In this document: piece after piece, positions 1-64,000 of the stretch
How positions within the stretch are numbered: position 1 is the first letter of the stretch
How the letters are laid out: each line of letters opens with the position of its first letter
DNA from: Salinibacterium xinjiangense
Lineage (GTDB): Bacteria; Actinomycetota; Actinomycetes; Actinomycetales; Microbacteriaceae
Reading direction: 5' to 3'
Length of the DNA: 64,000 bases
Assembly: GCF_014645015.1 (NCBI RefSeq)
Contig: NZ_BMLC01000003.1
Coordinates: forward strand, 245,109-309,108
Program-made: the position numbers and the translations under genes
Notes under the pieces: generated by a model
What the model saw: the letters and a program-made list of their open reading frames with translations, nothing else
Told to the model about the DNA's origin: nothing
Databases searched by the model: none

Positions 1-76
1 CCACCACAGCCAACACGACCACAGCACAGACTCAGCGCAGAGCATCGCGGGGGATGAGAACTCACCCCGTCGGGCC

Positions 77-1543
77 ATGGAGACAGCGCTCGAGCTGACA
101 GACGGAACGCGCGAGGAACGGGACTCGCTCGGAACCATGACGATCCCGGCGTCGGCATACTGGGGCATCCACACGGCGCGAGCCCTGGAGAATTTCCCCA
201 TCACTCGTCGGGCTATCTACAACTATCCGGACCTGATTCGCGCGCTCGCGAAGGTCAAGCAGGCTGCCGCACGAGCGAATGCTGAGATCGGCGTGATCGA
301 GGCAGAGAAGGCGGCCATCATCGACCAGGTCTGCCAGGAGATCTTTGACGGCGCCCTTCACGCCGAGTTCAGGGTCGGCGTCATCCAGGGCGGCGCAGGC
401 ACATCCACCAATATGAATGCCAATGAGGTGATCGCCAATCGTGGTCTCGAGTTGATGGGCTTCGAGAAGGGCGACTACGCGAAGCTCAGCCCGATCGATG
501 ACGTCAACCGCAGCCAGAGCACGAACGACGTCTACCCGACGGCGATCAAGCTCGCCATGGTCTACGGCGTGCAGAGACTGCTCGCCGAGCACAGGCTGCT
601 CACAGCATCGTTCGCTGCCAAGGGGCGGGAGTTCAGCCAGGTCCTGAAGATCGGGCGCACCCAGCTCCAGGATGCGGTACCGATGACGCTTGGCCAGGAG
701 TTCTCGGGATTCGCCCACACGCTCACCGAGGACTACGACAGGTTGACCGAGACCATCCCGTGGCTCAACGAGATCAACATGGGGGCCACCGCGATCGGAA
801 CGGGAATCACGGCGGATTCGCGCTACGCCGCCGCGGTGTGCAGGCACCTGACCGACGCCACTGGGATTCCGATGGAAACCGCCGCCGACCTCATCGAGGC
901 GACCAGCGACGCGGGAATCTTCATGACCCTCAGTGGAACTCTCAAGCGTGCCGCGGTCAAGCTGTCGAAGATCTGCAATGACCTCAGGCTGCTCTCGAGC
1001 GGCCCGCAGGCCGGTATCGGCGAGATCAACCTCCCGGCGCGCCAAGCCGGCTCATCGATCATGCCGGGCAAGGTGAATCCGGTGATCCCGGAGGTCGTCA
1101 ACCAGGTCGCCTTCAGCGTGATCGGTGCCGATGCCACGGTCACGGCGGCCGCGGAGGGCGGCCAGCTCCAGCTCAACGCGTTCGAGCCCGTCATCGCGCA
1201 CAGCATCCTGCAATCGCTGTCGTGGATGACCAACGCGTGTTACACGCTGCGTGTCAACTGTATCGACGGCATCACGGCCAACATCGAGCGGCTGGCGATG
1301 CAGGTTGAGACGAGCGTCGGTGTGGTCACGGCCCTGACCCCGTACATCGGATATGCGGCCGCAGCCACCCTCGCCCACACAGCGCTGACGACGAAAGAGT
1401 CGATCGCCGATCTCGTGGTGTCGACCGGGCTCATGACGAGGGAGAAGGTCGCGCAGGTTCTGTCACCTGAGCGATTGAGCGGCATGGTGGCCAACACCGC
1501 CGCGATTATTCTGCCGGTGCTGCCTCAGCACGTCGCCGACTAG
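77..1543 (+). CDS. aspA: Aspartate ammonia-lyase
   Basis: Converts L-aspartate to fumarate and ammonia in the cytosol, linking amino-acid nitrogen to the TCA cycle. The 488-residue protein has the usual length of the fumarase/aspartase superfamily. Its N-terminus (TREERDSLGT then ASAYWGIHTARALENF) matches the family start, which favours this ATG over the Met at residue 21. GTSTNMNANEV is the substrate-binding loop, and GSSIMPGKVNP at about residues 325-335 is the superfamily signature carrying the catalytic serine loop. No strong ribosome binding site is visible in the 76 bases before it. It stands alone, followed by a convergent gene. Fumarase is the only serious alternative; the overall pattern favours aspartase. 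Confidence 0.93.
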   Translation: METALELTDGTREERDSLGTMTIPASAYWGIHTARALENFPITRRAIYNYPDLIRALAKVKQAAARANAEIGVIEAEKAAIIDQVCQEIFDGALHAEFRVGVIQGGAGTSTNMNANEVIANRGLELMGFEKGDYAKLSPIDDVNRSQSTNDVYPTAIKLAMVYGVQRLLAEHRLLTASFAAKGREFSQVLKIGRTQLQDAVPMTLGQEFSGFAHTLTEDYDRLTETIPWLNEINMGATAIGTGITADSRYAAAVCRHLTDATGIPMETAADLIEATSDAGIFMTLSGTLKRAAVKLSKICNDLRLLSSGPQAGIGEINLPARQAGSSIMPGKVNPVIPEVVNQVAFSVIGADATVTAAAEGGQLQLNAFEPVIAHSILQSLSWMTNACYTLRVNCIDGITANIERLAMQVETSVGVVTALTPYIGYAAAATLAHTALTTKESIADLVVSTGLMTREKVAQVLSPERLSGMVANTAAIILPVLPQHVAD

Positions 1544-1614
1544 GTCTTCTTCCCAGGGCGCGTCGCTCGGCAGCTTTCGGGCAGCCTAGGTGCTAACGCT
1601 GTGGCTCGTCATTG

Positions 1615-2181
1615 TCATCGCTCGTCATCGTCGTCAACCACGTCGAGAGCCTGCTCGCGCGCCTCACCGGCAGTCGTCACAGCAGTGTCGACGGCTGTCT
1701 CGCCGCGTTCCTTCAGGTCGGTGGCCACGTCATTGGCTTTCTCGGCAACATCGCGCGCAGTTCTCACGGTCATGTCCGCGACATCCACAGCCGCGGTCGC
1801 GGTCGCGTCTGCGACATCGACTGCGACTGTCGCGGTCCTGTCGGCGACGTCTCTCGCTGTTTTGGCCGTCTTGTCCGCGATGTTCTTCGCGGTGAAGACG
1901 GTCTTGTCTGCCACGTCTTTTGCGGTGTCAGCAACCTTCACCGTCACGTCATGGGCAATTCCGGGCGCAGCCTTCGCTGCGGCTTCCGCGCGATCTCGGA
2001 TGATCGGAGCCTGCTGGCGGGCGTACGACTCGACGTCGAGTCGTGTCTTCGCCACGCGGGGGTTCTCCCAGAGCCTGATCGCCTGGGCTTTCATCCAGTC
2101 GTAACGTTCACGTCCGGCGTGCGACCCCAGGAGGTACCCGATCGAGACTCCGATACCGACGACGAAAAGTTTGCGCTTCAT
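1615..2181 (-). CDS. YtxH/LEA-like 11-residue repeat protein
   Basis: A 188-residue protein starting MKRKLFVVGIGVSIGYLLGS, a short hydrophobic N-terminus followed by HAGRERYDWMK, which resembles YtxH-type envelope stress proteins. Residues 76-163 are about eight consecutive 11-residue units (AKDVADKTVFT, AKNIADKTAKT, ARDVADRTATV and so on), an amphipathic pattern like group-3 LEA or apolipoprotein helices. The C-terminus is acidic (DDDDER). The inner ATG at 2181 was chosen because residues upstream of it are low-complexity arginine-rich sequence unlike the rest. A role in membrane or desiccation/osmotic protection is inferred from the repeat type only. It converges on aspA. Confidence 0.75.
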   Translation of the reverse strand: MKRKLFVVGIGVSIGYLLGSHAGRERYDWMKAQAIRLWENPRVAKTRLDVESYARQQAPIIRDRAEAAAKAAPGIAHDVTVKVADTAKDVADKTVFTAKNIADKTAKTARDVADRTATVAVDVADATATAAVDVADMTVRTARDVAEKANDVATDLKERGETAVDTAVTTAGEAREQALDVVDDDDER

Positions 2182-2544
2182 GAAACCACCATAGGCGCGG
2201 TCGTTACCGAGTGCGAACCCCAGTCGACGGGTTCGCCAGCGAGCGCTCATCATCGGTCGCTGCGACCGGCCCGCTCGCGAATTGCCCGTCCGTCGGCGAC
2301 GTCCTGCGCCCGTCGCCGTGCGAGCATGAGATTGGGGTTGGTATTCCGGATCGGAAGCTGCACGATCCCCTCTCCTGCAATGCCTGAGTCGAGCTGGCGC
2401 ACACGCGTGACCTTCGCGTGACCTCCGCATGACCTCTGCTCCGACCACAAGCACGAGGTTGGTGATGTAGAGCCGGACCGGCACCGCGAGACCGCCACCG
2501 AGCCTTCATAGATCCGGTTACCGCGGTCCATCATCCGATCGTCC

Positions 2545-2640
2545 TGCGACTGCGACTGCGACTGCGACTGCGATCGCGACTGCGACTGCGATCGTCATCG
2601 TTTCGGTGCGAGGGGCGGTCGTTTCGGTGCAAGGGGCGGT
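2545..2640. repeat. Hexamer and 21-bp tandem repeats at alkA 3' end
   Basis: Eight tandem TGCGAC-type hexamers run over 2545-2592. Two adjacent 21-bp units follow (2599-2619 and 2620-2640), differing at one base. The 21-bp units lie inside the end of the glycosylase gene and encode its duplicated PPLAPKR tail; the hexamers lie just after its stop codon. They look like slippage products. Confidence 0.85.
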
Positions 2641-4091
2641 CGCGCCCGCCAGAGGTGCAGCCCCGCATAGCTGCGCCAGGGCGCCCAGGCCGTGCCGTGC
2701 CGTGCCAGGCTCGCTGCCGTCGCTGGCAATCCGAGGTGTGCGGCACTCTGCTGCATCACGAGGTCGGTCGAGAGCAGGATGTCGGGGTTGCCCAGCACCC
2801 GCATGGCGACATAGCCTGCCGTCCATGGCCCGATCCCCGGAAGGGCGACTAGTCGAGCGTTGAGTTCCTCCGCCGTGAGACCGACGTCGAGCACGAGCTC
2901 ACCGCTGGCCAGGGCCTCGGCGGCGCCGAGGATGGTAGACACCCGGGTCGCCGGCCCCCGCAGGACCCCGCGCCCACCCTCTGCCAGCTGCACCGCCGTG
3001 GGAAACAACCCCTCGGTGCCGAGTTCACGGGTGATCGTGCCGAGCACGGTGCGGGCTGCTGCCACCGAGATCTGCTGCCCGACCAGGGTGCGAAACAGTG
3101 CCTCGTCTGCGTCCACCGCGCCGGGAAGCCGGAGGCCCGGGAGGGCTGAGACGAGCGGGCCGAGCTGTTCGTCTGCGCCCAGCGCCTCGTCGATGGCGAC
3201 GGAATCTGCGTCGAGGTCGAACAGCCTGCGCACCCGGGAGACGAGAGCCGAGACATCCGAGACATCGTGCAGCCGTGCGACGCACAGGATTCCGTCCCCG
3301 TCGAGGCTCATGTGCACGTCTGCAACGCCCGCGGGCAAGCGCAGCTTCCTCTCGAACGCGGTGGTATCACCCACCTCCAGGCCGGTGACAGCATGGTCTG
3401 CGAAGAAGGTCATGAGACCGACCCCGTCGAATGGCGCGCGAGCGGGCAGTCTGAGCGTGATATCGGTCGCGTCGGGTCGGCTCTTCGCCGAAGGTCGGCC
3501 CGAGCGGCCACGTCTCGCCAGGGTGCGAAGGGCTGTGGGGGTCAACCCATAGACGGCCTGGATGGTGTCGTTGAATTGCCTGATGCTGGAAAAGCCTGCA
3601 GCGAACGCGACGTCGGCGACCGACAACTCCGTCGATGCGAGCAGGTGCCGCGCACTCTGCGCGCGATGGGCGCGGGCGAGGGACAGGGGGCCGGCGCCGA
3701 GCTCCGCCTGAAGCACTCGGCTGAGGTGCCTCGTCGTATATCCGAGTTGGTTTGCGAGCCCGCTGACGCCGTCCCGCTCGATGACACCGTCGGTGATCAG
3801 CCGCATGGCCCTTGAGGCGAGATCGTCGCTGAGGTTCCATTCGGGGGAGCCGGGCACGGCATCCGGTTGGCATCGCTTGCAGGCGCGAAGCCCGGCTTCG
3901 TGGGCTGCTGCGGCGGTCCTGTAGAAGCTGACATTCCTGGCGTGAGGGGTCATGGCTGCACAACTCGGCCGGCAGTAGATGCCGGTGGAGTGCACGCCCG
4001 CGATGAATTGCCCGTCGAACCGGGAGTCCCGTGACGAGAGCGCACGGTATCTCTCCTCAAACCGAGGGTCTGCGCGTGCCTCGGCTGCCAT
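2595..4091 (-). CDS. alkA: Ada/AlkA fusion: DNA-3-methyladenine glycosylase II with Ada zinc and AraC domains
   Basis: A 498-residue repair protein. The N-terminal Ada metal-binding domain has paired cysteines (STGIYCRPSC and RACKRCQPD). An AraC-type helix-turn-helix follows (AFAAGFSSIRQFNDTIQ at about residues 165-180), then an AlkA-type glycosylase. The helix-hairpin-helix LPGIGPWTAGYVAMR and the following NPDILLSTD carry the usual DNA contacts and the catalytic aspartate. It should both sense methylation through the Ada domain and excise 3-alkyl purines. The inner ATG at 4091 (MAAEARADPRFEERY) fits family starts better than an upstream ATG. The C-terminus ends in a direct PPLAPKR duplication created by a 21-bp tandem repeat, so the tail is probably variable. 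Confidence 0.9.
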   Translation of the reverse strand: MAAEARADPRFEERYRALSSRDSRFDGQFIAGVHSTGIYCRPSCAAMTPHARNVSFYRTAAAAHEAGLRACKRCQPDAVPGSPEWNLSDDLASRAMRLITDGVIERDGVSGLANQLGYTTRHLSRVLQAELGAGPLSLARAHRAQSARHLLASTELSVADVAFAAGFSSIRQFNDTIQAVYGLTPTALRTLARRGRSGRPSAKSRPDATDITLRLPARAPFDGVGLMTFFADHAVTGLEVGDTTAFERKLRLPAGVADVHMSLDGDGILCVARLHDVSDVSALVSRVRRLFDLDADSVAIDEALGADEQLGPLVSALPGLRLPGAVDADEALFRTLVGQQISVAAARTVLGTITRELGTEGLFPTAVQLAEGGRGVLRGPATRVSTILGAAEALASGELVLDVGLTAEELNARLVALPGIGPWTAGYVAMRVLGNPDILLSTDLVMQQSAAHLGLPATAASLARHGTAWAPWRSYAGLHLWRARPPLAPKRPPLAPKR

Positions 4092-4242
4092 GACCCCAGC
4101 ATCACACGACCCGCCGACACCCACTAGCGAGATTCGGACACCGCTTTCTGGGTAGTGCCTGCCCGTCAAGGTGGTCCGTAACTCATGTGTGAAGGAAGGT
4201 CAAGGCCTGTCTGGATAATGTGTCGTCGGCTTAACTGAGCGT

Positions 4243-4638
4243 GTGAGCGCAGAACTAACCAGTCCCAAGGCCGACAACGGCCGCCCACTGACCACCCAGC
4301 AGCAGTTGCGCAAGCGTGCCCGGCTTGTGGACGACCTGCAGGAGACACGCGACCTCGAATCGCGATTACGCGGTGATGTCGCAGCCGGCATTGCGTCCCG
4401 TCGCGGTTCCACAAACGACGAAGTGGACGACCCAGAGGGTGCGAATACCGCTTTCGAGGGTGCGCAGTCGAACGCGATGGCGCAGCACACGAGGCGCCAC
4501 ATCGACGAAATTCTGGCGGCTATGGTGAGGCTCGACACCGGCACATACGGTCTGTGCGAACACTGCGGATCGGCCATCTCGAAGCCGAGGCTCGACGCAC
4601 GGCCGGCTACGGCCTTCTGCATCAGTTGCGCGGCCTGA
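4243..4638 (+). CDS. TraR/DksA-type C4 zinc-finger protein
   Basis: A 131-residue protein with a helical N-terminal half (QQQLRKRARLVDDLQETRDLESRLRGD) and a C-terminal four-cysteine finger, CEHCGSAISKPRLDARP ending CISCAA. This is the DksA/TraR finger that places such proteins in the RNA polymerase secondary channel. The GTG at 4243 gives MSAELT. A GATAAT-like -10 element lies about 25 bases upstream. The acidic tip residues of E. coli DksA are not evident, so a DksA-like transcription role is inferred. It diverges from the alkA-type gene and is followed by a short 13-bp tandem repeat and then a GlcD-like oxidase. Confidence 0.85.
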   Translation: MSAELTSPKADNGRPLTTQQQLRKRARLVDDLQETRDLESRLRGDVAAGIASRRGSTNDEVDDPEGANTAFEGAQSNAMAQHTRRHIDEILAAMVRLDTGTYGLCEHCGSAISKPRLDARPATAFCISCAA

Positions 4639-4642
4639 CCGG

Positions 4643-4668
4643 GCATCCTGACGGCGCATCCTGACGAC
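4643..4668. repeat. 13-bp tandem repeat after the zinc-finger gene
   Basis: Two adjacent 13-bp units beginning GCATCCTGACG, directly after the stop of the DksA-like gene. One of several short tandem duplications at gene ends in this window. Confidence 0.7.
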
Positions 4669-4709
4669 TTAGCCCGATCCCGGCGGGTGCTGCATGACAG
4701 GATTGCGGG

Positions 4710-6104
4710 ATGACCGTCACCACACCCGCCCGGGTCACCACCCTGGAGGTTCTCGCCCAGCTCGTCGATGCGCTGGGTGATGCCGTATCCACTGCTTCGG
4801 ACGATGTCGCGTTCGCCCGCTCTGACAAGTCTGGCCACGTGTCTGAGGCGCCCCCGATCGCCGTTGTAACCGCCCGGTCGATCGACGACGTGCAGGCCGT
4901 GATGCGCATAGCCACCTCGACCGAAACCCCCGTAGTAACGAGGGGTGCTGGCACCGGTCTCGCCGGAGGAGCCATCGCCAGCGCCGGCGAGATCGTGCTC
5001 TCGACCCTCGCGATGAACCGGCTTCTCGAGGTGTCGATCGATGATGAGCTCGCGGTCGTGCAACCCGGGATCATCAATGCAGACCTGAACCGTCAACTCG
5101 AGCCTCACGGCCTGTGGTTCACCCCCGACCCGGCCAGCCGCGCCATCTCCACGATCGGCGGCAATATCGCCACCAACGCCGGCGGGCTGCTCTGCGCAAA
5201 ATACGGGGTGACGCGGGAATCGGTGCTCGGGTTGTCGGTCGTGATGGCCGATGGTCGATTGATGGAATTCGGCCACCGCACGGTCAAGGGTGTCACCGGT
5301 CTCGACCTGACAGCGCTCATGATCGGCTCAGAGGGAACGCTCGGGGTCATAGTGGGGGCGACCGTCAAACTCCGCCGACTCATGACGGGAGCCGCCGCAG
5401 TGCTCAGCGCGAGATTCGACACCGTGGATGATGCGGCTCGCGCCGCGGCGGTCGTCACCTCGTCCGGGCTGCGGCCCGCTCTCATGGAGTTGATCGGCGA
5501 GAGTGCCATGGCCGGCATCTCCGCGCACCTGAGGATGGAGCATACGGGGGGCTCTCGACTCATCCTCCAGACCGATGGTCCCGGCGCGGCCAGCGAGGCC
5601 GAGGCGATCTCGGCCATCATCACCTCGCTCGGCGGGGAGTGCGAGGTGTCGCTGGAGCCCGAGGAGGGCGAGAGGCTGTTCGCCATCAGGAGGGCGTTCC
5701 ATCCGGCCATGGCCGCGCTCGGCACCGTTCTGATCGAGGATGTCTGTGTTCCCCGCAGCCAGCTGCCGGCCATGTTCGCTGCCATCGGCGAGATCGAGAA
5801 GAAGTACGACATCATCATCCCCACCGTCGCGCACGCCGGTGACGGCAACCTGCACCCGAACTTCATATTTGATGGCGACGGACCGGATGGCGCGGACGTT
5901 CCCGCTGACATCTGGGCGGCCGCCGGTGAACTCTTCCAGGCTGCGCTCCGACTCGGAGGCACCCTGACCGGCGAGCACGGGGTCGGGCTGCTCAAGCGCC
6001 GGTGGCTTCGTGATGAGCTCGGTGATGACCAGCTGCAGCTGCAGCGGCAGATCAAGGAGCTGTTCGACCCACTCGGAATCCTGAATCCTGGCAAGGTGTT
6101 CTGA
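4710..6104 (+). CDS. FAD-linked oxidase, GlcD (glycolate oxidase subunit)-like
   Basis: A 464-residue flavoprotein of the vanillyl-alcohol-oxidase fold. The FAD-binding half shows TRGAGTGLAGGAI and STIGGNIATNAGG, the pyrophosphate and isoalloxazine contacts. The C-terminal FAD-linked oxidase domain has HAGDGNLHPN with the conserved metal/substrate histidines, then GEHGVGLLK. Family members oxidise 2-hydroxy acids such as glycolate or D-lactate; the substrate cannot be read from sequence. No GlcE or GlcF partner gene is adjacent, so it may work alone as a D-2-hydroxyacid dehydrogenase. The start ATG gives MTVTTPARVTTLEVLAQLV. Confidence 0.88.
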   Translation: MTVTTPARVTTLEVLAQLVDALGDAVSTASDDVAFARSDKSGHVSEAPPIAVVTARSIDDVQAVMRIATSTETPVVTRGAGTGLAGGAIASAGEIVLSTLAMNRLLEVSIDDELAVVQPGIINADLNRQLEPHGLWFTPDPASRAISTIGGNIATNAGGLLCAKYGVTRESVLGLSVVMADGRLMEFGHRTVKGVTGLDLTALMIGSEGTLGVIVGATVKLRRLMTGAAAVLSARFDTVDDAARAAAVVTSSGLRPALMELIGESAMAGISAHLRMEHTGGSRLILQTDGPGAASEAEAISAIITSLGGECEVSLEPEEGERLFAIRRAFHPAMAALGTVLIEDVCVPRSQLPAMFAAIGEIEKKYDIIIPTVAHAGDGNLHPNFIFDGDGPDGADVPADIWAAAGELFQAALRLGGTLTGEHGVGLLKRRWLRDELGDDQLQLQRQIKELFDPLGILNPGKVF

Positions 6105-6151
6105 GCGCCTGTTATGAGGAATAAGCGGGTCCGACCGCCTGTTCCATCAGC

Positions 6152-6796
6152 ATGGCATCTATCTCTCGAAATCCTCGCGTGACCACCCAGCGCCTCCAGG
6201 AGGGTGATGTGCGGGTGCGGGTCGGTGCCCTGGGAATCAGCGCTCTCGGCACGCAGGTTGCGGGCACGATCGAAGCTGTCGGCCCCGATAGCGCGGGGTT
6301 CGCCAGGAACGATCGCGTCGCTTTCCGCTCCATCGCACCGACATCATCGACCACTGTGGTCGTCGCCGAGCGCGAACTGATGGGAATCCCCGCAGACGTG
6401 AGTCTGGATTCCGCCGCGGCGATCCTTCCCTGTGCTCTTTTGGCGCGCACCGTCGTCAAGCAGGTCCATGTGATCGGGCGCGGAACGCGGGTCGCTATCA
6501 CCGACGTGTCGGTCATCGCTCCCTTCGTCACGGCGTGGGTCGAGCACCTCGGGGGCACCGTTGTCGCAGGCGGCGAGACCGGGCAAGCCGACCTGGTGAT
6601 TTCGGGCCAGAGCATTCGTTCAGCCCTCGGGGTCCGATCGGGTCACGGCCTCGCCCAGCAGGCAGCGGCGGATGTCTTCGCGGCCATGCGCACCGGCGCC
6701 TTCGATTCGATAGCCCTGAGTTCCGCTGCGGACGCTCGAAACGGTTCACGGTCACCAGTTCTGCTGCACCCGGCCGAGGTGACGCTCGCCGCCTGA
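6152..6796 (+). CDS. Short divergent MDR-family (quinone oxidoreductase-like) protein
   Basis: A 214-residue protein related to medium-chain dehydrogenases. VAGTIEAVGPDSAGFARNDR is the GroES-like barrel signature (normally GxVxxVGxxVxxFxxGDrV), and GIPADVSLDSAAAILPCALLA is the segment before the Rossmann fold. It is about 100 residues shorter than typical quinone oxidoreductases. The expected AAGGVG nucleotide-binding loop is replaced by TDVSVIAPFVTAWVEHLGG, so NADPH binding is doubtful. It may be a non-catalytic derivative or a decaying gene; the intact reading frame argues against recent decay. It follows the GlcD-like gene in the same direction with a 47-base gap. Confidence 0.6.
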   Translation: MASISRNPRVTTQRLQEGDVRVRVGALGISALGTQVAGTIEAVGPDSAGFARNDRVAFRSIAPTSSTTVVVAERELMGIPADVSLDSAAAILPCALLARTVVKQVHVIGRGTRVAITDVSVIAPFVTAWVEHLGGTVVAGGETGQADLVISGQSIRSALGVRSGHGLAQQAAADVFAAMRTGAFDSIALSSAADARNGSRSPVLLHPAEVTLAA

Positions 6797-6818
6797 ATCG
6801 CGCCGCTAAGGTCGATTC

Positions 6819-7451
6819 ATGTCGAGTTTCGAATTCATCAGCCTGGCCGTGTGGGTCGGGATCGTGGCTCTGCAGCTGGCAGAACTGACGCTCACCGCGA
6901 GCAGGGTTCCGCAGCTGTCGGCCTTCAGCGCATTGCGTGATGAGTTGCAGGATGCCACGGGCGCCCGGCTCTCGGCCGATCAGCTCACCGACTTCCGCCA
7001 GCGTCTCGTGGCCCTTGACGAGCGCGAGGCACTGCGGTGCGTGCCAGCCTCCCGGGGAGCGAACGCCCAGCTCTGGCGAGGTGTCCCGTGGCAACTCGCG
7101 GCCGTCGCATTGTCGTTCCTGCCGGTGGTCGCCACTCTGGTCGGTGGGCCTCGGAACGGCGAGCCACTGGACGGGATGCCACTGGACTGGGGGGTCGCGC
7201 TTGTGGGGTCACTGCTGCCGGTCATCAGCTATGCGCTCGCGCTGGCGGTGGCCCGGGCATCCGTCGCCGCGGCTGGGGCTCGCACCACACTCCACGCACA
7301 CCAACGGGCCGAGATCGTCGGGCTCATCGGCGAGGCCGCCAGGTCGTCACGCCAGAAGGTGGCGGGTCTCGGTGACCGGGTCGCGAGGGCACTGCAGATC
7401 CTGCGGGAGCAGCAGGCCGAGAAACCAGAGACGGCGAGGAGCTCGAATTGA
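6819..7451 (+). CDS. Membrane protein of unknown function, coupled to PrsW gene
   Basis: A 210-residue protein I do not recognise. It has one hydrophobic N-terminal segment (FISLAVWVGIVALQLAEL) and two more in the middle (LAAVALSFLPVVATLVG and WGVALVGSLLPVISYALALAVA), separated by a charged soluble stretch of about 60 residues. Its stop codon overlaps the TTG start of the PrsW-type gene (TTGA overlap at 7448-7451), implying translational coupling and a shared membrane role. No catalytic motif is visible. Confidence 0.65.
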   Translation: MSSFEFISLAVWVGIVALQLAELTLTASRVPQLSAFSALRDELQDATGARLSADQLTDFRQRLVALDEREALRCVPASRGANAQLWRGVPWQLAAVALSFLPVVATLVGGPRNGEPLDGMPLDWGVALVGSLLPVISYALALAVARASVAAAGARTTLHAHQRAEIVGLIGEAARSSRQKVAGLGDRVARALQILREQQAEKPETARSSN

Positions 7452-8686
7452 GCAACCCCACATCGAATACACCAGACCTGACGGCATCGGCGGGAACGCG
7501 GGTGACCGGGCCGACAGCAGCGCCTGCCGGTTTCGCACACGACGCGGTGGTCCCTGTGCAGCCAGCGACTGCGTCGGCGCCGACGAATGTGCCTCTCGTC
7601 CTGGGGATCGTCGGCGTCGTGGTGCTGTCTATTCTGGCGCTGGGTCTCGCTGGATACCTCGTGATGGGGCTCGGGGGAGACGCTGTTGCTCTCGGAGGGC
7701 TCATGGCCCTCATCCCGCTCGCCATCGTGTTCCTGGGCGTCCGATGGATCGACCGCTGGGAACGTGAACCGAGGCTCGCTGTGCTCTTCGCATTCCTCTG
7801 GGGCGCGGCGGTAGCCGTGATCATCGCCCTGGCCGTGGGCGATGGAGTGGACCCGCTGATCACGCTTCTGTCCCAGGGTGATGAGCAGGTGTACCAGTTC
7901 ATCGGCGCGGCTATCCAGGCACCGCTGGTGGAGGAATCAGCCAAGGGGCTCGGTCTGCTCGTGATCTTCATCGCGGCGCGCAAATACTTCGATGGGCCGG
8001 TTGACGGCATCGTGTATGCGGCCTGGGTGGCGGGTGGTTTCGCATTCACCGAGAACATCCTCTATTTCGGTTCACAATTGGTCGACGCCGGCACGGCATT
8101 TTCTCCGGATGTCGCATTCATCTTCTTCGTGCGGGGAGTGATGTCCCCCTTCGCCCACGTGATGTTCACCATGTTCATGGGGCTCGCACTGGGTTTCGCC
8201 GCTCGCCGGGGATCCGGCATCCTCGCCGCATTGGGCCTGTTCGTGATCGGGCTGATCCCCGCCGCGCTGCTGCATGCCCTGTGGAACGGTGCCCTGTTCT
8301 TCGTCAACGATTTTTTCGGCTACTACGCGATCGTGCAGTTTCCGCTCTTCGTGCTCGCGATAGTGCTCGTGAGATTCCTGCGCAGGCAGGAGGCAAAGCT
8401 CACCTTCGACCGTCTCAGCGAATATGCCGCCGTCGGCTGGTTCGCGCACGACGAGGTCCCCGCGCTCGCCACGGGAGAGGGTCGACGCCAGGCTCTGGCG
8501 TGGGCAGAGCGTAATGGCAGGCGCGCAGCGATGAAGCGATACATCAGGGATGCCACGAAGCTGGCCTTCACGCGCCAGCGCATCATCACGGGTCGGGGCG
8601 GGATCGGTGCCGTGGCCGACGAGGCTGCGATGCTCACCGACATCGTGGAATCCCGCAGGAAGCTGGCGGGGGCCGCCACCGGCTGA
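7448..8686 (+). CDS. PrsW-family intramembrane metalloprotease
   Basis: A 412-residue polytopic membrane protein. The PrsW signatures are in order: PLVEESAKGLGLLV (the EExxK helix), GFAFTENILYF (FxxxEN) and ALLHALWNG (HxxxN), which together supply metal-binding glutamates and histidines. About eight or nine hydrophobic helices surround them, and the last 90 residues are cytosolic and basic. In Bacillus PrsW starts cleavage of an anti-sigma factor; the target here is unknown. It starts at TTG, overlapping the stop of the upstream membrane gene, so the two are co-translated. Confidence 0.85.
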   Translation: MSNPTSNTPDLTASAGTRVTGPTAAPAGFAHDAVVPVQPATASAPTNVPLVLGIVGVVVLSILALGLAGYLVMGLGGDAVALGGLMALIPLAIVFLGVRWIDRWEREPRLAVLFAFLWGAAVAVIIALAVGDGVDPLITLLSQGDEQVYQFIGAAIQAPLVEESAKGLGLLVIFIAARKYFDGPVDGIVYAAWVAGGFAFTENILYFGSQLVDAGTAFSPDVAFIFFVRGVMSPFAHVMFTMFMGLALGFAARRGSGILAALGLFVIGLIPAALLHALWNGALFFVNDFFGYYAIVQFPLFVLAIVLVRFLRRQEAKLTFDRLSEYAAVGWFAHDEVPALATGEGRRQALAWAERNGRRAAMKRYIRDATKLAFTRQRIITGRGGIGAVADEAAMLTDIVESRRKLAGAATG

Positions 8687-8997
8687 GCGTCGGCAGCACT
8701 GCTGCCTCATCCGCTGCTGGACAGACGGCTGCTGGACAGTCGCCGCCTAGACATTCAGCGGCTGGACGTTCACAGCTTAAACACTTATCGCCCAGCGGTG
8801 CGGCATTGCCTGCGACTCAGACTGGGCGACAAGTTGATCTCCCATCAGCGTGGCACTGAAGACCGCGTTGCGCAAGACCCGGGATGAATCTCTCGTCAGG
8901 AGGCAATCGTCCCGGCCCGTAGAATGGACTGCTGCATTTCACGCCGGCACTGCTGTGGGCCGGCCCCGATAAAACAGCACCGGGAAGGGATTGTTCC
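8687..8997. other. Intergenic region with decayed 16-bp-period repeats
   Basis: No gene is visible here. From about 8709 to 8788 the sequence has a rough 16-base period built on GCTGCTGGACAG-like units, progressively diverged. The last 60 bases before 8998 contain a TAGAAT-like -10 element and GGGAAGGGA as a probable ribosome binding site for the helicase gene. Confidence 0.5.
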
Positions 8998-11229
8998 ATG
9001 CCGTCAGGCGAGCTTGAGAGCGAACGCGACTACGTGGGTACCCTGTACGCCCGGCTCGATGTGCTCAGGGACGAGGCGCAGTCCCAACTGGAGGCTGTAC
9101 GACGGAGCAATCCGGGCGGCACGCACCAGAACAGGTCAGAGCGGGATGCGTTTGCTCGAATCTATGAGGATCGCATCAGCCAGCTGCGCCAGATCGACGA
9201 ACGGCTAGCGTTTGGCAGGCTCGAACTCGATGGGGTCGACGGCGAGAAGCCCGTGCACCGCTACATCGGCCGAATCGGACTTCGTGACCACGACCTCGCC
9301 CCGCTGCTCCTTGACTGGCGCGTGCCGCAGGCGAGGGCGTTTTACCAGGCCACCGCGGCGACACCGCTCGGAGCACGGGCCCGCCGTCACCTGCAGAGCC
9401 AGGGTCGTGAGATCGTCAGGATCGACGACGAGATTTTCGACCAGGAGTTACTGACGGGTGACGTCAGCAACCTGCAGGGCGAGGCGGCACTCCTCGCCAC
9501 CCTGACGGCGCAACGCACAGGCCGCATGGGCGATATCGTCGCCACGATCCAGGCCGAACAGGATGCGATCATCCGTTCCGAGCTGCGCGGCACCCTCGTG
9601 GTGCAGGGTGGCCCCGGCACCGGCAAGACAGCCGTGGCCCTGCACAGGGCCGCTTACCTGCTGTATTCGCACCGGGAGCGGCTCGCGTCATCCGGTGTGC
9701 TGATCGTGGGTCCGAGTCGTTCGTTCCTGCAGTACATCGAGGCCGTGCTGCCTTCGCTCGGTGAGACGGGCGTGGTGCTGTCGAGTGTCGGCCAGCTGTT
9801 CCCCGGTGTGGATACGTCGGTGGATGACGCGGCAGATGCCGCGGCCCTGAAAGGCTCGATCCAGATGTCGGGTCTCATCGCCCGGGCGGTGCGCTCGCGG
9901 CAGGTTGTGCCGACCGAGTCGACCGTGCTTGATATCAACGGCGAATTCCTGACCGTCCCCGCGAGCGTCATCCACAGCGCCATGCAGAAGGCGTGGGACT
10001 CGAAGAAGCCACATAACCTCGCCAGGGTTGGCTTTAACAAGGCAGCTCTCTCCACACTGGCGCGGATGCTGGCCGATCAGTTGCGTTCCCACGGCAACAC
10101 GATCGAGGACAGCGACCAGTCGTGGTTGCGCGAAGACATCCGCACCTCGCACGATGTGAAGGTCGCGCTCAACACCGCGTGGATGCCCCTGTCGCCGAAG
10201 AAGCTGCTGCAGGATCTTTTCGCTCGTCCGCAGTGGCTCGCGTCGCTCACCCCCCAGTGGACCCCTGAGCAAAGGGCGCTGCTGGCGCGAGAACGCGATG
10301 CGCCATTCACGGTCAGCGATGTACCGCTGCTCGATGAGGCAGCCGAGCTCCTCGGCGAGGTAGACGTGAGCGCCGACGTCGACAAGCGGGAGCGGAAGCA
10401 GCAGCGCAAGAGGGATATCGAGAACGCGCAGGCCGCCATCCAGAATATGCAGGTGGAGGGCCTCGTCAACGCCGAGACGCTGGCCGAAGGATTCGAAGCG
10501 TCGGTGGAGCGGGGAACGACGGCGGAAATCGCGGCGTCGGACCGCACCTGGGCCTACGGCCACGTTGTTGTTGATGAAGCCCAGGAGCTGTCACCCATGC
10601 AGTGGCGACTCCTGATGCGACGCAATCCGTTGAAGTCATTCACGATTGTGGGGGACATCGCCCAGGCCTCTGCTGCGGCCGGCGCCACCAGCTGGGCTGG
10701 AGCGCTGCAGTCGCACGTCGGAGACAACTGGCGCCTCGAAGAACTCACCGTCAACTACCGCACACCCGCACAGATTTCTGTTGTTGCCGAATCCATGGCG
10801 GTTGCGCACGGCGTGAACATCACGCGTTCACGGGCCGTTCGGGAGAGCATATGGCCGGTCGATGTGGTTCGCGCCGTACACCTTGCCGAGTCCGTCGTCG
10901 GCACGATCGATGCGGATCGCCGGGTCGACAGCAGGGGCACTGTCGCTGTTATCGTCAGCGACAGCCTCATAGCGTCGATCTGGCCGGCTATCGAGCAACG
11001 GTTCGCTAACGAGGTCGGCCGCGGTGCCGCCGGGCTCACGCGCGCTATCGCCGTGTTGACGCCCCAGGAATCGAAGGGGCTTGAATTCGACTCCGTCGTC
11101 GTCGTCGAGCCTCAGCGCATCGTCGACGAGATCAGCCGGGGTGCGGCCGCACTCTATGTCGCCATGACCAGGTCGACGCAGAGACTGCACATCGTCACAA
11201 CCGGAGCCCTGCCCGTCGGCATCGAATAG
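8998..11229 (+). CDS. helD: HelD-like UvrD/Rep-superfamily ATPase
   Basis: A 743-residue superfamily-1 ATPase. A helical arm of about 80 residues rich in Glu, Arg and Leu precedes the motor. Walker A is GGPGTGKTAVALHRAAY at about residues 204-220. Motif II is VVVDEAQELSPMQWR, motif III TIVGDIAQAS, motif IV VNYRTPAQI, then QESKGLEFDSVVVVEP and YVAMTRSTQRLHIV. The N-terminal arm and overall layout are those of actinobacterial HelD, which removes stalled RNA polymerase from DNA rather than acting as a processive helicase. DNA helicase IV is the alternative name for the family. The next gene encodes a NERD-domain membrane protein. Confidence 0.85.
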   Translation: MPSGELESERDYVGTLYARLDVLRDEAQSQLEAVRRSNPGGTHQNRSERDAFARIYEDRISQLRQIDERLAFGRLELDGVDGEKPVHRYIGRIGLRDHDLAPLLLDWRVPQARAFYQATAATPLGARARRHLQSQGREIVRIDDEIFDQELLTGDVSNLQGEAALLATLTAQRTGRMGDIVATIQAEQDAIIRSELRGTLVVQGGPGTGKTAVALHRAAYLLYSHRERLASSGVLIVGPSRSFLQYIEAVLPSLGETGVVLSSVGQLFPGVDTSVDDAADAAALKGSIQMSGLIARAVRSRQVVPTESTVLDINGEFLTVPASVIHSAMQKAWDSKKPHNLARVGFNKAALSTLARMLADQLRSHGNTIEDSDQSWLREDIRTSHDVKVALNTAWMPLSPKKLLQDLFARPQWLASLTPQWTPEQRALLARERDAPFTVSDVPLLDEAAELLGEVDVSADVDKRERKQQRKRDIENAQAAIQNMQVEGLVNAETLAEGFEASVERGTTAEIAASDRTWAYGHVVVDEAQELSPMQWRLLMRRNPLKSFTIVGDIAQASAAAGATSWAGALQSHVGDNWRLEELTVNYRTPAQISVVAESMAVAHGVNITRSRAVRESIWPVDVVRAVHLAESVVGTIDADRRVDSRGTVAVIVSDSLIASIWPAIEQRFANEVGRGAAGLTRAIAVLTPQESKGLEFDSVVVVEPQRIVDEISRGAAALYVAMTRSTQRLHIVTTGALPVGIE

Positions 11230-11448
11230 CAGCCAGAGTCTCGTCGCGCTGGGGCTACCCCTCACTCGGGTGTGACCCCCTGTGGGGGATTGCCGGGTCG
11301 TGATCGACTCGGCAGTATTGCAGTATGAACCGACCTCGGGGGAGGGAAGTTCGTCGGATGCGATTTATCGCTACGAGTAGGGCCGGAGACGGGGGAGTCT
11401 CCGGCCCAACGTCGTTAACGACGTGAACATGACATGGTGGAGGTACAG

Positions 11449-12243
11449 ATGGCACCCGATCGCCTTCTTCGCGACAGGGTTGCCGGACAGTCCGCCATGT
11501 TCGAGGTCGTCTTCGCACAGCAACATGTTCGGCAGCAGTCGAGCCTTGGACGTTTCCTGGGCATCAGCCCCCTGACTGCGGAAGCCAGTAGTTGGTATCG
11601 GGGAGCTCTCGGGGAACTGCTGGTCGGTGACGTGCTAGAGAATCTCGGCCAGCGCTGGGATGTGCTTCACGACGTTCCGCTCGAGCGCGGCTCTCTCGAT
11701 CACCTGGTCATCGGCCCCGCAGGGGTCTTTACCGTACGCACAGCCAACTGTGACGGCATGGACGTCGTGGTTGACGACGACGAGATGGTGGTAGTCGGTG
11801 AGATCCGCCACGACATCCCCCTTGCCAGGATGGAGGCAGACGAAGTTGCCCACATCCTGAGTGCCGCCGCTGGCAGGGCGATCGCCGTCCAGCCGCTGTT
11901 GGTGGTCGTCGGGCCCAGGCGACTGATCGTCCGGACCGAGGGCGGCGATGTCAGGATCATCTCCTCATCCGATCTCGAGAAGGCCCTGTGTGCCCTGCCG
12001 CAGGTCATGAACGGCGACGAGGTCGCGTCGATCTCCGATACGGCCGACCTGAATGCCACCTGGCCGATCGCTGGCGCCACAATTCTCGACACTCAGAAGC
12101 TCCATCGAGATTTCAGCGTCATCCGTGCCACGGCCAGTAACGCTCTTGTGCGACGCATCGCCTGGGCCGCTGCGGCGACCACTGTGCTCTGCGTCTCTGT
12201 GTGCAGCGTCATAGCAATGCTCGTGTTGATCGTGATGGATTAG
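11449..12243 (+). CDS. NERD-domain membrane protein with degenerate catalytic motif
   Basis: A 264-residue protein. The NERD-like core is GALGELLVGDVLENLG (helix 1 glutamate) and SLDHLVIGPAGVFTVRT; NERD nucleases normally read (E/L)DHhhhGPxGhFxhExK. The aspartate is kept, but the following E-x-K has become VRTAN, so nuclease activity is doubtful. One transmembrane helix lies at the very C-terminus (AWAAAATTVLCVSVCSVIAM). The ATG at 11449 was preferred over 11434 because GGAGG lies seven bases before it. The neighbour is HelD. Membrane-anchored nucleic-acid binding is inferred only. Confidence 0.7.
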   Translation: MAPDRLLRDRVAGQSAMFEVVFAQQHVRQQSSLGRFLGISPLTAEASSWYRGALGELLVGDVLENLGQRWDVLHDVPLERGSLDHLVIGPAGVFTVRTANCDGMDVVVDDDEMVVVGEIRHDIPLARMEADEVAHILSAAAGRAIAVQPLLVVVGPRRLIVRTEGGDVRIISSSDLEKALCALPQVMNGDEVASISDTADLNATWPIAGATILDTQKLHRDFSVIRATASNALVRRIAWAAAATTVLCVSVCSVIAMLVLIVMD

Positions 12244-12289
12244 CGCGACCATGCAGGTGTCCCACGGCTCGGTAGGGCACGATAGGGCC

Positions 12290-12733
12290 ATGTTCTCACG
12301 ACACCCGATTGTGAGCGCGATGACCCTGGCATATCTCGCGGTCGTGGCGTGGCTCACGCTGACGCCGTCGTCGACAGGTTTGGAGTCCGGCATCCTGGGA
12401 AGACTCGCGGGGCTTCTCGCCCGCTATCCGGAGACCGAGTGGTTCACGTTCATGCGCCTCGAGTTCATCGCGAATGTGGCGATGTTCGTGCCATTCGGTG
12501 TGTTCTTCATCCTGCTGTTCGGCCGCCGGAGGTGGTGGCTCGCCATCCTCGTCGGGGTGCTCATGACCCTGGGGATCGAAGGGATTCAACAGTTCATTCC
12601 GAGCCGGGTGCCCGATATCCGTGACCTCGCGGCGAACTCCCTCGGCACGACCGTCGGGGCGCTGCTCGCGCTGACGCTCACGATGACTTCGACTCGGGCC
12701 AGACGCGACGGCGGGAAGCGCGTCTCTGCCTAG
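12290..12733 (+). CDS. VanZ-family membrane protein
   Basis: A 147-residue protein with about four membrane helices. The VanZ pattern is visible: WLTLTPSS near the N-terminus, then FIANVAMFVPFGVFFIL, a short basic loop (FGRRRWW), GVLMTLGIEGIQQFIPSR and DIRDLAANSLGTTVGALLAL. VanZ relatives influence cell-wall or teicoplanin phenotypes, but no reaction is known. The ATG at 12290 is favoured over 12251 because no Shine-Dalgarno precedes the latter. It converges on marP. Confidence 0.8.
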   Translation: MFSRHPIVSAMTLAYLAVVAWLTLTPSSTGLESGILGRLAGLLARYPETEWFTFMRLEFIANVAMFVPFGVFFILLFGRRRWWLAILVGVLMTLGIEGIQQFIPSRVPDIRDLAANSLGTTVGALLALTLTMTSTRARRDGGKRVSA

Positions 12734-12762
12734 CGAGCGCTGGCCACGCTGTCACCGATGGG

Positions 12763-13944
12763 TTATCCAGTCATGCAGTTGCCGCTCGAGACCCCGGCGG
12801 TCAATCCGGGTGCCTGGGAGACGATCGGATTCAGTTCTGCCATGGTCATCGCATAGCCGACCTGGTCGTTTTCTGAACTGCGGGCGAAGACCACGCCGGC
12901 CACCCGGCCATCGAGCGCTAACAACGGTCCGCCGGAATTTCCTTCTCTCACGGCCGCGGCAAGCGTGTACACCTCTCGCGGGGTCGAGCTTGCGCCGTAG
13001 ATGTCTTCGATATTCGAGGTCGTTACCGAGATGACGCCTGCAGCTCCGGACATGAAGGGGCCGCCGTACGGGTAACCCTCGAACGCAGCATCCGTCCCCG
13101 GAGTGAGCGTGCCACTGGTTTGCAGTGCCGGTGCGGATAATCCCTCGGCAGCTATCACCGCAAGGTCGTCGATCGGATCGAAGTACACGATCGAGCCCGT
13201 GATGACCTCTCCGGCCGGGGTTTCGATCACCGGTTCGTTGACGCCGGCCACGACGTGGGCGTTGGTGACGATGCGATCATCCGAGATGACGAATCCGGTG
13301 CCGGATTGTGACTGGCCGCAGGCAAAGGCGTTTCCGGTGATGCGCACCACCGACTGTGCCGCGGCGTTGAGGGCTGCGCTTCCCGTATCGATCTGAGGGA
13401 TGTCAGCAGGAGGTCCCCCAAGCGCGCCGGTGATTGTCGGAATTCCCTGACTCAACACCGCACCGCGAACCTGGGCGAGGAAGCCCTGCACAGGGGCCGG
13501 AGTGAATGTCGTGATGGTGCTCAGGATCGTCGACCCTGAGATGGCGCGTGACAGGGCGGGAACACCGAGCTGCCCCGCGCTGAATGCGACCACGGATGCC
13601 ACGAGGGCGGCGACTATTCCTGTGACGAGGGCACCCAGCATCCTGTCGAAGCCCCCCAGCGGGCTTGTGGCGACGCCACGACGGACTCGTCTGCCGATAG
13701 CGCTGCCGATAGCGTGTCCGATGGCGACGAGGAGCACAGCGACGAAGATGGTGACCGCGGGTCGCAGGAACGGAACAGGCACCCAGGCTGCCGCCATCGG
13801 CGCCACGAAGAATGCCGCGATCGCTCCCGCCACGACCCCCGAGATGACGAAAAGGCTGCGCGAGAGCCCATTACGAAATCCGTACACGACATACGTGAGC
13901 AGAATCACGCCGAGCACGATGTCAAGCGCCAGAGACTCAGTCAT
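12763..13944 (-). CDS. marP: MarP-like periplasmic serine protease (CvpA + trypsin)
   Basis: A 393-residue protein. Four N-terminal membrane helices form a CvpA domain (ALDIVLGVILLTYVVYGFRN onward, through about residue 130). A trypsin-like domain facing outside follows, with His in TNAHVVAG, Asp in DPIDDLAVI and Ser in REGNSGGPLL. Two cysteines (AFACGQ and GNCMTG) bracket the protease domain as in Mycobacterium MarP, where a disulfide controls activity. MarP is needed for acid and oxidative stress tolerance through cell-wall hydrolase processing; the same role is inferred here. It is a single gene between convergent vanZ and a divergent aldo/keto reductase. Confidence 0.88.
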   Translation of the reverse strand: MTESLALDIVLGVILLTYVVYGFRNGLSRSLFVISGVVAGAIAAFFVAPMAAAWVPVPFLRPAVTIFVAVLLVAIGHAIGSAIGRRVRRGVATSPLGGFDRMLGALVTGIVAALVASVVAFSAGQLGVPALSRAISGSTILSTITTFTPAPVQGFLAQVRGAVLSQGIPTITGALGGPPADIPQIDTGSAALNAAAQSVVRITGNAFACGQSQSGTGFVISDDRIVTNAHVVAGVNEPVIETPAGEVITGSIVYFDPIDDLAVIAAEGLSAPALQTSGTLTPGTDAAFEGYPYGGPFMSGAAGVISVTTSNIEDIYGASSTPREVYTLAAAVREGNSGGPLLALDGRVAGVVFARSSENDQVGYAMTMAELNPIVSQAPGLTAGVSSGNCMTG

Positions 13945-14057
13945 CGTGACCCGATGCCCTCAACCTGCGATGCGGGAACCCGCAGGACCCGGCAGGGCTC
14001 AGGTCTCGACGGGCATCTCACGGCGGGCATGTCTATGACCATAACTTGTGTGGCTGG

Positions 14058-14174
14058 ATGATCGCCGTCGCCGTTCTCATCGTCATTGTCTTCCCCATCA
14101 TCTGGACAGTCGCCTGCGCGCGACACGGTTGTCCGGGAATTCCTCGGGCCCTGCCGAGCTTCGCCCCACTATGA
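14058..14174 (+). CDS. Possible 38-residue membrane peptide upstream of aldo/keto reductase
   Basis: An ATG opens a 38-codon frame beginning MIAVAVLIVIVFPIIWTVA, a complete hydrophobic helix, followed by a Cys/Pro-containing tail. Its TGA overlaps the ATG of the downstream aldo/keto reductase (ATGA), the usual sign of translational coupling. No good Shine-Dalgarno precedes it, so it could be a chance frame. Confidence 0.35.
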   Translation: MIAVAVLIVIVFPIIWTVACARHGCPGIPRALPSFAPL

Positions 14175-15076
14175 CTTCTTTGGATTTCGGACCCCTTGTC
14201 CTCGGCGGCAATACCTTCGGCTGGACCTCGGACGTGAAGGAGAGTTTCGCCGTTCTCGACGCTTTCGTCGAGGCGGGTGGGCGCTCGATCGACACCGCCG
14301 ACGTCTACTCGGCGTGGGTTCCCGGCAACTCTGGCGGGGACTCCGAGGCGATCATCGGGCAGTGGCTCGCCGAACGCGGTGGGCGGGACGATGTTGTGAT
14401 CGCAACCAAGGTGTGTGCCTTCGAGTCTCGCCCCGGACTGTCTGCAGCGAACATCCGTGCGGCGGTCGATGAGTCGCTCACGCGACTTCAGACCGACTAC
14501 ATCGACCTTTACTACGCACATCGCGACGACGACACCATCACGCAGGACGAGTACGTCGCGGCGTTCGGGGCGCTTGTGGCCGAGGGGAAGGTCCGGGAGG
14601 TCGGGGCATCCAATTTCGCGGCTGACCGGTTGCGCAGCGCTGTCGACATTGCCGCACGGTCGGCGGTGGCGCCGTTCACGATCGCGCAGGACAAATACAG
14701 CCTGGTCGAGCGGGACATCGAGGGTTCCCTCCAGCCGACCCTGATCGAGCTCGGCATCGTCGAGCTTCCGTATTCGTCGCTAGCGAGCGGATTCCTGACG
14801 GGAAAATACCGTCCCGGTGTTTCGGTCGATTCGGCCCGAGCCGGTTCCGCGGGGGCCTACCTCGAACAGCCACAAAACGTCGAATTACTGGACACGCTCG
14901 ACGACATCGCGGCCGCCCACGGCACGAGTGTCACCGCAGTGTCCCTGGCGTGGTTGCGCCAGCAGGATGCCGTCGGAGCCCCCATCGCCAGCGCTAGAAC
15001 CGTGGAGCAGGTCGCGCCTCTCGTCGAGAGCTTCGAGCTTGTGCTGACGGCCGAGGAGCTGGCCAGGCTGGTCTAG
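14171..15076 (+). CDS. Aldo/keto reductase
   Basis: A 301-residue TIM-barrel oxidoreductase using NADPH. The catalytic tetrad is readable: Asp and Tyr in DTADVYSAW, Lys in IATKVCAF, His in YYAHRDDD. GKVREVGASNF and LIELGIVELPYSSLASGFLTGKY are the later family signatures. The start at 14171 (MTSLDFGPLVLGGNTFGWTS) matches relatives. The substrate is unknown. A second, longer aldo/keto reductase with the same FGWT start of the barrel lies at 33615-34733. Confidence 0.88.
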   Translation: MTSLDFGPLVLGGNTFGWTSDVKESFAVLDAFVEAGGRSIDTADVYSAWVPGNSGGDSEAIIGQWLAERGGRDDVVIATKVCAFESRPGLSAANIRAAVDESLTRLQTDYIDLYYAHRDDDTITQDEYVAAFGALVAEGKVREVGASNFAADRLRSAVDIAARSAVAPFTIAQDKYSLVERDIEGSLQPTLIELGIVELPYSSLASGFLTGKYRPGVSVDSARAGSAGAYLEQPQNVELLDTLDDIAAAHGTSVTAVSLAWLRQQDAVGAPIASARTVEQVAPLVESFELVLTAEELARLV

Positions 15077-15178
15077 CGACTCGCGTCGGGCTGCCCGGCA
15101 GCGCTGGCCAGGTGCGAACTGCCCCGCTGCTCAACCCGCCGCAGTGACGGGTGCCGCCAACCTGCTGACCGAGTAGAC

Positions 15179-15988
15179 CTAGCTGGCGCTTTTGCGTCGG
15201 CGCGTGCGTTCGGCATCCGCTTCGGCGGCAGCTTCGGGAGTCGGGGCCGTGCCTCCGCGGTTCTGTGGATGCCACCACTGCCCCGCACCGTCCACGGGGT
15301 AGTTCTTCTGCTCCTGGTCGACCATCTCCTGCAGTTTCTTGCGGAGGTCGGTCGTCGCTCGGATCACGTCATCTTCGGAGTCCACGATGATGGGAGAGCC
15401 GAACGTGAAACTGATCGGCACACCGAACCTCTCGAAAAACCGGGTCTTGTGCCCCTTGGTCATCAACCGCTGTCCACCCCACACAGACACGGGCAGGAGA
15501 GGTACGCCCGCTTCGGCGGCAAGCCTGGCGGCACCCGTCTTCAGTTCTCGGACGGTCATGGATGCGCTTACTCCGGCCTCGGGGAAAACGCCGATCAACT
15601 CGCCGCGCTTGAGCGCCGCGACAGCGTCTGCGTAGGCGCCAGCTCCTGCCTGCCGATTGACGGAGATGTGCTTCATGGCCCGCAGGAGCACCCCGACCAT
15701 GGGCTTGTCGAACGCTTCCTTCTTGGTCATGAACCTGATTCGTCGCCTGTTGTGCAGGAAGGTCATCCATTCGACGAGCGCGAACTCGAAGTAGCCGAAA
15801 TGCGTCATCGCGATGACCCCGCCGCCATGGTCGGGGATGTTCTCTGCACCGACCACCGTCGGCTTGAGTCGCCAGAATCCGAACAGCCCCCGACCGATGG
15901 CGACGGCCCCGCTGTAGACCGGTTCGAAGCCTGACGCGGTGTGATCCCTCGTCCGCTTTCGAGCGGTCGTTTTCGATGGCGTCGTCAT
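15179..15988 (-). CDS. PlsC-like 1-acylglycerol-3-phosphate acyltransferase
   Basis: A 269-residue acyltransferase of the PlsC family, acting at the membrane in phospholipid synthesis or lipid remodelling. The usual NHxSxxD motif appears as MTHFGYFEFALVEW, so the acidic partner of the catalytic histidine is Glu rather than Asp. The second signature, normally FPEGTRS, is FPEAGVSASM. The C-terminal tail is long and charged (EAAAEADAERTRRRKSAS). Start 15988 (MTTPSKTTARKR) was chosen over the longer frame. Because of the variant motifs, transfer to something other than lysophosphatidate is possible. Confidence 0.78.
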   Translation of the reverse strand: MTTPSKTTARKRTRDHTASGFEPVYSGAVAIGRGLFGFWRLKPTVVGAENIPDHGGGVIAMTHFGYFEFALVEWMTFLHNRRRIRFMTKKEAFDKPMVGVLLRAMKHISVNRQAGAGAYADAVAALKRGELIGVFPEAGVSASMTVRELKTGAARLAAEAGVPLLPVSVWGGQRLMTKGHKTRFFERFGVPISFTFGSPIIVDSEDDVIRATTDLRKKLQEMVDQEQKNYPVDGAGQWWHPQNRGGTAPTPEAAAEADAERTRRRKSAS

Positions 15989-16012
15989 GCTTCCAGAGTA
16001 GATGGAGAGCAC

Positions 16013-16440
16013 GCGGTGATCCCGTTAATCAGCCTCATTTGGCCGGTGCAAGCGACGTCGTGCATCTTCGCGCTTTTGTACCCCTATCTGGGGTCTATCT
16101 GGCGGGAATCTGTCGCCGGTAGTGTCTCTCTTGTCGAGATCGGGGGATCGAAGACAAATGTAGTGGCTCGGGGGAGCCACTACGTGACGTGTAGCGCCGG
16201 GCCGCTTCTGCAATCGCGGGGCCCGGCCTACTCCGTCAGCGCTATGCACCAGTGCTGTCCACCTTCTCCTCCATCACGTTTGGATTGGCTGTCTAACCAG
16301 ACCGCCTCGACATCCCGGATTTTGCTGACACCCGACGTCGAACACCGGGGTCGACGCCACTATCGATGTCACCCCTGTCATCGGGGATCGTCGGCCCCGG
16401 GCTACACCTCCCGGCGCTGGTCGGCGCACCCATGCACTTT
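16013..16440. other. Non-coding stretch with a perfect hairpin
   Basis: No gene is supported here. The clearest element is a 10-bp perfect stem with a GGGG loop (arms GTAGTGGCTC and GAGCCACTAC, 16160-16183). A second GC-rich inverted pair follows at about 16197-16228. No U-tract makes either a convincing terminator. Confidence 0.5.
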
Positions 16441-16564
16441 TCACGCTGCCATGAACACTCTCGACTTTCCGACGGGTTGCCAGATCTGCCGTGGGTCCAG
16501 TCCGGGCGGTGCGAGTAACCATGGCCGGCCGTCGATCATCCTGAGTTGATACGCGGATGAGTGC
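16441..16564 (-). pseudogene. C-terminal remnant of a DUF222/13E12-type HNH endonuclease gene
   Basis: The minus strand reads HSSAYQLRMIDGRPWLLAPP then GLDPRQIWQPVGKSR, ending at a TGA at 16441-16443. LRMIDGRP...LAPPxLDP is the typical C-terminus of 13E12-family HNH endonucleases. The catalytic HNH and the whole N-terminal DUF222 domain are missing; upstream the frame runs straight into the 129-bp repeat copy 1. This is a different paralogue from the larger remnant at 20.1-22.9 kb, whose C-terminus differs. Confidence 0.6.
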
Positions 16565-16693
16565 AGGATGCCGCTGTTGTCGCCATCCCGGCGGGCAGCG
16601 TCCACGATGGTCTGTCGCGGGATGATGCGCCTTCGGCGCCTAATTCGTTGCCTTCAATCGCCTTACCGGGCTCCCGAGTTACGTTGCTCATTC
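16565..16693. repeat. 129-bp direct repeat, copy 1
   Basis: This block is identical, base for base, to 20402-20530 and in the same orientation. It begins AGGATGCCGCTGTTGTCGCC and ends TTACGTTGCTCATTC. It contains a GCGCC-TTC-GGCGC hairpin. The two copies bracket the metNIQ operon, and both lie next to HNH-gene remnants. Its nature is unknown. Confidence 0.95.
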
Positions 16694-16933
16694 AAGTTCA
16701 GGCGGGCTTTCTGAGCAAATGTGACTCCTTTTCGCTCGCCCACAGCGAACGCTCTCTGTCATTATTCAGGCGGTGGCGAGGCGGCCGGCCGTCATCATTC
16801 AGGAGTTGGTGTGGCCCTCGAGGCGGATGTTGCTGGTGGGACAGCGCCCCTGCCCGCGAAGGTCATGCTGGCTCGATACTCCTGAATTCTGAAAGTCGCA
16901 CCGCCCAGGATCTTCTGAATGGGGGAAGGGGAA
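16694..16933. other. Non-coding stretch with two imperfect 20-bp direct repeats
   Basis: No gene is supported. Two 20-base segments sharing TCATnATTCAGG (16757-16776 and 16790-16809, spaced 33 bases) resemble the repeated ends of IS21-type elements, but no transposase fragment could be read, so the assignment is weak. Confidence 0.3.
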
Positions 16934-16964
16934 GGGGCCGGGATGCTGGCGGCATCACGGCCCC
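16934..16964 (-). terminator. Probable terminator of metNIQ operon
   Basis: A GC-rich stem of about 12 bp with one bulge (GGGGCCG-GATGC against GCATC-CGGCCCC) lies 12 bases after the metQ stop codon. Only a T-poor pyrimidine run follows on the minus strand, so it may be a weak or factor-assisted terminator. Confidence 0.5.
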
Positions 16965-16975
16965 CGCCAGTCGCG

Positions 16976-17899
16976 CTACCGCTCGTCGAGCGGCAGCAGG
17001 ATTCCCTTCACCGACGGGTCGGTCGCGAGGAACTCCTGCACGGCCGGGTCCTGGAAGGCCGCGATGAGCTTCTTGATGTTGGCGGTGTCGGCGTAGTCGC
17101 TGCCGATCGTGAGCTGGCCGGCGAAGTCGTCCGGTGCGGCGGGGGCGAAGATTTGCTGCTTGAGTGGGATCTTCGCGGCGAGGTAGTACTCGGTGTACCC
17201 GGCGGCGGCATCGATGTCGGGCAGTGCGCGCGACTGGGCGGCGAAGTCGAGCAGCACGAACTTCAGGTTTTTCGGATTCGACGCGATGTCGTCCTGGGTC
17301 GCGGTGCCGGCGGTTGCGCCGTCCTTGAGGGTGATGAGCCCGGCGTTCTCGAGCAGCCATAGCCCCTGTGCCTCGTTGGCGGGGTCGGAGTAGAGCGAGA
17401 TGGTGGCGCCATCCGGGATCTCCTCGACGCTGCCCCACTTCTCGGACCACAGCCCGAAGCCCCACCGGAAGACCGGTGTCGCCGCCGTCTCCCGGAAGTC
17501 GGGGTTGGCCTCGAGCACCTGGCTCAGCCAGAGCTTGTGCTGGTAGATCGTGCCGGCGACCTCGCCCTCGCTCACCGCACGGTTGATCGTGTTGCTGTCG
17601 GAGAGTCCCTTGAAGGCGACCGTGATCCCATAGTCGGCGGCCACGTTCTCGGCGACGAACTTTACGAGGGCCTGCTCGGCCGCGTTGCCCTCCGCCGTCG
17701 CGATGACGAGCGTGGCGCCGGCGACCTCGTTCGGCGAGACGCTCGGATTGAGCAGCGGGATGCCGATCGCGGCGGCGACCGCGACGACGGCCGCCGAGGC
17801 GCCGGCGATCCAGGGCCAGCGGCGGCGCGTCTTGAGCTCGAAGCCGTGCGGCTCGTCGGGGTCCTGCGAGGTGGGTTTGGTGATCGTGTCTTGGGACAT
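16976..17899 (-). CDS. metQ: MetQ/NlpA-family methionine-binding protein, membrane-anchored
   Basis: The substrate-binding component of a D/L-methionine ABC importer, 307 residues. After a charged N-terminus (KTRRRWP) there is one transmembrane helix, IAGASAAVVAVAAAIGIPLL, then the NlpA-type fold (AGATLVIATAEGNAAEQALV). The family signatures NPKNLKFVLLDFAAQSRALPD and GSDYADTANIKKLIAAFQDP are present. Unlike most MetQ proteins there is no lipobox cysteine, so it is probably held by its uncleaved N-terminal helix. It is the last gene of the metN-metI-metQ operon, 131 bases after metI. Confidence 0.85.
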   Translation of the reverse strand: MSQDTITKPTSQDPDEPHGFELKTRRRWPWIAGASAAVVAVAAAIGIPLLNPSVSPNEVAGATLVIATAEGNAAEQALVKFVAENVAADYGITVAFKGLSDSNTINRAVSEGEVAGTIYQHKLWLSQVLEANPDFRETAATPVFRWGFGLWSEKWGSVEEIPDGATISLYSDPANEAQGLWLLENAGLITLKDGATAGTATQDDIASNPKNLKFVLLDFAAQSRALPDIDAAAGYTEYYLAAKIPLKQQIFAPAAPDDFAGQLTIGSDYADTANIKKLIAAFQDPAVQEFLATDPSVKGILLPLDER

Positions 17900-18030
17900 G
17901 GTGTTTCCTTTCGAGGTGCTGGGGTCGTGGTGACGCAGTGGGGTGAACGGGCGGGTGGGCAGGGTCGAGCGGATGCCGGGTGGGCAGGCTCATGCCAGGC
18001 AAGGGTGGTTCGGTGGAAGCGTCCCCGCGC

Positions 18031-18798
18031 TCAGCCTGGGACGGGCATCGACTTCGCGCGCCTCGGCTGGCGCTCGCGTGCGTGCGGCGTCGCCAGTCGC
18101 ACGAGCCGGTCTCCGAGCAGCTGCACCGTGGCGACCGTCGCGACGAGGATGATGATCGTCGCGAGCATGACGGTGTTGTCGAAGCGCTGATAGCCGTAGG
18201 TCACCGCCACGTATCCGATGCCGCCGGCGCCGATCGTGCCGGCGATCGCCGAATACTCGATCATCGCGATCGTGTTGATCGTGAGCCCGCCGATGATCGC
18301 GGGCAGCGCCTCGCTCAACTGCGCGGTGCGGACGATCTGCAGAGGCGACGCCCCGGACGCCCTCGCGACCCGCACGAGCGTGGGCGATACGCCACGTAGC
18401 GAGTTCTCGACAATGCGGGTGAAGAACGCGATCCCGGCGATCACCATCGGCACGACGGCCGCGGCGATGCCGATGTTGGTTCCGGTGATGAAGCGCGTGA
18501 ACGGAACGATCGACGCCATCAGGATGAGGAACGGCAGCGACCGGCCGATGCTGACGATCCAGCTGATCGACTGGTGCAGCGCGGGGTTCTCGAATAGGCC
18601 GCCACGCGCGAGGTTGTGCACGAGCGCACCAAGCGGCACCCCGACCAGCACGACGATGACCATGACGATGCCGACCATGATGAGGGTGTCGATCAGCGCC
18701 GGGAACACGAGCGCCGGAATCTCGGCGATCGGCACGTTGTTGTTCGTCGGCAGGGCCGTGCGGATGCCGGTGGCGAGCACGCTCAGGGCAGCGCTCAT
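18031..18798 (-). CDS. metI: Methionine ABC transporter permease MetI
   Basis: A 255-residue permease with five or more membrane helices (ALIDTLIMVGIVMVIVVLVG, ISWIVSIGRSLPFLILMAS and others). The cytoplasmic coupling loop SNSLRGVSP...RASGASPLQIVR and the IEYSAIAGTIGAGGIGYVAV segment are characteristic of MetI. It forms the membrane channel for methionine import with MetN and MetQ. Its ATG overlaps the metN stop by four bases. The C-terminus is arginine-rich. Confidence 0.9.
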   Translation of the reverse strand: MSAALSVLATGIRTALPTNNNVPIAEIPALVFPALIDTLIMVGIVMVIVVLVGVPLGALVHNLARGGLFENPALHQSISWIVSIGRSLPFLILMASIVPFTRFITGTNIGIAAAVVPMVIAGIAFFTRIVENSLRGVSPTLVRVARASGASPLQIVRTAQLSEALPAIIGGLTINTIAMIEYSAIAGTIGAGGIGYVAVTYGYQRFDNTVMLATIIILVATVATVQLLGDRLVRLATPHARERQPRRAKSMPVPG

Positions 18799-19943
18799 AC
18801 GACACGCTCCAGTGCGGGCGCGGTGGACGAGATTGAGGCCGCCGGGGCTGTGTCGCCTGCCGCGGCCGGGGCGGACGCATCCGCGGACGTCGAACGCCCG
18901 CCATCCGAGGTCCTCGAAGATTCCTCCGCCGACCGGTCGGCCAGAGCCGCAGCCTCCGGATCCTCGGGCACGGGCCGGGCATCCAGCCCCAGGCGGCGGG
19001 CCGTCTCGATAAGCAGGGCCGGGTCGACCGCGCGCACGCCGATGCTCGCGTGCCCGACCGTCTGGCCGGCGACGGTCTCGATCGACGCGCCAAGCACGGA
19101 GACCGGGGCATCGAGCTCGCTGGCCAGCCGTAGCACCCAGTCGGCCGGCACCGCGCCGGAGGTGTAGCTCACGAACCAGTGCGTCTCGCCCAGCTGCGGT
19201 GTGGCGTGCGGGCGGGCCGGGCGGAGGGCGCGGCCGAGGGCGGATGCCGGGTCGCGCAGCAGGTCGACGATGCGCCCGGACTCGACGATGTGGCCGTGGT
19301 CGAGTCGGGCGACGGCGTCCGCAACCTGGAGCACGGTGTCCATCTCGTGGGTGATGAACAGGATGGAGAGGTCGAGGTCGTCACGAAGCTCCTTGAGCAG
19401 GGAGACGATGGATGCCGTCGACTCGGGGTCGAGGCCGGATGTCGCCTCATCGGAGAGCAGCACCTGGGGGCGCAACGCGAGCGCGCGGGCGATGCCGACG
19501 CGCTGGCGCTGGCCGCCGGAGAGCTGGTGCGGGTAGTGTCCGGCGCGGTCGGAGAGCCCGACGCGGTCGAGCAATTCGGCGACGCGGCGCTTCGCCTCGG
19601 CGGTGGTGACGCCGAGGTATTCGAGCGGCAGCGCGACATTCTGGGCGGCCGTGCGACGGCTGTAGAGGCCGTCAGACTGGAAGATCGTTCCGATGCGGCG
19701 GCGGGCCGCGCGCAGCTGGCGCTCGCCGAGCTGGGAGAGGTTCTCGCCGTTGACAAGCACCGAACCGGACGTGGGTCGCTCGAGCAGGTTGACGCACTGC
19801 GCGAGGGTCGACTTGCCGGCGCCGCTCGGTCCGACGACGGCGAAGATCTCGCCGGCGTCGACGCGGAAGTCGAGCCGGTCGAGGACGACCGTCGCCTTGT
19901 CGCCGTGACCGTAGACCTTGGTCAGTTGTTCGATGCTGATCAT
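18795..19943 (-). CDS. metN: Methionine ABC transporter ATP-binding protein MetN
   Basis: A 382-residue ATPase. Walker A is GPSGAGKST at about residues 39-47, the signature LSGGQRQRVGIARAL follows, and Walker B is VLLSDEATSGLDPEST, with the switch histidine in FITHEMDTV. The C-terminal NIL domain (about residues 255-330), which binds methionine and inhibits transport when it is plentiful, begins near THWFVSYTSGAVPADWVL. The final 60 residues are a low-complexity Ala/Ser/Asp-rich extension. Start 19943 (MISIEQLTKVYGHGDK) matches family members. It heads the operon. Confidence 0.93.
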   Translation of the reverse strand: MISIEQLTKVYGHGDKATVVLDRLDFRVDAGEIFAVVGPSGAGKSTLAQCVNLLERPTSGSVLVNGENLSQLGERQLRAARRRIGTIFQSDGLYSRRTAAQNVALPLEYLGVTTAEAKRRVAELLDRVGLSDRAGHYPHQLSGGQRQRVGIARALALRPQVLLSDEATSGLDPESTASIVSLLKELRDDLDLSILFITHEMDTVLQVADAVARLDHGHIVESGRIVDLLRDPASALGRALRPARPHATPQLGETHWFVSYTSGAVPADWVLRLASELDAPVSVLGASIETVAGQTVGHASIGVRAVDPALLIETARRLGLDARPVPEDPEAAALADRSAEESSRTSDGGRSTSADASAPAAAGDTAPAASISSTAPALERVV

Positions 19944-20033
19944 GGCCGTGAGCCTATTGTCGGCGCGGCTCGGCACCTAACCGCGGCGAAACAATGTTGC
20001 GTCGCGTGACGATGTGTGACGCGAACGACTTCC

Positions 20034-20122
20034 GCTGGTTGAGCAGGTCTCGGAGCGATCGTCTCGAAATCAGAAGATGCGGCGGAGTTTCGACTCGTGC
20101 CAGAGCGCGTTGCTCAACCAGC
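20034..20122. repeat. REP-like intergenic inverted repeat
   Basis: Perfect 12-base arms GCTGGTTGAGCA (20034-20045) and TGCTCAACCAGC (20111-20122) enclose GGTCTCGGAGCGATCGTCTC. From general knowledge, similar GGTTGAG...GTCTCGAAA intergenic units are common in Microbacteriaceae genomes. It lies between the metN start and the end of the HNH pseudogene, whose frame now runs through it. Confidence 0.65.
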
Positions 20123-20289
20123 AGAAAACAGCCCAGTGGTCGTGGTGGTCTCGGTACGGGAAGTTTCCCGCCGCGCTTGGGTTTGCGGCTGGGGTCGATG
20201 CTCGCTGGTGGCGTGAACCAGCGCACGTTGTCGACGACCTGCACGCTCCAGCCTCTATGGATCACGTGGTGGTGGCCGGTGCAGAGCAG

Positions 20290-20304
20290 CGTCCCGTTGT
20301 CGAT
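20290..20304. repeat. 15-bp direct repeat, left side of DUF4062 insert
   Basis: CGTCCCGTTGTCGAT is identical to 21630-21644. On the minus strand both encode Ile-Asp-Asn-Gly-Thr of the HNH protein, as expected if a 15-bp target was duplicated on insertion. Confidence 0.85.
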
Positions 20305-20401
20305 AATTTGCTAACACGACCCCCAACCCTGGCCTGTGGTGAGGGTATCCATCAATGCCGGCGCCTCCGGCGGCAGCTCCGCAGCCTTCCGCATGGCACA
20401 G

Positions 20402-20530
20402 AGGATGCCGCTGTTGTCGCCATCCCGGCGGGCAGCGTCCACGATGGTCTGTCGCGGGATGATGCGCCTTCGGCGCCTAATTCGTTGCCTTCAATCGCCT
20501 TACCGGGCTCCCGAGTTACGTTGCTCATTC
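20402..20530. repeat. 129-bp direct repeat, copy 2
   Basis: Identical to 16565-16693 over 129 bases, same orientation. This copy lies inside the segment inserted in the HNH gene, just after the DUF4062 gene. Its minus strand stays open with high-GC third positions and runs on as CAMRKAAELPPEAPALMDTL, possibly a lost gene's end. Confidence 0.95.
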
Positions 20531-20556
20531 GAGTGAAGAGGCGGCTTCGCCGCTGC

Positions 20557-21549
20557 TCAAGTTGCATATATCGAAGTGGTCGATTTCTCATACTCGAGAA
20601 CATCGTCCAACTTGAGCCCAGACAATTCGAGAATCTCCCCAAGTTCGTCTCGAAGCTGTTCGTACGTGCTTGTCATTTGGCGGCGCCTAGCGTTGGTGAC
20701 TGCTCCTGAACTTGAGATTATGTACTGCGTCTCAGTGTCCTCAGGGCCCCCGTATTCTCCGATTACTTTGCCCTGTGCCATTGCGCACTCTTCAACTGTG
20801 GGCCACCGCAACACCTGGCCCGGGGTTGGGCTCCCGCCGAAGTACTGAAAATCTCCTATAACCGAGTTGCCGATCATGGCTTGAAGCAGATTCACGTATA
20901 CCCGGTCCATCTGCGTTCCAACAGATCGGAGGATCTGAGAGGCGATTAGCTCCACACGCGTGTTCACGCTCGTGAGCACCGCTAGTGTGTCGACCACCTG
21001 GGCCTCGCGTGAGTTGCTGGAGAGGTGATCGTGCATCATTCCCGCCCACTGCGCTCGCAAATAGTTCTCTATGTCCGAGATCGTCCGAAATGGCACGAGC
21101 GCATTGTTCTCAGTCTGAGTGCGAACAGAATCGATGAACTCGAAAATTTTCACGCTATCGGCATTGGGAAACTTCATTTTGGCTAACGCTTCAGGCGAAC
21201 CTAGGTTCGCCTGATAAACGGCATAGTCACTCAACGTCGATTGCTCAACCAAGGCAAAGACTGGCACCTTGTCCTTCACCGCCCGCTGGTATTCGGCATT
21301 AGTCACCGATTCGCTGGACCCTGGCAGTGCCATGCCGTAACGTCCACCAATCAGCAGAATAAGTATGTTCGCATTTGATACTTCCTGGAGGCAGGATTCC
21401 GCGGCCGTTGTCTTCGGGTTGTAGTAAACCGCGCCAGCCTCACTCAAAACTGAAATGTACCCAAACTGTTCAATGAATCGCTTGAGCGACTCCCGGGCGT
21501 AGCGAAGATCGTAGAAAGTTGAGCTAACGAAAACCGTGGGAGCTGCCAT
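20557..21549 (-). CDS. DUF4062-domain protein (TIR-like fold, putative defence)
   Basis: A 330-residue protein. The N-terminal 100 residues are DUF4062: TVFVSSTFYDLRYARESLKR, then FGYISVLSEAGAVYYNP, and ILILLIGGRYGMAL with SVTNAEYQRAVKDKVPVFAL. DUF4062 is a TIR-like, nucleotide-binding-type fold often found at the N-terminus of anti-phage and NTPase proteins. The C-terminal 200 residues are helical and unrecognised, with no NTPase motif. A strong GGGAGG lies eight bases before the ATG at 21549, which decides the start. The gene is visibly richer in A+T (one 60-base line is 53% GC) than its neighbours. It sits alone in an insert inside an HNH pseudogene, suggesting transfer. Confidence 0.8.
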   Translation of the reverse strand: MAAPTVFVSSTFYDLRYARESLKRFIEQFGYISVLSEAGAVYYNPKTTAAESCLQEVSNANILILLIGGRYGMALPGSSESVTNAEYQRAVKDKVPVFALVEQSTLSDYAVYQANLGSPEALAKMKFPNADSVKIFEFIDSVRTQTENNALVPFRTISDIENYLRAQWAGMMHDHLSSNSREAQVVDTLAVLTSVNTRVELIASQILRSVGTQMDRVYVNLLQAMIGNSVIGDFQYFGGSPTPGQVLRWPTVEECAMAQGKVIGEYGGPEDTETQYIISSSGAVTNARRRQMTSTYEQLRDELGEILELSGLKLDDVLEYEKSTTSIYAT

Positions 21550-21629
21550 GAGGTAATCCTCCCATTCACCAGACCAGTCGACGGAGCACACACGCAATGC
21601 GCGATTCTGCACAGGTCCTATTGGCGACT

Positions 21630-21644
21630 CGTCCCGTTGTCGAT
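21630..21644. repeat. 15-bp direct repeat, right side of DUF4062 insert
   Basis: Second copy of CGTCCCGTTGTCGAT. The distance between copies is 1,340 bp. Bases outside the 15-mer differ on each side. Confidence 0.85.
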
Positions 21645-22952
21645 GTTGGTCTTACCGCGGTCGGCGAACTCTTTCACGTGGTGGGCGTGGCACCAATTCG
21701 GTGGTGCGTGACAGCCGTTCCAGATGCATCCGCCGTCTACTGCGGCAAGCGCGAGCCGTTGCTGACGGCTGAACAATCGTTGGGTGCGGCCCAGCTTGAG
21801 CACTTCACCGTGTGACCCGAGCGTGAGGATTTTTATGCCGCCGTCACAGGCCTGCTCTCGGATGCTGGCGGTCGAGACCGGCTCTTCGACATCATCGAGC
21901 CAGCCGACCCCCGAACCGCTGTCGAGATCACTCAACCTGATCGCCGCCACCACGGCGGTGAGGCTTCGCATGATGCCGGGTTGCCCTTCCGACGATCGCA
22001 CGCCGGCTGAGAGCAGCCCCATGATGACGTCGAACTGTTTCTGCTCGAGGGTGCGCGGGTCGCGCGCCGCGCCGGTCAGTCAGTGTTTCGGCATCGGCGG
22101 GCGCATCCTGCACGTCGAGGAAGCGTGGCGCGACGTTCGGACCGGCTCGTTCGGCGAGAGCCGCTTTCAGGAGGGCCGCGTTGGCGGGGTCGGCGTAGCC
22201 ACCGAATCGGGTCAGTCCATGCTCATCTCGGCCGATCCAGAACGCGCGGCGCGTGTGCAGCACGTCGGCACGCGGCTCGGCCCCGTCGGGATCGAGCAGT
22301 TCGCGCCACACTCGCGCCTGCACGGCGAGCAGGTCTGCCGGAAGCGTGAGCCCCGCCTCGACGAGGGCCGATTCGGCGACCTGGAGGCGCTCGGGTAGGG
22401 CGTGGCGTTGCGCCGCCTGCGCGAGCATGTGGATGATGGCACTCGCGGCATCCACTCCGAGGTGGCCGGAGACGATCGCGCCAGCCACCACCGGGAACTC
22501 GGCGGGCATGATTTGCCCGTCGAGGCACACTCGGGCGCGGATGGCGCGACCGAGCTTCACCCGCCGACTGGCCTCGCGCTGCTACACGAGCGTCAGCTTC
22601 TCCAGGAGTTGGATGCCTCGAGTCTCACCCAGTCGTTGCGCGAGGCCCGACTGTCCGAGTTCGTGGCGCGAGCGCTCGTCTACTTCGGCAGCGGCCAGTG
22701 CCTGCAGTGCGTCGGTCAGTCGACCCATCCCTTCGACTTCGCGGGTGAGATCGAGCAGCTCCATGTCTCCGGAGCCGACCATACCGTCGCGCGCGACATC
22801 GGCGAGCATCGAGCCCACCCTGTCGAGAACCTGCGCTGCTTCGGTCAGGGCCATACTCTCGCAGCAGCCACCGACATTGCATTTATCCGAGTCAGAAGGT
22901 GAATAGTGCTGTGGATAAACCCGAAGTGTTGGCGTTGTTGAGAAGTAGAGCC

Positions 22953-23375
22953 CTAGACGTCGTATCTGTCCGGCTCTGGCCCCACCCGGAACGAGCGCCC
23001 ACTCAGGGAGGTGGGATTCACGCGAACGTACGTATATTTGAGCGTCGGAATCCACGGCGTCAGGGGAAGCGTATCTGCCCGGTCGATCTCGGCCTGGTGG
23101 TCGAGTCGCGCGGCCGATCCTTTCACGACGACACTCCACGCTGTCGTATCGTCGTAGCCGTCGATCTCAAACGCAACTCTGGCATTCACGGTCAACTCCA
23201 CGAGTTTGGTGCCGGCGGCAGTCCTGAACAGCAGGCTCCCATCGTCCACGATGTAGTTCACCGGAAAGATGTCGAGCTCACCTGCGGCAGCCACCGCGAG
23301 CCGCCCCATCGGTGTCTTGTCCAGCAGCACCCACATCTCGGGTTCGTTCAATGCGATGACCTGCGCCTCGTCCAC
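22953..23375 (-). CDS. Pyridoxamine 5'-phosphate oxidase-like flavin-binding protein
   Basis: A 140-residue split-barrel protein. MGRLAVAAAGELDIFPVNYI and GSLLFRTAAGTKLVEL are the usual core of the PPOX-like family that binds FMN or F420, followed by ARVAFEIDGYDDTTAWSVVVKG. The substrate is unknown. The GTG at 23375 was chosen because GGAAGGAG lies four bases upstream. It is transcribed away from rpsO. Its partner cofactor cannot be told from sequence, although actinobacteria commonly use F420. Confidence 0.78.
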   Translation of the reverse strand: MDEAQVIALNEPEMWVLLDKTPMGRLAVAAAGELDIFPVNYIVDDGSLLFRTAAGTKLVELTVNARVAFEIDGYDDTTAWSVVVKGSAARLDHQAEIDRADTLPLTPWIPTLKYTYVRVNPTSLSGRSFRVGPEPDRYDV

Positions 23376-23579
23376 GATTCTCCTTCCGGGCCAGCCCCGT
23401 TGCCGGCACCTCCAGTAGACCCGCCCTGATGCGGATGGTGACAGGGCCGAAAGGCCCAAAATCAACACCCAACCCATGCCTCTGCTAACGTAAGGGGTTG
23501 CCGTCTAACGGCCGCGGATCAAGAGAGCTCCCTCACTTCGAGGTGGGCGCCGCGCAACGAGGAGAAAGGGGATCACCTT

Positions 23580-23849
23580 ATGGCTTTAGAAGCCAGTGTC
23601 AAGAAGGCGATCATCGACGAGTACGCTACCCACCCAGGTGACACGGGTTCCCCCGAGGTCCAGGTTGCGATGATGACTCGTCGCATCAAGGATCTGACGG
23701 AGCACCTCAAGGAGCACAAGCACGACCACCACTCACGTCGTGGTCTGCTGCTGCTCGTTGGCCAGCGTCGTCGCCTGTTGGGCTATCTCCAGGACATTGA
23801 CATCACGCGTTACCGCGTGCTGATCGAGCGTCTCGGACTGCGTCGCTAA
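23580..23849 (+). CDS. rpsO: 30S ribosomal protein S15
   Basis: An 89-residue protein of standard S15 length. It contains [40 protein letters not shown] and [20 protein letters not shown], the 16S rRNA-binding residues. S15 binds the central domain of 16S rRNA early in 30S assembly. GAGGAGAAAGGGG precedes the ATG. In most actinobacteria rpsO lies close to pnp; here about 7 kb separates them. A strong intrinsic terminator follows. Confidence 0.98.
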
Positions 23850-23866
23850 TCGCGTCGAACTTGACG

Positions 23867-23900
23867 AACGGGCCGTCACCTACGGGTGGCGGCCCGTTTT
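23867..23900 (+). terminator. rpsO intrinsic terminator
   Basis: Arms AACGGGCCGTCACC and GGTGGCGGCCCGTT form a long GC-rich stem with a short loop, ending in TTTT. It lies 17 bases after rpsO and abuts the stop of the convergent HdeD gene, so it may serve both strands. Confidence 0.9.
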
Positions 23901-23903
23901 ACG

Positions 23904-24485
23904 TTAAGCGGCCGTCTTCGACTTGCTGGGAAGTGTCAGCAGGGTGGTGGCGCTGACGACGATGAGCAGTATGCCGCCAATCGAGACGAGCGCGAGCACG
24001 CCGGCTGCGGGCAGCACGAACATCGCCACTCCGGCCGCGATCGACACGATGCCACTCACCCAGCCAAACCACCGTGGATGAATCGTTCCACGCACCCCTC
24101 CGGCGAGGTCGACGATTCCTTCGAGGATCCAGCCGGCGCCGATGACGATCGCGAGCACCACGAGGGACTGGAACGGGTTGGAGAGGCAGATGATGCCGGC
24201 GACCATGATGAGCAGCCCGAGAAGACCGGACAACCATCTCATCGAGGTGCCGAGTCCGTCGGCCACGAACGCAGCGGTGATGCGGAACAGGCCAGACGCG
24301 ATCAGGTAGATGCCGAACACAATGGCGACCGTCAGCAATGACGCGCCAGGGAAGAGAATCGCAACGATCCCGAGCACGAGCCCGATGACCGCCACCGCCA
24401 CGAGTTGCCCGCGGTGCACCCTGAGCATTCCGGGGAGCATGGAGCCTGGTGCGGCTGTGTCTGTCGCTGTGTCTGGGTTGGTCAT
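23904..24485 (-). CDS. HdeD-family membrane protein (DUF308)
   Basis: A 193-residue membrane protein with six hydrophobic helices in three pairs, such as LVAVAVIGLVLGIVAILFPG, AIVFGIYLIASGLFRITAAF and LSGLLGLLIMVAGIICL. The repeated LGxxxhhxPxxsl-type pattern is that of HdeD, named for acid resistance in E. coli, although its biochemical role is unknown. About 30 hydrophilic residues precede the first helix. It converges on rpsO. Confidence 0.85.
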   Translation of the reverse strand: MTNPDTATDTAAPGSMLPGMLRVHRGQLVAVAVIGLVLGIVAILFPGASLLTVAIVFGIYLIASGLFRITAAFVADGLGTSMRWLSGLLGLLIMVAGIICLSNPFQSLVVLAIVIGAGWILEGIVDLAGGVRGTIHPRWFGWVSGIVSIAAGVAMFVLPAAGVLALVSIGGILLIVVSATTLLTLPSKSKTAA

Positions 24486-24597
24486 GGCTGTCTTCCCGGT
24501 TGTGGCGCGAATCTGCGTGCGTCCTCATCTTTGCAGCTACCGCATTCGTCCCGTGGGGGCTTGCTTTACCGCCGCCGTGACTCGTTAGTGTCGGGTC

Positions 24598-24999
24598 ATG
24601 ACCTCATCCGCAAAACTCCTCGCTCTCGGCAGCGAGCGCTTCGTCTCGCTGACGACATTTCGCAGATCCGGCGTCGGCGTCTCCACGCCCGTGTGGATCG
24701 CTCGCGACGGCGACTCCCTTGTCGTGACCACCCCGGCCAGCAGCGGCAAGGTCAAGCGGCTTCGCAACAGTTCACGGGTGCAGCTCCAGCCCTGCAACCG
24801 TATGGGGAAGGTGGCTGTGGGCTTCAGCCCGATCGAGGCTAGCGCTCAAATTCAGGATGACTCCGCTGTGGTCGAGCGTCTCGGCGACGTGTTCCTCGCG
24901 AAGTTCAGGCTCGAGTACCGCATCTTGATGTTCATCGAACGCCGGGCGAAGGATGGCCAGAAGCAACGGGTGATGTTGAAGATCACCGACGACGCGTAG
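24598..24999 (+). CDS. PPOX-class F420-dependent oxidoreductase
   Basis: A 133-residue split-barrel protein. RFVSLTTFRRSGVGVSTPVW is the usual opening of F420-dependent PPOX enzymes, followed by DSLVVTTPASSGKVKRLRNS, the phosphate-binding region, and SRVQLQPCNRMGKVAVG. FLAKFRLEYRILMFIERR completes the barrel. F420 specificity is inferred from the family. Only nine bases separate it from the downstream quinone oxidoreductase gene, so the two probably form a redox pair in one transcript. Confidence 0.83.
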   Translation: MTSSAKLLALGSERFVSLTTFRRSGVGVSTPVWIARDGDSLVVTTPASSGKVKRLRNSSRVQLQPCNRMGKVAVGFSPIEASAQIQDDSAVVERLGDVFLAKFRLEYRILMFIERRAKDGQKQRVMLKITDDA

Positions 25000-25008
25000 T
25001 TTAGATAT

Positions 25009-25929
25009 ATGAGTCGTCGCGTCGAGTACAGCCAGTTCGGTGGGCCTGAAGTTCTCCACATCGTCGAGGTGCCGCCGCCTCACCCTGCGCAGGGTGAGGT
25101 GCGCGTCAAGGTGCTCGCTGCCGGGATTAATCCTTTCGATGCGAAGGTATTCCAGGGTTTGCCCACGTCGTCGAAGCAGGATGTGACGTTTCCGGTAGGC
25201 AACGGCGCCGACTTCGCGGGAGTCATCGACGAGGCCGGCGATGGAGTCACGGGTTTCGACGTGGGCGATTACGTCATGGGCGGGCTCGCGTTCTCTTCGC
25301 AGGCAGATTTCGTGATCATCGCTGCCGACAAACTCATCGCCACCCCCGATGGCCTGACGGTCGAGCAGGCCGGATCCCTCAACACCGTGGGTCGCACCGC
25401 ATGGGCGAGTGTGCGGTCGCTCGAACTGGGCGAGCATGACGTGGTGCTCGTCAGTGCGGCCGCGGGCGGGGTCGGTGCCATCGCGGTCCAACTCGCGAAG
25501 CGTGCTGGCGCAACCGTTATCGGCTCGGCATCGGCGTCGAACCACGACTACCTGCGGTCCCTGGGCGTGATTCCGGTGGAGTACGGCGACGGCATGACCG
25601 ATGCGGTTCGTGCGGTTGCCCCGGCGGGGATCACGGCAGCCCTGGACAATTTCGGTCACGGTTTCGTCGAGGTCGCCATGGCGCTCGGTGCCCCGGCGGC
25701 CCGTATCAACACCGTCGCCGACTACGAGGCACCTGAGAAATACGGAGTCGGCGCGGTGGGTGCGGCGGCGACCACCCTCGCTGACCTGCAAGAAATCGCC
25801 GAACTGGCGGCGGGCGGCGTCATCGAGGTGGAGATCGATTCAGTTTTCCCGCTCGAGCGGGCGAGCGAGGCATACACGCGGCTGCTCAAGGGCCACCTTC
25901 GCGGCAAGATAGTGCTGGTCACGCAGTAG
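25009..25929 (+). CDS. NADPH:quinone oxidoreductase-like MDR protein
   Basis: A 306-residue zinc-independent medium-chain dehydrogenase. The GroES-like half reads FGGPEVLHIVEVPPPHPAQG and GADFAGVIDEAGDGVTGFDV. The Rossmann half has LVSAAAGGVGAIAVQLAKRA, the NADPH loop. KGHLRGKIVLV is the usual C-terminal end. No zinc-ligand set is seen. It should reduce quinones or enones by one or two electrons. It lies directly after a PPOX gene and is followed by a tandem repeat that overlaps the end of the convergent membrane gene. Confidence 0.88.
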   Translation: MSRRVEYSQFGGPEVLHIVEVPPPHPAQGEVRVKVLAAGINPFDAKVFQGLPTSSKQDVTFPVGNGADFAGVIDEAGDGVTGFDVGDYVMGGLAFSSQADFVIIAADKLIATPDGLTVEQAGSLNTVGRTAWASVRSLELGEHDVVLVSAAAGGVGAIAVQLAKRAGATVIGSASASNHDYLRSLGVIPVEYGDGMTDAVRAVAPAGITAALDNFGHGFVEVAMALGAPAARINTVADYEAPEKYGVGAVGAAATTLADLQEIAELAAGGVIEVEIDSVFPLERASEAYTRLLKGHLRGKIVLVTQ

Positions 25930-25937
25930 CCACGCGT

Positions 25938-25997
25938 CTAGGTACTGGCGCAGGTGCCTAGGCAGTAGCGCAGGCGCCTAGGCAGTAGCGACAGAGA
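25938..25997. repeat. 20-bp tandem repeat, three copies
   Basis: Units start at 25938, 25958 and 25978, each beginning CTAGG(T/C)A. The third unit contains the stop codon and last codons of the minus-strand membrane gene, so the first two look like duplications of that gene's 3' end. Confidence 0.85.
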
Positions 25998-26337
25998 CTG
26001 CGAGCACGACGCCCCCCACCAGGGCTACGACGCCGATGACGGATGCGATCGCGGACCACACCAGGCCGAGTCGAAGGTTTCGCCTGAATGAGAATGTGGC
26101 CGTGATGGCGGTCAGCGCCAGGAAAACGAAGCCGATGATGGCGCTCAGGGTGAAGAACACGATGGCGATTGCACGCCCGGAACCGGGTTGCGTCGCCCCG
26201 ATGCTGACGGCCCACAGAATGATCACCCAGCTTCCGGCGATCACAGACAGCACGAAGGACGCTATTCCCAGGCCTACGCCACGACGGATGCGGATGGGGG
26301 AGCGTTCGGCCGCGGTGACGATGATCGTTTCACTCAT
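25978..26337 (-). CDS. Small membrane protein of unknown function
   Basis: A 119-residue protein with about three hydrophobic helices (VGLGIASFVLSVIAGSWVII, AIAIVFFTLSAIIGFVFLAL and GLVWSAIASVIGVVALVGGV). The N-terminal 20 residues are polar and basic (SPIRIRRG). It resembles DUF4190-like membrane proteins in layout only, and I do not assign a function. Its 3' end, including the TAG, has been copied twice as a 20-bp tandem repeat. Confidence 0.65.
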   Translation of the reverse strand: MSETIIVTAAERSPIRIRRGVGLGIASFVLSVIAGSWVIILWAVSIGATQPGSGRAIAIVFFTLSAIIGFVFLALTAITATFSFRRNLRLGLVWSAIASVIGVVALVGGVVLAVSVATA

Positions 26338-26394
26338 GTGGCCAGCTTAAACGTGGTGCCTGTGGCGGCACCCCGAAACTTTCTTGAATTCGTG

Positions 26395-26426
26395 CATCCA
26401 AACGGGTCCCCTCGGGAGAACTACTA
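26395..26426 (+). promoter_or_regulatory. Candidate SigK-type ECF promoter
   Basis: CATCCAAA and, 18 bases later, CTACTA lie 40-70 bases before the DUF4397 gene. From general knowledge, SigK (ECF19-type) promoters have a CATCC-type -35. An ECF sigma and RskA-like anti-sigma are encoded in the same cluster, so autoregulation is plausible but unproved. Confidence 0.35.
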
Positions 26427-26466
26427 AGTGTCAGGCGAATTACGTCAGACGACGAGAGGATAAAAA

Positions 26467-27291
26467 GTGCGAAACAAAATTGTTGCGGGCGCCGCGATCG
26501 GCGTTTTCGCTGCCGTGGGCGTGGCGATGCCCGCCCAGGCAATCTCAGCCACTACCGCCGACCTTTACGTGCTCCACGCTGTTCCTGACCTTCCCGTCGA
26601 CGTCTACGTCAACGGCGCGCTGACGCTCGACGACTTCCAACCCGGTGACCTTGCCGGGCCGCTCGACCTGCCCGCCGGTGTTTACACTGTCGCGATCACC
26701 GCCGCGGACGCTGCCGACGACTCCGCCCCCGCCATCGGGCCGATCGACCTCACCCTCGCGGCGGGCACGAGCTACACGGCCGTGGCTCACCTGGCAGAGG
26801 ACGGCACACCCACGGCGACCCTGTTTACCAACGACCTGACCACGATTCCAGCGGGTGAGGGCAAACTGACGGTGCGTCACACGGCAGCTGCTCCCGCTGT
26901 CGACGTGCTGGCCAACGGCGCTGCAGCGTTCACCAACCTGACCAACCCGAACGAGGTGAAGGCCAACCTTCCCGTCGGGACCATCTCCGCTGCGGTCGCC
27001 CTCACAGGCACGACCGAGCCCGTCATCGGCCCGGCTGATGTTGCGATCGCAGAGGGTGTGAACACCATCGTCTACGCGTGGGGCAGCGCGGAGGACGGCA
27101 ACCTCGACCTCGCGATCCAGACGATTGGTGGCCTTCACTCGGCCCCCCGTGGAGTCGACGCCGGTTCAGCCGGGTTCGCAGCAGACCCTGACCCGGGCAT
27201 GATCGCCTGGTCGATCGCCGGTCTCGCCGTATTGCTCGCCGCCGCCGGATTCTCGGTTGCGCGCGCACGCGCTGGTCGCCGATCCAACTGA
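26467..27291 (+). CDS. Secreted DUF4397 protein with C-terminal membrane anchor
   Basis: A 274-residue surface protein. A signal peptide (IVAGAAIGVFAAVGVAMPAQA) precedes two DUF4397-type beta domains: YVLHAVPDLPVDVYVNGALT, and LTVRHTAAAPAVDVLANGAA. A C-terminal transmembrane helix (MIAWSIAGLAVLLAAAGFSV) ends in a positive tail (RARAGRRSN). No classic LPxTG motif is visible, only a PDPG-containing region just before the helix. GAGAGGA-like sequence precedes the GTG start. It is the first gene of the cluster with sortase, ECF sigma and anti-sigma. In mycobacteria SigK controls the secreted MPT70/83 proteins; this could be the analogous target. Confidence 0.82.
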   Translation: MRNKIVAGAAIGVFAAVGVAMPAQAISATTADLYVLHAVPDLPVDVYVNGALTLDDFQPGDLAGPLDLPAGVYTVAITAADAADDSAPAIGPIDLTLAAGTSYTAVAHLAEDGTPTATLFTNDLTTIPAGEGKLTVRHTAAAPAVDVLANGAAAFTNLTNPNEVKANLPVGTISAAVALTGTTEPVIGPADVAIAEGVNTIVYAWGSAEDGNLDLAIQTIGGLHSAPRGVDAGSAGFAADPDPGMIAWSIAGLAVLLAAAGFSVARARAGRRSN

Positions 27292-27329
27292 TCACCTCTG
27301 GATCACAGCTGAAGGCGAGGGGGAGCATC

Positions 27330-27965
27330 ATGAAGGTCCGAGTCATCGCGGCCACCGTCATGGTGCTCCTCCTGGCCGGTTGCTCCAGTGCTCCGGCCAG
27401 GCTCGCGCCGTCTCCGGCCGCGACTCCGACGGCAACTTCGGCAGCAACTCCGAAGCCGGCCCCGACGGCAGTGATCGATGTTCCTGTGCAGAGTTCGGAG
27501 TTGACTGCGCCGGTTGCCACCGTTCCTCCGGTCCGCATCCGGGTGCCGTCGGTGCAGATCGATATACCTGTCGGTCCGGTCGGCGTGGGAGACGATGGGC
27601 TCATGGAGATCCCGTTCGATATTCGCACAGCCGGGTGGTACCAGTACGGTCCTGCGCCCGAGAGTGCAACCGGTTCGACGGTGATCACCGCTCATGTGGA
27701 TTCGTTCGAGCAGGGTCTTGGCCCCTTCGCCTACCTCAAGGAGTTGTCTGCGGGCGCTGAGGTCATCGTGACCGCGGCTGATGGCGCCGACTATCGCTAC
27801 ATCGTCGAATCGGTGCAGAATGTGGAGAAAAAGCAGCTTCCGCTGGACCAGGTGTTCGACCGGGATGGTGCTCCGCGTCTCGTTCTGATTACCTGTGGCG
27901 GGCAATTCGATGAGAACGTGCTCAACTACTCCGATAACATCGTCGTCATCGCAAACCCGGCCTGA
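27330..27965 (+). CDS. Class F-like sortase, lipoprotein
   Basis: A 211-residue protein. VLLLAGCSS is a lipobox, followed by a Thr/Ala/Pro-rich linker and a sortase barrel from about residue 70 (VRIRVPSVQIDIPVG). The catalytic histidine is in VITAHVDS and the cysteine in LITCGGQFD. Class F sortases usually have Arg a few residues later (YRDN); here the segment reads NYSDNIVVIA, so the catalytic Arg may be missing or supplied elsewhere. It would attach or process surface proteins, possibly the DUF4397 protein upstream. Its stop codon lies in a 17-bp tandem repeat. Confidence 0.83.
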   Translation: MKVRVIAATVMVLLLAGCSSAPARLAPSPAATPTATSAATPKPAPTAVIDVPVQSSELTAPVATVPPVRIRVPSVQIDIPVGPVGVGDDGLMEIPFDIRTAGWYQYGPAPESATGSTVITAHVDSFEQGLGPFAYLKELSAGAEVIVTAADGADYRYIVESVQNVEKKQLPLDQVFDRDGAPRLVLITCGGQFDENVLNYSDNIVVIANPA

Positions 27966-27991
27966 TTGTGACGACGGCCTGATCGTGACAC
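27958..27991. repeat. 17-bp tandem repeat over the sortase stop codon
   Basis: Two adjacent 17-base units beginning CGGCCTGAT; the first includes the TGA stop of the sortase gene and the second repeats it downstream. Confidence 0.75.
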
Positions 27992-28002
27992 CTGGAGGGG
28001 TG

Positions 28003-28569
28003 ATGGCAGCCCTCGACGCCGAGGATGAAGCCGTGCTGGCCAGCGCGTTCGTGGCCGGCGACGAGAAGGCGCTCTTCACGGTCTACACGCGGTGGTCACC
28101 GCTTGTCTACACGCTGGCACTTCGTTCTCTCGGGGATGTGGGAGATGCGGAGGATGTCACTCAGAAGACGTTCGTCGCGGCCTGGACCTCCCGCACAGGT
28201 TTTGATCCGTCTCGGTCCCGATTGCCGTCATGGCTCGTGGGGATCACGAAAAATAAAATCGCCGACACCCACAATGCCCGTGCCCGTATCCGGCGACTCC
28301 AGCAGGAGCTCGCCGCCACATCTTTCGCTGGCGTGCAGATGACCGGAGAAATCGATTTGGCAGATACGCTGCTGGTCGCTGACGAAATTGCTCGACTGGA
28401 TCCGGATGCCCAGCAGGTGATGAGGCTCGCCTTTTTCGACGACCTCACACACCTCCAAATCGCCGACCGCCTCGAACTACCTCTAGGAACTGTCAAAAGT
28501 CATATCCGACGCAGCCTGCAGAAGATGCGAACCCGATTGGAGGCGACGTATGCGACACCTGGATCCTGA
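28003..28569 (+). CDS. ECF sigma factor, SigK-like
   Basis: A 188-residue group-4 sigma factor. Region 2 reads YTRWSPLVYTLALRSLGDVG, then DAEDVTQKTFVAAW, the -10 recognition helix. Region 4 is ARLDPDAQQVMRLAFFDDLT with LELPLGTVKSHIRRSLQKMR, the -35 helix-turn-helix. GGAGGGG sits just before the ATG at 28003, favouring this start over longer in-frame ones. Its end overlaps the anti-sigma gene by 20 bases. Pairing with an RskA-like membrane anti-sigma points to SigK or a close ECF relative. Confidence 0.85.
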   Translation: MAALDAEDEAVLASAFVAGDEKALFTVYTRWSPLVYTLALRSLGDVGDAEDVTQKTFVAAWTSRTGFDPSRSRLPSWLVGITKNKIADTHNARARIRRLQQELAATSFAGVQMTGEIDLADTLLVADEIARLDPDAQQVMRLAFFDDLTHLQIADRLELPLGTVKSHIRRSLQKMRTRLEATYATPGS

Positions 28570-29254
28570 CACGCTTGCGCTGCTGGCCCTCGGCGAGCAC
28601 GTCGATTCGCCTGACGACCGCGCTCACATCGATAGTTGTGACGACTGCCGAGGCGAGCTCGTCAACCTGCAGCACACTGCGCTGGTCGCGCGATCGACCC
28701 TGGATTCCGGTGAGCTCGTCGACCCTCCAGAGCGGGTGTGGTCGCGCATCAGTGAGGAGCTCTCCCTCGGCTCGGGCGTGCCATCGAATCCTGCTCGGGT
28801 AATGGCCCTGGCACATCGACGCAGTCGACGCCTGACCCCGCTGCTGGCCGCCGCAGCCGCGGTTGTGTTGGTTCTCGGGGGAGTGGGTGCCGCGTGGATT
28901 GCGTTGCAGCCCCTGCCGGTCACCGTATTGGCCAGCGCACAGCTCGACGCATTTCCGGGTTGGCCTGGCTCGAGTGGCGAAGCCATCGTGGAGCGGCAGC
29001 CCGGGGGTGCCAGGGTGATCGAATTGTCGCTGGATACCCCCGATACTCCCGATGGATACCACGAGGTATGGCTGATCACCTCAGACGCGAGCGAGCTCGT
29101 GAGTCTCGGTGTGGTGCGTGGATCGGCCGGGACTGTCACGGTGCCGGACGGGCTCGACCTGTCGAAATACGACCTCGTCGACGTCTCGGCTGAACCATTC
29201 GACGGTGACCCTAATCATTCCGGCGACTCCATCATGCGCGGCCAGCTCGCCTGA
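28550..29254 (+). CDS. RskA-like transmembrane anti-sigma factor
   Basis: A 234-residue protein. The cytosolic N-terminus has a zinc anti-sigma motif, HIDSCDDC (HxxxCxxC). A single transmembrane helix follows (LTPLLAAAAAVVLVLGGVGA, about residues 95-115). The extracellular domain is the anti-sigma-K type, ending HSGDSIMRGQL. It should hold the preceding ECF sigma at the membrane until site-1 and site-2 proteolysis. Overlap with the sigma gene enforces paired synthesis. What triggers it is unknown. Confidence 0.87.
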   Translation: MRHLDPDTLALLALGEHVDSPDDRAHIDSCDDCRGELVNLQHTALVARSTLDSGELVDPPERVWSRISEELSLGSGVPSNPARVMALAHRRSRRLTPLLAAAAAVVLVLGGVGAAWIALQPLPVTVLASAQLDAFPGWPGSSGEAIVERQPGGARVIELSLDTPDTPDGYHEVWLITSDASELVSLGVVRGSAGTVTVPDGLDLSKYDLVDVSAEPFDGDPNHSGDSIMRGQLA

Positions 29255-29285
29255 GTAGGCCACTACGACGCGATACGATCCGGTT

Positions 29286-29687
29286 ATGCCAGCTTTCGAC
29301 CGCAACGACCTCGGTAAGGGTTCGCTGAATCAGTTTCGCGGCGTGCTCGTGCCCGTCAACTCGCGCATCCGCATCCGGCTTGCTGGCAGTAACCAGTTCC
29401 AGCAGGAGCTCAAAGACATCGTCGAGACCGGTGAGGCGCCCCTCACGACGGCGACTGCGCGTCGTACTCAGCAACAGGAGGGCGCAGATACCGAGATCGA
29501 GGTGCGCCTGTTTACTGGTTCACGCGTCAGCGGTCCCGTGGGGCTCGTGCCGCGGGGGCTCGAATCCGTCGTGGATGAGGCCCTGTCGAGGCTCGACATC
29601 AGCGGTCAGAACCAGCGCATCCCGGTCGAGGTCGTGCGCAAACGTGGTTTGTTCAGGGTTGAACTGCTCATCGGGCAGACGCGCTGA
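29286..29687 (+). CDS. Conserved-looking hypothetical protein
   Basis: A 133-residue soluble protein with no signal peptide or membrane helix. It is beta-rich in prediction by eye: FRGVLVPVNSRIRIRLAGSN, then DTEIEVRLFTGSRVSGPVGL, then IPVEVVRKRGLFRVELLIG, with a Gln/Thr-rich middle (TARRTQQQEGAD). I recognise no family. Codon use is as for the neighbours and the frame is intact, so it is probably a real gene. It follows the anti-sigma gene by 31 bases and may be in that operon. Confidence 0.6.
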   Translation: MPAFDRNDLGKGSLNQFRGVLVPVNSRIRIRLAGSNQFQQELKDIVETGEAPLTTATARRTQQQEGADTEIEVRLFTGSRVSGPVGLVPRGLESVVDEALSRLDISGQNQRIPVEVVRKRGLFRVELLIGQTR

Positions 29688-30099
29688 TCCCGACATGCAC
29701 CGGCTTCGGGCCGCGGTGGCGCGATAAGACCGCGCGGTGACCCGGTGCTCTGGCACGGGTAAGCGTCATCTGGGTTCCATGCCACTCGCCGATCACGATG
29801 GTTACCCGCTCGTGTCTGAGACCCGGTGGCCAGTCGTGTTGCACGACCGGCCACCTGGATCGACCGGCCCCCGCCGGTCTCTCTCGAAAGGCGGACCCGA
29901 TTATGCCGCCGCGAGAATTCCCCAGTCGTGCCAGGCACCGTAGCCTGCCACTGTGTTCCTCTGTACTAGGACTTCGCCACGGACCTCTTTGCGGTTTGTG
30001 CCCCCTTCGGGGGGCAGGAGGGCAGGGGGCATGAGGGCAGGAAGTAGGGCGGTAGCGACGGTGACGTGCTGGGCGGCCACTCGAGTGCGACACTGAGGT
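29688..30099. other. Non-coding stretch, possible degraded coding sequence
   Basis: No intact gene is supported. The minus strand has a short run reading LRHERVTIVIGEWHGTQMTL that resembles the end of an IS481-type transposase, but the similarity is too weak to call. Near 29998-30016 is a GC-rich inverted pair (CCCCCTTCGGGGGG). Confidence 0.4.
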
Positions 30100-30807
30100 A
30101 TGCGTGAAAGCATCCGCGGCGTTGCAGTAGTGGTGGCATCCGGAGCGCTCGCTGCCGTTTTATTGGCAGGATGCACGACCGCCGTTGCCGTTCCACCCGA
30201 CGCCACAGATGCCGAGGTCGACGCGTATGTCGCGAGCCAGCTCGAACCGTATTGGCAGAACATCCTGGCCAGCAGCGCCCGTGCCGACGGAAGTGCCGAC
30301 GGGATTGCCGATGAGCTTGACGTCGCCACAGTGGCGTTCACCACCCCGGACACCTGGTCGACGGTGCAGACCAGCTGCCTCCAGGCGGCAGGTCTACAAG
30401 CGAGGGAGATCAGCGGCGGCTTCACCATCGATGACCCTGGCAATCTCGACGCGACGGCGGTCTCGCTGGCGCAGTGGACCTGCCTTCGCCAATACCCCGT
30501 CGACCCGCGTATCGTCGGATTCCTGAGTGATGCGCAGGTGATGTTCATGTACGACGACTTCACGGCGCGGCTGCGCCCCTGCGTCGCGGCGCTGGGGTTC
30601 GATGTGTCACCGCCGCCTGCTCGCGGCCAGTACCTTCGCCTGGTGAGGGAGGGGTCATCGTGGAGCCCGTACTCGAGGGCCGATGGCGAACTCGTAGCCC
30701 AATCACCGCAACAGTGGGCGTTCCTGAACGGGAAATGTCCGCCCCTGCCAGACGACCCGTTCGGGTCATACCGGCCAGATGAATCCCGAACTGGCGTCGC
30801 ACACTAG
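30100..30807 (+). CDS. Lipoprotein of unknown function
   Basis: A 235-residue exported protein. VVVASGALAAVLLAGCTT is a signal peptide with lipobox LAGC. The mature part has four more cysteines (TSCLQ, WTCLRQYP, RPCVAALG and GKCPPLPDD), spaced as if two disulfides form. No known domain is recognised. It precedes pnp and is separated from it by a 317-base leader, so it is probably a separate unit. Confidence 0.7.
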   Translation: MRESIRGVAVVVASGALAAVLLAGCTTAVAVPPDATDAEVDAYVASQLEPYWQNILASSARADGSADGIADELDVATVAFTTPDTWSTVQTSCLQAAGLQAREISGGFTIDDPGNLDATAVSLAQWTCLRQYPVDPRIVGFLSDAQVMFMYDDFTARLRPCVAALGFDVSPPPARGQYLRLVREGSSWSPYSRADGELVAQSPQQWAFLNGKCPPLPDDPFGSYRPDESRTGVAH

Positions 30808-31124
30808 ACGCCTATGGCCCCCGACACGCCGCTACTGGTACCATGGAGGCTGTTATGTGCGGAACTCCGTAGCATGGCAACCGGAGCAGGCTGGCAAGAA
30901 GCTGGTCAACGGTGGTGAATTACTGGATGAGATTCGAGTCTCGAATCTGCCAGTGACTTTCTACTGCTGGCCAGAGCAGCGCCCACCCTTGGGTGCATTG
31001 CCAAAGCGTCTTTCAGACATGTCACGGCGCCCCTTTCTGCCCGCTCCCGCTCTTGCGTTCCAATAAACGCCGATGAGTCGCCGGTCACACGGGCCCGCGA
31101 CATTAAACAAAGGAGAAGCCCCCC
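30808..31124. promoter_or_regulatory. pnp upstream region with palindrome
   Basis: No gene is seen. A perfect palindrome with 8-base arms AGATTCGA and TCGAATCT around GTC lies at 30930-30948. AAAGGAG, nine bases before the TTG, is the pnp ribosome binding site. The length suggests an untranslated leader; PNPase leaders in other bacteria mediate autoregulation, which is inferred only. Confidence 0.45.
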
Positions 31125-33434
31125 TTGGAGGGTCCAGAAATCACTTCAGCCGAAGCCGTTCTCGATAACGGTAAATTCGGCACACGCACTGTTCGATTCG
31201 AAACCGGGCGACTCGCCCAGCAGGCACAGGGTGCCGTCGCTGCGTACCTCGACGAAGACACCATGATCCTGTCAGCCACGAGCGCAGGAAAGCACCCGCG
31301 CGAAGGGTTCGACTTCTTCCCGCTCACGGTCGACGTTGAAGAACGTTCATACGCCGCTGGCAAGATCCCCGGCAGCTTCTTCCGTCGCGAGGGTCGCCCA
31401 TCGACGGAAGCCATCCTGGTCTGCCGTCTGATCGACCGCCCACTGCGACCGACCTTCGTCGAAGGCCTGCGCAATGAGGTCCAGATCGTCATCACCGTGT
31501 TGTCGATTGCTCCGGACGAGTTCTACGACGCGCTGGCCATCAACGCAGCGTCGCTGAGCACGCAGATCTCCGGCCTTCCGTTCTACGGACCAGTCGGTGG
31601 CATTCGTCTAGCCCTCATCTCGGCTCCCGGTGGGGACAACCAGTGGGTCGCATTCCCGAAGCACAGCCAGCTCGCTGACGCCGTCTTCGACCTGACTGTT
31701 GCCGGCCGCCTCGTCACCGACGAGAACGGCAACGAAGACATCGCCATCATGATGGTGGAAGCCGAAGCGACCGAAGGTAGCTGGGAGCTCATCAAGGCTG
31801 GTGCAACGAAGCCGGATGAGGCCGTCGTCGCCCAGGGCCTCGAGGCATCCAAGCCGTTCCTCACGCAGCTCATCAAGGCGCAGCAGCAGCTCGCATCGAC
31901 CGCGGCCAAGCCCATCAAGGACTTCCCGCTGTTCCCGCCGTACCAGCAATCCACCTACGATTCCGTTGCCGGTCTCGCCTGGGAAGACCTCAAGGGCGTT
32001 TACCAGATCGCAGACAAGATCGAGCGCCAGAACGCTGACGACCAGCTGAAGGATCGCGTCAAGGGTCACATCGCGTCCGAGGTTGACGCCGAGAGGCTGC
32101 CGGCATCCGCCAACGCCGAGGTGTCAGCGGCGTACAAGAGTGTCTCGAAGAAGGTCATGCGTAACCGCGTGCTCACCGAGGGCATCCGCATCGATGGCCG
32201 TGGACTGACCGACATTCGTGCGCTCGACGCCGAGGTGCAGGTCATCCCGCGCGTTCACGGTTCGGCGATCTTCCAGCGCGGTGAGACCCAGATCCTGGGT
32301 GTCACCACGCTGAACATGCTCAAGATGGAGCAGCAGATCGACTCGCTGAACCCCGTCACGAAGAAGCGTTACCTCCACCACTACAACTTCCCGCCCTACT
32401 CGACCGGTGAGACCGGTCGTGTCGGTTCGCCGAAGCGTCGCGAGATCGGGCACGGCTTCCTCGCCGAGCGCGCACTCGTTCCCGTGCTTCCGTCGCGTGA
32501 AGACTTCCCCTATGCAATCCGCCAGGTGTCCGAGGCTCTCGGTTCCAACGGATCCACCTCGATGGGTTCTGTCTGCGCATCGACCCTGTCGCTGCTGAAC
32601 GCTGGTGTGCCGCTGCGCGCACCCGTCGCCGGTATCGCCATGGGCCTCATCTCCGACGACGTCGATGGTCAGGTCCGCTATGCGGCACTGACCGACATCC
32701 TCGGTGCTGAAGACGCGCTCGGCGACATGGACTTCAAGGTTGCAGGTACCTCGGAGTTCGTTACCGCGATCCAGCTCGACACGAAGCTCGCTGGCCTGCC
32801 GTCCTCTGTTCTGGATGGCGCGCTCAAGCAGGCGAAGGAGGCTCGCACCGCGATCCTCGCCGTCATCAACGCTGCGATCGATGCACCGGACGAGATGGCG
32901 CCCACCGCGCCTCGCGTCATCAGCGTCCAGATCCCGGTTGACAAGATCGGTGAGCTGATCGGCCCGAAGGGCAAGACGATCAACCAGATCCAGGATGACA
33001 CCGGAGCGGACATCTCGATCGAAGACAACGGAACCGTCTACATCGGTGCCGTGGACGGTCCGTCGGCCGAGGCCGCTCGTGCCGCGGTCAACGCGATCGC
33101 GAACCCACTGAACCCCGAGGTCGGCGAGAGGTTCCTCGGAACCGTCGTCAAGCTCGCGACGTTTGGTGCGTTCGTTTCGCTCACGCCCGGCAAGGATGGC
33201 CTGCTGCACATCAGCGAGGTTCGCAAGCTCGCCGGTGGCAAGCGTGTCGAGAACGTCGAAGATGTCCTCGCCGTCGGCCAGAAGATCCAGGTCGAGATCA
33301 CGAAGATCGATGACCGCGGAAAGCTTTCGCTTGCTCCCGTCGACGATGCTGGCGATTCTGTAGTCGCAGAGCCCGCTGACACCGACAGCTCAGCTGCCTC
33401 GTCAGCGGGTCCGGAAGCTCCCGCCGAGGGATAG
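31125..33434 (+). CDS. pnp: Polynucleotide phosphorylase / guanosine pentaphosphate synthetase
   Basis: A 769-residue 3'-5' phosphorolytic exoribonuclease acting as a trimer. The first RNase PH domain opens with [20 protein letters not shown], the second carries the active site in [20 protein letters not shown] and [23 protein letters not shown] domain ([20 protein letters not shown]) and S1 domain ([20 protein letters not shown]) follow, then an acidic Ser/Ala tail. It starts at TTG ([11 protein letters not shown]), as relatives do at this residue. Actinobacterial versions may also make pppGpp. A clear terminator follows. Confidence 0.97.
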
Positions 33435-33487
33435 CAGCGGAATAGATCTGCGCGGGGCCTCTCGCCAGGCGCTCGCGTAAGACACTA

Positions 33488-33517
33488 GGGCCCATCCCTT
33501 CGGGGGTGGGCCCTTTT
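33488..33517 (+). terminator. pnp intrinsic terminator
   Basis: GGGCCCATCCC and GGGGTGGGCCC pair over a TTCG-type loop, ending in TTTT, 53 bases after the pnp stop. Confidence 0.92.
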
Positions 33518-33614
33518 GCAACCCGAATTCGCCACGGACGAATAACGATTTAGCTCGCGATATTTCGCGCACCCTCGGCCGGGAATACAGTGAGAAGGAC
33601 GTTCGGGAGGACGA

Positions 33615-34733
33615 GTGGCCCGGCTCGGGATAAGACAGTTCAGCCAAACGAAAGCAGATGTCGCGCGGAGCGATACTCCTGCAGGCGAGTCGAGTGAGAG
33701 CGCCGCGGCGAATCCGGGCATGGCTGTGGCTGGCACCGCATCCACTGCATCCTCCGAAACCGTGTCCATCGACACCGCGCCCACCGGCAGCATCGACACC
33801 ACCAGGGGCGCGGCTCGATTCCGTACCATCGGAGCATCCGACCTTCGGGTGTATCCGATCGCGATGAGCGGTAACGTCTTCGGCTGGACGGGCGACGACG
33901 CGACGACGAACAGGATTCTCGATGCGTATGCCGCCCACGGCGGTAACTTCATCGACACCGCAGACTCGTACGCCGCGGGTCGAAGCGAGACGATGATCGG
34001 CAACTGGATGAAGTCGCGGCGTAACCGCTCCAGCATGATCGTGGCCACGAAGGTAGGCAAGAACGCTGAGAACCCGGGGCTGAGGGCTCGAGTGTTGACG
34101 AGAGCGGTCAATGCGTCTCTCGACAGGCTCGGCGTGCAGCACATCGATCTCCTATACCTGCACATCGACGATACAGAGGTCGACTTCGAAGAAACCCTTC
34201 TCGCCGTCGACGAGCTGATCCGCGCGGGGAAGGTGAGATTCTTTGGGGGATCCGACCACACCGGAAACCGGTTGATCGAAGCGAGAATTGCCTCGGCTAT
34301 GGTCGGCGTAGCGCCGATGGTCGCGCTGCAAAACCACTACAACCTCATGCACCGCAGCGAGTACGAAGGCGACCTGGCCCTGGTTGCGGCACAACAGAGG
34401 CTTGGCGTGATGCCGAGATTCGCACTGGCCAGCGGATTCCTTACGGGCAAGTACCGCCAGAAATCAGACTTGTCGACGAACCGGCGTGGGGCAGAGGTGG
34501 CAAGATATCTCAGCCGCCGTGGTCTCAGGATCCTGTCGACCCTCGATTCGGTGGCCAAAGCACACGACTCGAGCGTCGCATCGGTGGCTTTAGCATGGCT
34601 GCTGGTCAAGCCGAACGTCGTCGCGCCTGTGGTCTCAGCCTCACGTCCAGAGCAGGTCGATGATTTCGCGGCGGCGACGAGGCTGCAGCTGTCGCGGCAG
34701 CAGGTGAGTGAACTGGACAGGATGTCGAGCTAG
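33615..34733 (+). CDS. Aldo/keto reductase with disordered N-terminal extension
   Basis: A 372-residue protein. The barrel begins at about residue 75 (FRTIGASDLRVYPIAMSGNV) with Asp/Tyr in IDTADSYAAG, Lys in IVATKVGKN and the substrate-loop His in LLYLHIDD. The later signatures GKVRFFGGSDHTG and ASGFLTGKYR are intact. The first 70 residues are Ser/Ala/Thr-rich and unlike the family, so either the protein has an unusual tail or the true start is downstream, although no good alternative start is visible before the barrel. The second aldo/keto reductase here shares the FGWT opening. Confidence 0.83.
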   Translation: MARLGIRQFSQTKADVARSDTPAGESSESAAANPGMAVAGTASTASSETVSIDTAPTGSIDTTRGAARFRTIGASDLRVYPIAMSGNVFGWTGDDATTNRILDAYAAHGGNFIDTADSYAAGRSETMIGNWMKSRRNRSSMIVATKVGKNAENPGLRARVLTRAVNASLDRLGVQHIDLLYLHIDDTEVDFEETLLAVDELIRAGKVRFFGGSDHTGNRLIEARIASAMVGVAPMVALQNHYNLMHRSEYEGDLALVAAQQRLGVMPRFALASGFLTGKYRQKSDLSTNRRGAEVARYLSRRGLRILSTLDSVAKAHDSSVASVALAWLLVKPNVVAPVVSASRPEQVDDFAAATRLQLSRQQVSELDRMSS

Positions 34734-34766
34734 AGCCAGAGCGATCGCGCTCTGCGGCGTGCTTGC

Positions 34767-35378
34767 CTATGCGCTCTTTGACTCTGCAAGCACACGGTTC
34801 GCAATGCGGTGGAGGGCAGCGGATGCCGCGATCGAGTCACCGGCGTATCCGCCGGCGAACGCGCCATCCTTTGTCAGCAACAGTTCGTCGGCTGCGTCTC
34901 CCGGCACTGGATGACCCATCCCACGCAGCAGCTCGGCAAGGGTGTCGATGTGCCACTCGCGATGAGCGGTCACAATCTTCCGCACAGGATGGTCTGCCTG
35001 GGGGAACTCTGCGGCTGCGTTGATGAACGGGCAGCCGCGGAATCCTGGACTGTCGATCTCGGCGATGACCGACGCGATGAAGTCGCGCAGGGCACGTTCG
35101 GGGCTCGGTGCAGCAGCGATGAGGGCCTCCATCGCAGCACGCTCATGTGCGTGGCGATGGGTGATGTACTCAACGATCAGGTTGTCTTTGGCCCGGTAGT
35201 GCTTGTAGAAGGTGGCCTTCGTCACCGACGAAGCACTGATGATGCGGTCGACACCGACATTCCGGATGCCGTCCTCGTAGAAGAGCACGTTGACCGTCTC
35301 CAGGATGCGGTTTTTCGCCGGAGCGCGCTGTGCAGGTCGAACCAGATCAACAATGTTGATGGCGTCTAAAACCGTCAC
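34767..35378 (-). CDS. TetR-family transcriptional regulator
   Basis: A 203-residue repressor. The N-terminal helix-turn-helix is ILETVNVLFYEDGIRNVGVD with SASSVTKATFYKHYRAKDNL, the recognition helix. The C-terminal domain (about residues 80-200) has CPFINAAAEFPQADHPVRKI, common in a TetR group sensing small toxic molecules; its ligand is unknown. It starts at GTG with AAGGAG seven bases upstream. A 26-bp near-palindrome at 35515-35540 is the probable operator. Between the two lie three strong hairpins. Confidence 0.87.
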   Translation of the reverse strand: MTVLDAINIVDLVRPAQRAPAKNRILETVNVLFYEDGIRNVGVDRIISASSVTKATFYKHYRAKDNLIVEYITHRHAHERAAMEALIAAAPSPERALRDFIASVIAEIDSPGFRGCPFINAAAEFPQADHPVRKIVTAHREWHIDTLAELLRGMGHPVPGDAADELLLTKDGAFAGGYAGDSIAASAALHRIANRVLAESKSA

Positions 35379-35416
35379 AGCGCGACTCCTTAGTGAAATG
35401 ACCTTTCGGCCATGTC

Positions 35417-35494
35417 ATCGTCGCTACGGGCATAGCGACGATAATGCACGACCGCTGTCGGGGTAGCGGTCGTGCGCAGGCTTCGGGTGCCTGC
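35417..35494. repeat. Three consecutive perfect hairpins
   Basis: Stem 1 is ATCGTCGCTA/TAGCGACGAT (35417-35442). Stem 2 is GCACGACCGCT/AGCGGTCGTGC (35446-35475). Stem 3 is GCAGGC/GCCTGC (35476-35494). The loops all contain a CGGG core on the plus strand. They lie in the presumed TetR leader and upstream of the M16 peptidase gene. The role is unknown. Confidence 0.9.
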
Positions 35495-35514
35495 GATATA
35501 CCGTAGCAGAATGA

Positions 35515-35540
35515 GGACAGACAGACCAGTCTGTTTGTCC
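35515..35540. promoter_or_regulatory. Probable TetR operator
   Basis: A 26-bp near-perfect palindrome with half-sites GACAGACAGAC and GTCTGTTTGTC around CA. TetR-family operators are of this length and symmetry. A GTATAT-like -10 on the minus strand lies about 15 bases inside, so the site could block transcription of the tetR gene. Confidence 0.7.
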
Positions 35541-35623
35541 GCTTTTTATGGCCCCAATTGACGGGCCAACACGCAAAGCTGAGGTCAAGACAGATGTAGG
35601 GCCCCATGACGTAGGCTCGGACG

Positions 35624-36988
35624 GTGATTAACGGTGCTGTGTCTCTTCCGCTCGACCTTGCTCAACTTTCTTTCACCGCATCAGGCGAGGCACTCGTGCG
35701 TCGCACTGTGCTTCCCAGCGGCGTGCGGATCCTGAGCGAATCGGTACCGGGCTCACGCAGTTCCACCATCGGATACTGGGTGGCCGTCGGGTCACGAGAC
35801 GAGCTGCCGGAGACCTACGGTTCGACCCACTTCCTGGAACACCTGCTGTTCAAGGGAACTCCCACTCGCACCGCGCTCGATATCGCCGTCGCGTTCGATT
35901 CGGTCGGTGGCGAGCACAATGCGATGACGGCGAAGGAATACACCTGCTACTACGCCAAGGTGCAGGATCGCGACCTCGATATGGCCATCGACGTGCTGGC
36001 CGACATGTTCACATCGTCGGTGATCGACTCGCAGGAATTCGAGACCGAACGCGGCGTCATCCTCGAAGAGCTCGCCATGGCAGACGACGATCCGTCGGAC
36101 GTCGCGAGCGAGCGGTTCTTCGAGGCCGTACTGGGCGATCATCCCCTCGGACGGCCGATTGGCGGCAGTCCCGCGACGATCGGCGCCGTTTCGCGCGAGG
36201 CCGTGTGGAAGCATTACCGCGCAAACTACCGTGCGCAGGATTTGGTGATCACCGTTGCGGGCGCCGTCGATCACGACCAACTCGTCTCACGGGTCGTGAC
36301 TGCCCTCGAACGAGCGGACTGGGATCTCTCTGCGGAGGCCGCGCCGGTTCCACGGCGCACCTCCGCTCACGAGTTGATCGAGCGCGGTAGCCCGCTCGTG
36401 GTGGTCAAGCGACCGATCGAACAGGCCAACATCCTCCTCGGCGTCGCCGGGTTGGCTGCCGCCGACGAACGTCGCGCGACCCTCTCGGTGATGAACGCGA
36501 TCTTTGGCGGCGGGATGTCGAGTCGGCTTTTCCAGGAGATCCGGGAGAAGCGCGGACTGGCATATTCGGTCTACTCCTTCGCCCCGAGCTACTCGGACGC
36601 CGGGCTCTACGGCATTTATGCCGGATGCTCGCCCGCGAAGGCTCCCCAGGTCGCCGAGCTGATGGTCACGGAGTTCGAGCGCCTCGCTGAGGATGGGGTC
36701 ACCAGCGACGAGATGGGCCGCGCTATCGGCCAGTTGAGCGGGGCATCCGCTCTGGCCCTCGAAGATTCAGATACCCGGATGTCGCGACTGGGCCGCAGCG
36801 AGCTCACGCTCGGTGAATTCGTCGACCTGGACGAGTCGCTCAGGCGGCTGTCCCTGGTGACCGCTGGCGCCGTGCAGCAGCTCGCGGCAGAGCTGGCGGC
36901 GCGGCCCATGTCGGTTGCCGCGGTCGGCACGCTGGATGACGAGGCCCTATCGGGAGTTCGCGCCTTACAGTTCACCGCCAGCACGTAG
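35624..36988 (+). CDS. M16-family zinc metallopeptidase
   Basis: A 454-residue peptidase of the mitochondrial processing peptidase/PqqL type. The inverted zinc motif HxxEH is THFLEHLLFKG, and the third ligand Glu lies in ERGVILEELAMADDD about 75 residues later. The C-terminal half is the paired non-catalytic domain (GMSSRLFQEIREKRGLAYSV). It is a cytosolic protease of unknown substrate. In actinobacteria it typically sits next to pnp; here two genes intervene. It starts at GTG, and the next gene begins 17 bases after its stop. Confidence 0.92.
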   Translation: MINGAVSLPLDLAQLSFTASGEALVRRTVLPSGVRILSESVPGSRSSTIGYWVAVGSRDELPETYGSTHFLEHLLFKGTPTRTALDIAVAFDSVGGEHNAMTAKEYTCYYAKVQDRDLDMAIDVLADMFTSSVIDSQEFETERGVILEELAMADDDPSDVASERFFEAVLGDHPLGRPIGGSPATIGAVSREAVWKHYRANYRAQDLVITVAGAVDHDQLVSRVVTALERADWDLSAEAAPVPRRTSAHELIERGSPLVVVKRPIEQANILLGVAGLAAADERRATLSVMNAIFGGGMSSRLFQEIREKRGLAYSVYSFAPSYSDAGLYGIYAGCSPAKAPQVAELMVTEFERLAEDGVTSDEMGRAIGQLSGASALALEDSDTRMSRLGRSELTLGEFVDLDESLRRLSLVTAGAVQQLAAELAARPMSVAAVGTLDDEALSGVRALQFTAST

Positions 36989-37005
36989 GAAACCAGGTAT
37001 CACTC

Positions 37006-37608
37006 ATGGCCCATTACATCTACCTCGTTCGCCACGGCGAGCAGCAGGATGCCGAGCACGGATTGCCGGACGGTCCGCTTTCCGGCAAAGGCACTCGCCA
37101 GGCTCGAGCGATCGCCGAGCGACTCGGCGGTGTGCCCTTCACCCGCGCGTGGCACTCGCCTCTGCAACGCGCGGAGGAGACCGCGAAGATCATGACGGAG
37201 AGGATGCCGGCCCTCGAGTCCCAGCCGAGCGCACTGCTCATGGATTGCATCCCTTCCGGACCCACCAACGACATGCCGCACTCGTTCGAGTCGTTCTTCC
37301 GGTCCGTCACACCGGCAGAGATCGAGGCAGGCGAGGCCCAGATGTCAGACGCGGTTTCCGAGTTCCTGGCCCCGGCCCGCGACGACCAGCACGACCTGCT
37401 GATCACTCACAATTTCGTCATTGCCTGGTTCGTGCGTGAGGTCTTCGGTGCCCCAACCTGGCGCTGGCTCGGCATCAACCAGGCCAATTGCGGGCTGACG
37501 ATCATCCGGGTCCGAAGTGCGAAGCCGCCGGTTCTCGTCACGCACAACGATCTCGGTCACCTTCCGGTGGAACTCCGCACCGGCATGCCCGACCTGCAGT
37601 CCTTCTAG
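37006..37608 (+). CDS. Histidine phosphatase-family protein
   Basis: A 200-residue phosphatase of the phosphoglycerate mutase-like branch. LVRHGEQQDAEHGLPDGPLS is the RHG active site, WHSPLQRAEETAKIM is the second conserved segment, and ITHNFVIAWFVR holds the second catalytic histidine. The substrate is not predictable. It follows the M16 peptidase gene closely and its TAG overlaps the stop codon of the convergent acetyltransferase gene. Confidence 0.85.
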   Translation: MAHYIYLVRHGEQQDAEHGLPDGPLSGKGTRQARAIAERLGGVPFTRAWHSPLQRAEETAKIMTERMPALESQPSALLMDCIPSGPTNDMPHSFESFFRSVTPAEIEAGEAQMSDAVSEFLAPARDDQHDLLITHNFVIAWFVREVFGAPTWRWLGINQANCGLTIIRVRSAKPPVLVTHNDLGHLPVELRTGMPDLQSF

Positions 37609-38066
37609 GTCGACAACGACTTCGAGTACCAGTTTGTGGCATTGGGATTGTCGTTGTACGGCTCGATATCGGCGAACCCACTCGATCGGTAGAGGCCACC
37701 GGCGGCCGCGAGGCTCGAATTCGTGTCGAGCACAAGTTCGGTTGCGCCCAGCCCGATGGCCCGTCGTTCGAGCTCGACCAGCAGTGCCCGCCCGCGACCC
37801 TGGCCCTGGGCCAGCGGCTGAAGCCAGAGGTGCTTGACCTCGAATCGCCCCTGGCCCAGCGAGCGGATGCCCCCGCAACCGACCGGCGTGCCATCCCGTT
37901 CCACGACCAGGAACGCGCCGTGAGGTGGTGTGAAGTCGTCCGGCGCAGGGAAGGTGGTCACGTAGCCATCGGCCTGTGGGAAGCTGAGCACCCGGTACGC
38001 GAAGTATTCGGCGAGCAGGTTGTGTGCGGTGGCATCCGAAACCGCTGTGTCGACGAAGGTGTGCAT
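37605..38066 (-). CDS. GNAT-family N-acetyltransferase
   Basis: A 153-residue acetyl-CoA-dependent acetyltransferase. Motif A is VKHLWLQPLAQGQGRGRALL, with the Q/RxxGxG/A phosphate loop, preceded by GTPVGCGGIRSLGQGRFEV. FADIEPYNDNPNATNWYSKS is the C-terminal end seen in many small-molecule GNATs. The substrate is unknown. Its stop codon overlaps that of the convergent phosphatase gene. Confidence 0.85.
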   Translation of the reverse strand: MHTFVDTAVSDATAHNLLAEYFAYRVLSFPQADGYVTTFPAPDDFTPPHGAFLVVERDGTPVGCGGIRSLGQGRFEVKHLWLQPLAQGQGRGRALLVELERRAIGLGATELVLDTNSSLAAAGGLYRSSGFADIEPYNDNPNATNWYSKSLST

Positions 38067-38129
38067 GGTTTCGAGCGTAGAACCTTCCGTCGTCGATCGC
38101 CCTCTGGGCCAGCTTGGTAGATTGTGACG

Positions 38130-38897
38130 ATGACAACCACAGTCGCCGTCGTCGGCGCCACGGGCAAAATGGGCAGGCTCGCCACTCGCATCATCGAAGA
38201 GTCCGACGAATTCGAACTGGTAGCGACGATTGGGCGATCGGGTGACCTGAGCGAGATGCTCGGCGCGGATATCGTCATGGATGTGACGATCCCGGCCGTC
38301 TCACAGGGGGTCGTCGACTATGCCGTCGCCCATGGGATCAACGTGCTCGTGGGCACGTCCGGTTGGTCGAGCGAGCGTATCGCCGTGCTGGAGCGCACGG
38401 TCGCAGCAACGCCGGACCGTGGAGTGATCATCGTCCCGAATTTCTCCATCGGTTCGGTGCTGGCCACTTCTTTTGCGGCCATGGCCTCACGTTTCTTCGA
38501 CTCGATAGAGATCATCGAGGCCCACCATGCCTCCAAGATCGATTCGCCCTCGGGTACGGCCGTACGAACGGCCGAACTGATGGGAGCGGCTCGGGGGGAA
38601 CTCGGGCCGGTTGTCGCCCCGCACGTAGACCAGCGTGCACGCGGCCAGCAGGTGTCGAGCATCCCGATCCACAGCCTGAGAATGCAGGGGATCGTCGCAA
38701 AGCAGGAGGTGATCTTCGGTGGCAACGGCGAGGTGCTCACCATCAGCCACGACACCCTCGCCCCGAGCGCGTATGAGGCGGGGATACTGCTCGGCCTGCG
38801 TGCGGCTCGCGCAGCCCGGGGGGTTGTCGTCGGTCTCGATAAGCTCATCGACCTCGGGCTCGACTCCGGACGCGCCGCGCGCAGCACGAGCGTATGA
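38130..38897 (+). CDS. dapB: 4-hydroxy-tetrahydrodipicolinate reductase
   Basis: A 255-residue enzyme reducing hydroxy-tetrahydrodipicolinate with NAD(P)H, in the lysine and meso-diaminopimelate route. The Rossmann loop VAVVGATGKMGR is at the N-terminus; the catalytic segment is EAHHASKIDSPSGTA, with the histidine pair and lysine. Start ATG at 38130 gives MTTTVAV; a GTG two codons earlier is possible. Its TGA overlaps the ATG of the next membrane-protein gene. dapA and dapF are also in this window but not adjacent. Confidence 0.95.
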   Translation: MTTTVAVVGATGKMGRLATRIIEESDEFELVATIGRSGDLSEMLGADIVMDVTIPAVSQGVVDYAVAHGINVLVGTSGWSSERIAVLERTVAATPDRGVIIVPNFSIGSVLATSFAAMASRFFDSIEIIEAHHASKIDSPSGTAVRTAELMGAARGELGPVVAPHVDQRARGQQVSSIPIHSLRMQGIVAKQEVIFGGNGEVLTISHDTLAPSAYEAGILLGLRAARAARGVVVGLDKLIDLGLDSGRAARSTSV

Positions 38898-39340
38898 AGG
38901 CCCGCATCGCGACCATCGTGATGGCGGCGCTGCTGGTGCTCTACCTGGTCTTCGTCACCAACTACGCGATCCTGCTGATCACCTCTGTCCAGCCACTCGC
39001 GAAGGTGATGGGGTTCGCGTTGATCGTGCTCCCGTTTATCGGGGGATGGGTGTTGGTGGCTGACCTCCTGTTCGTGGTCAGGGGTGAGCGGCTCCTGGCG
39101 AAGCTCCGCAGTGAGGGCGGGCTGCCCGTTGACAACCTCCCGCGGCTGCCGAGTGGTCGGGCCGATCCGATTGCGGCAGACGCCGAATTTCCGGTTTACC
39201 AGGCCGAAGTCGAGGCAGCTCCCGAATCCTGGCGGGCGTGGCTACGGCTCGGGCTGGCCTATGACGCCAGTGGCGACCGCCGCAGGGCACGCTGGGCGAC
39301 CAGGCGAGCTATCTCACTCCACCGATCCGCCGACGCCTGA
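38894..39340 (+). CDS. Membrane protein with TPR-like tail, coupled to dapB
   Basis: A 148-residue protein with two N-terminal helices (TIVMAALLVLYLVFVTNYAI and KVMGFALIVLPFIGGWVLVA), a short cytosolic domain, and a C-terminal helical pair (ESWRAWLRLGLAYDASGDRR) resembling one TPR unit. No function can be assigned. The ATGA overlap with dapB indicates co-translation; similar small membrane genes follow dapB in relatives, as I recall. Confidence 0.7.
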   Translation: MKARIATIVMAALLVLYLVFVTNYAILLITSVQPLAKVMGFALIVLPFIGGWVLVADLLFVVRGERLLAKLRSEGGLPVDNLPRLPSGRADPIAADAEFPVYQAEVEAAPESWRAWLRLGLAYDASGDRRRARWATRRAISLHRSADA

Positions 39341-39360
39341 GCCCAGCCCAGCCCAGCCCA
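39341..39360. repeat. GCCCA pentamer repeat
   Basis: Four GCCCA units right after the stop of the dapB-linked membrane gene, in the short convergent gap. Confidence 0.8.
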
Positions 39361-39369
39361 GCCTGAGCC

Positions 39370-40260
39370 TCAGCTGAGCGAATCAACCAGCTCACGCAGC
39401 GCAACCTGAACCGTCTCGTGGCGGAACTCGAAACCATCATCGAGCAGCCTCTGCGGAACGACCTTCTCACTGTTCAGGAGCAGGTCGTTACCCGCATCGC
39501 CCAGCACGTCGAGGGCGAATTTCGGCACTGCCAACTTGTGCCAGCGGTGCATCGCGTCGGCGAGGCCGTCCGTAATCTCCCGTGATGTCGCCGGGGTCGG
39601 TCCGGCGAGGTTGACAACGCCATCGAGATCAGAGGTGAGCAGGTGCCGAATTGCGGCCGCCTCATCGTGCAGCGAGATCCAGGGCCAATTCTGTTCCCCG
39701 TTGCCGAAGGTAGTCGCCAGGCCCAGCCTGGTGAGGGGGATGAGCGGGGTGAACGCGCCGCCGTTGCCGACGACCACACCGGTGCGCAACATCACCACCC
39801 TGGTCGGCTTGGGGGTGAGCCTGGCCGCCTGCTCCCACGCCTCGACGACGTCACTCAGAAACCCCGCTCCCTTCGGCGATGATTCGGTAAGCGCTACACC
39901 CGGCTGGTCACCGAAATATCCGACGGCAGAGCCATTGAGAAAGATGGAGGGCGGGGTGGGTGAGCGCTCGATGGCCTCGGCGATGGTCTGCGTGCCGTTG
40001 ACGCGCGAGTAAAGGATCTGGCGTTTATAGCTCGCCGTCCAGGGGATCCGGCCCGTTGTCGCCCCGGCGAGGTTGATGACGGCATCGGCCGAGTCGATGG
40101 CTCGTGGATCTACTGTCAGCTCCGAGGGCATCCAGAGGTACTCTGTGCTCGATTCAGGAGCCGACCTTACGAGTCTGGTGATGGTGTGACCATCGACCTC
40201 GAGCTGTCGTACGAGTTCGGTCCCGATGAATCCGGATGCTCCGGCAATGAGTATTCGCAT
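39370..40260 (-). CDS. TIGR01777-family NAD(P)-dependent epimerase
   Basis: A 296-residue short-chain dehydrogenase-like protein of the YfcH/SulA-homologue group. MRILIAGASGFIGTELVRQL is the nucleotide loop, followed by SADAVINLAGATTGRIPWTA and YKRQILYSRVNGTQTIAEAI. The C-terminal domain ends RLLDDGFEFRHETVQVALRE, a family hallmark. Despite the old annotation as a cell-division inhibitor, its function is unknown. It lies next to the OsmC gene. Confidence 0.87.
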   Translation of the reverse strand: MRILIAGASGFIGTELVRQLEVDGHTITRLVRSAPESSTEYLWMPSELTVDPRAIDSADAVINLAGATTGRIPWTASYKRQILYSRVNGTQTIAEAIERSPTPPSIFLNGSAVGYFGDQPGVALTESSPKGAGFLSDVVEAWEQAARLTPKPTRVVMLRTGVVVGNGGAFTPLIPLTRLGLATTFGNGEQNWPWISLHDEAAAIRHLLTSDLDGVVNLAGPTPATSREITDGLADAMHRWHKLAVPKFALDVLGDAGNDLLLNSEKVVPQRLLDDGFEFRHETVQVALRELVDSLS

Positions 40261-40271
40261 GTCGGCGCCGC

Positions 40272-40697
40272 TCAGGCGAGGCTTGCTTCGAGGGTGATGG
40301 GGATGCCACTCAGGGCTCGTGACACTGGGCAGTTCTGTTTCACGTCTTCCGCCAGCTTCTGGAAGTCGGCATCGCTGATCCCCGCAACTTTCGCGCTGAC
40401 CAGGAGGTGGCTGCCCGTGATTCCCTGGGTCGGGTCGAATGTGACAGCCGCGGTGACCTGAAGGCTCTCAGCAGGCGTGCCGTTGCTCGCGAGGCCGTTG
40501 GTGAACGCCATCGAGAAGCACGCGGAGTGGGCCGCACCGAGCAGTTCTTCTGGATTGGTTTTACCTGACGCGCCAGCCGAACGGGCTGCCCAGCTGACGG
40601 GGAATTCGGCAACGTCGGATGAGTCGAGGGATGTCGTCCCCGTGCCGCTCATGAGGTCGCCAAACCACAGGGTGGTTGCTTCGCTTGTTACGGGCAT
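40272..40697 (-). CDS. OsmC/Ohr-family peroxide-related protein
   Basis: A 141-residue protein. TNPEELLGAAHSACFSMAFT carries the first redox cysteine, and DFQKLAEDVKQNCPVSRALS the second, the standard pair for thiol peroxidase activity against organic peroxides. Start 40697 (MPVTSEATTLWFGDLMSGTG) was chosen because AAAGG lies about eight bases before it. It is the last gene of a three-gene minus-strand group with DUF4395 and thioredoxin-like genes. Confidence 0.88.
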   Translation of the reverse strand: MPVTSEATTLWFGDLMSGTGTTSLDSSDVAEFPVSWAARSAGASGKTNPEELLGAAHSACFSMAFTNGLASNGTPAESLQVTAAVTFDPTQGITGSHLLVSAKVAGISDADFQKLAEDVKQNCPVSRALSGIPITLEASLA

Positions 40698-40735
40698 TGC
40701 TGAACCTTTCGTCACATCCAGACTATGCGCGCAGG

Positions 40736-41251
40736 TCAGGCGGCGGCACCCCTTGCGTTCCTGACCCTGAGAATCAGCACGTAGAACTGGCATCCGAGGC
40801 AGAACGCGAAGACGGAGTTCAGGAAGGCGGCGATGAAAGCCGCACTCGCTGCGATGACGAGGGCGAACGGCACTCCTGCCAGGTGCAGGATGATGCCGGC
40901 CAGGGTAATCACGAATCCGACGCCCTGCGCGAAGGTGGGCGCGGCGGCGTCTTCGAGTTCTCGAGGCGGGTCGAGCCGGGGCCTCACCAGGACACGGAAG
41001 AGAGCGCCGTAGGGGTGGCGTTGAACTCCCGCACCGGCTCCCCAGGCGAATAGGGCACTGATCGCGACGAACAGGATGAAGCCAGGGGTGGCAGCACGCT
41101 GCCCCAGGGTGCCCACTGACGGGGCGGCGAGGGACAGCGCGATCACGACCAGCAGAAGCACTGCAGTGATCCCGGCGCCGAATCGCGGGCTTCGCGGGTC
41201 GATCGACGTCGAACCTGTCCGGGATCGGAGCGTCGCGGGGCTCGTCGTCAT
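40736..41251 (-). CDS. DUF4395 membrane protein
   Basis: A 171-residue protein with four hydrophobic helices in two pairs ([58 protein letters not shown] and [20 protein letters not shown]). It ends [15 protein letters not shown]; the CxxC pair near the last helix is typical of DUF4395. Its start overlaps the thioredoxin-like stop by four bases, so the two are co-translated. A role passing electrons or sulfur across the membrane is inferred from this linkage. Confidence 0.82.
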
Positions 41252-41676
41252 GCTGTCACCAGGATGCCGTCGATCTCAGCTACGACAGCTTCGCGCTTCA
41301 GCGCGCCACCGATGCGTGCCCGAACCACCCCGTCCCGGTCCAGGATGAACGTGGTCGGGGTCTGCGCGATATGGAACTGCGACGCGAGCTCCGGTCGCTG
41401 GCTGAGGTCGATCTCGACGTGGTCAACTCCGTTCCGTTGACCGGCGATGGAACTGAGCACGACATGGGTCGCCCTGCAGGCAGCGCAGAGCGGGCTGGAG
41501 AATTGCAGGAGGGTGACGCCGGACGCCAAGAGATCTGCGCCGAGCACCTGTGCCGAGACGACAGTCTCGCTTGTGGAGTGACGGACCCGTCCCTGGGCCC
41601 TGCGCCATACGAGACCTGCAGCTGTGGCGACGGTGACGAGACCGATAAGGATCGCTGCGATCAGGAGAGGATTCAT
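41248..41676 (-). CDS. Membrane-anchored thioredoxin-like protein
   Basis: A 142-residue protein. One N-terminal helix ([20 protein letters not shown]) leads to a thioredoxin fold with active site [14 protein letters not shown] (CxxC, CAAC) and the cis-proline segment [17 protein letters not shown]. The domain probably faces outward. It is the first gene of a minus-strand trio with DUF4395 and OsmC, suggesting a thiol/peroxide stress function. It diverges from thyA. Confidence 0.83.
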
Positions 41677-41784
41677 AATGTCAACGCTAAGCCTGCGCTA
41701 TGTGCTGATCCTGAGTGTTGCCGACTGTTACGCGGTGGCAGCCGGTGCGGTGCACTGCCGGTGCGGCGCAGTACCATCGAGGCG

Positions 41785-42594
41785 ATGAACTCAACGATCG
41801 CTACCCCGTACGAAGACCTGCTGCGTGACACCCTCGCCACTGGCGTGCATAAAGGGGATCGCACCGGCACAGGCACCCGAAGCGTGTTCGGCCGCCAGCT
41901 TCGCTACAACCTCGCTGACGGGTTCCCACTCATCACCACCAAGCGCGTGCACTTCAAGTCGATCGCCTACGAGCTGTTGTGGTTCCTGCGTGGCGAGAGC
42001 AATGTGGGTTGGCTGCGCGAAAACGGGGTGACGATCTGGGACGAGTGGGCGGATGCTGCGGGCGAACTGGGCCCGGTCTATGGCGTGCAGTGGCGCTCCT
42101 GGCCCACCCCCAGCGGCGAGCAGATCGATCAGATCTCCGACGTGATCGAGGCGATCCGGTCGAATCCGGATTCCCGCAGGCTCATCGTTTCGGCGTGGAA
42201 TCCGGCCGACATCCCCGACATGGCCCTGGCGCCCTGTCACGCGCTGTTCCAGTTCTACGTCGCTGACGGCAAGCTGTCGTGCCAGTTGTACCAGCGCAGC
42301 GCCGACCTCTTTCTGGGCGTACCGTTCAACATCGCGAGCTACGCGCTGCTCACCCATCTCGTGGCAGCGCAGGTGGGGCTCGAGGTCGGCGATTTCGTGT
42401 GGACCGGCGGGGATTGTCACATCTACGACAATCATGTCGACCAGGTGACAGAGCAGCTCAGCCGTGATCCTTTCCCGCTGCCGACGCTGGAGATCACGAC
42501 CCAGCGCGACAGCATCTTCGACTACGAATTCGGTGATGTCGCCATCGACAACTATCAGCACCACCCGGCGATTCGCGGCGCTGTAGCGGTATGA
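41785..42594 (+). CDS. thyA: Thymidylate synthase (ThyA)
   Basis: A 269-residue enzyme making dTMP from dUMP with methylenetetrahydrofolate. [18 protein letters not shown] opens the fold, [12 protein letters not shown] carries the catalytic cysteine, and [20 protein letters not shown] binds d[18 protein letters not shown] is the C-terminal closure. The ATG at 41785 follows GAGGCG closely. Its TGA overlaps the dfrA ATG, so both are made together, which fits since ThyA consumes folate that DfrA must regenerate. Confidence 0.97.
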
Positions 42595-43121
42595 CCGGAT
42601 CGAACGTGCCGGAACTGGCCATGATCTGGGCGCAGGCGCGCGGCGGAATCATCGGCAGTAACGGCTCCATGCCCTGGCATGTGCCGGAGGATCTCGCGCA
42701 CTTCAAGGCACTCACCGACGGCAGCCCGGTGCTTATGGGCCGCAAGACCTGGGATTCGCTTCCTCCACGGTTCCGCCCGCTCGAGGGTCGACGCAACATC
42801 GTGATCACTCGTGATCATGAATGGCGGGCCGACGGCGCTGAGGTAGTCCACTCGGCACAGGGTGCTGTCGACCTGGCGACGGTGGGAGATCCCCGCACGG
42901 TCTGGATCACCGGTGGCGCGACGCTCTACTCCCAGCTGCTGGGGTCAGCCGATCGGCTGGAAGTGACGGAGATCGACGCAGATATCCCGGGCGATACAGT
43001 CGCGCCAACCCTCTCCCCGGAGTGGACGGTAGTCGCCGCCGATCCGGTCGATGGCTGGCACCTGTCACGCAAAGGGCTCGACTACCGTTTCCTGACCTAC
43101 CGACGAACCGACACCCGATAG
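42591..43121 (+). CDS. dfrA: Dihydrofolate reductase
   Basis: A 176-residue NADPH enzyme that regenerates tetrahydrofolate after thymidylate synthesis. The fold is readable as [20 protein letters not shown], then [20 protein letters not shown] with [19 protein letters not shown], and later [20 protein letters not shown]. The catalytic acid is the Glu in VPEDLAHFK. It overlaps thyA by four bases and precedes dapA by nine bases, a typical actinobacterial order. Folate antagonist sensitivity cannot be judged from sequence alone. Confidence 0.96.
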
Positions 43122-43130
43122 CCTGTACAT

Positions 43131-44105
43131 GTGGCTATAGACAACCCGTTCGGACAGGTGCTCGTCGCTCTCATCACGCCGTTCACGGCGGAGGGGGAGG
43201 TCGACTGGCCCAACGTCGAGCAGCACATCGACGACGTGATCAGGGCCGGTGTTGACGGCATCGTCATCTCGGGAACGACGGGTGAGACATCCACCCTCAC
43301 CGACGCCGAGAAGCTGAGACTCGTCGAGGTGGCGAAGAGTGTCGCAGCCGGGCGCGCGAAGATCGTCATGGGTGGCGGTTCCAACGAGACGGCCCACGCG
43401 ATCGAGCTGCACAAGTCGAGCGCGAAGGCCGGGGCTGACGCCGTCATGATCGTGACCCCGTACTACAACAAGCCCACCCAGGCCGGTGTGCTCACTCACT
43501 TCAGGATGATCGCCGACGCCACAGACCTGCCGGTCATCCTCTACGACATTCCCGGCCGCTCGGGCATCCCGATCAGGTACGAAACGATCATCCGTGCAGC
43601 GAAGCACCCCAACATCCGGGCCGTCAAAGATGCGAAGGGCGACTTCAGCGAGGTCAGCCGTGTGCTCAACAACACAGACCTGCTGTACTTCTCCGGCGAC
43701 GACGCGAACGTGCTGCCTCATCTGGCGATTGGTGCAACCGGCCTGATCGGTGTCACTGCCAACATCGCCGCGACTCCGTACCGCCAGATCGTGGATGCCG
43801 TCAACGCCGGCGATCTCGCGACAGCCACGGCCGCACACAAGCTGCTCGAGCCTCTCGTGCGTGCGGTGATGACTCACGTTCCCGGCACGGTTGCGGCCAA
43901 GTACATCCTGCACGGCCTCGGGCGCATTTCAAGCCCTCGCGTGCGACTGCCACTGGTCGGCCCGGAAGACGGTGAGGCCGCCATCATCGAGGACGACCTC
44001 AACCTCGTTCGCGACATCCCCGGGCTCGATTTCAACAACTTCCGGCCCGATCGCAATGCTGCAGCCGGTGGGGCGTTACCCAGGGTCGCCGGGGCCACGC
44101 GCTAA
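43131..44105 (+). CDS. dapA: 4-hydroxy-tetrahydrodipicolinate synthase
   Basis: A 324-residue lyase condensing pyruvate with aspartate semialdehyde at the start of lysine and diaminopimelate synthesis. The TIM barrel shows GVDGIVISGTTGETSTLTDA, VMIVTPYYNKPTQAGVL and ILYDIPGRSGIPIRYETI (active-site tyrosines), with the Schiff-base lysine in IRAVKDAKGDF. GTG start. It is followed after 61 bases by rnj, the same order as in many actinobacteria. Confidence 0.96.
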   Translation: MAIDNPFGQVLVALITPFTAEGEVDWPNVEQHIDDVIRAGVDGIVISGTTGETSTLTDAEKLRLVEVAKSVAAGRAKIVMGGGSNETAHAIELHKSSAKAGADAVMIVTPYYNKPTQAGVLTHFRMIADATDLPVILYDIPGRSGIPIRYETIIRAAKHPNIRAVKDAKGDFSEVSRVLNNTDLLYFSGDDANVLPHLAIGATGLIGVTANIAATPYRQIVDAVNAGDLATATAAHKLLEPLVRAVMTHVPGTVAAKYILHGLGRISSPRVRLPLVGPEDGEAAIIEDDLNLVRDIPGLDFNNFRPDRNAAAGGALPRVAGATR

Positions 44106-44166
44106 CCCCAGCGCCGAAGAATTACCCAAGGGGCTAGAGGCCCCACCACTCTCACGCAAGGTTCCG

Positions 44167-45843
44167 ATGCCAGTCTCCATCTACACTCCTCCAGCACTTC
44201 CCCAGGGCACTCTGCGGGTTACACCCATCGGTGGTCTCGGCGAGATCGGTCGCAACATGACCACCTATGAGTTCGACGGCAAGCTGCTGATCATCGACTG
44301 CGGCGTGCTGTTTCCCGAAGAGAACCAGCCGGGCGTCGATCTGATCTTGCCCGATTTCAGCCCGATCAGGGATCGCCTCGACGATGTGCTCGGCATCGTG
44401 CTGACCCACGGCCACGAAGACCACATCGGTGCCGTCCCCTACTTACTCAGAATGCGCCAGGACATCCCGCTTATCGGCAGCACCCTGACCCTCGCCCTCA
44501 TCGAGGCGAAGCTCAAGGAGCACAGGATCAAGCCGTACACGCTTACCGTGCGTGAGGGCCAGCACGAGAAGCTCGGCCCGTTCGAGCTGGAGTTCATCGC
44601 GGTCAACCATTCCATCCCCGATGCTCTCGCGGTCGCTGTCACGACGCCGGCCGGTGTCGTGCTGCACACCGGCGACTTCAAGATGGATCAGCTCCCGCTC
44701 GATGATCGCATCACCGACCTCCGTGCGTTCGCGCGTCTCGGCGAGGCGGGTGTCGACCTGTTCCTGCCCGATTCGACCAACGCCGACGTGCCCGGATTCA
44801 CCCCGAACGAGCGCGACATCGGGCCGGTCCTCGAAGCCGTCATCGCGAAAGCCCCGCGCCGCGTCATCGTCGCGAGCTTCTCGAGCCACGTGCACCGCGT
44901 GCAGCAGGTCCTGGATGCCGCGGCGGCCAACGATCGCAAGGTCGTGCTGATGGGTCGCTCCATGGTGCGCAACATGGGTATCGCGGCGGACCTCGGCTTC
45001 CTGAAGGTGCCGGACGGCGTACTCATGGATGCCAAGAAGGCCGCAGACCTGCCAGACAATCGGCTGGTCTACATGTCCACGGGAAGCCAGGGCGAGCCCA
45101 TGGCTGTGCTGGCGCGCATGGCCAACATGGAGCACCAGATCGAGGTCGGCAAGGGCGACACGGTCATCCTCGCTTCCTCCCTGATCCCCGGCAATGAGAA
45201 CGCTGTGTATCGCGTCATCAACGGGCTCACCAAGCTCGGTGCGAACGTCGTGCATAAGGCCAACGCCAAGGTCCACGTATCGGGGCACGCGGCCGCGGGT
45301 GAGCTGCTCTACTGCTACAACATCCTCAAGCCGAAGAATGTGCTTCCCGTGCACGGCGAATACCGGCATCTCGTGGCCAACGCCAACCTCGCCATCCAGA
45401 CCGGGGTACCCGAGAAGAACACGATCATCGCCGAGGACGGCACCGTCATCGACCTGCGTGATGGTGTTGCTTCCGTCGTCGGCCAGCTCGACCTCGGCTA
45501 TGTGTACGTCGACGGCTCGAGCGTGGGAGAGATCACCGACGCCGACCTCAAGGATCGCCGCATCCTCGCCGAAGAGGGGTTCATTTCCATCTTCGTCGCG
45601 ATCGACCCCCAGACCGGCAAGGTCATTGTCGGCCCGGAGATCCAGTCCCGGGGGTTCGCCGAAGACGAGAAGGTCTTCAATGCCGTCATCCCGCAGGTAC
45701 TGAAGGCGCTGACGGATGCCGCGGAGAACGGAACCCGCGACACCCATGCCTTCGCGCAGGTCGTTCGCCGTACTGTCGGCCGCTGGGTAAACACGCAGCA
45801 CCGCCGTCGCCCGATGATCGTGCCGGTGGTTATCGAGGCGTAG
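44167..45843 (+). CDS. rnj: Ribonuclease J
   Basis: A 558-residue metallo-beta-lactamase/beta-CASP RNase, processing rRNA and mRNA as a 5'-3' exonuclease and endonuclease. The zinc motif is LTHGHEDHIGAVPY at about residues 77-90, with further ligands in VLHTGDFKMDQ. The beta-CASP region includes VIVASFSSHVHRVQQVLDAA and VSGHAAAGELLYCYNILKPK. Start 44167 (MPVSIYTPPALPQGTLRVTP) fits relatives. It is probably co-transcribed with dapA. Confidence 0.95.
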   Translation: MPVSIYTPPALPQGTLRVTPIGGLGEIGRNMTTYEFDGKLLIIDCGVLFPEENQPGVDLILPDFSPIRDRLDDVLGIVLTHGHEDHIGAVPYLLRMRQDIPLIGSTLTLALIEAKLKEHRIKPYTLTVREGQHEKLGPFELEFIAVNHSIPDALAVAVTTPAGVVLHTGDFKMDQLPLDDRITDLRAFARLGEAGVDLFLPDSTNADVPGFTPNERDIGPVLEAVIAKAPRRVIVASFSSHVHRVQQVLDAAAANDRKVVLMGRSMVRNMGIAADLGFLKVPDGVLMDAKKAADLPDNRLVYMSTGSQGEPMAVLARMANMEHQIEVGKGDTVILASSLIPGNENAVYRVINGLTKLGANVVHKANAKVHVSGHAAAGELLYCYNILKPKNVLPVHGEYRHLVANANLAIQTGVPEKNTIIAEDGTVIDLRDGVASVVGQLDLGYVYVDGSSVGEITDADLKDRRILAEEGFISIFVAIDPQTGKVIVGPEIQSRGFAEDEKVFNAVIPQVLKALTDAAENGTRDTHAFAQVVRRTVGRWVNTQHRRRPMIVPVVIEA

Positions 45844-46161
45844 CAGGCCCCCGGGCCGGTCGCGGGGTTGTGTCCTGTGAAGATCGGACCGGATCCCCGC
45901 GCACACGGTTCGTCGATCTCTACTATCGCGCCGGAACGGCAGAGGTGCGCCGGCAACATGATCCGCACGGTGCGGAGGGCCAACTCCGCTCGCCGTATCG
46001 CGGAATGGGGTTGGTCGGTGATGGGTGTGGCTCCTGGCATCAGCGATGGTTTCTGGAGAGTGCGTGGTGCTGGCGGGAACAGATATTGCCATGCCGTTAC
46101 GGATCGATAACAACCTGGGGTTTGGGGTTCACGACGAAGCGAAATACGGTGAGATTACGTC
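45844..46161. other. Intergenic region, nothing clear
   Basis: No gene, repeat or terminator could be supported in this 318-base stretch. Short open frames on both strands have no domain or start signals. Confidence 0.5.
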
Positions 46162-46827
46162 GTGAAAAGATTCGGAACGATAACCGTGTTCGGCCTGATC
46201 GTTGCACTCAGGGGATGCGGGTCAGTGCCTGAAACCTCCGCGCGTGACACGAGTACGCCGACGCTCGCGCCCGCTGCGACGGCGGCTCCCTCACCTGCCC
46301 CGACCTCCGTTGCTGGGATTCGACCAACTCTCGACGACCTGACGCTCTCGTTCGACGGGCTTGGGCCTCTTCGGTTGGGTGACGATCCCAGAACCTACGA
46401 TCCCGATGTCTCGATAGTCGAGCGAGAAGACGATGCCTGCGGTGTTCCCGGCTTCGTGCGCTGGAATGCGGCATACCCCGACCGGCCTCTCAGCGATACG
46501 TCTCCCGGCAATACGATGAGGGCCTTTTCGGTGGGCTGGGCGGAGGATGTGGGGGTACAGGCGATCCAGGCGTTGTCACCGCGAATCAAGACGTCCGCTG
46601 GCATCACGGTGGGAAGCTCGTTCGAGTCGCTGGAGCTCGCTTATCCAGGTCTTGAACCGTATTCGACGGGGTCCGGTCGGGATCGTTATTCGGTCGCGGG
46701 ATCCCCCGGCACGCTGTATTTCGATGTGGGAAACGGGCAGTCTGAACACACCGCCGCTGTGGTGGACTCGATGCTGGTCGTCGAGACGTCGGTGGGAGCC
46801 GGAGTTCCTTCCAATGAGGGTTGCTGA
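46162..46827 (+). CDS. Putative lipoprotein of unknown function
   Basis: A 221-residue exported protein. TITVFGLIVALRGCGS resembles a lipoprotein signal, but Arg at position -2 of the lipobox is unusual, so lipidation is uncertain. A Thr/Ala/Pro-rich linker follows to about residue 55. The rest (LTLSFDGLGPLRLGDDPRTY and SAGITVGSSFESLELAYPGL) contains a repeated GxxF/L-type motif but no known domain. GTG start; possible GGTGAG upstream. Confidence 0.6.
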   Translation: MKRFGTITVFGLIVALRGCGSVPETSARDTSTPTLAPAATAAPSPAPTSVAGIRPTLDDLTLSFDGLGPLRLGDDPRTYDPDVSIVEREDDACGVPGFVRWNAAYPDRPLSDTSPGNTMRAFSVGWAEDVGVQAIQALSPRIKTSAGITVGSSFESLELAYPGLEPYSTGSGRDRYSVAGSPGTLYFDVGNGQSEHTAAVVDSMLVVETSVGAGVPSNEGC

Positions 46828-46975
46828 CCGCAAAGGCAGGGCAGCCATTCAGCCAACCGGGTCCCCGCAAAACGTTGGGTAGCGGTATTCCCCTGACGGA
46901 TGATTCGCTTGGGTCCGGTAGTGAGTACCGTTATGCCAGGCAAGCTCAGCGGCTGGGGTCGCAGACAGTGGGGTC

Positions 46976-47953
46976 GTGAACGTGGGCGTTGCACGCAAAT
47001 GGGTGTTTCCGATCATCCGGATACTGATTTTTCTGGCCATCGCAGGCGCGCTTGTGAAGATCGCCTTCTTCGGTGATAGCCAGCCTGTCAGCGATGCCGC
47101 CTCGCCGGCGGGACAGATCGTGGAACCGCAGGTTCCCGTCACGATCGGCACCATCAAGAACGACGTGACTCTGCGGGGCACCGTCGCCGCCGATGACGCC
47201 GTCGAGATCAAGGCGACGCTGGCCGGGCAGGTTCGCGCGGTGATGGTCAGCCAGGGTCAATATGTGGATACCGGCACCGAGATTCTGACCCTGCGGGCCG
47301 ATGTGATGAACCCCGACGGCACCTCCTACGTCGACTACGAAACGGTCGTGTCACCCACAGCCGGTGTGCTCTCGAGCTTCACCGCGCTGGCGGGGCAGAC
47401 CTTCGCGGTGGGAGATGACGTAGGCAAGGTCGCGCCACCCACCTTTCACGTCAGCGGGCCCATCGCTCCCGAGCAGCAGTATCGCTTGTTGAACCAACCG
47501 ACCGAAGCGCAGGTCACCATCACCGGTGGGCCGGCGCCGTTCAGTTGCACCGGTCTGACGATCGCGGCTCCCGTCGCCGGAGCCGACCCTGGTGCTGCAC
47601 CGGGGAGCCCGACAGTGCGGTGCGCCGTCCCGGTCGACATGACGGTCTTTGCCGGGCTCTCGGCCGAGTTGACACTCGCCGGGGGCGTTGCCACTGATGT
47701 GCTGACGATTCCGACGACAGCTGTCGAGGGGTCGTCCCAGACCGGCAATGTCTTCTTCGTGCTACCGGATGGCGCGACTGAGTCGCGGCCGATCACGCTG
47801 GGGATCAACGACGGGGTGAACGTCGAGGTACTGGGAGGGCTGGCGGAGGGTGACATGATCCTCCAATTCATACCGGGAGCCGCCGCCCCTGTTGACGGCC
47901 CGCTGCCCGGGCAGTGCATCGACGACGGCAAGGGCAACACGGTCTGCGGATGA
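46976..47953 (+). CDS. MacA/HlyD-like periplasmic adaptor of an ABC exporter
   Basis: A 325-residue protein with an N-terminal membrane helix (PIIRILIFLAIAGALVKIAF) and an adaptor fold: IKNDVTLRGTVAADDAVEIK and AVMVSQGQYVDTGTEILTLR (lipoyl/barrel-sandwich), then PTAGVLSSFTALAGQTFAVG, and NVEVLGGLAEGDMILQF near the end. It should gate export with the next two genes. Coiled-coil hairpins are short or absent, as in Gram-positive adaptors. Its stop overlaps the ATPase ATG. Confidence 0.83.
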   Translation: MNVGVARKWVFPIIRILIFLAIAGALVKIAFFGDSQPVSDAASPAGQIVEPQVPVTIGTIKNDVTLRGTVAADDAVEIKATLAGQVRAVMVSQGQYVDTGTEILTLRADVMNPDGTSYVDYETVVSPTAGVLSSFTALAGQTFAVGDDVGKVAPPTFHVSGPIAPEQQYRLLNQPTEAQVTITGGPAPFSCTGLTIAAPVAGADPGAAPGSPTVRCAVPVDMTVFAGLSAELTLAGGVATDVLTIPTTAVEGSSQTGNVFFVLPDGATESRPITLGINDGVNVEVLGGLAEGDMILQFIPGAAAPVDGPLPGQCIDDGKGNTVCG

Positions 47954-48672
47954 GCCTGCTCAGCCTGAGCGGCGTCACGAGGTCTGTCGACCTCCCCGAT
48001 GCGCCGCCCCTCCACATCCTGAGAGGCGTCGATCTCGAGGTTTCCGTCGGGGATCACGTCAGCATCGTCGGTCGTTCGGGGTCGGGAAAATCCACCCTGC
48101 TGAACCTGCTGGGCCTGCTCGACAACCCCACCGAGGGCGAAATCCGATTCGATGACAAGCGCATCTCTGCGATGTCTGGGAACGAACGCGACAGGTGCCG
48201 TGGCCGAAATGTCGGCTTTATCTTCCAACAGTTCAACCTCCTCAGCGGCCGCACGGCTCTCGAGAATGTCATGACGCCGCTGCTGTATGCCTCAGGCCAA
48301 CAGTTCTGGCGCCGAAAACAGCTTGCGCTCGACATGCTCGGCCGGGTGGGGCTCGACAGCCGCGCGCAGAGCATGCCCGAGAAGTTGTCGGGTGGCGAGC
48401 AGCAGCGCGTAGCCATTGCCAGGGCGCTGGTACGCGGGCCGCGGCTCATCCTGGCCGACGAACCGACAGGCGCGCTCGATGTGGAGACCGGCGCGACGGT
48501 CATGGCACTCCTCGATGAGGTTGCTGAGGCATCGGGAGCGGCGCTCATCACCATCACTCATGACGTGAATGTCGCGGCCCTCGCGCGACGTCACTACCGT
48601 CTCGATCAGGGCGTGCTGGCGCCGGTGGATGTGAAGCGGGTGCTGGCGCTCCAGCCAGGAGCGACACCGTGA
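47950..48672 (+). CDS. MacB/LolD-type ABC transporter ATP-binding protein
   Basis: A 240-residue ATPase. Walker A is GRSGSGKSTLLNLLGLL at about residues 43-59, the signature LSGGEQQRVAIARAL, Walker B LILADEPTGALDVET and the switch histidine in ITHDVNVAALARRHYRLD. The Q-loop sits in NVGFIFQQFNLLSGRTALEN. It is flanked by an adaptor and a FtsX-like permease with four-base overlaps on both sides, making a three-gene exporter for an unknown substrate such as a macrolide, peptide or lipid. Confidence 0.92.
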   Translation: MSLLSLSGVTRSVDLPDAPPLHILRGVDLEVSVGDHVSIVGRSGSGKSTLLNLLGLLDNPTEGEIRFDDKRISAMSGNERDRCRGRNVGFIFQQFNLLSGRTALENVMTPLLYASGQQFWRRKQLALDMLGRVGLDSRAQSMPEKLSGGEQQRVAIARALVRGPRLILADEPTGALDVETGATVMALLDEVAEASGAALITITHDVNVAALARRHYRLDQGVLAPVDVKRVLALQPGATP

Positions 48673-49880
48673 GCGGGCTGGTAGGGGCATTTTCCGAGGC
48701 CTGGGCTGAGTTGCGCATCCACAAGACCAGGGTGCTGCTGAGCCTCATCGGCGTCGCGGTCGCCGTCACCGCCATCACGAGCGTCGTCGGACTCGGCGCG
48801 ATAGCCCAGCAGGCGACGACCGAGAGCTACGAGCGCAGTTCGGGTCGCCCCGCGAGCCTCTTCATCAGTGCGTACAACCCGACCTCCGGCGAAGCTCCGG
48901 ATGCCGACACGATCACCGAGGCATTCGACACCGCGGTGGAACGATACTCGGTCCGCTGGTCGACGCGGTCCGCATACACGCAGGTTTTCGTCCAGTTCAT
49001 CGATGGCGTCACCCCCGTCGATGCGACGATCGTGGATGCCGACTTCGGCACCATGCATCGCGTAAAGCTCGCCGAGGGCGCGTGGTTCGTCGATTCCGAC
49101 GCCGATCGCCTCGCTCCTGCTCTGATCGTCAACGAGGTGATCTGGAATCGGATGGGCTCCCCGGACCTGGCAACCCACCCCACGGTCACCCTCGATGGGC
49201 CGACTTCCATGACGGCCGTGATCGTCGGGGTCACTCCCTCAGCATCGTTCGAGACCTACCCGCTGATGTTTATGCTCACCGACGCCTATAGCCGGATCTC
49301 GACGCCCGAGCAGCGCGCGAACCTGTTCCCGCAATACGAGATGTGGGTACCACCCGAAATCTCAGACCAACTCACGCCGCTCATCAAAAGGGACATCGCG
49401 GGAGAACTTGGCGACGGCTGGCAGGTCGACGTGAATCGCCAGGACTACCTTGCCTTCAGCGGCGAAGATCCGCTGCTACCCCTGAAACTCATCGTCGGGG
49501 GAGTGGCGGTGCTGGTCTTGCTGCTGGGTGCGCTCGGGCTCGTGAACATCTCACTCGTGACGGTGCGGCAACGGGTTCGCGAGATCGGTATCCGGCGCAG
49601 TTTCGGGGCGACAGCGGGTCGGGTCTTCTTCGCCGTCATGATGGAGAGTGTCGTGGCGACGCTTGCCGCTGGGGTGATCGGGGTGTTTCTCGCCGTACTG
49701 ATCGTCAAGAGCCCGATGGTCACCGACTTCATCGGGCAGGGCGTCACAGACCTGCCCGCCTTCCCGCTCGAGGCGGCGGTGATCGGGCTTGGCGCTGCAA
49801 CTCTGGTCGGGGCTCTCGCCGGACTGCTGCCGGCGATTGTGGCCGTGCGCGTCAAGGTGATCGACGCAATCCGTTTCTGA
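48669..49880 (+). CDS. MacB-like FtsX-family ABC transporter permease
   Basis: A 403-residue permease. An N-terminal helix ([20 protein letters not shown]) precedes an extracellular domain of about 230 residues, then three helices ([40 protein letters not shown] and [20 protein letters not shown]). [20 protein letters not shown] is the FtsX/MacB coupling loop. GTG start overlapping the ATPase gene. It completes the adaptor-ATPase-permease exporter. Confidence 0.9.
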
Positions 49881-49957
49881 CCCTCGATGACCGGCACAGG
49901 GCGGACACGCTGCCCGCATCCCGCGTCCCGTCGCCCCTCGAAGGTACCGTTGGTTCC

Positions 49958-52720
49958 ATGGCAACGAGCACCAGGTCGACGTCGCGCGCCCGCGCGACCC
50001 CGGCGCGTTCCCGCGCCACCCAGGTAACCAAGCGACTCCCGCGGGCGAAGAAGCAGCAGGTCGTAGTCGAACAGGATGGCCCGCTCGTCAAGGCCTGGCT
50101 CGGCCTCGCCCACGCGGTGGGCGGCGCGTTCCGCGTGCTCGGCTCAGAGACACTCGCCAAAGATGAACGTCGTGATGGTGTGCCGTTCCTGGTGTTCCTG
50201 CTGGCCGTGGCGGGGGCAGTGGTCGAGTGGTTCAATCCGACCGATTCGGTAGCTCTCGCACTGGATGCGTACACATTCGGTGGCATTTTCGGTCGCGTGG
50301 CGTTCGCGCTCCCCGTCATCATGCTGCTGTTCTCCGTCTGGCTCTTCCGCCATCCGTCGAGCGTCCACGACAACGGTCGAATAGGCATTGGAGTGACCCT
50401 TCTCGTCGTCACTGTCAGCGGGCTCTGCCACATCTACGGAGGCTCGCCGCAGCCGACCGGGGGGATGGAAGCGCTCGCGCAGGCGGGCGGTGTGGTGGGT
50501 TGGGTCCTTGCTCAGCCCCTGCTCGGTCTGGGAACCGCGTTTCTCGCGACACCGATCGTCGCGCTGCTCCTGGTGCTCTCGCTCTTCATCATCACCAAGA
50601 CCCCGCCCAATCGCATCGGGTCACGTGCGCGCGATCTCTACTCCTACCTTTTCGGGGCGCAACTGCCTGACGAGAGCGAACGGGCCGCGTCGAAGGTCGG
50701 CAAAAATGACTCGGTCGAGTTCGGCTCCTTGACCGATCTCGGACTGGATGAGGATCCGGCATCCATCCCATGGTGGCGTCGGAACAAGTCGAGCCGGTCA
50801 GAAGAACCCGCGGCGTTTGACAGCCCGGTGGTCTCCCGTGACCAGGTCACCGAGGTGGTCGACCGCACGGGCCCTGCCGACGGTGTGGACGTGATGGACG
50901 AGTTGCTTCGGGCAGAAGATGCCATCAAACGATTCACCGGCGAGGTCGAGCACGGCTCTATGAGCCTTCGTGATGACGATGGTGCCGCGTCCAACCCCGA
51001 GCGGCTGCCAGGCTTCACGACGACAGCGCGTGAAAAGGGTGTGGCCGGGGAGTTCGATGACGAGCGTCCCGCTGCGCCATCGGCTCCGTCAGCCGTGGCG
51101 CCGACCCGGCCGATCGCGGCATACAGGTTGCCGGCACCGGCCATGCTCACGCCGGGCACCCCGCCCAAATCCCGATCGGCTGCCAACGATGAGGTCGTCG
51201 CCTCGATCACCGAGGTGCTGAACCAGTTTCAGGTCGACGCGAGGGTCACCGGATTCAGCCGCGGCCCATCGGTGACCCGTTACGAGCTCGAACTCGGCCC
51301 CGGGGTCAAGGTGGAGCGCGTGACCGCGCTCGCGCGCAACATCAGCTACGCCGTGGCCAGTAACGAGGTCAATATCCTCTCGCCTATCCCCGGCAAGAGC
51401 GCCATCGGCGTTGAAATCCCGAATAAGGATCGCGAGATCGTGTCGCTGGGTGATGTGCTGCGCTCCAACGCGAGCACCAAGAGCGTGCACCCGATGACCA
51501 TCGGGCTCGGCAAGGATGTCGAGGGTGGCTTCGTCGTCGCGAACCTCGCCAAGATGCCCCACCTTCTCGTCGCAGGCTCCACGGGTTCCGGCAAGTCGAG
51601 CTTCGTGAACTCGATGATCACGTCGATCCTGATGCGTGCGAAACCGGCCGAGGTCAGGATGGTGCTGATCGACCCGAAGCGCGTGGAACTCTCCATCTAC
51701 GCGGGCGTACCCCACCTCATCACACCCATCATCACCAACCCGAAGAAGGCCGCCGAAGCTCTCGCGTGGGTCGTCAAGGAGATGGATATGCGCTACGACG
51801 ACCTCGCGTCGTTCGGGTTCAGGCACATAGACGACTTCAACCGTGCAGTCGTAGCGGGCGAGATCGTGTTGCCTGTGGGCAGTGAGCGCAAGCTGTCGCC
51901 GTACCCATACCTTCTCGTCGTCGTCGACGAGCTGGCCGACCTCATGATGGTTGCGCCTCGCGACGTAGAGGACTCCATCGTGCGCATCACCCAACTGGCC
52001 CGGGCATCCGGAATCCACCTGGTGCTGGCCACCCAGCGACCCTCTGTCGACGTCGTGACCGGTCTCATCAAGGCGAACGTGCCGTCCCGGCTCGCCTTCG
52101 CGGTGTCGAGCATGACCGACAGCCGCGTCATCCTCGACCAGCCAGGCGCAGACAAGCTCATCGGCCAGGGTGACGCACTCTTCCTGCCCATGGGTACCTC
52201 CAAGGCGATTCGCGTGCAGGGCGCCTGGGTCACCGAGTCCGAGGTCGCGGCCATCGTCCAGCACGTTATCGCCCAGGCGAGGCCCGAGTACCGCGAAGAC
52301 GTGGCAGTCTCTGTCGTGAAGAAGAACATTGATGCAGACATCGGTGACGACCTCGAGTTGCTCCTTGCGGCGACCGAGCTCATCGTCAGCACGCAGTTCG
52401 GTTCGACGTCGATGCTCCAGCGCAAGCTCAGGGTAGGGTTCGCGAAGGCCGGGCGGCTCATGGACCTGCTCGAATCGCGGGAGATCGTCGGGCCATCCGA
52501 GGGGTCCAAAGCCAGGGACGTCCTTGTCACCGCGGAGCAATTGCCGTCAGTTCTCGCGCGGCTTCGTGGCGACGATGTCCCATCAGCCTCACCGGCGCCG
52601 CGACCCGACGTCTCACTGTCCGCACTCCAGTCTGACGCAGTCGCCGATTCATTGGCGGGGTACGATGTGGTCAACGGCGAGTCTGACGAGGATGCCTGGA
52701 GCCTGACCGATCGAGAGTGA
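49958..52720 (+). CDS. ftsK: FtsK/SpoIIIE DNA translocase
   Basis: A 920-residue septal DNA pump that clears and orients chromosomes for segregation. Four N-terminal membrane helices (about residues 65-230, for example [20 protein letters not shown]) anchor it. A disordered linker follows to about residue 400. The motor has Walker [14 protein letters not shown] near residue 540 and Walker [12 protein letters not shown]. The gamma domain that reads KOPS is at the C-terminus ([20 protein letters not shown]). The ATG at 49958 ([20 protein letters not shown]) fits better than any longer frame. pgsA follows in eight bases. Confidence 0.96.
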
Positions 52721-52727
52721 TCCACAC

Positions 52728-53369
52728 GTGACTGACCTGCCGCAGAATCCCAGGGAGGGCTTCTTCGCCGGCCGCATCCTGCGCAGCGGTGACGGGCCGG
52801 CCAGTGTCGCAAACATCGCGAATATCGTCACGGTCGCGCGCATCCTGCTCGCACCCCTGTTCATCTGGATGTTGCTCGCCGACGGTGGAGATTACGGTGT
52901 CGTTCGCTATCTGGCGGCCGCACTCTTCGTGTTCGCCATCGTCACCGACACCGTGGACGGTCGGCTCGCCCGCGGACGCAACCTCATCACCGACCTCGGC
53001 ATCATCCTCGATCCCATCGCTGACAAGATCCTGATCGGCGGTGCGCTCGTGGCGCTGTCGATTCTCGGCGAATTGCCGTGGTGGGTCACCGTGGCGGTCC
53101 TCGTGCGCGAGTTCGGCATCACGATCTTCCGGTTCGCCGTGCTGTCCACAGTCGTCATCCCGGCGTCACGAGGCGGCAAACTGAAGACCGTCGTGCAGGC
53201 AGTCGCGATCGCGCTTTTCCTCGTCGCTCCATGGATATTCCTGGGCCCCTGGGCGGGCTGGGTGAGCTGGATCGTCATGGGCGTCGCGATCGCGCTCACC
53301 CTCTACACCGGTGTCGAATACCTCTGGCAGGCCTGGCGTCACCGCAATACGGCGGCGGCGCGGTCATGA
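52728..53369 (+). CDS. pgsA: CDP-diacylglycerol-glycerol-3-phosphate 3-phosphatidyltransferase
   Basis: A 213-residue integral membrane enzyme making phosphatidylglycerol phosphate. The CDP-alcohol motif D-G-x2-A-R-x8-G-x3-D-x3-D reads DTVDGRLARGRNLITDLG followed by IILDPIADK. Four to six helices surround it. GTG start at 52728. Its TGA overlaps the ATG of cinA by four bases. Related phosphatidylinositol-phosphate synthases share the motif, but position beside cinA and clgR supports PgsA. Confidence 0.93.
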   Translation: MTDLPQNPREGFFAGRILRSGDGPASVANIANIVTVARILLAPLFIWMLLADGGDYGVVRYLAAALFVFAIVTDTVDGRLARGRNLITDLGIILDPIADKILIGGALVALSILGELPWWVTVAVLVREFGITIFRFAVLSTVVIPASRGGKLKTVVQAVAIALFLVAPWIFLGPWAGWVSWIVMGVAIALTLYTGVEYLWQAWRHRNTAAARS

Positions 53370-53884
53370 CCTCGACCCAGGCTCAGGATGTTGCAAGCCT
53401 CAGTGCGCGGATCATCGGGCTGCTCACCGCACGACACCACACCATTGCTGTGGCGGAATCGCTCACCGGTGGCCTGCTCGTCGCCGAGCTCATCCGCACT
53501 CCGGGGGCTTCGGCCGTGGTGTCCGGTGGGGTGGTCGCATACAACACGGAGCTCAAGCACACGGTGCTGGGGGTGAACGCCGAGGTCCTCGCGCTCCATG
53601 GCGCAGTCCACCCGGATGTAGCCGCGCAGATGGCTGTCGGTGTGCGTGAGCACCTCGCCGTCGCCGGGCAGCCGGCACACATCGGCATTTCGACGACAGG
53701 TGTGGCTGGACCCGACCCCCAGGATGGCCGACCGGTCGGTACGGTCTACCTCGGGTTCGCGATCGGGTCGGACGTACGCACAAGACACCTGCAACTTTCG
53801 GGGAGCCGAGAAGCCATCCGCGAGGCGGTCGTCTACGAATCACTCTTAGAACTCGAAGCACTTCTCGCTCACTCGCGGGAATAG
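53366..53884 (+). CDS. cinA: CinA C-terminal family nicotinamide-nucleotide amidohydrolase
   Basis: A 172-residue, one-domain CinA (PncC) that deamidates nicotinamide mononucleotide in NAD recycling. TIAVAESLTGGLLVAELIR is the catalytic Ser/Lys-type region and SAVVSGGVVAYNTELKHTVL follows. GISTTGVAGPDPQDGRPVGT is the substrate loop. The N-terminal MoaB-like domain of longer CinA proteins is absent, as is usual in actinobacteria. It overlaps pgsA and lies just before clgR. Confidence 0.92.
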   Translation: MTSTQAQDVASLSARIIGLLTARHHTIAVAESLTGGLLVAELIRTPGASAVVSGGVVAYNTELKHTVLGVNAEVLALHGAVHPDVAAQMAVGVREHLAVAGQPAHIGISTTGVAGPDPQDGRPVGTVYLGFAIGSDVRTRHLQLSGSREAIREAVVYESLLELEALLAHSRE

Positions 53885-53994
53885 CACTCGTTTCGATCTC
53901 GTTATAGCAAGAGAATTCACAAGTACCGTACAGATTCGAGTAGCTAGAGTACACGTAAGCTAGCAATCACGATCGGTCAGAAAAGGAGGCTCCA

Positions 53995-54303
53995 ATGATT
54001 TTGGTTCGTCAAGAAATCGGTGACGTTCTCCGAGACTTCCGTCTGCAGAAGGGCCGCACCCTTCGTCAGGTCGCAAGCAAAGCGAGTGTCGCACTCGGTT
54101 ACCTGAGCGAGGTGGAGCGTGGTCAGAAAGAGGCCAGTTCTGAGATCCTCGCGTCGGTTGCCGATGCACTCGATACGCCCATCTCGGTCATCATGCGTGA
54201 AGTGGGTGACCGATTGGCCATCATCGAAGGCCTCAACCCGATTCCGGACACTCTTCCGGATGATCTGGTTGCAGAGTTCGATGCCGACCTCGTCTCGCGT
54301 TGA
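53995..54303 (+). CDS. clgR: ClgR-like XRE-family regulator
   Basis: A 102-residue DNA-binding protein. The helix-turn-helix is FRLQKGRTLRQVASKASVAL with GYLSEVERGQKEASSEILAS. In Streptomyces and mycobacteria ClgR activates clp protease genes and is itself degraded by Clp through its C-terminus; here the tail is DADLVSR. AAAAGGAGG lies six bases before the ATG. The 110 bases upstream are AT-rich and hold its promoter; no clear operator was recognised. Confidence 0.88.
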   Translation: MILVRQEIGDVLRDFRLQKGRTLRQVASKASVALGYLSEVERGQKEASSEILASVADALDTPISVIMREVGDRLAIIEGLNPIPDTLPDDLVAEFDADLVSR

Positions 54304-54406
54304 TCGCCTGATAGCTGTTTAGAGCGGATGCCCTGGCCAATACGGCCGGGGCATTCCAACGTTCGGCGTGGTTTTGTCGCTCCCCGCGTATTCCTGGAGG
54401 TATTGG

Positions 54407-54631
54407 TTGAGGCTCAGTGAGTTCTGGCTTGCCGTCTCTGATGAGTTCGGTGAGGCATACGGACGCATCCTGACCCACGATCTCGTCATGGGCGAGATTG
54501 GCGGGCTGACGGCCGATCAGGCGATCAGAGCCGGAACGAATACCCGCGAGATCTGGCTGGCGCTCTGCAGGGCGATGGATGTTCCGCCAGCTCGCTGGCA
54601 CGGCGTTGGCCAGCGCGAGCCAAAAAAGTAG
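54407..54631 (+). CDS. DUF3046 protein
   Basis: A 74-residue protein of the small actinobacterial DUF3046 family. It opens LRLSEFWLAVSDEFGEAYGR, then LTHDLVMGEIGGLTADQAIR, and ends WLALCRAMDVPPARWHGVG, close to the family consensus as I know it. The start is TTG at 54407, decided by GGAGG six bases upstream; longer frames add unrelated residues. It usually sits directly before recA and its function is unknown. Confidence 0.87.
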   Translation: MRLSEFWLAVSDEFGEAYGRILTHDLVMGEIGGLTADQAIRAGTNTREIWLALCRAMDVPPARWHGVGQREPKK

Positions 54632-54914
54632 CCCCAACACGCCGTTCAGAAATATCGAACATGTGTTCGTATCTTGCTAGTCTCCTCCATAACGTCTAAT
54701 CGAAGACGGTTATTGTGCACAGCAGCTCGGACTTCGACAGTCAATGTCGGTTGGCGAGCGTAACGTGACCGGTAGTTGTTTCGACCTGAGACACCAGCCT
54801 TTGTCGGGAGGCTGCAGCCCTTGCTCCATCGGGCTTCAGCAAAACGACAGCCTATGGGCAGCAACCAACTATGCAGTGTCAGCTGTGTAGTTCCACAGAT
54901 GCAGGGAGACCCTA
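54632..54914. promoter_or_regulatory. recA upstream region with LexA box
   Basis: GAACATGTGTTC at 54657-54668 matches the actinobacterial LexA operator GAACnnnnGTTC, so recA is probably SOS-induced. The box lies about 250 bases before the recA ATG, which implies a long leader or a second promoter nearer the gene. No other gene is visible in the interval. Confidence 0.8.
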
Positions 54915-56084
54915 ATGCCATCAGCAGCAGATCGCGAAAAATCACTCGAGACCGCGCTTGCGCAGATCGATCGCCAGTTCGGTAAAGGTTCGGTTATGCG
55001 ACTGGGCAGTGACGACAGGGCTCCTGTCGAGGTGATCCCCACCGGCTCCATAGCGCTGGATGTCGCTCTCGGCATAGGTGGGCTTCCCCGAGGCCGCATC
55101 GTCGAGATTTACGGCCCAGAATCCTCGGGTAAGACCACACTCACTCTTCACGCCATCGCGAATGCCCAGCGCGCGGGTGGTATCGCCGCCTTCATCGATG
55201 CCGAGCATGCTCTCGACCCCGAGTATGCGGCCAAGCTCGGCGTCGACATCGATTCCCTTCTCGTCTCTCAGCCCGACACCGGTGAGCAGGCGCTGGAGAT
55301 CGCAGACATGCTGGTGCGATCGGGTTCCATCGACCTCATCGTGATCGACTCGGTTGCAGCGCTCGTTCCCCGTGCCGAGATCGAGGGCGAGATGGGGGAC
55401 ACCCACGTCGGCCTCCAGGCGCGTCTGATGTCGCAGGCCCTTCGAAAGTTGACAGGTGGACTCAGCCAGACCAACACCACCATGATCTTCATCAACCAGT
55501 TGCGCGAAAAGATCGGTGTGTTCTTCGGCAGCCCGGAAACGACAGCCGGTGGTAAGGCTCTCAAGTTCTACGCATCAGTTCGACTCGACATCCGCCGTAT
55601 CGAGACGCTGAAGGATGGTACGGAGGCGGTCGGTAACCGCACGCGGGTGAAGGTCGTCAAGAACAAAATGGCTCCGCCGTTCAAGCAGGCCGAGTTCGAT
55701 ATTCTCTACGGCATCGGTATCTCGCGAGAAGGCAGTCTCATCGACTTCGGCGTCGAGCACGAGATAGTTCGCAAGTCTGGCGCCTGGTACACCTACGGCG
55801 GCGATCAGCTCGGCCAGGGCAAGGAGAACTCGCGTAAGTTCCTGCTCGAAAACCCCAAGATCGCTAAAGAGATCGAACAGCGCATCATGGTCAAGCTTGG
55901 CGTCGGTGCCGAGGCCAAGGCCCAGCAGGCCAGGGAAGCGAAGGCCATCATCGACGCGGCAGTTGCCGCAGACGCTGCAGAAACCAAGGCCGGAGCCAAT
56001 GGTTCCGGTCCCGTGCTGCCGGTGGCTGCGACGGCACCGACCAAGGCTTCTGCTGCCAAGCTCAAGATGGCAGTAGGCCAGTAG
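54915..56084 (+). CDS. recA: Recombinase RecA
   Basis: A 389-residue ATPase that forms filaments on single-stranded DNA, drives strand exchange and triggers LexA self-cleavage. Walker A is [13 protein letters not shown] at about residues 66-78, Walker [15 protein letters not shown], and loop L2 with [20 protein letters not shown]. The N-terminus ([20 protein letters not shown]) and the acidic/Ala-rich C-terminal tail are standard. AGGGAG precedes the ATG. recX starts three bases after its stop. Confidence 0.99.
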
Positions 56085-56086
56085 CA

Positions 56087-56902
56087 GTGAGCGCTGCTGA
56101 CGGCGAGCGAATCGCACCAGTCACCTATCTCTTCGGCGTAAAACCGTCGACTGAGACGGAGGAGTATGCTGCGATTTCTTCGCCGTCGGCGGCCCTGTCC
56201 GCACAAGCTCCGACGCCTGAATCAGGGCCACGGTTCGTCGACCTCGGTGAGACCTCTGACGAACTCGCAGAATCGCGCCCGCCGCACAGGGGCTCGAGCG
56301 ACGCAGGCCCGTCGCTCAGTGCAGGCCCGTCGATCAGTGATGAGAAGCCGGTGAACCGCAGGGCATCTGGTTCGGCCTCGGCAGAACCTGCGCCCAGAGC
56401 GGGATCAGGCCGGGATAAATCCAAGGGCTCCTTCGACAGGATCAGCAACGTCAGCATGTATGCGCTCGCTCGGCGTGGCATGTCGTCCCGCGAGATGCGT
56501 GACTACCTGCTGGGTCGTGAATTCGAATCCTCAGAAGTGGACATCGAAATCGAGCGGTTGGAAAAGGTCGCCTTACTGGACGACCATGCTCTGGCCGAGA
56601 CACTCATCCGAACGCTTCAGGCACGGAAAGGGCTCGGGCGGTCGGCTTTGACGGCGGAACTTCGCCGCCGAAACGTCGACCCAATTGCTGTCGAGTCCGC
56701 CCTTGCGGTGCTCGATGATGACGACGAGCTGGAGCGGGCTGTGGTGATCGCGATGAAGCGAGCCGGTCAGCTTCGATCCCTCGATGCCACGACGGCGAAG
56801 CGGCGGTTGGGCGACTTTCTTATGCGGCGGGGATATTCCGGTTCGGTCGTATCGAAGGCCGTGCAGGCGGCGTTGGCTCCCACCGGTCCGACTTTCCGCT
56901 GA
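56087..56902 (+). CDS. recX: Regulatory protein RecX
   Basis: A 271-residue modulator of RecA filaments. The RecX three-helix repeats begin at about residue 120: [60 protein letters not shown] and [20 protein letters not shown]. The first 115 residues are a disordered Ser/Ala/Pro-rich extension much longer than in E. coli, as in other actinobacteria. GTG start. It is co-transcribed with recA and keeps RecA activity in check. Confidence 0.92.
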
Positions 56903-56966
56903 CGCCGGAGAACCCATACGTCGGAGAACCAACACGTCGGCGAACGTTTACGTTGGCGGACTCCTG
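56903..56966. repeat. 16-bp imperfect tandem repeat, four units
   Basis: Starting at the base after the recX stop, units of 16 bases beginning CG(C/T)CGG(A/C)GAAC repeat about four times with growing divergence. It fills much of the recX-miaB gap. Confidence 0.75.
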
Positions 56967-57068
56967 CGGCGGTGGGCTCATTTTGTCGGCCCGTGCCGTG
57001 GTGTGCGCCCCTCTTATAGAGGGATCAGCCGTCGATGCTCGAGTTGTGTCAGGCTTAAGATTGACTAC

Positions 57069-58610
57069 ATGACTGAGCAGGCATTGGCACCCCGCACCTA
57101 CGAGGTGCGAACATACGGCTGCCAGATGAATGTGCATGACTCCGAACGGCTGAGTGGGTCACTCGATGCGGCCGGCTACGCCCGGGCCACAGACGGCCAG
57201 GCCGACGTGGTCGTCATCAACACGTGCGCCGTGAGAGAAAACGCCGATAACAAGCTTTACGGCAACCTCGGCATGCTTGCGAGTGTCAAGCGGCAGCATG
57301 AGGGCATGCAGATCGCAGTAGGTGGATGCCTGGCCCAGAAAGACAAATCAACCATCCTCAAAAAAGCCCCGTGGGTCGATGTCGTCTTCGGCACGCACAA
57401 CATGGGATCGTTGCCAGCGCTGCTGGAGCGTGCGCGACACAACGGAGAAGCGCAACTCGAGATTCTCGAATCGCTGGAGGTCTTCCCGTCGACACTCCCC
57501 ACCCGGCGAGAATCGACTCACAGCGCCTGGGTGTCCATCTCGGTCGGATGCAACAACACGTGCACCTTTTGCATTGTCCCGGCGCTGCGTGGCAAGGAGA
57601 AAGACCGCAGGCCTGGCGACGTGCTGGCCGAGATCCAGGCCATAGTCGACGATGGGGCCATCGAGGTCACGCTGCTTGGCCAGAACGTCAACTCGTACGG
57701 CGTCGAGTTCGGTGATCGTGCAGCGTTCGGCAAGCTGCTCCGTGCCGCCGGGCGTATCGACGGTCTCGAGCGCATTCGATTCACCAGCCCCCACCCCGCA
57801 GCCTTCACCGACGACGTGATCGATGCCATGGCCGAGACGCCGACGGTCATGCCGCAGCTTCACATGCCGCTGCAATCGGGCTCAGACCGGATTCTCAAAG
57901 CAATGCGACGCTCATATCGGTCAGAAAAGTTCCTGGGGATCCTCGACAGGGTGAGGGAGAAGATCCCGCACGCGGCCATCAGTACCGACATCATCGTCGG
58001 GTTCCCCGGAGAGACCGAAGAAGATTTCCAGGAGACGATCCGGGTCGTCGAAGAGGCAAGGTTCGCCTCGGCCTACACGTTCCAGTATTCGATCCGTGAA
58101 GGAACGCCTGCGGCGACGATGGAGGACCAGGTTCCGAAAGCGATCGTTCAGGAGCGGTTCGAGCGGCTGGCCGCGCTGCAGGATCACATCAGTCGCGAAG
58201 AGAACCAGAAGCAGGTCGGGCGTCGGGTCGAGGTGCTTGTGACGGCAACGGAAGGCCGCAAGCAGAGCGAGACCCACAGGCTGTCCGGGCGTGCCGAAGA
58301 CTCGAGGCTCGTGCACTTCGAGGTGCCATCGGGCAGCATCATCCCCAGGCCGGGTGACGTTGTTTCCGTCGAGATCACGCAGGCCTCCACGTTCCATCTG
58401 GTCGCAGACTCGATCGGCGGCGCCCCGTTAGCAGTGCGACGCACGACTGCCGGCGACGCGTGGGATCGAGCCGAGGCCGCATCCTGCGCTGTCCCGGCGA
58501 CAACGAGCGCTGAGCCTGGCCGAGTGTCGCTGGGGTTACCGTCGCTGAGGGTTGGCCCCTCCGCCCTCGACAGCGGTCGAATCTATGACGACGCAGACGG
58601 GCTGCGCTAG
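57069..58610 (+). CDS. miaB: tRNA (N6-isopentenyladenosine(37)-C2)-methylthiotransferase
   Basis: A 513-residue radical-SAM enzyme that adds methylthio to i6A37 of tRNAs reading UNN codons. The N-terminal cluster cysteines are in [16 protein letters not shown] and VGGCLAQK; the radical-SAM cluster is [13 protein letters not shown] (CxxxCxxC). A TRAM domain follows at about residues 380-450. The last 60 residues are a nonconserved tail. Start 57069 ([20 protein letters not shown]) fits. miaA, which makes its substrate, follows three bases after its stop. Confidence 0.97.
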
Positions 58611-58613
58611 AAC

Positions 58614-59531
58614 GTGCCGCAGCTTGTGGTCATCGTCGGAGCGACGGGCACGGGCAAGTCCGAGCTGTCGCTGCGACTCGCATCGGAGCTTGCGAGGGAG
58701 GGCCGCACCGCCGAGATCGTCAATGCCGATGCCATGCAGCTATACCGGGGCATGGATATCGGCACGGCGAAATTGGCGCTCTCCGATCGACGCGGCATTG
58801 CACACCACATGCTCGACGTGCTCCACGCCACGGAGGAAGCCAGCGTCGCGGACTACCAGGAGAATGCGCGAGCGCATATCGAGGCTATCGAAGCGCGTGG
58901 CGCGACGCCGATCCTCGTCGGCGGGTCCGGGTTGTACGTCTCGAGCGTGATCCAGGATTTCCGCTTCCCCGGTACTGACCCCGTGATCAGGGAGCGACTC
59001 GAGGCAGAGTTGATCCGGGTAGGCCCCGGGATGCTGCACACTCGACTGAGACAACTCGACGAGGGCGCGGCGACAGCGATCGGTGCCCACAACGGTCGAA
59101 GGCTGGTGCGGGCCCTCGAAGTGATCGAGATGACAGGGCAGCCCTTCGGTTCGGGACTTCCCGAAAACGCGGATCCATGGCGGGACGCCACGATCCTCGC
59201 CCTGAGAGCTCCCAGGGACGAGCTTGTCGCGCGCCTCGACGCCAGGGTCGACTCGATGTGGGCAGACGGGATCCTCGACGAGGCCGGAGCGCTGCGATCG
59301 ACCGGGCTGGGTGTCACGGCGGCGCGGGCGATCGGTTATGCGCAGGCCCTGGCCCAGCTCGACGGCCTCCTGACGCGGGCCGAGGCCATCGACCAGACGG
59401 CGTCGCTGACCCGGCGTTACGCCCGCCGACAGGTGAGCTGGTTTCGCCGGTACGGCAGTGCGCACTGGCTCGACTATGACGACCCGGCCAGGCACTCGAC
59501 GGCCCTGTCGCTCGTGATGGGGGAGAATTGA
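58614..59531 (+). CDS. miaA: tRNA dimethylallyltransferase
   Basis: A 305-residue enzyme that transfers a dimethylallyl group to A37 of tRNAs, the step before MiaB. The P-loop is [16 protein letters not shown], followed by [20 protein letters not shown] (the DxxQ substrate site) and [32 protein letters not shown] and [14 protein letters not shown]-like sequence near the end complete it. GTG start, three bases after miaB, so one transcript. Confidence 0.96.
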
Positions 59532-59534
59532 CCC

Positions 59535-60410
59535 ATGGCGACACTGCACTTCACCAAAGGCCACGGCACGGGTAACGATTTCGTGTTGTTCGCTGACCCG
59601 GAGGGCAACACCAACCTCACCGACGCCCAGGTCGCCGCGATCTGCGATCGCCATTTCGGCGTCGGCGCCGACGGAATCCTTCGGGCTGTGCTTTCTCGCA
59701 ACCTGCCGGAAGGCGAGTCGGCCCTCGCGGAAGATCCTGATGCCGAGTGGTTCATGGACTACCGCAACGCGGACGGCTCGATTGCTGAGATGTGTGGCAA
59801 CGGCATCCGGGTGTTCAGTCGCTTCCTGATCGACAATGCCCTCGCCCGGCTCGAGCCCGGTGAGACCCTGCCCATCGGCACCAGAAGTGGCGTACGAGAC
59901 GTGCAGCGGAACGCCACAGGTTTCCAGGCCGACCTCGGGCGCTGGCGTCTCGACGGAGGTGAGCCACTCGTGCGAGCGAAAGAGTTGTCAGTGGCACGCC
60001 CCGGGCTCGGCATCAACGTCGGCAACCCCCATATCGTGGTGGCGCTGGCGAGCATCGATGAGCTGGAATCGGCCGACCTGACCTACATCCCGGTGCTCGA
60101 TCCGGAACCAGCCGACGGCGCGAACATCGAGTTCGTCGTGGCTGGCGAACCGATGGTGAAGGATGGCGTCGGTCACATCCGGATGCGTGTGCACGAGCGC
60201 GGCAGCGGCGAGACCCTGTCGTGCGGAACCGGTGCTGTAGCCGCAGCTCTCGCAACTCGTCACTGGGCCGGTACGGGAGCGCCCCACCAGTGGAGAGTGG
60301 ATATTGCTGGCGGAACGGTGGGCGTGCGCATGTTCCCCACCGAAGACGGCGAGCACGTGTCGCTGAGCGGTCCGGCCGAACTCGTGTTCGTGGGTGAGCT
60401 CGAGGTCTGA
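59535..60410 (+). CDS. dapF: Diaminopimelate epimerase
   Basis: A 291-residue cofactor-independent epimerase converting LL- to meso-diaminopimelate for lysine and peptidoglycan. The two catalytic cysteines are in [13 protein letters not shown] and [33 protein letters not shown] opens the fold. It follows miaA after three bases, making miaB-miaA-dapF an operon. It converges on the RsmC-like gene. Confidence 0.96.
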
Positions 60411-60432
60411 TCTCGAGCTCGCTGGTCAGGCC

Positions 60433-61041
60433 TTAATGACGTCGGGCCCGCAGCACCCGGTAGCCCTTATTCGTCGTGGCGCGTACGAAGCTGAAATCGT
60501 CGGGAAAGTTCGACTGCAGCCAGCGGTGAAGGGAATCGGATCCGAGGTTTCTCTGCACGACCAGCCATGCGTCGCACTCGGTTTCGAGCCGAGGCAGCCA
60601 GTGTCCGAGCATCCCGTGCAGCTCGTTCTTGCCGACCCGGATCGGCGGATTCGACCAAATGGTCATGAATCTGACGTCATCGGGAACATTCTCAGGGGTA
60701 ACTGCTTTAATGTTCTTCATGGACATTTTTTCCGCGTTCGCCCGCACGAGATCCAGTGCGCGCTCGTTGACGTCCACGGCCCACACCGTCGCATGAGGTG
60801 ATTCAAGCGCGAGAGTCAGGGCGACAGGGCCCCAGCCACACCCGAGATCGAGCAGGTTGCCACCCGGTGGTGGCGCGGGAACGCTGGAGAGCAAAACCTG
60901 CGTTCCTGTGTCGATGCGTTCGGGGCTGAAAACGCCGTTGGCTGTGACCAACTCCACGTCCCGACCCCCAAGCCGTGCGCGAATCGTACGGGATTTGAGC
61001 TCGCTTCCCGGTGTAGGGGAGAAGTAATGCTCACTGGCCAT
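60433..61041 (-). CDS. RsmC-like class I methyltransferase
   Basis: A 202-residue SAM-dependent methyltransferase. The SAM loop is NLLDLGCGWGPVALTLALES, with DVNERALDLVRANAEKM, and the catalytic NPPI motif (TIWSNPPIRVGKNELHGML) typical of N2-guanine rRNA methyltransferases such as RsmC, which modifies 16S rRNA. Only the C-terminal RsmC domain is present, the common short form. Start 61041 (MASEHYFSPTPGSELKSRTI) matches relatives. It diverges from hflX, whose start is only 42 bases away. Confidence 0.88.
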   Translation of the reverse strand: MASEHYFSPTPGSELKSRTIRARLGGRDVELVTANGVFSPERIDTGTQVLLSSVPAPPPGGNLLDLGCGWGPVALTLALESPHATVWAVDVNERALDLVRANAEKMSMKNIKAVTPENVPDDVRFMTIWSNPPIRVGKNELHGMLGHWLPRLETECDAWLVVQRNLGSDSLHRWLQSNFPDDFSFVRATTNKGYRVLRARRH

Positions 61042-61083
61042 GCAGAGAAACTTACCGAAGACTACGAAAGTAGGGTTAACCCA

Positions 61084-62601
61084 ATGATTGAATCTCAGAG
61101 AAACGAGACCGAGGGCAATGGCGCCGACGCGGTCGAACGAGTGCTTGCAGCCGGGGCACACACGGCCGGATACACGCTGTTCGGCTCGGGCAACGCGCAG
61201 GCGCTCCAGTCAGACAACCACTACGAAGGCGACCGGGACGGCGACCAGTTCGATCGCGAAGACCGCCAGGCGCTGCGACGTGTTTCCGGATTGTCGACCG
61301 AGCTCCAGGATGTCACGGAGGTCGAGTACCGCCAGCTTCGCATCGAGAACGTGGTGCTGATCGGTATCTACAACCAAGGAAACCTCCAGGAGGCGGAGAA
61401 CTCGCTGCGCGAGCTGTTTGCGCTGGCGGAGACCGCCGGCGCCGTGGTGCTCGACGGCCTGCTGCAGAAGCGCGCGAATCCCGACCCCAGCACCTTCTTC
61501 GGCAAAGGGAAAGCGCAGGAACTGCGTGGTGTCGTCGCCGCCACCGGCGCTGACACCGTGATCGCTGACACTGAGTTGGCGCCCAGCCAGCGTCGAGCCC
61601 TCGAGGACATCGTGGGCGTGAAGGTCATCGACCGCACCGCTGTCATCCTCGACATCTTCAGCCAGCACGCGAGCAGCCGTGAGGGTAAGGCACAGGTCGA
61701 ACTCGCGCAGCTCGAGTACCTCCTCCCGCGCCTTCGCGGATGGGGTGAGTCGATGTCGCGCCAGGCCGGTGGCCAGGTAGGTGGAGCCGGGGCCGGTATG
61801 GGCAGCCGTGGGCCGGGTGAGACGAAGATCGAACTCGACCGTCGCCGCATCCACACCCGTATGTCGCGACTGCGCAAGCAGATCAAGGGCTTCGGTCCGG
61901 CCCGTGAGGCGAAGCGTGCGAACCGAAACAGGTTCGAAGTTCCGAGCGTCGCGATCACTGGCTACACCAACGCGGGCAAATCCAGCCTGCTGAACAGGAT
62001 CACCCGAGCCGGCGTGCTGGTCGAAAACGCCCTTTTCGCCACCCTCGATGCGACCGTGCGGAAGTCGACCACCACAGACGGACGCCTCTACACCCTGAGT
62101 GACACGGTTGGATTCGTCAGGAATCTCCCACCGCAGCTCGTCGAGGCGTTCCGTTCCACCCTCGAGGAGGTCGGGCAGTCGGACGTGATCGTGCACGTCG
62201 TGGATGCATCGCACCCCGACCCTGGCGCACAGCTGGCGACGGTTCGCGGCGTGATCGGCGATGTCGGAGCCAGGGATATTCCGGAGATCGTGGTCTTCAA
62301 CAAGAGCGATCTTGCCGACGACGACCAGCGACTGCTGATCAGGGGGCTCGAACCGACAGGGATCTTCGTGTCGGCGCGGACAGGCGAGGGTGTGGATGAA
62401 CTGCTCGCGCGGATCGCCGAGCTGCTGCCCGCCCCCGAGGTCGAACTCACCATGCTCGTGCCTTACGACCGCGGCGATGTCATCTCGCGGCTTCACGTGC
62501 AGGGTCGCGTTCTCAGCACCGATTACGAGGAGGGCGGCACCCTCGTGAAGGCCCTGGTGCACCCCGCCAGGGTGGCCGAGCTGCAGGAGTTCATCGCCTG
62601 A
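61084..62601 (+). CDS. hflX: Ribosome-associated GTPase HflX
   Basis: A 505-residue GTPase that splits stalled 70S ribosomes under stress. The N-terminal HflX domain (GNLQEAENSLRELFALAETA and NPDPSTFFGKGKAQELRG) precedes a coiled linker with GMGSRGPGETKIELDRRRIH. The G domain has G1 GYTNAGKSSLLN, G3 SDTVGFVRNLP and G4 FNKSD. A ~60-residue N-terminal extension is nonconserved. Start 61084 was chosen; a Met 19 codons earlier overlaps the divergent gene. It is a single gene. Confidence 0.94.
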   Translation: MIESQRNETEGNGADAVERVLAAGAHTAGYTLFGSGNAQALQSDNHYEGDRDGDQFDREDRQALRRVSGLSTELQDVTEVEYRQLRIENVVLIGIYNQGNLQEAENSLRELFALAETAGAVVLDGLLQKRANPDPSTFFGKGKAQELRGVVAATGADTVIADTELAPSQRRALEDIVGVKVIDRTAVILDIFSQHASSREGKAQVELAQLEYLLPRLRGWGESMSRQAGGQVGGAGAGMGSRGPGETKIELDRRRIHTRMSRLRKQIKGFGPAREAKRANRNRFEVPSVAITGYTNAGKSSLLNRITRAGVLVENALFATLDATVRKSTTTDGRLYTLSDTVGFVRNLPPQLVEAFRSTLEEVGQSDVIVHVVDASHPDPGAQLATVRGVIGDVGARDIPEIVVFNKSDLADDDQRLLIRGLEPTGIFVSARTGEGVDELLARIAELLPAPEVELTMLVPYDRGDVISRLHVQGRVLSTDYEEGGTLVKALVHPARVAELQEFIA

Positions 62602-62735
62602 TCGCTCGTCGTAACACGACGACATTGCGCGGCCGTGGTGCCTAGACTGTTAACGGTTCGGGCACCACGCCCGGCGCGAGCGACAGCCGAGCCCGGCACC
62701 CGCCCACTCGGAGCAACATGACCGGAGGGGATTGA
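62602..62735. promoter_or_regulatory. metF leader with strong hairpin
   Basis: A 9-bp perfect stem, CGTGGTGCC/GGCACCACG (62634-62642 and 62661-62669), encloses an 18-base loop with a TAGACT -10-like element. Further down a CCGAG/CTCGG pair is possible. It could be the hflX terminator or a methionine-responsive leader; I recognise no known riboswitch. Confidence 0.45.
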
Positions 62736-63662
62736 GTGCCTACATTTTCTTTCGAGCTCTACCCGCCCCGCTCGGCACGGTCAGAGGCTGCGCTTTACGC
62801 GAGCCTGCCCGACCTGGTGGCTGCCGGTCCGGAATTCATCTCAGTCACCTACGGTGCGAACGGCTCTTCACGCGAGCCGTCGCTCGATGTGCTGGGGCAT
62901 ATCCTCCAGGGCACGAACGTGCAGGCGATGGCCCATCTGACCTGTGTCGGGTCTTCCTACGCGCAGGCGAGTGAACTGATCCGCCAGTTCCTCGACGCTG
63001 GCGTGACCAGCTTCCTGGCGCTGAGAGGAGACCCGCCCGAGGGGTCGGTCGAGGCCGACAGCTTCCTCGGCGACCTCGGCAGCGCCGGCGAGCTGGTGCA
63101 GCTCATCCATCGGGTGCAGTCTGAGCGGGAGCAGTTCGCCTTCCTCGAGGTGCCAGGATTCCCCGCAGCACGTCGCATCACTAGGGGCCGCAAGGTCACG
63201 ATTGCCGTGGCCGCCTTTCCCAATGGCCACCCGCGGTCGCGATCCATCTCCCAGGATTTGGATACCCTCCTCGCGAAGGAGGCAGCCGGAGCGAACCTGG
63301 CCATCACCCAACTGGTCTTCCACGCCGATGACTTCCTCGGGTTCGTCGACAAGGCGCGCGAGGCTGGCGTGACCATGCGCATACTGCCGGGAATCATGCC
63401 CGTGCTGAGCCCCCAGCGTCTGAAGCGCATCATCGAACTGACGGGGGAAGCTACGCCGGTGGAGCTCGAGCGCCGACTCCTCGCCGCATCAGACGAAGCG
63501 GAACACCACCGCATCGGGATCGACCACGCAGTGGCACTCGGCCAGGAGGTCATCGCTGGCGGAGCAACCGGACTTCACCTGTATACATTCAACCAGCACG
63601 AGCCCGTGCTCGCGGTTCTCCGCGGCGCAGGGCTGCTCGATCGACAGAAGGAACACGTATGA
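62736..63662 (+). CDS. metF: 5,10-Methylenetetrahydrofolate reductase
   Basis: A 308-residue flavoprotein making 5-methyltetrahydrofolate for methionine synthesis. SFELYPPRS is the start of the TIM barrel with the catalytic glutamate, followed by MAHLTCVGSSYAQASELIRQ and FLALRGDPPEGS, the FAD site. TMRILPGIMPVLSPQRLKRI and GATGLHLYTFNQHEPVLAVL end it. GTG start with GGAGGGG ten bases before. Its stop overlaps metE, whose reaction uses its product. Confidence 0.93.
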   Translation: MPTFSFELYPPRSARSEAALYASLPDLVAAGPEFISVTYGANGSSREPSLDVLGHILQGTNVQAMAHLTCVGSSYAQASELIRQFLDAGVTSFLALRGDPPEGSVEADSFLGDLGSAGELVQLIHRVQSEREQFAFLEVPGFPAARRITRGRKVTIAVAAFPNGHPRSRSISQDLDTLLAKEAAGANLAITQLVFHADDFLGFVDKAREAGVTMRILPGIMPVLSPQRLKRIIELTGEATPVELERRLLAASDEAEHHRIGIDHAVALGQEVIAGGATGLHLYTFNQHEPVLAVLRGAGLLDRQKEHV

Positions 63663-64000
63663 CTACATCCCCCGCATTCCCCATCGGCACTATCCTCGGC
63701 TACCCGAGGATCGGACGTCGTCGCGAGCTCAAGAAGGCCGTCGAGTCGTTCTGGGCAGGAAAAATCTCTGTCGAGGAGTTGGAGGCGACCGCGGCCGAGC
63801 TTCGCAGGGTCACTCGCGAGCGGCTGCTCTCGCTCGGCCTCGGCCGCGCCGACTCATCCATCCCCGAGGCATTCTCTTACTACGACCAGGTGCTCGACGC
63901 TGCAGTCACGGTCGGGGCGATCCCCACGAGATTCGAACGCCTCGTCAAGGAGGACGGCACCATCGACCTCGCCGGATACTTCACCATCGCCCGCGGTGAG
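63659..64000 (+). CDS. metE: Cobalamin-independent methionine synthase MetE, N-terminal part
   Basis: The first 114 residues of MetE (full length about 760), cut by the window edge. FPIGTILGYPRIGRRRELKK is the folate-binding start of the N-terminal barrel, followed by AVESFWAGKISVEELEATAA and EAFSYYDQVLDAAVTVGAIP. It transfers methyl from methyltetrahydrofolate triglutamate to homocysteine using zinc. ATGA overlap with metF makes them one operon. Confidence 0.93.
   Translation, partial: MTTSPAFPIGTILGYPRIGRRRELKKAVESFWAGKISVEELEATAAELRRVTRERLLSLGLGRADSSIPEAFSYYDQVLDAAVTVGAIPTRFERLVKEDGTIDLAGYFTIARGE

Follow-up and report, generated by a model that had tools for sequence, protein, structure and literature searches.

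The window analysed here, a 64,000-nucleotide stretch of Salinibacterium xinjiangense DNA, holds a DUF222–HNH endonuclease gene whose frame is split at the codons for IDNGT, with a complete and A+T-rich DUF4062 gene between the two apparent halves (Table 1). A preliminary description of these letters had noted this split, and both sides do continue in frame once the insert is omitted. It had likewise reported the paired 15-mer CGTCCCGTTGTCGAT, which has no other exact copies in the window, the low G+C content of the DUF4062 gene, which we find to be 52.9% vs 64% for the window (the insert as a whole has 55.1%), and a lack of mobility genes inside the insert, where the ORF list indeed holds no transposase or integrase. 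The “129-bp block” that it mentioned exists too and is actually 133 bp long, in two copies that are 3.84 kb apart. Across 199 genomes of the same bacterial family, the own genome included, the 15-mer occurs in six exact copies, two of them being the window pair and four lying outside the own genome.

Table 1. Features of the interrupted HNH locus, in window coordinates
Feature	Position	Strand	Remarks
Native HNH C-half remnant	about 16437..16564	-	abuts repeat copy 2
133-bp direct repeat copy 2	16565..16697	-	99% identical to copy 1
MetN–permease–MetQ-like transporter operon	16976..19976	-	between the two repeat copies
HNH C-half, different subfamily	20119..20304, end approximate	-	37–38% aa identity to G023 orthologue
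15-mer copy 1	20290..20304	+	start of foreign HNH C-half; exact match
Left attachment arm	20310..20323	-	HNH strand GGGGTCGTGTTAGC
133-bp direct repeat copy 1	20402..20534	-	part of block and DNA beyond; 99% identical to copy 2
Conserved block core	20505..20538	-	adjoins cargo; matched in nine other family genomes
DUF4062 cargo gene	20557..21549	-	330 aa from ATG; Pfam PF13271, E 3.6e-21
Right attachment arm	21613..21638	-	native HNH-N junction; HNH strand AACGG-GACGAGTCGCCAATAGGACCT
15-mer copy 2	21630..21644	+	end of native HNH N-half; exact match
Native DUF222–HNH gene, N-half	21645..22906, start approximate	-	PF02720; one stop, one frameshift

The locus had been read as a single HNH gene with a 1,340-bp insertion, a reading that the protein identities to the orthologue in the same-genus genome G023 (locus L187) contradict, as the flanking halves derive from different HNH genes. 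The native N-half (21645 onward) is 77–80% identical to this orthologue, whereas the C-half that follows the insert belongs to a different subfamily and has its best match, at 58% aa identity, in L078, within the set tested. A remnant of the native C-half, without the first codons after the site, is found instead beside the second repeat copy, where it matches L187 at 74.6% of nucleotides over 130 bp (71% aa). The foreign C-half and the native C-half elsewhere together rule out a clean insertion of a single 1,340-bp unit into a single HNH gene; the position of the native remnant means that the native gene is interrupted by about 5.07 kb (16565–21634). This gene is a pseudogene for other reasons too, with its stop and its frameshift both upstream of the site. 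Downstream of the foreign HNH end lies a 16-bp inverted repeat, TTCCGCTGGTTGAGCA / TGCTCAACCAGCAGAA (94%, window 20030–20126), which resembles an intergenic repeat.

The preliminary description had suggested looking in relatives for an uninterrupted HNH gene, and one was found at the orthologous place in G023, where the order is ADH, HdeD, rpsO, PPOX, then the HNH gene open over 466 codons, then plsC. The window reads, by comparison, native HNH-N, right arm, DUF4062, repeat copy 1, left arm, foreign HNH-C, metN–permease–metQ, repeat copy 2, native HNH-C remnant and plsC. Because the C-side HNH half is foreign, the window copy is no clean insertion, and because the native 3′ HNH end lies 4 kb off, past the operon and a second partial copy of the block, the locus has also been rearranged. 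The genes of the operon, which we take to encode MetN, a permease and a MetQ-like protein of a methionine transporter, are missing between HNH and plsC in G023. The closest MetN homologues found in the genus (G006 and G021, about 70%) belong to operons located elsewhere, with no HNH gene, Rep or recombinase within the 19 kb examined around them. A long-standing association of metNIQ with the HNH gene was also considered, and G006 and G021 give it no support.

Such an arrangement might in principle be an assembly error at the 133-bp repeat, which would have brought in the metNIQ segment together with the foreign HNH end: direct repeats of 99% identity flank the segment, and the two closest relatives found have the operon elsewhere. 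The repeat copies differ in one base, however, and their flanks are unlike, and a search of the own genome with 20100–21900 gave only two copies of the repeat, which makes us regard an error of this kind as very unlikely.

Rep–recombinase elements in HNH genes

The part of the insert next to the cargo has relatives. Window positions 20465–20560 have matches of 75–85% in nine further genomes of this bacterial family, and some part of 20305–20560 is matched in 19 of the 199 genomes (own included), several of the matches being short and chance-like. At least 1.2 kb is common beyond the block in five of the matched places, and about 0.7 kb in a sixth (L037). Each of those five places has a gene for a protein of some 260 aa that carries the motif (G/D)HGLHAHF; in both cases tested against Pfam this is a REP_ORF2-G2P protein (PF23343; E 4e-16 and 5e-16), and no solved structures were found for it. 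Its convergent neighbour, of about 470 aa, has Resolvase, Recombinase and Zn-ribbon domains (four of four tested) and is, by this domain content, a predicted large serine recombinase. Where the preliminary description had spoken of an unidentified mechanism, complete members of the family thus encode both a large serine recombinase and an HUH Rep.

A scan of named genomes returned 67 Rep loci, mostly from actinobacteria with a few from MAGs labelled Chloroflexi or Acidobacteria, and 63 of them have a convergent recombinase no more than 1 kb away from Rep. Read in the orientation of the HNH gene, a complete member consists of right arm, cargo, block, HUH Rep, convergent serine recombinase and left arm, with the left arm adjoining the start of the recombinase. 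The block, CTTNACTTGAANNAGCAACRTAACTCG, is recognizable in the 3 kb upstream of Rep at 52 loci, with agreement at 23 or more of its 34 positions, a cut-off equal to the best score of 20 simple shuffles per locus, and 15 of the 67 have no clear block. A hairpin at the block has modest support (31% and 25% of 51 reach z below −2), and we rejected a strongly folded element on this ground. At L126 and L136, Rep relatives are accompanied by a weak recombinase match that lies on the Rep strand and is not convergent, perhaps representing a sister element type. L113, from a record titled Bacillus sp. AZ43 (organism unverified), is an actinobacteria-like element, and its label may be wrong. Plasmids gave two matches to Rep, at 34%, both from Cupriavidus.

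Searches with the two HNH halves of the window turned up six elements, in five genomes of the bacterial family, that split an HNH gene at the window's codons; one genome, G215, holds two such elements with different cargo. An HNH N-half is present at 31 of the 67 Rep loci, a C-half at 21 and both at 18; where there is enough flank (47 loci), 17 have both halves and 26 at least one. The C-half is missing in the usual orientation at 46 of the 67 and the N-half at 36, which may reflect short, divergent or cut contigs, or other targets. Membership of the 18-locus set was defined by tblastn matches to both HNH halves in the element's usual orientation, and three loci with reversed matches stand outside it. 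One of them, L088 (Homoserinibacter gongjuensis), has both halves in opposite orientation, split at the same place, so that the orientation of integration is not fixed; L114 and L119 have weak reversed N-half matches. The 18 HNH-bounded elements measure about 3,698–5,802 bp (median 4,130) and hold one or two cargo ORFs, a Rep of about 259 aa and a recombinase of about 468 aa, the ORF calls being partly short or ambiguous, as in L090, L096 and L109.

The 18 junctions are alike. On one side the HNH gene runs to ...AACGG (AACCTC in some) and is followed by RCAARTTnnnAATACnACCC; on the other side most read CATGGGGTCAYATTAGC, 11 bases, AACGG, then HNH. The two arms of the junction consensus, GGGGTCAYATTARC and GTTAATRYGACCCC, repeat each other in inverted orientation, in the manner expected for serine-integrase attachment sites. 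The portion of PMC3783163 available to us describes an attP half-site to which an integrase is bound. The run common in register to both junctions is 2–11 bp long with a median of 6, three elements sharing only 2 bp and the longest shared run of L091 and L135 not being at the core, and such a short run would fit site-specific recombination with a short core. Measured against these 18 related elements, the 15-bp identity in the window overstates the recombination core. Since the HNH queries end at the site, alignment alone leaves the codon unfixed and it is the junction consensus that fixes it. On this sequence evidence, many members lie in HNH genes of the DUF222/13E12 type, which they interrupt where the conserved DNG of the HNH domain is encoded.

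The prophage phiRv1 uses a serine integrase together with a REP13E12 site, and a helper phage could package rolling-circle products, so the elements might be phage satellites or degenerate prophages and not independent elements. At 3.7–5.8 kb, however, the 18 HNH-bounded elements are too small for a set of virion genes, and a search of 50,697 phage records with one Rep as query gave no relative of it; 32 pattern matches in viral contigs yielded none that was confirmed. We consider an origin of this kind somewhat unlikely.

The window copy and its rearrangement

Both arms of these elements can be recognized in the window. The right arm falls precisely on the HNH-N junction, where the DUF222–HNH gene has its IDNG codons, and agrees with the family consensus AACGGCRCAARTTNNTAATACNACCC at 17 of 23 positions, the next best place in 15001–23000 reaching 14. 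The left arm agrees with GGGGTCAYATTAGC at 12 of 14 positions, a score attained at one other place in window 15001–23000. This second left-arm-like sequence, at 16715–16728 (-) and about 20 bp from repeat copy 2, has no HNH core after it and is possibly due to chance.

The backbone, on the other hand, is gone. Neither Rep (PF23343) nor a serine recombinase is present in the ORF list of the insert itself, and the own genome has no family Rep at 1e-20 and no close family recombinase, the best match being 3.9e-9. With Rep and recombinase missing, the window copy is a remnant and not a complete member, and with the backbone lost it is unable to move by itself. Other copies seem degenerate as well: L050, L055 and L056 have a right arm, cargo and block, no clear left arm and no Rep, except for a truncated Rep in L055. 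The same-genus recombinases of G005 and G026 (E 2.7e-78 and 7.8e-73) have no HNH half within 1.5 kb on either side.

The earlier proposal of a mobile cargo that lands in HNH genes has to be divided. For the family as a whole it appears well supported by sequence comparison, given the 18 of 67 loci with both halves, the empty site in G023 and the swaps of cargo. For the window copy it stands less well, as Rep and recombinase are missing, the locus is rearranged and two different HNH genes have been joined.

Two simpler histories of this copy have to be weighed. In the first, ordinary rearrangement, the DUF4062 gene would have been trapped by homologous recombination among multicopy HNH genes, with the 15-mer being nothing but conserved HNH coding sequence. 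The origin of the halves from two HNH genes is in line with this, as are the four further DUF222 genes in the own genome that are free of internal stops and the other fragments and the 133-bp repeat at the locus. Yet the arms and the block are common to complete Rep–recombinase elements at the same codons in other genera, and the right arm exactly at the HNH-N junction is left unexplained, so that we deem this history highly improbable. In the second, the 1,340-bp insert would be a mobile miniature element, integrated in trans by the recombinase of a complete relative. Such an element would account for the retention of both arms with block and cargo, and the similar Rep-less or Rep-truncated copies at L050, L055 and L056 give it company; against it, the flanks are different HNH genes, so the present ends do not come from one simple insertion, and no close family recombinase exists in the own genome. 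This second history seems to us unlikely.

We instead consider it very probable that the window holds a disabled HNH-site element that lost its backbone, kept its arms, block and cargo, was later rearranged, and carries a cargo that is most likely of defence type. As gene content and junctions suggest, the recombinase would join a circular form of the element to an HNH gene at the DNG codons, thereby splitting the gene, while Rep would copy the excised circle, for which the conserved block is perhaps the rolling-circle origin. In the window, Rep and recombinase would have disappeared, leaving both arms, the block and the DUF4062 cargo in place. A further event, most simply recombination at the 133-bp repeat, may then have added the foreign HNH 3′ end and metNIQ, and the same event would have separated the native HNH 3′ end. 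The incoming molecule would have comprised the repeat, the left arm, the foreign HNH end and metNIQ, and have recombined into the repeat of the older remnant; more speculatively, a molecule of this composition could arise by Rep copying past the end of an element.

Cargo exchange and cargo content

Closely related elements seldom carry the same cargo: among 21 elements there are 42 pairs whose Reps are at least 70% identical, and one of these pairs has similar cargo. In the seven related pairs compared at the DNA level, similarity stops at the right arm in all three whose HNH N-halves are alike enough to judge; in all six for which block sequence is available it starts again no more than 15 bp from the block, and in four of those six it lapses again between block and Rep. 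As similarity ends at the right arm and resumes at the block, cargo changes between two fixed points, and the comparison shows what we interpret as a cargo slot, from right arm to block, that is exchanged independently of the Rep–recombinase backbone.

In nine of the 18 HNH-bounded elements the cargo contains domains, some of them generic, that also occur in known or candidate defence proteins. These are a TIR protein by PADLOC (L080), AAA/nSTAND (L081, same contig as L052), PIN_8 (L084, same contig as L053), AIPR (L085 and L110), AAA_22 (L092), AAA_15/AAA_21 with DUF3226 (L097), a CAP12-type TIR (L101) and RelA/SpoT with PDC-S33 (L135). Cargo without any domain found occurs in seven of the 18; L096 has only a weak OloA match, and L109 fell outside the cargo domain scan for having no slot ORF of at least 120 aa, and other limits show a 494-aa minus-strand ORF there. 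The AIPR cargoes of L085 (Labedella phragmitis) and L110 (a MAG labelled Acidobacteria) are strongly similar (E 0.0).

Over all loci, 52 hand-picked cargo proteins (the window's included; mean 409 aa), taken as the longest non-overlapping ORFs so that some may be wrong, L079 and L094 especially, also include ThsA_Macro, SIR2_2, SLATT and a second DUF4062 protein (L087) by Pfam. PADLOC models matched number 176 for these 52; the 55 flanking ORFs (mean 497 aa), of which each locus with sufficient flank supplied one, match 32 and form a simple control that is unmatched to the cargo in length or function. For the flanking ORFs, the 25 listed of 60 Pfam families are mostly metabolic or housekeeping, and a few helicase-type defence models also match these control ORFs.

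In the accessible text of a 2026 preprint (PMC13174449), DUF4062 proteins are described as TIR-like NADases that take part in abortive infection. The window protein has the DUF4062 domain in common with the Swarozyc system of that source, and its sequence match to KpSwz is weak (E 0.26). In a weak pairwise alignment, the column of a KpSwz Glu, which we infer to be the catalytic E97, is Asn in the window protein; Glu occupies the equivalent column in 9 of 11 aligned family homologues, and the window protein has a Glu two residues later. No PADLOC model matched the protein, in a 2023 library that is older than Swarozyc. A search of 299 genomes of the family gave, besides the own copy, 12 distant matches to the domain, spread over 11 genomes (best E 2.1e-6), and none of 21 pattern matches in genome contigs was confirmed as a close relative.

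Its domain family makes the window protein most likely a defence protein of the abortive-infection type, which is the least secure step of our account; defence is a plausible and fair guess, and NADase activity should not be assumed. The second DUF4062 protein, at L087:3423–4490 in Microbacterium sp. cf046 (Pfam E 1.5e-26), lies beside Rep and recombinase. Another genome of the family (L061) has a DUF4062 gene at a distance of about 1 kb from an HNH gene with no interruption at the site, which may be coincidence.

Significance and relation to known systems

Defence genes are gained and lost fast, and how single defence genes travel is poorly known. The family described here amounts to a vehicle of 4 kb, with a fixed address and a defined slot for its cargo, that occurs in many actinobacterial genera, and the window copy illustrates the decay of this vehicle, with the cargo left as an apparently orphan defence gene. 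Slot ORFs without known function could guide to undescribed defence genes, the recombinases could be a supply of enzymes with a conserved protein-coding target, and the family could account for a part of the disrupted HNH genes seen in these genomes. We put forward tentatively, at slightly less than even odds, that widespread and apparently undescribed minimal elements with a near-universal DNG landing site shuttle single, exchangeable anti-phage genes from one bacterium to another, and that overrun by Rep can capture chromosomal neighbours, of which metNIQ between its two repeat copies would be a trace; “minimal” would here mean, with the same reserve, a serine recombinase, an HUH Rep, the block and one cargo slot.

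In a literature search outside of which most subscription journals lay, we found no description of minimal Rep–recombinase elements with a defence slot in HNH genes, and several known systems share some of their traits. IS91 and ISCR elements move by an HUH transposase alone, with no serine recombinase, unlike the relatives found here, in which Rep is paired with a convergent serine recombinase at 63 of 67 loci. The phiRv1 prophage resembles them in its serine integrase and its attachment site of the 13E12 family (REP13E12). It has the gene content of a phage, whereas the one large gene of the insert is DUF4062 and its relatives have cargo, Rep and recombinase.

The serine-recombinase IMEs, as described in the main text of PMC5704250 so far as it was available, have an RCR-type initiator and cargo and disrupt a dispensable gene; recombinase, initiator, cargo and gene disruption are thus shared with the elements here. 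That text gives mostly 5–15 kb for IMEs, stresses resistance cargo and, in the same portion, leaves HNH genes unmentioned (PMC5704250). Neither the insert nor its relatives have the FtsK/SpoIIIE-type Tra gene of an AICE, judged from ORF lists alone. The nearest precedent we found is an AICE, Faln2929 of Frankia alni, for which the part of PMC3218068 at hand describes a serine recombinase convergent with tra and rep, the disruption of a putative endonuclease gene, and excision without a known directionality factor. Faln2929 differs in having tra and a RepSA-type Rep, in contrast to the elements of about 4 kb with a PF23343 Rep that we describe, and it resembles them, so far as that source goes, in combining a recombinase convergent with rep, a disrupted endonuclease gene and a rolling-circle Rep (PMC3218068).
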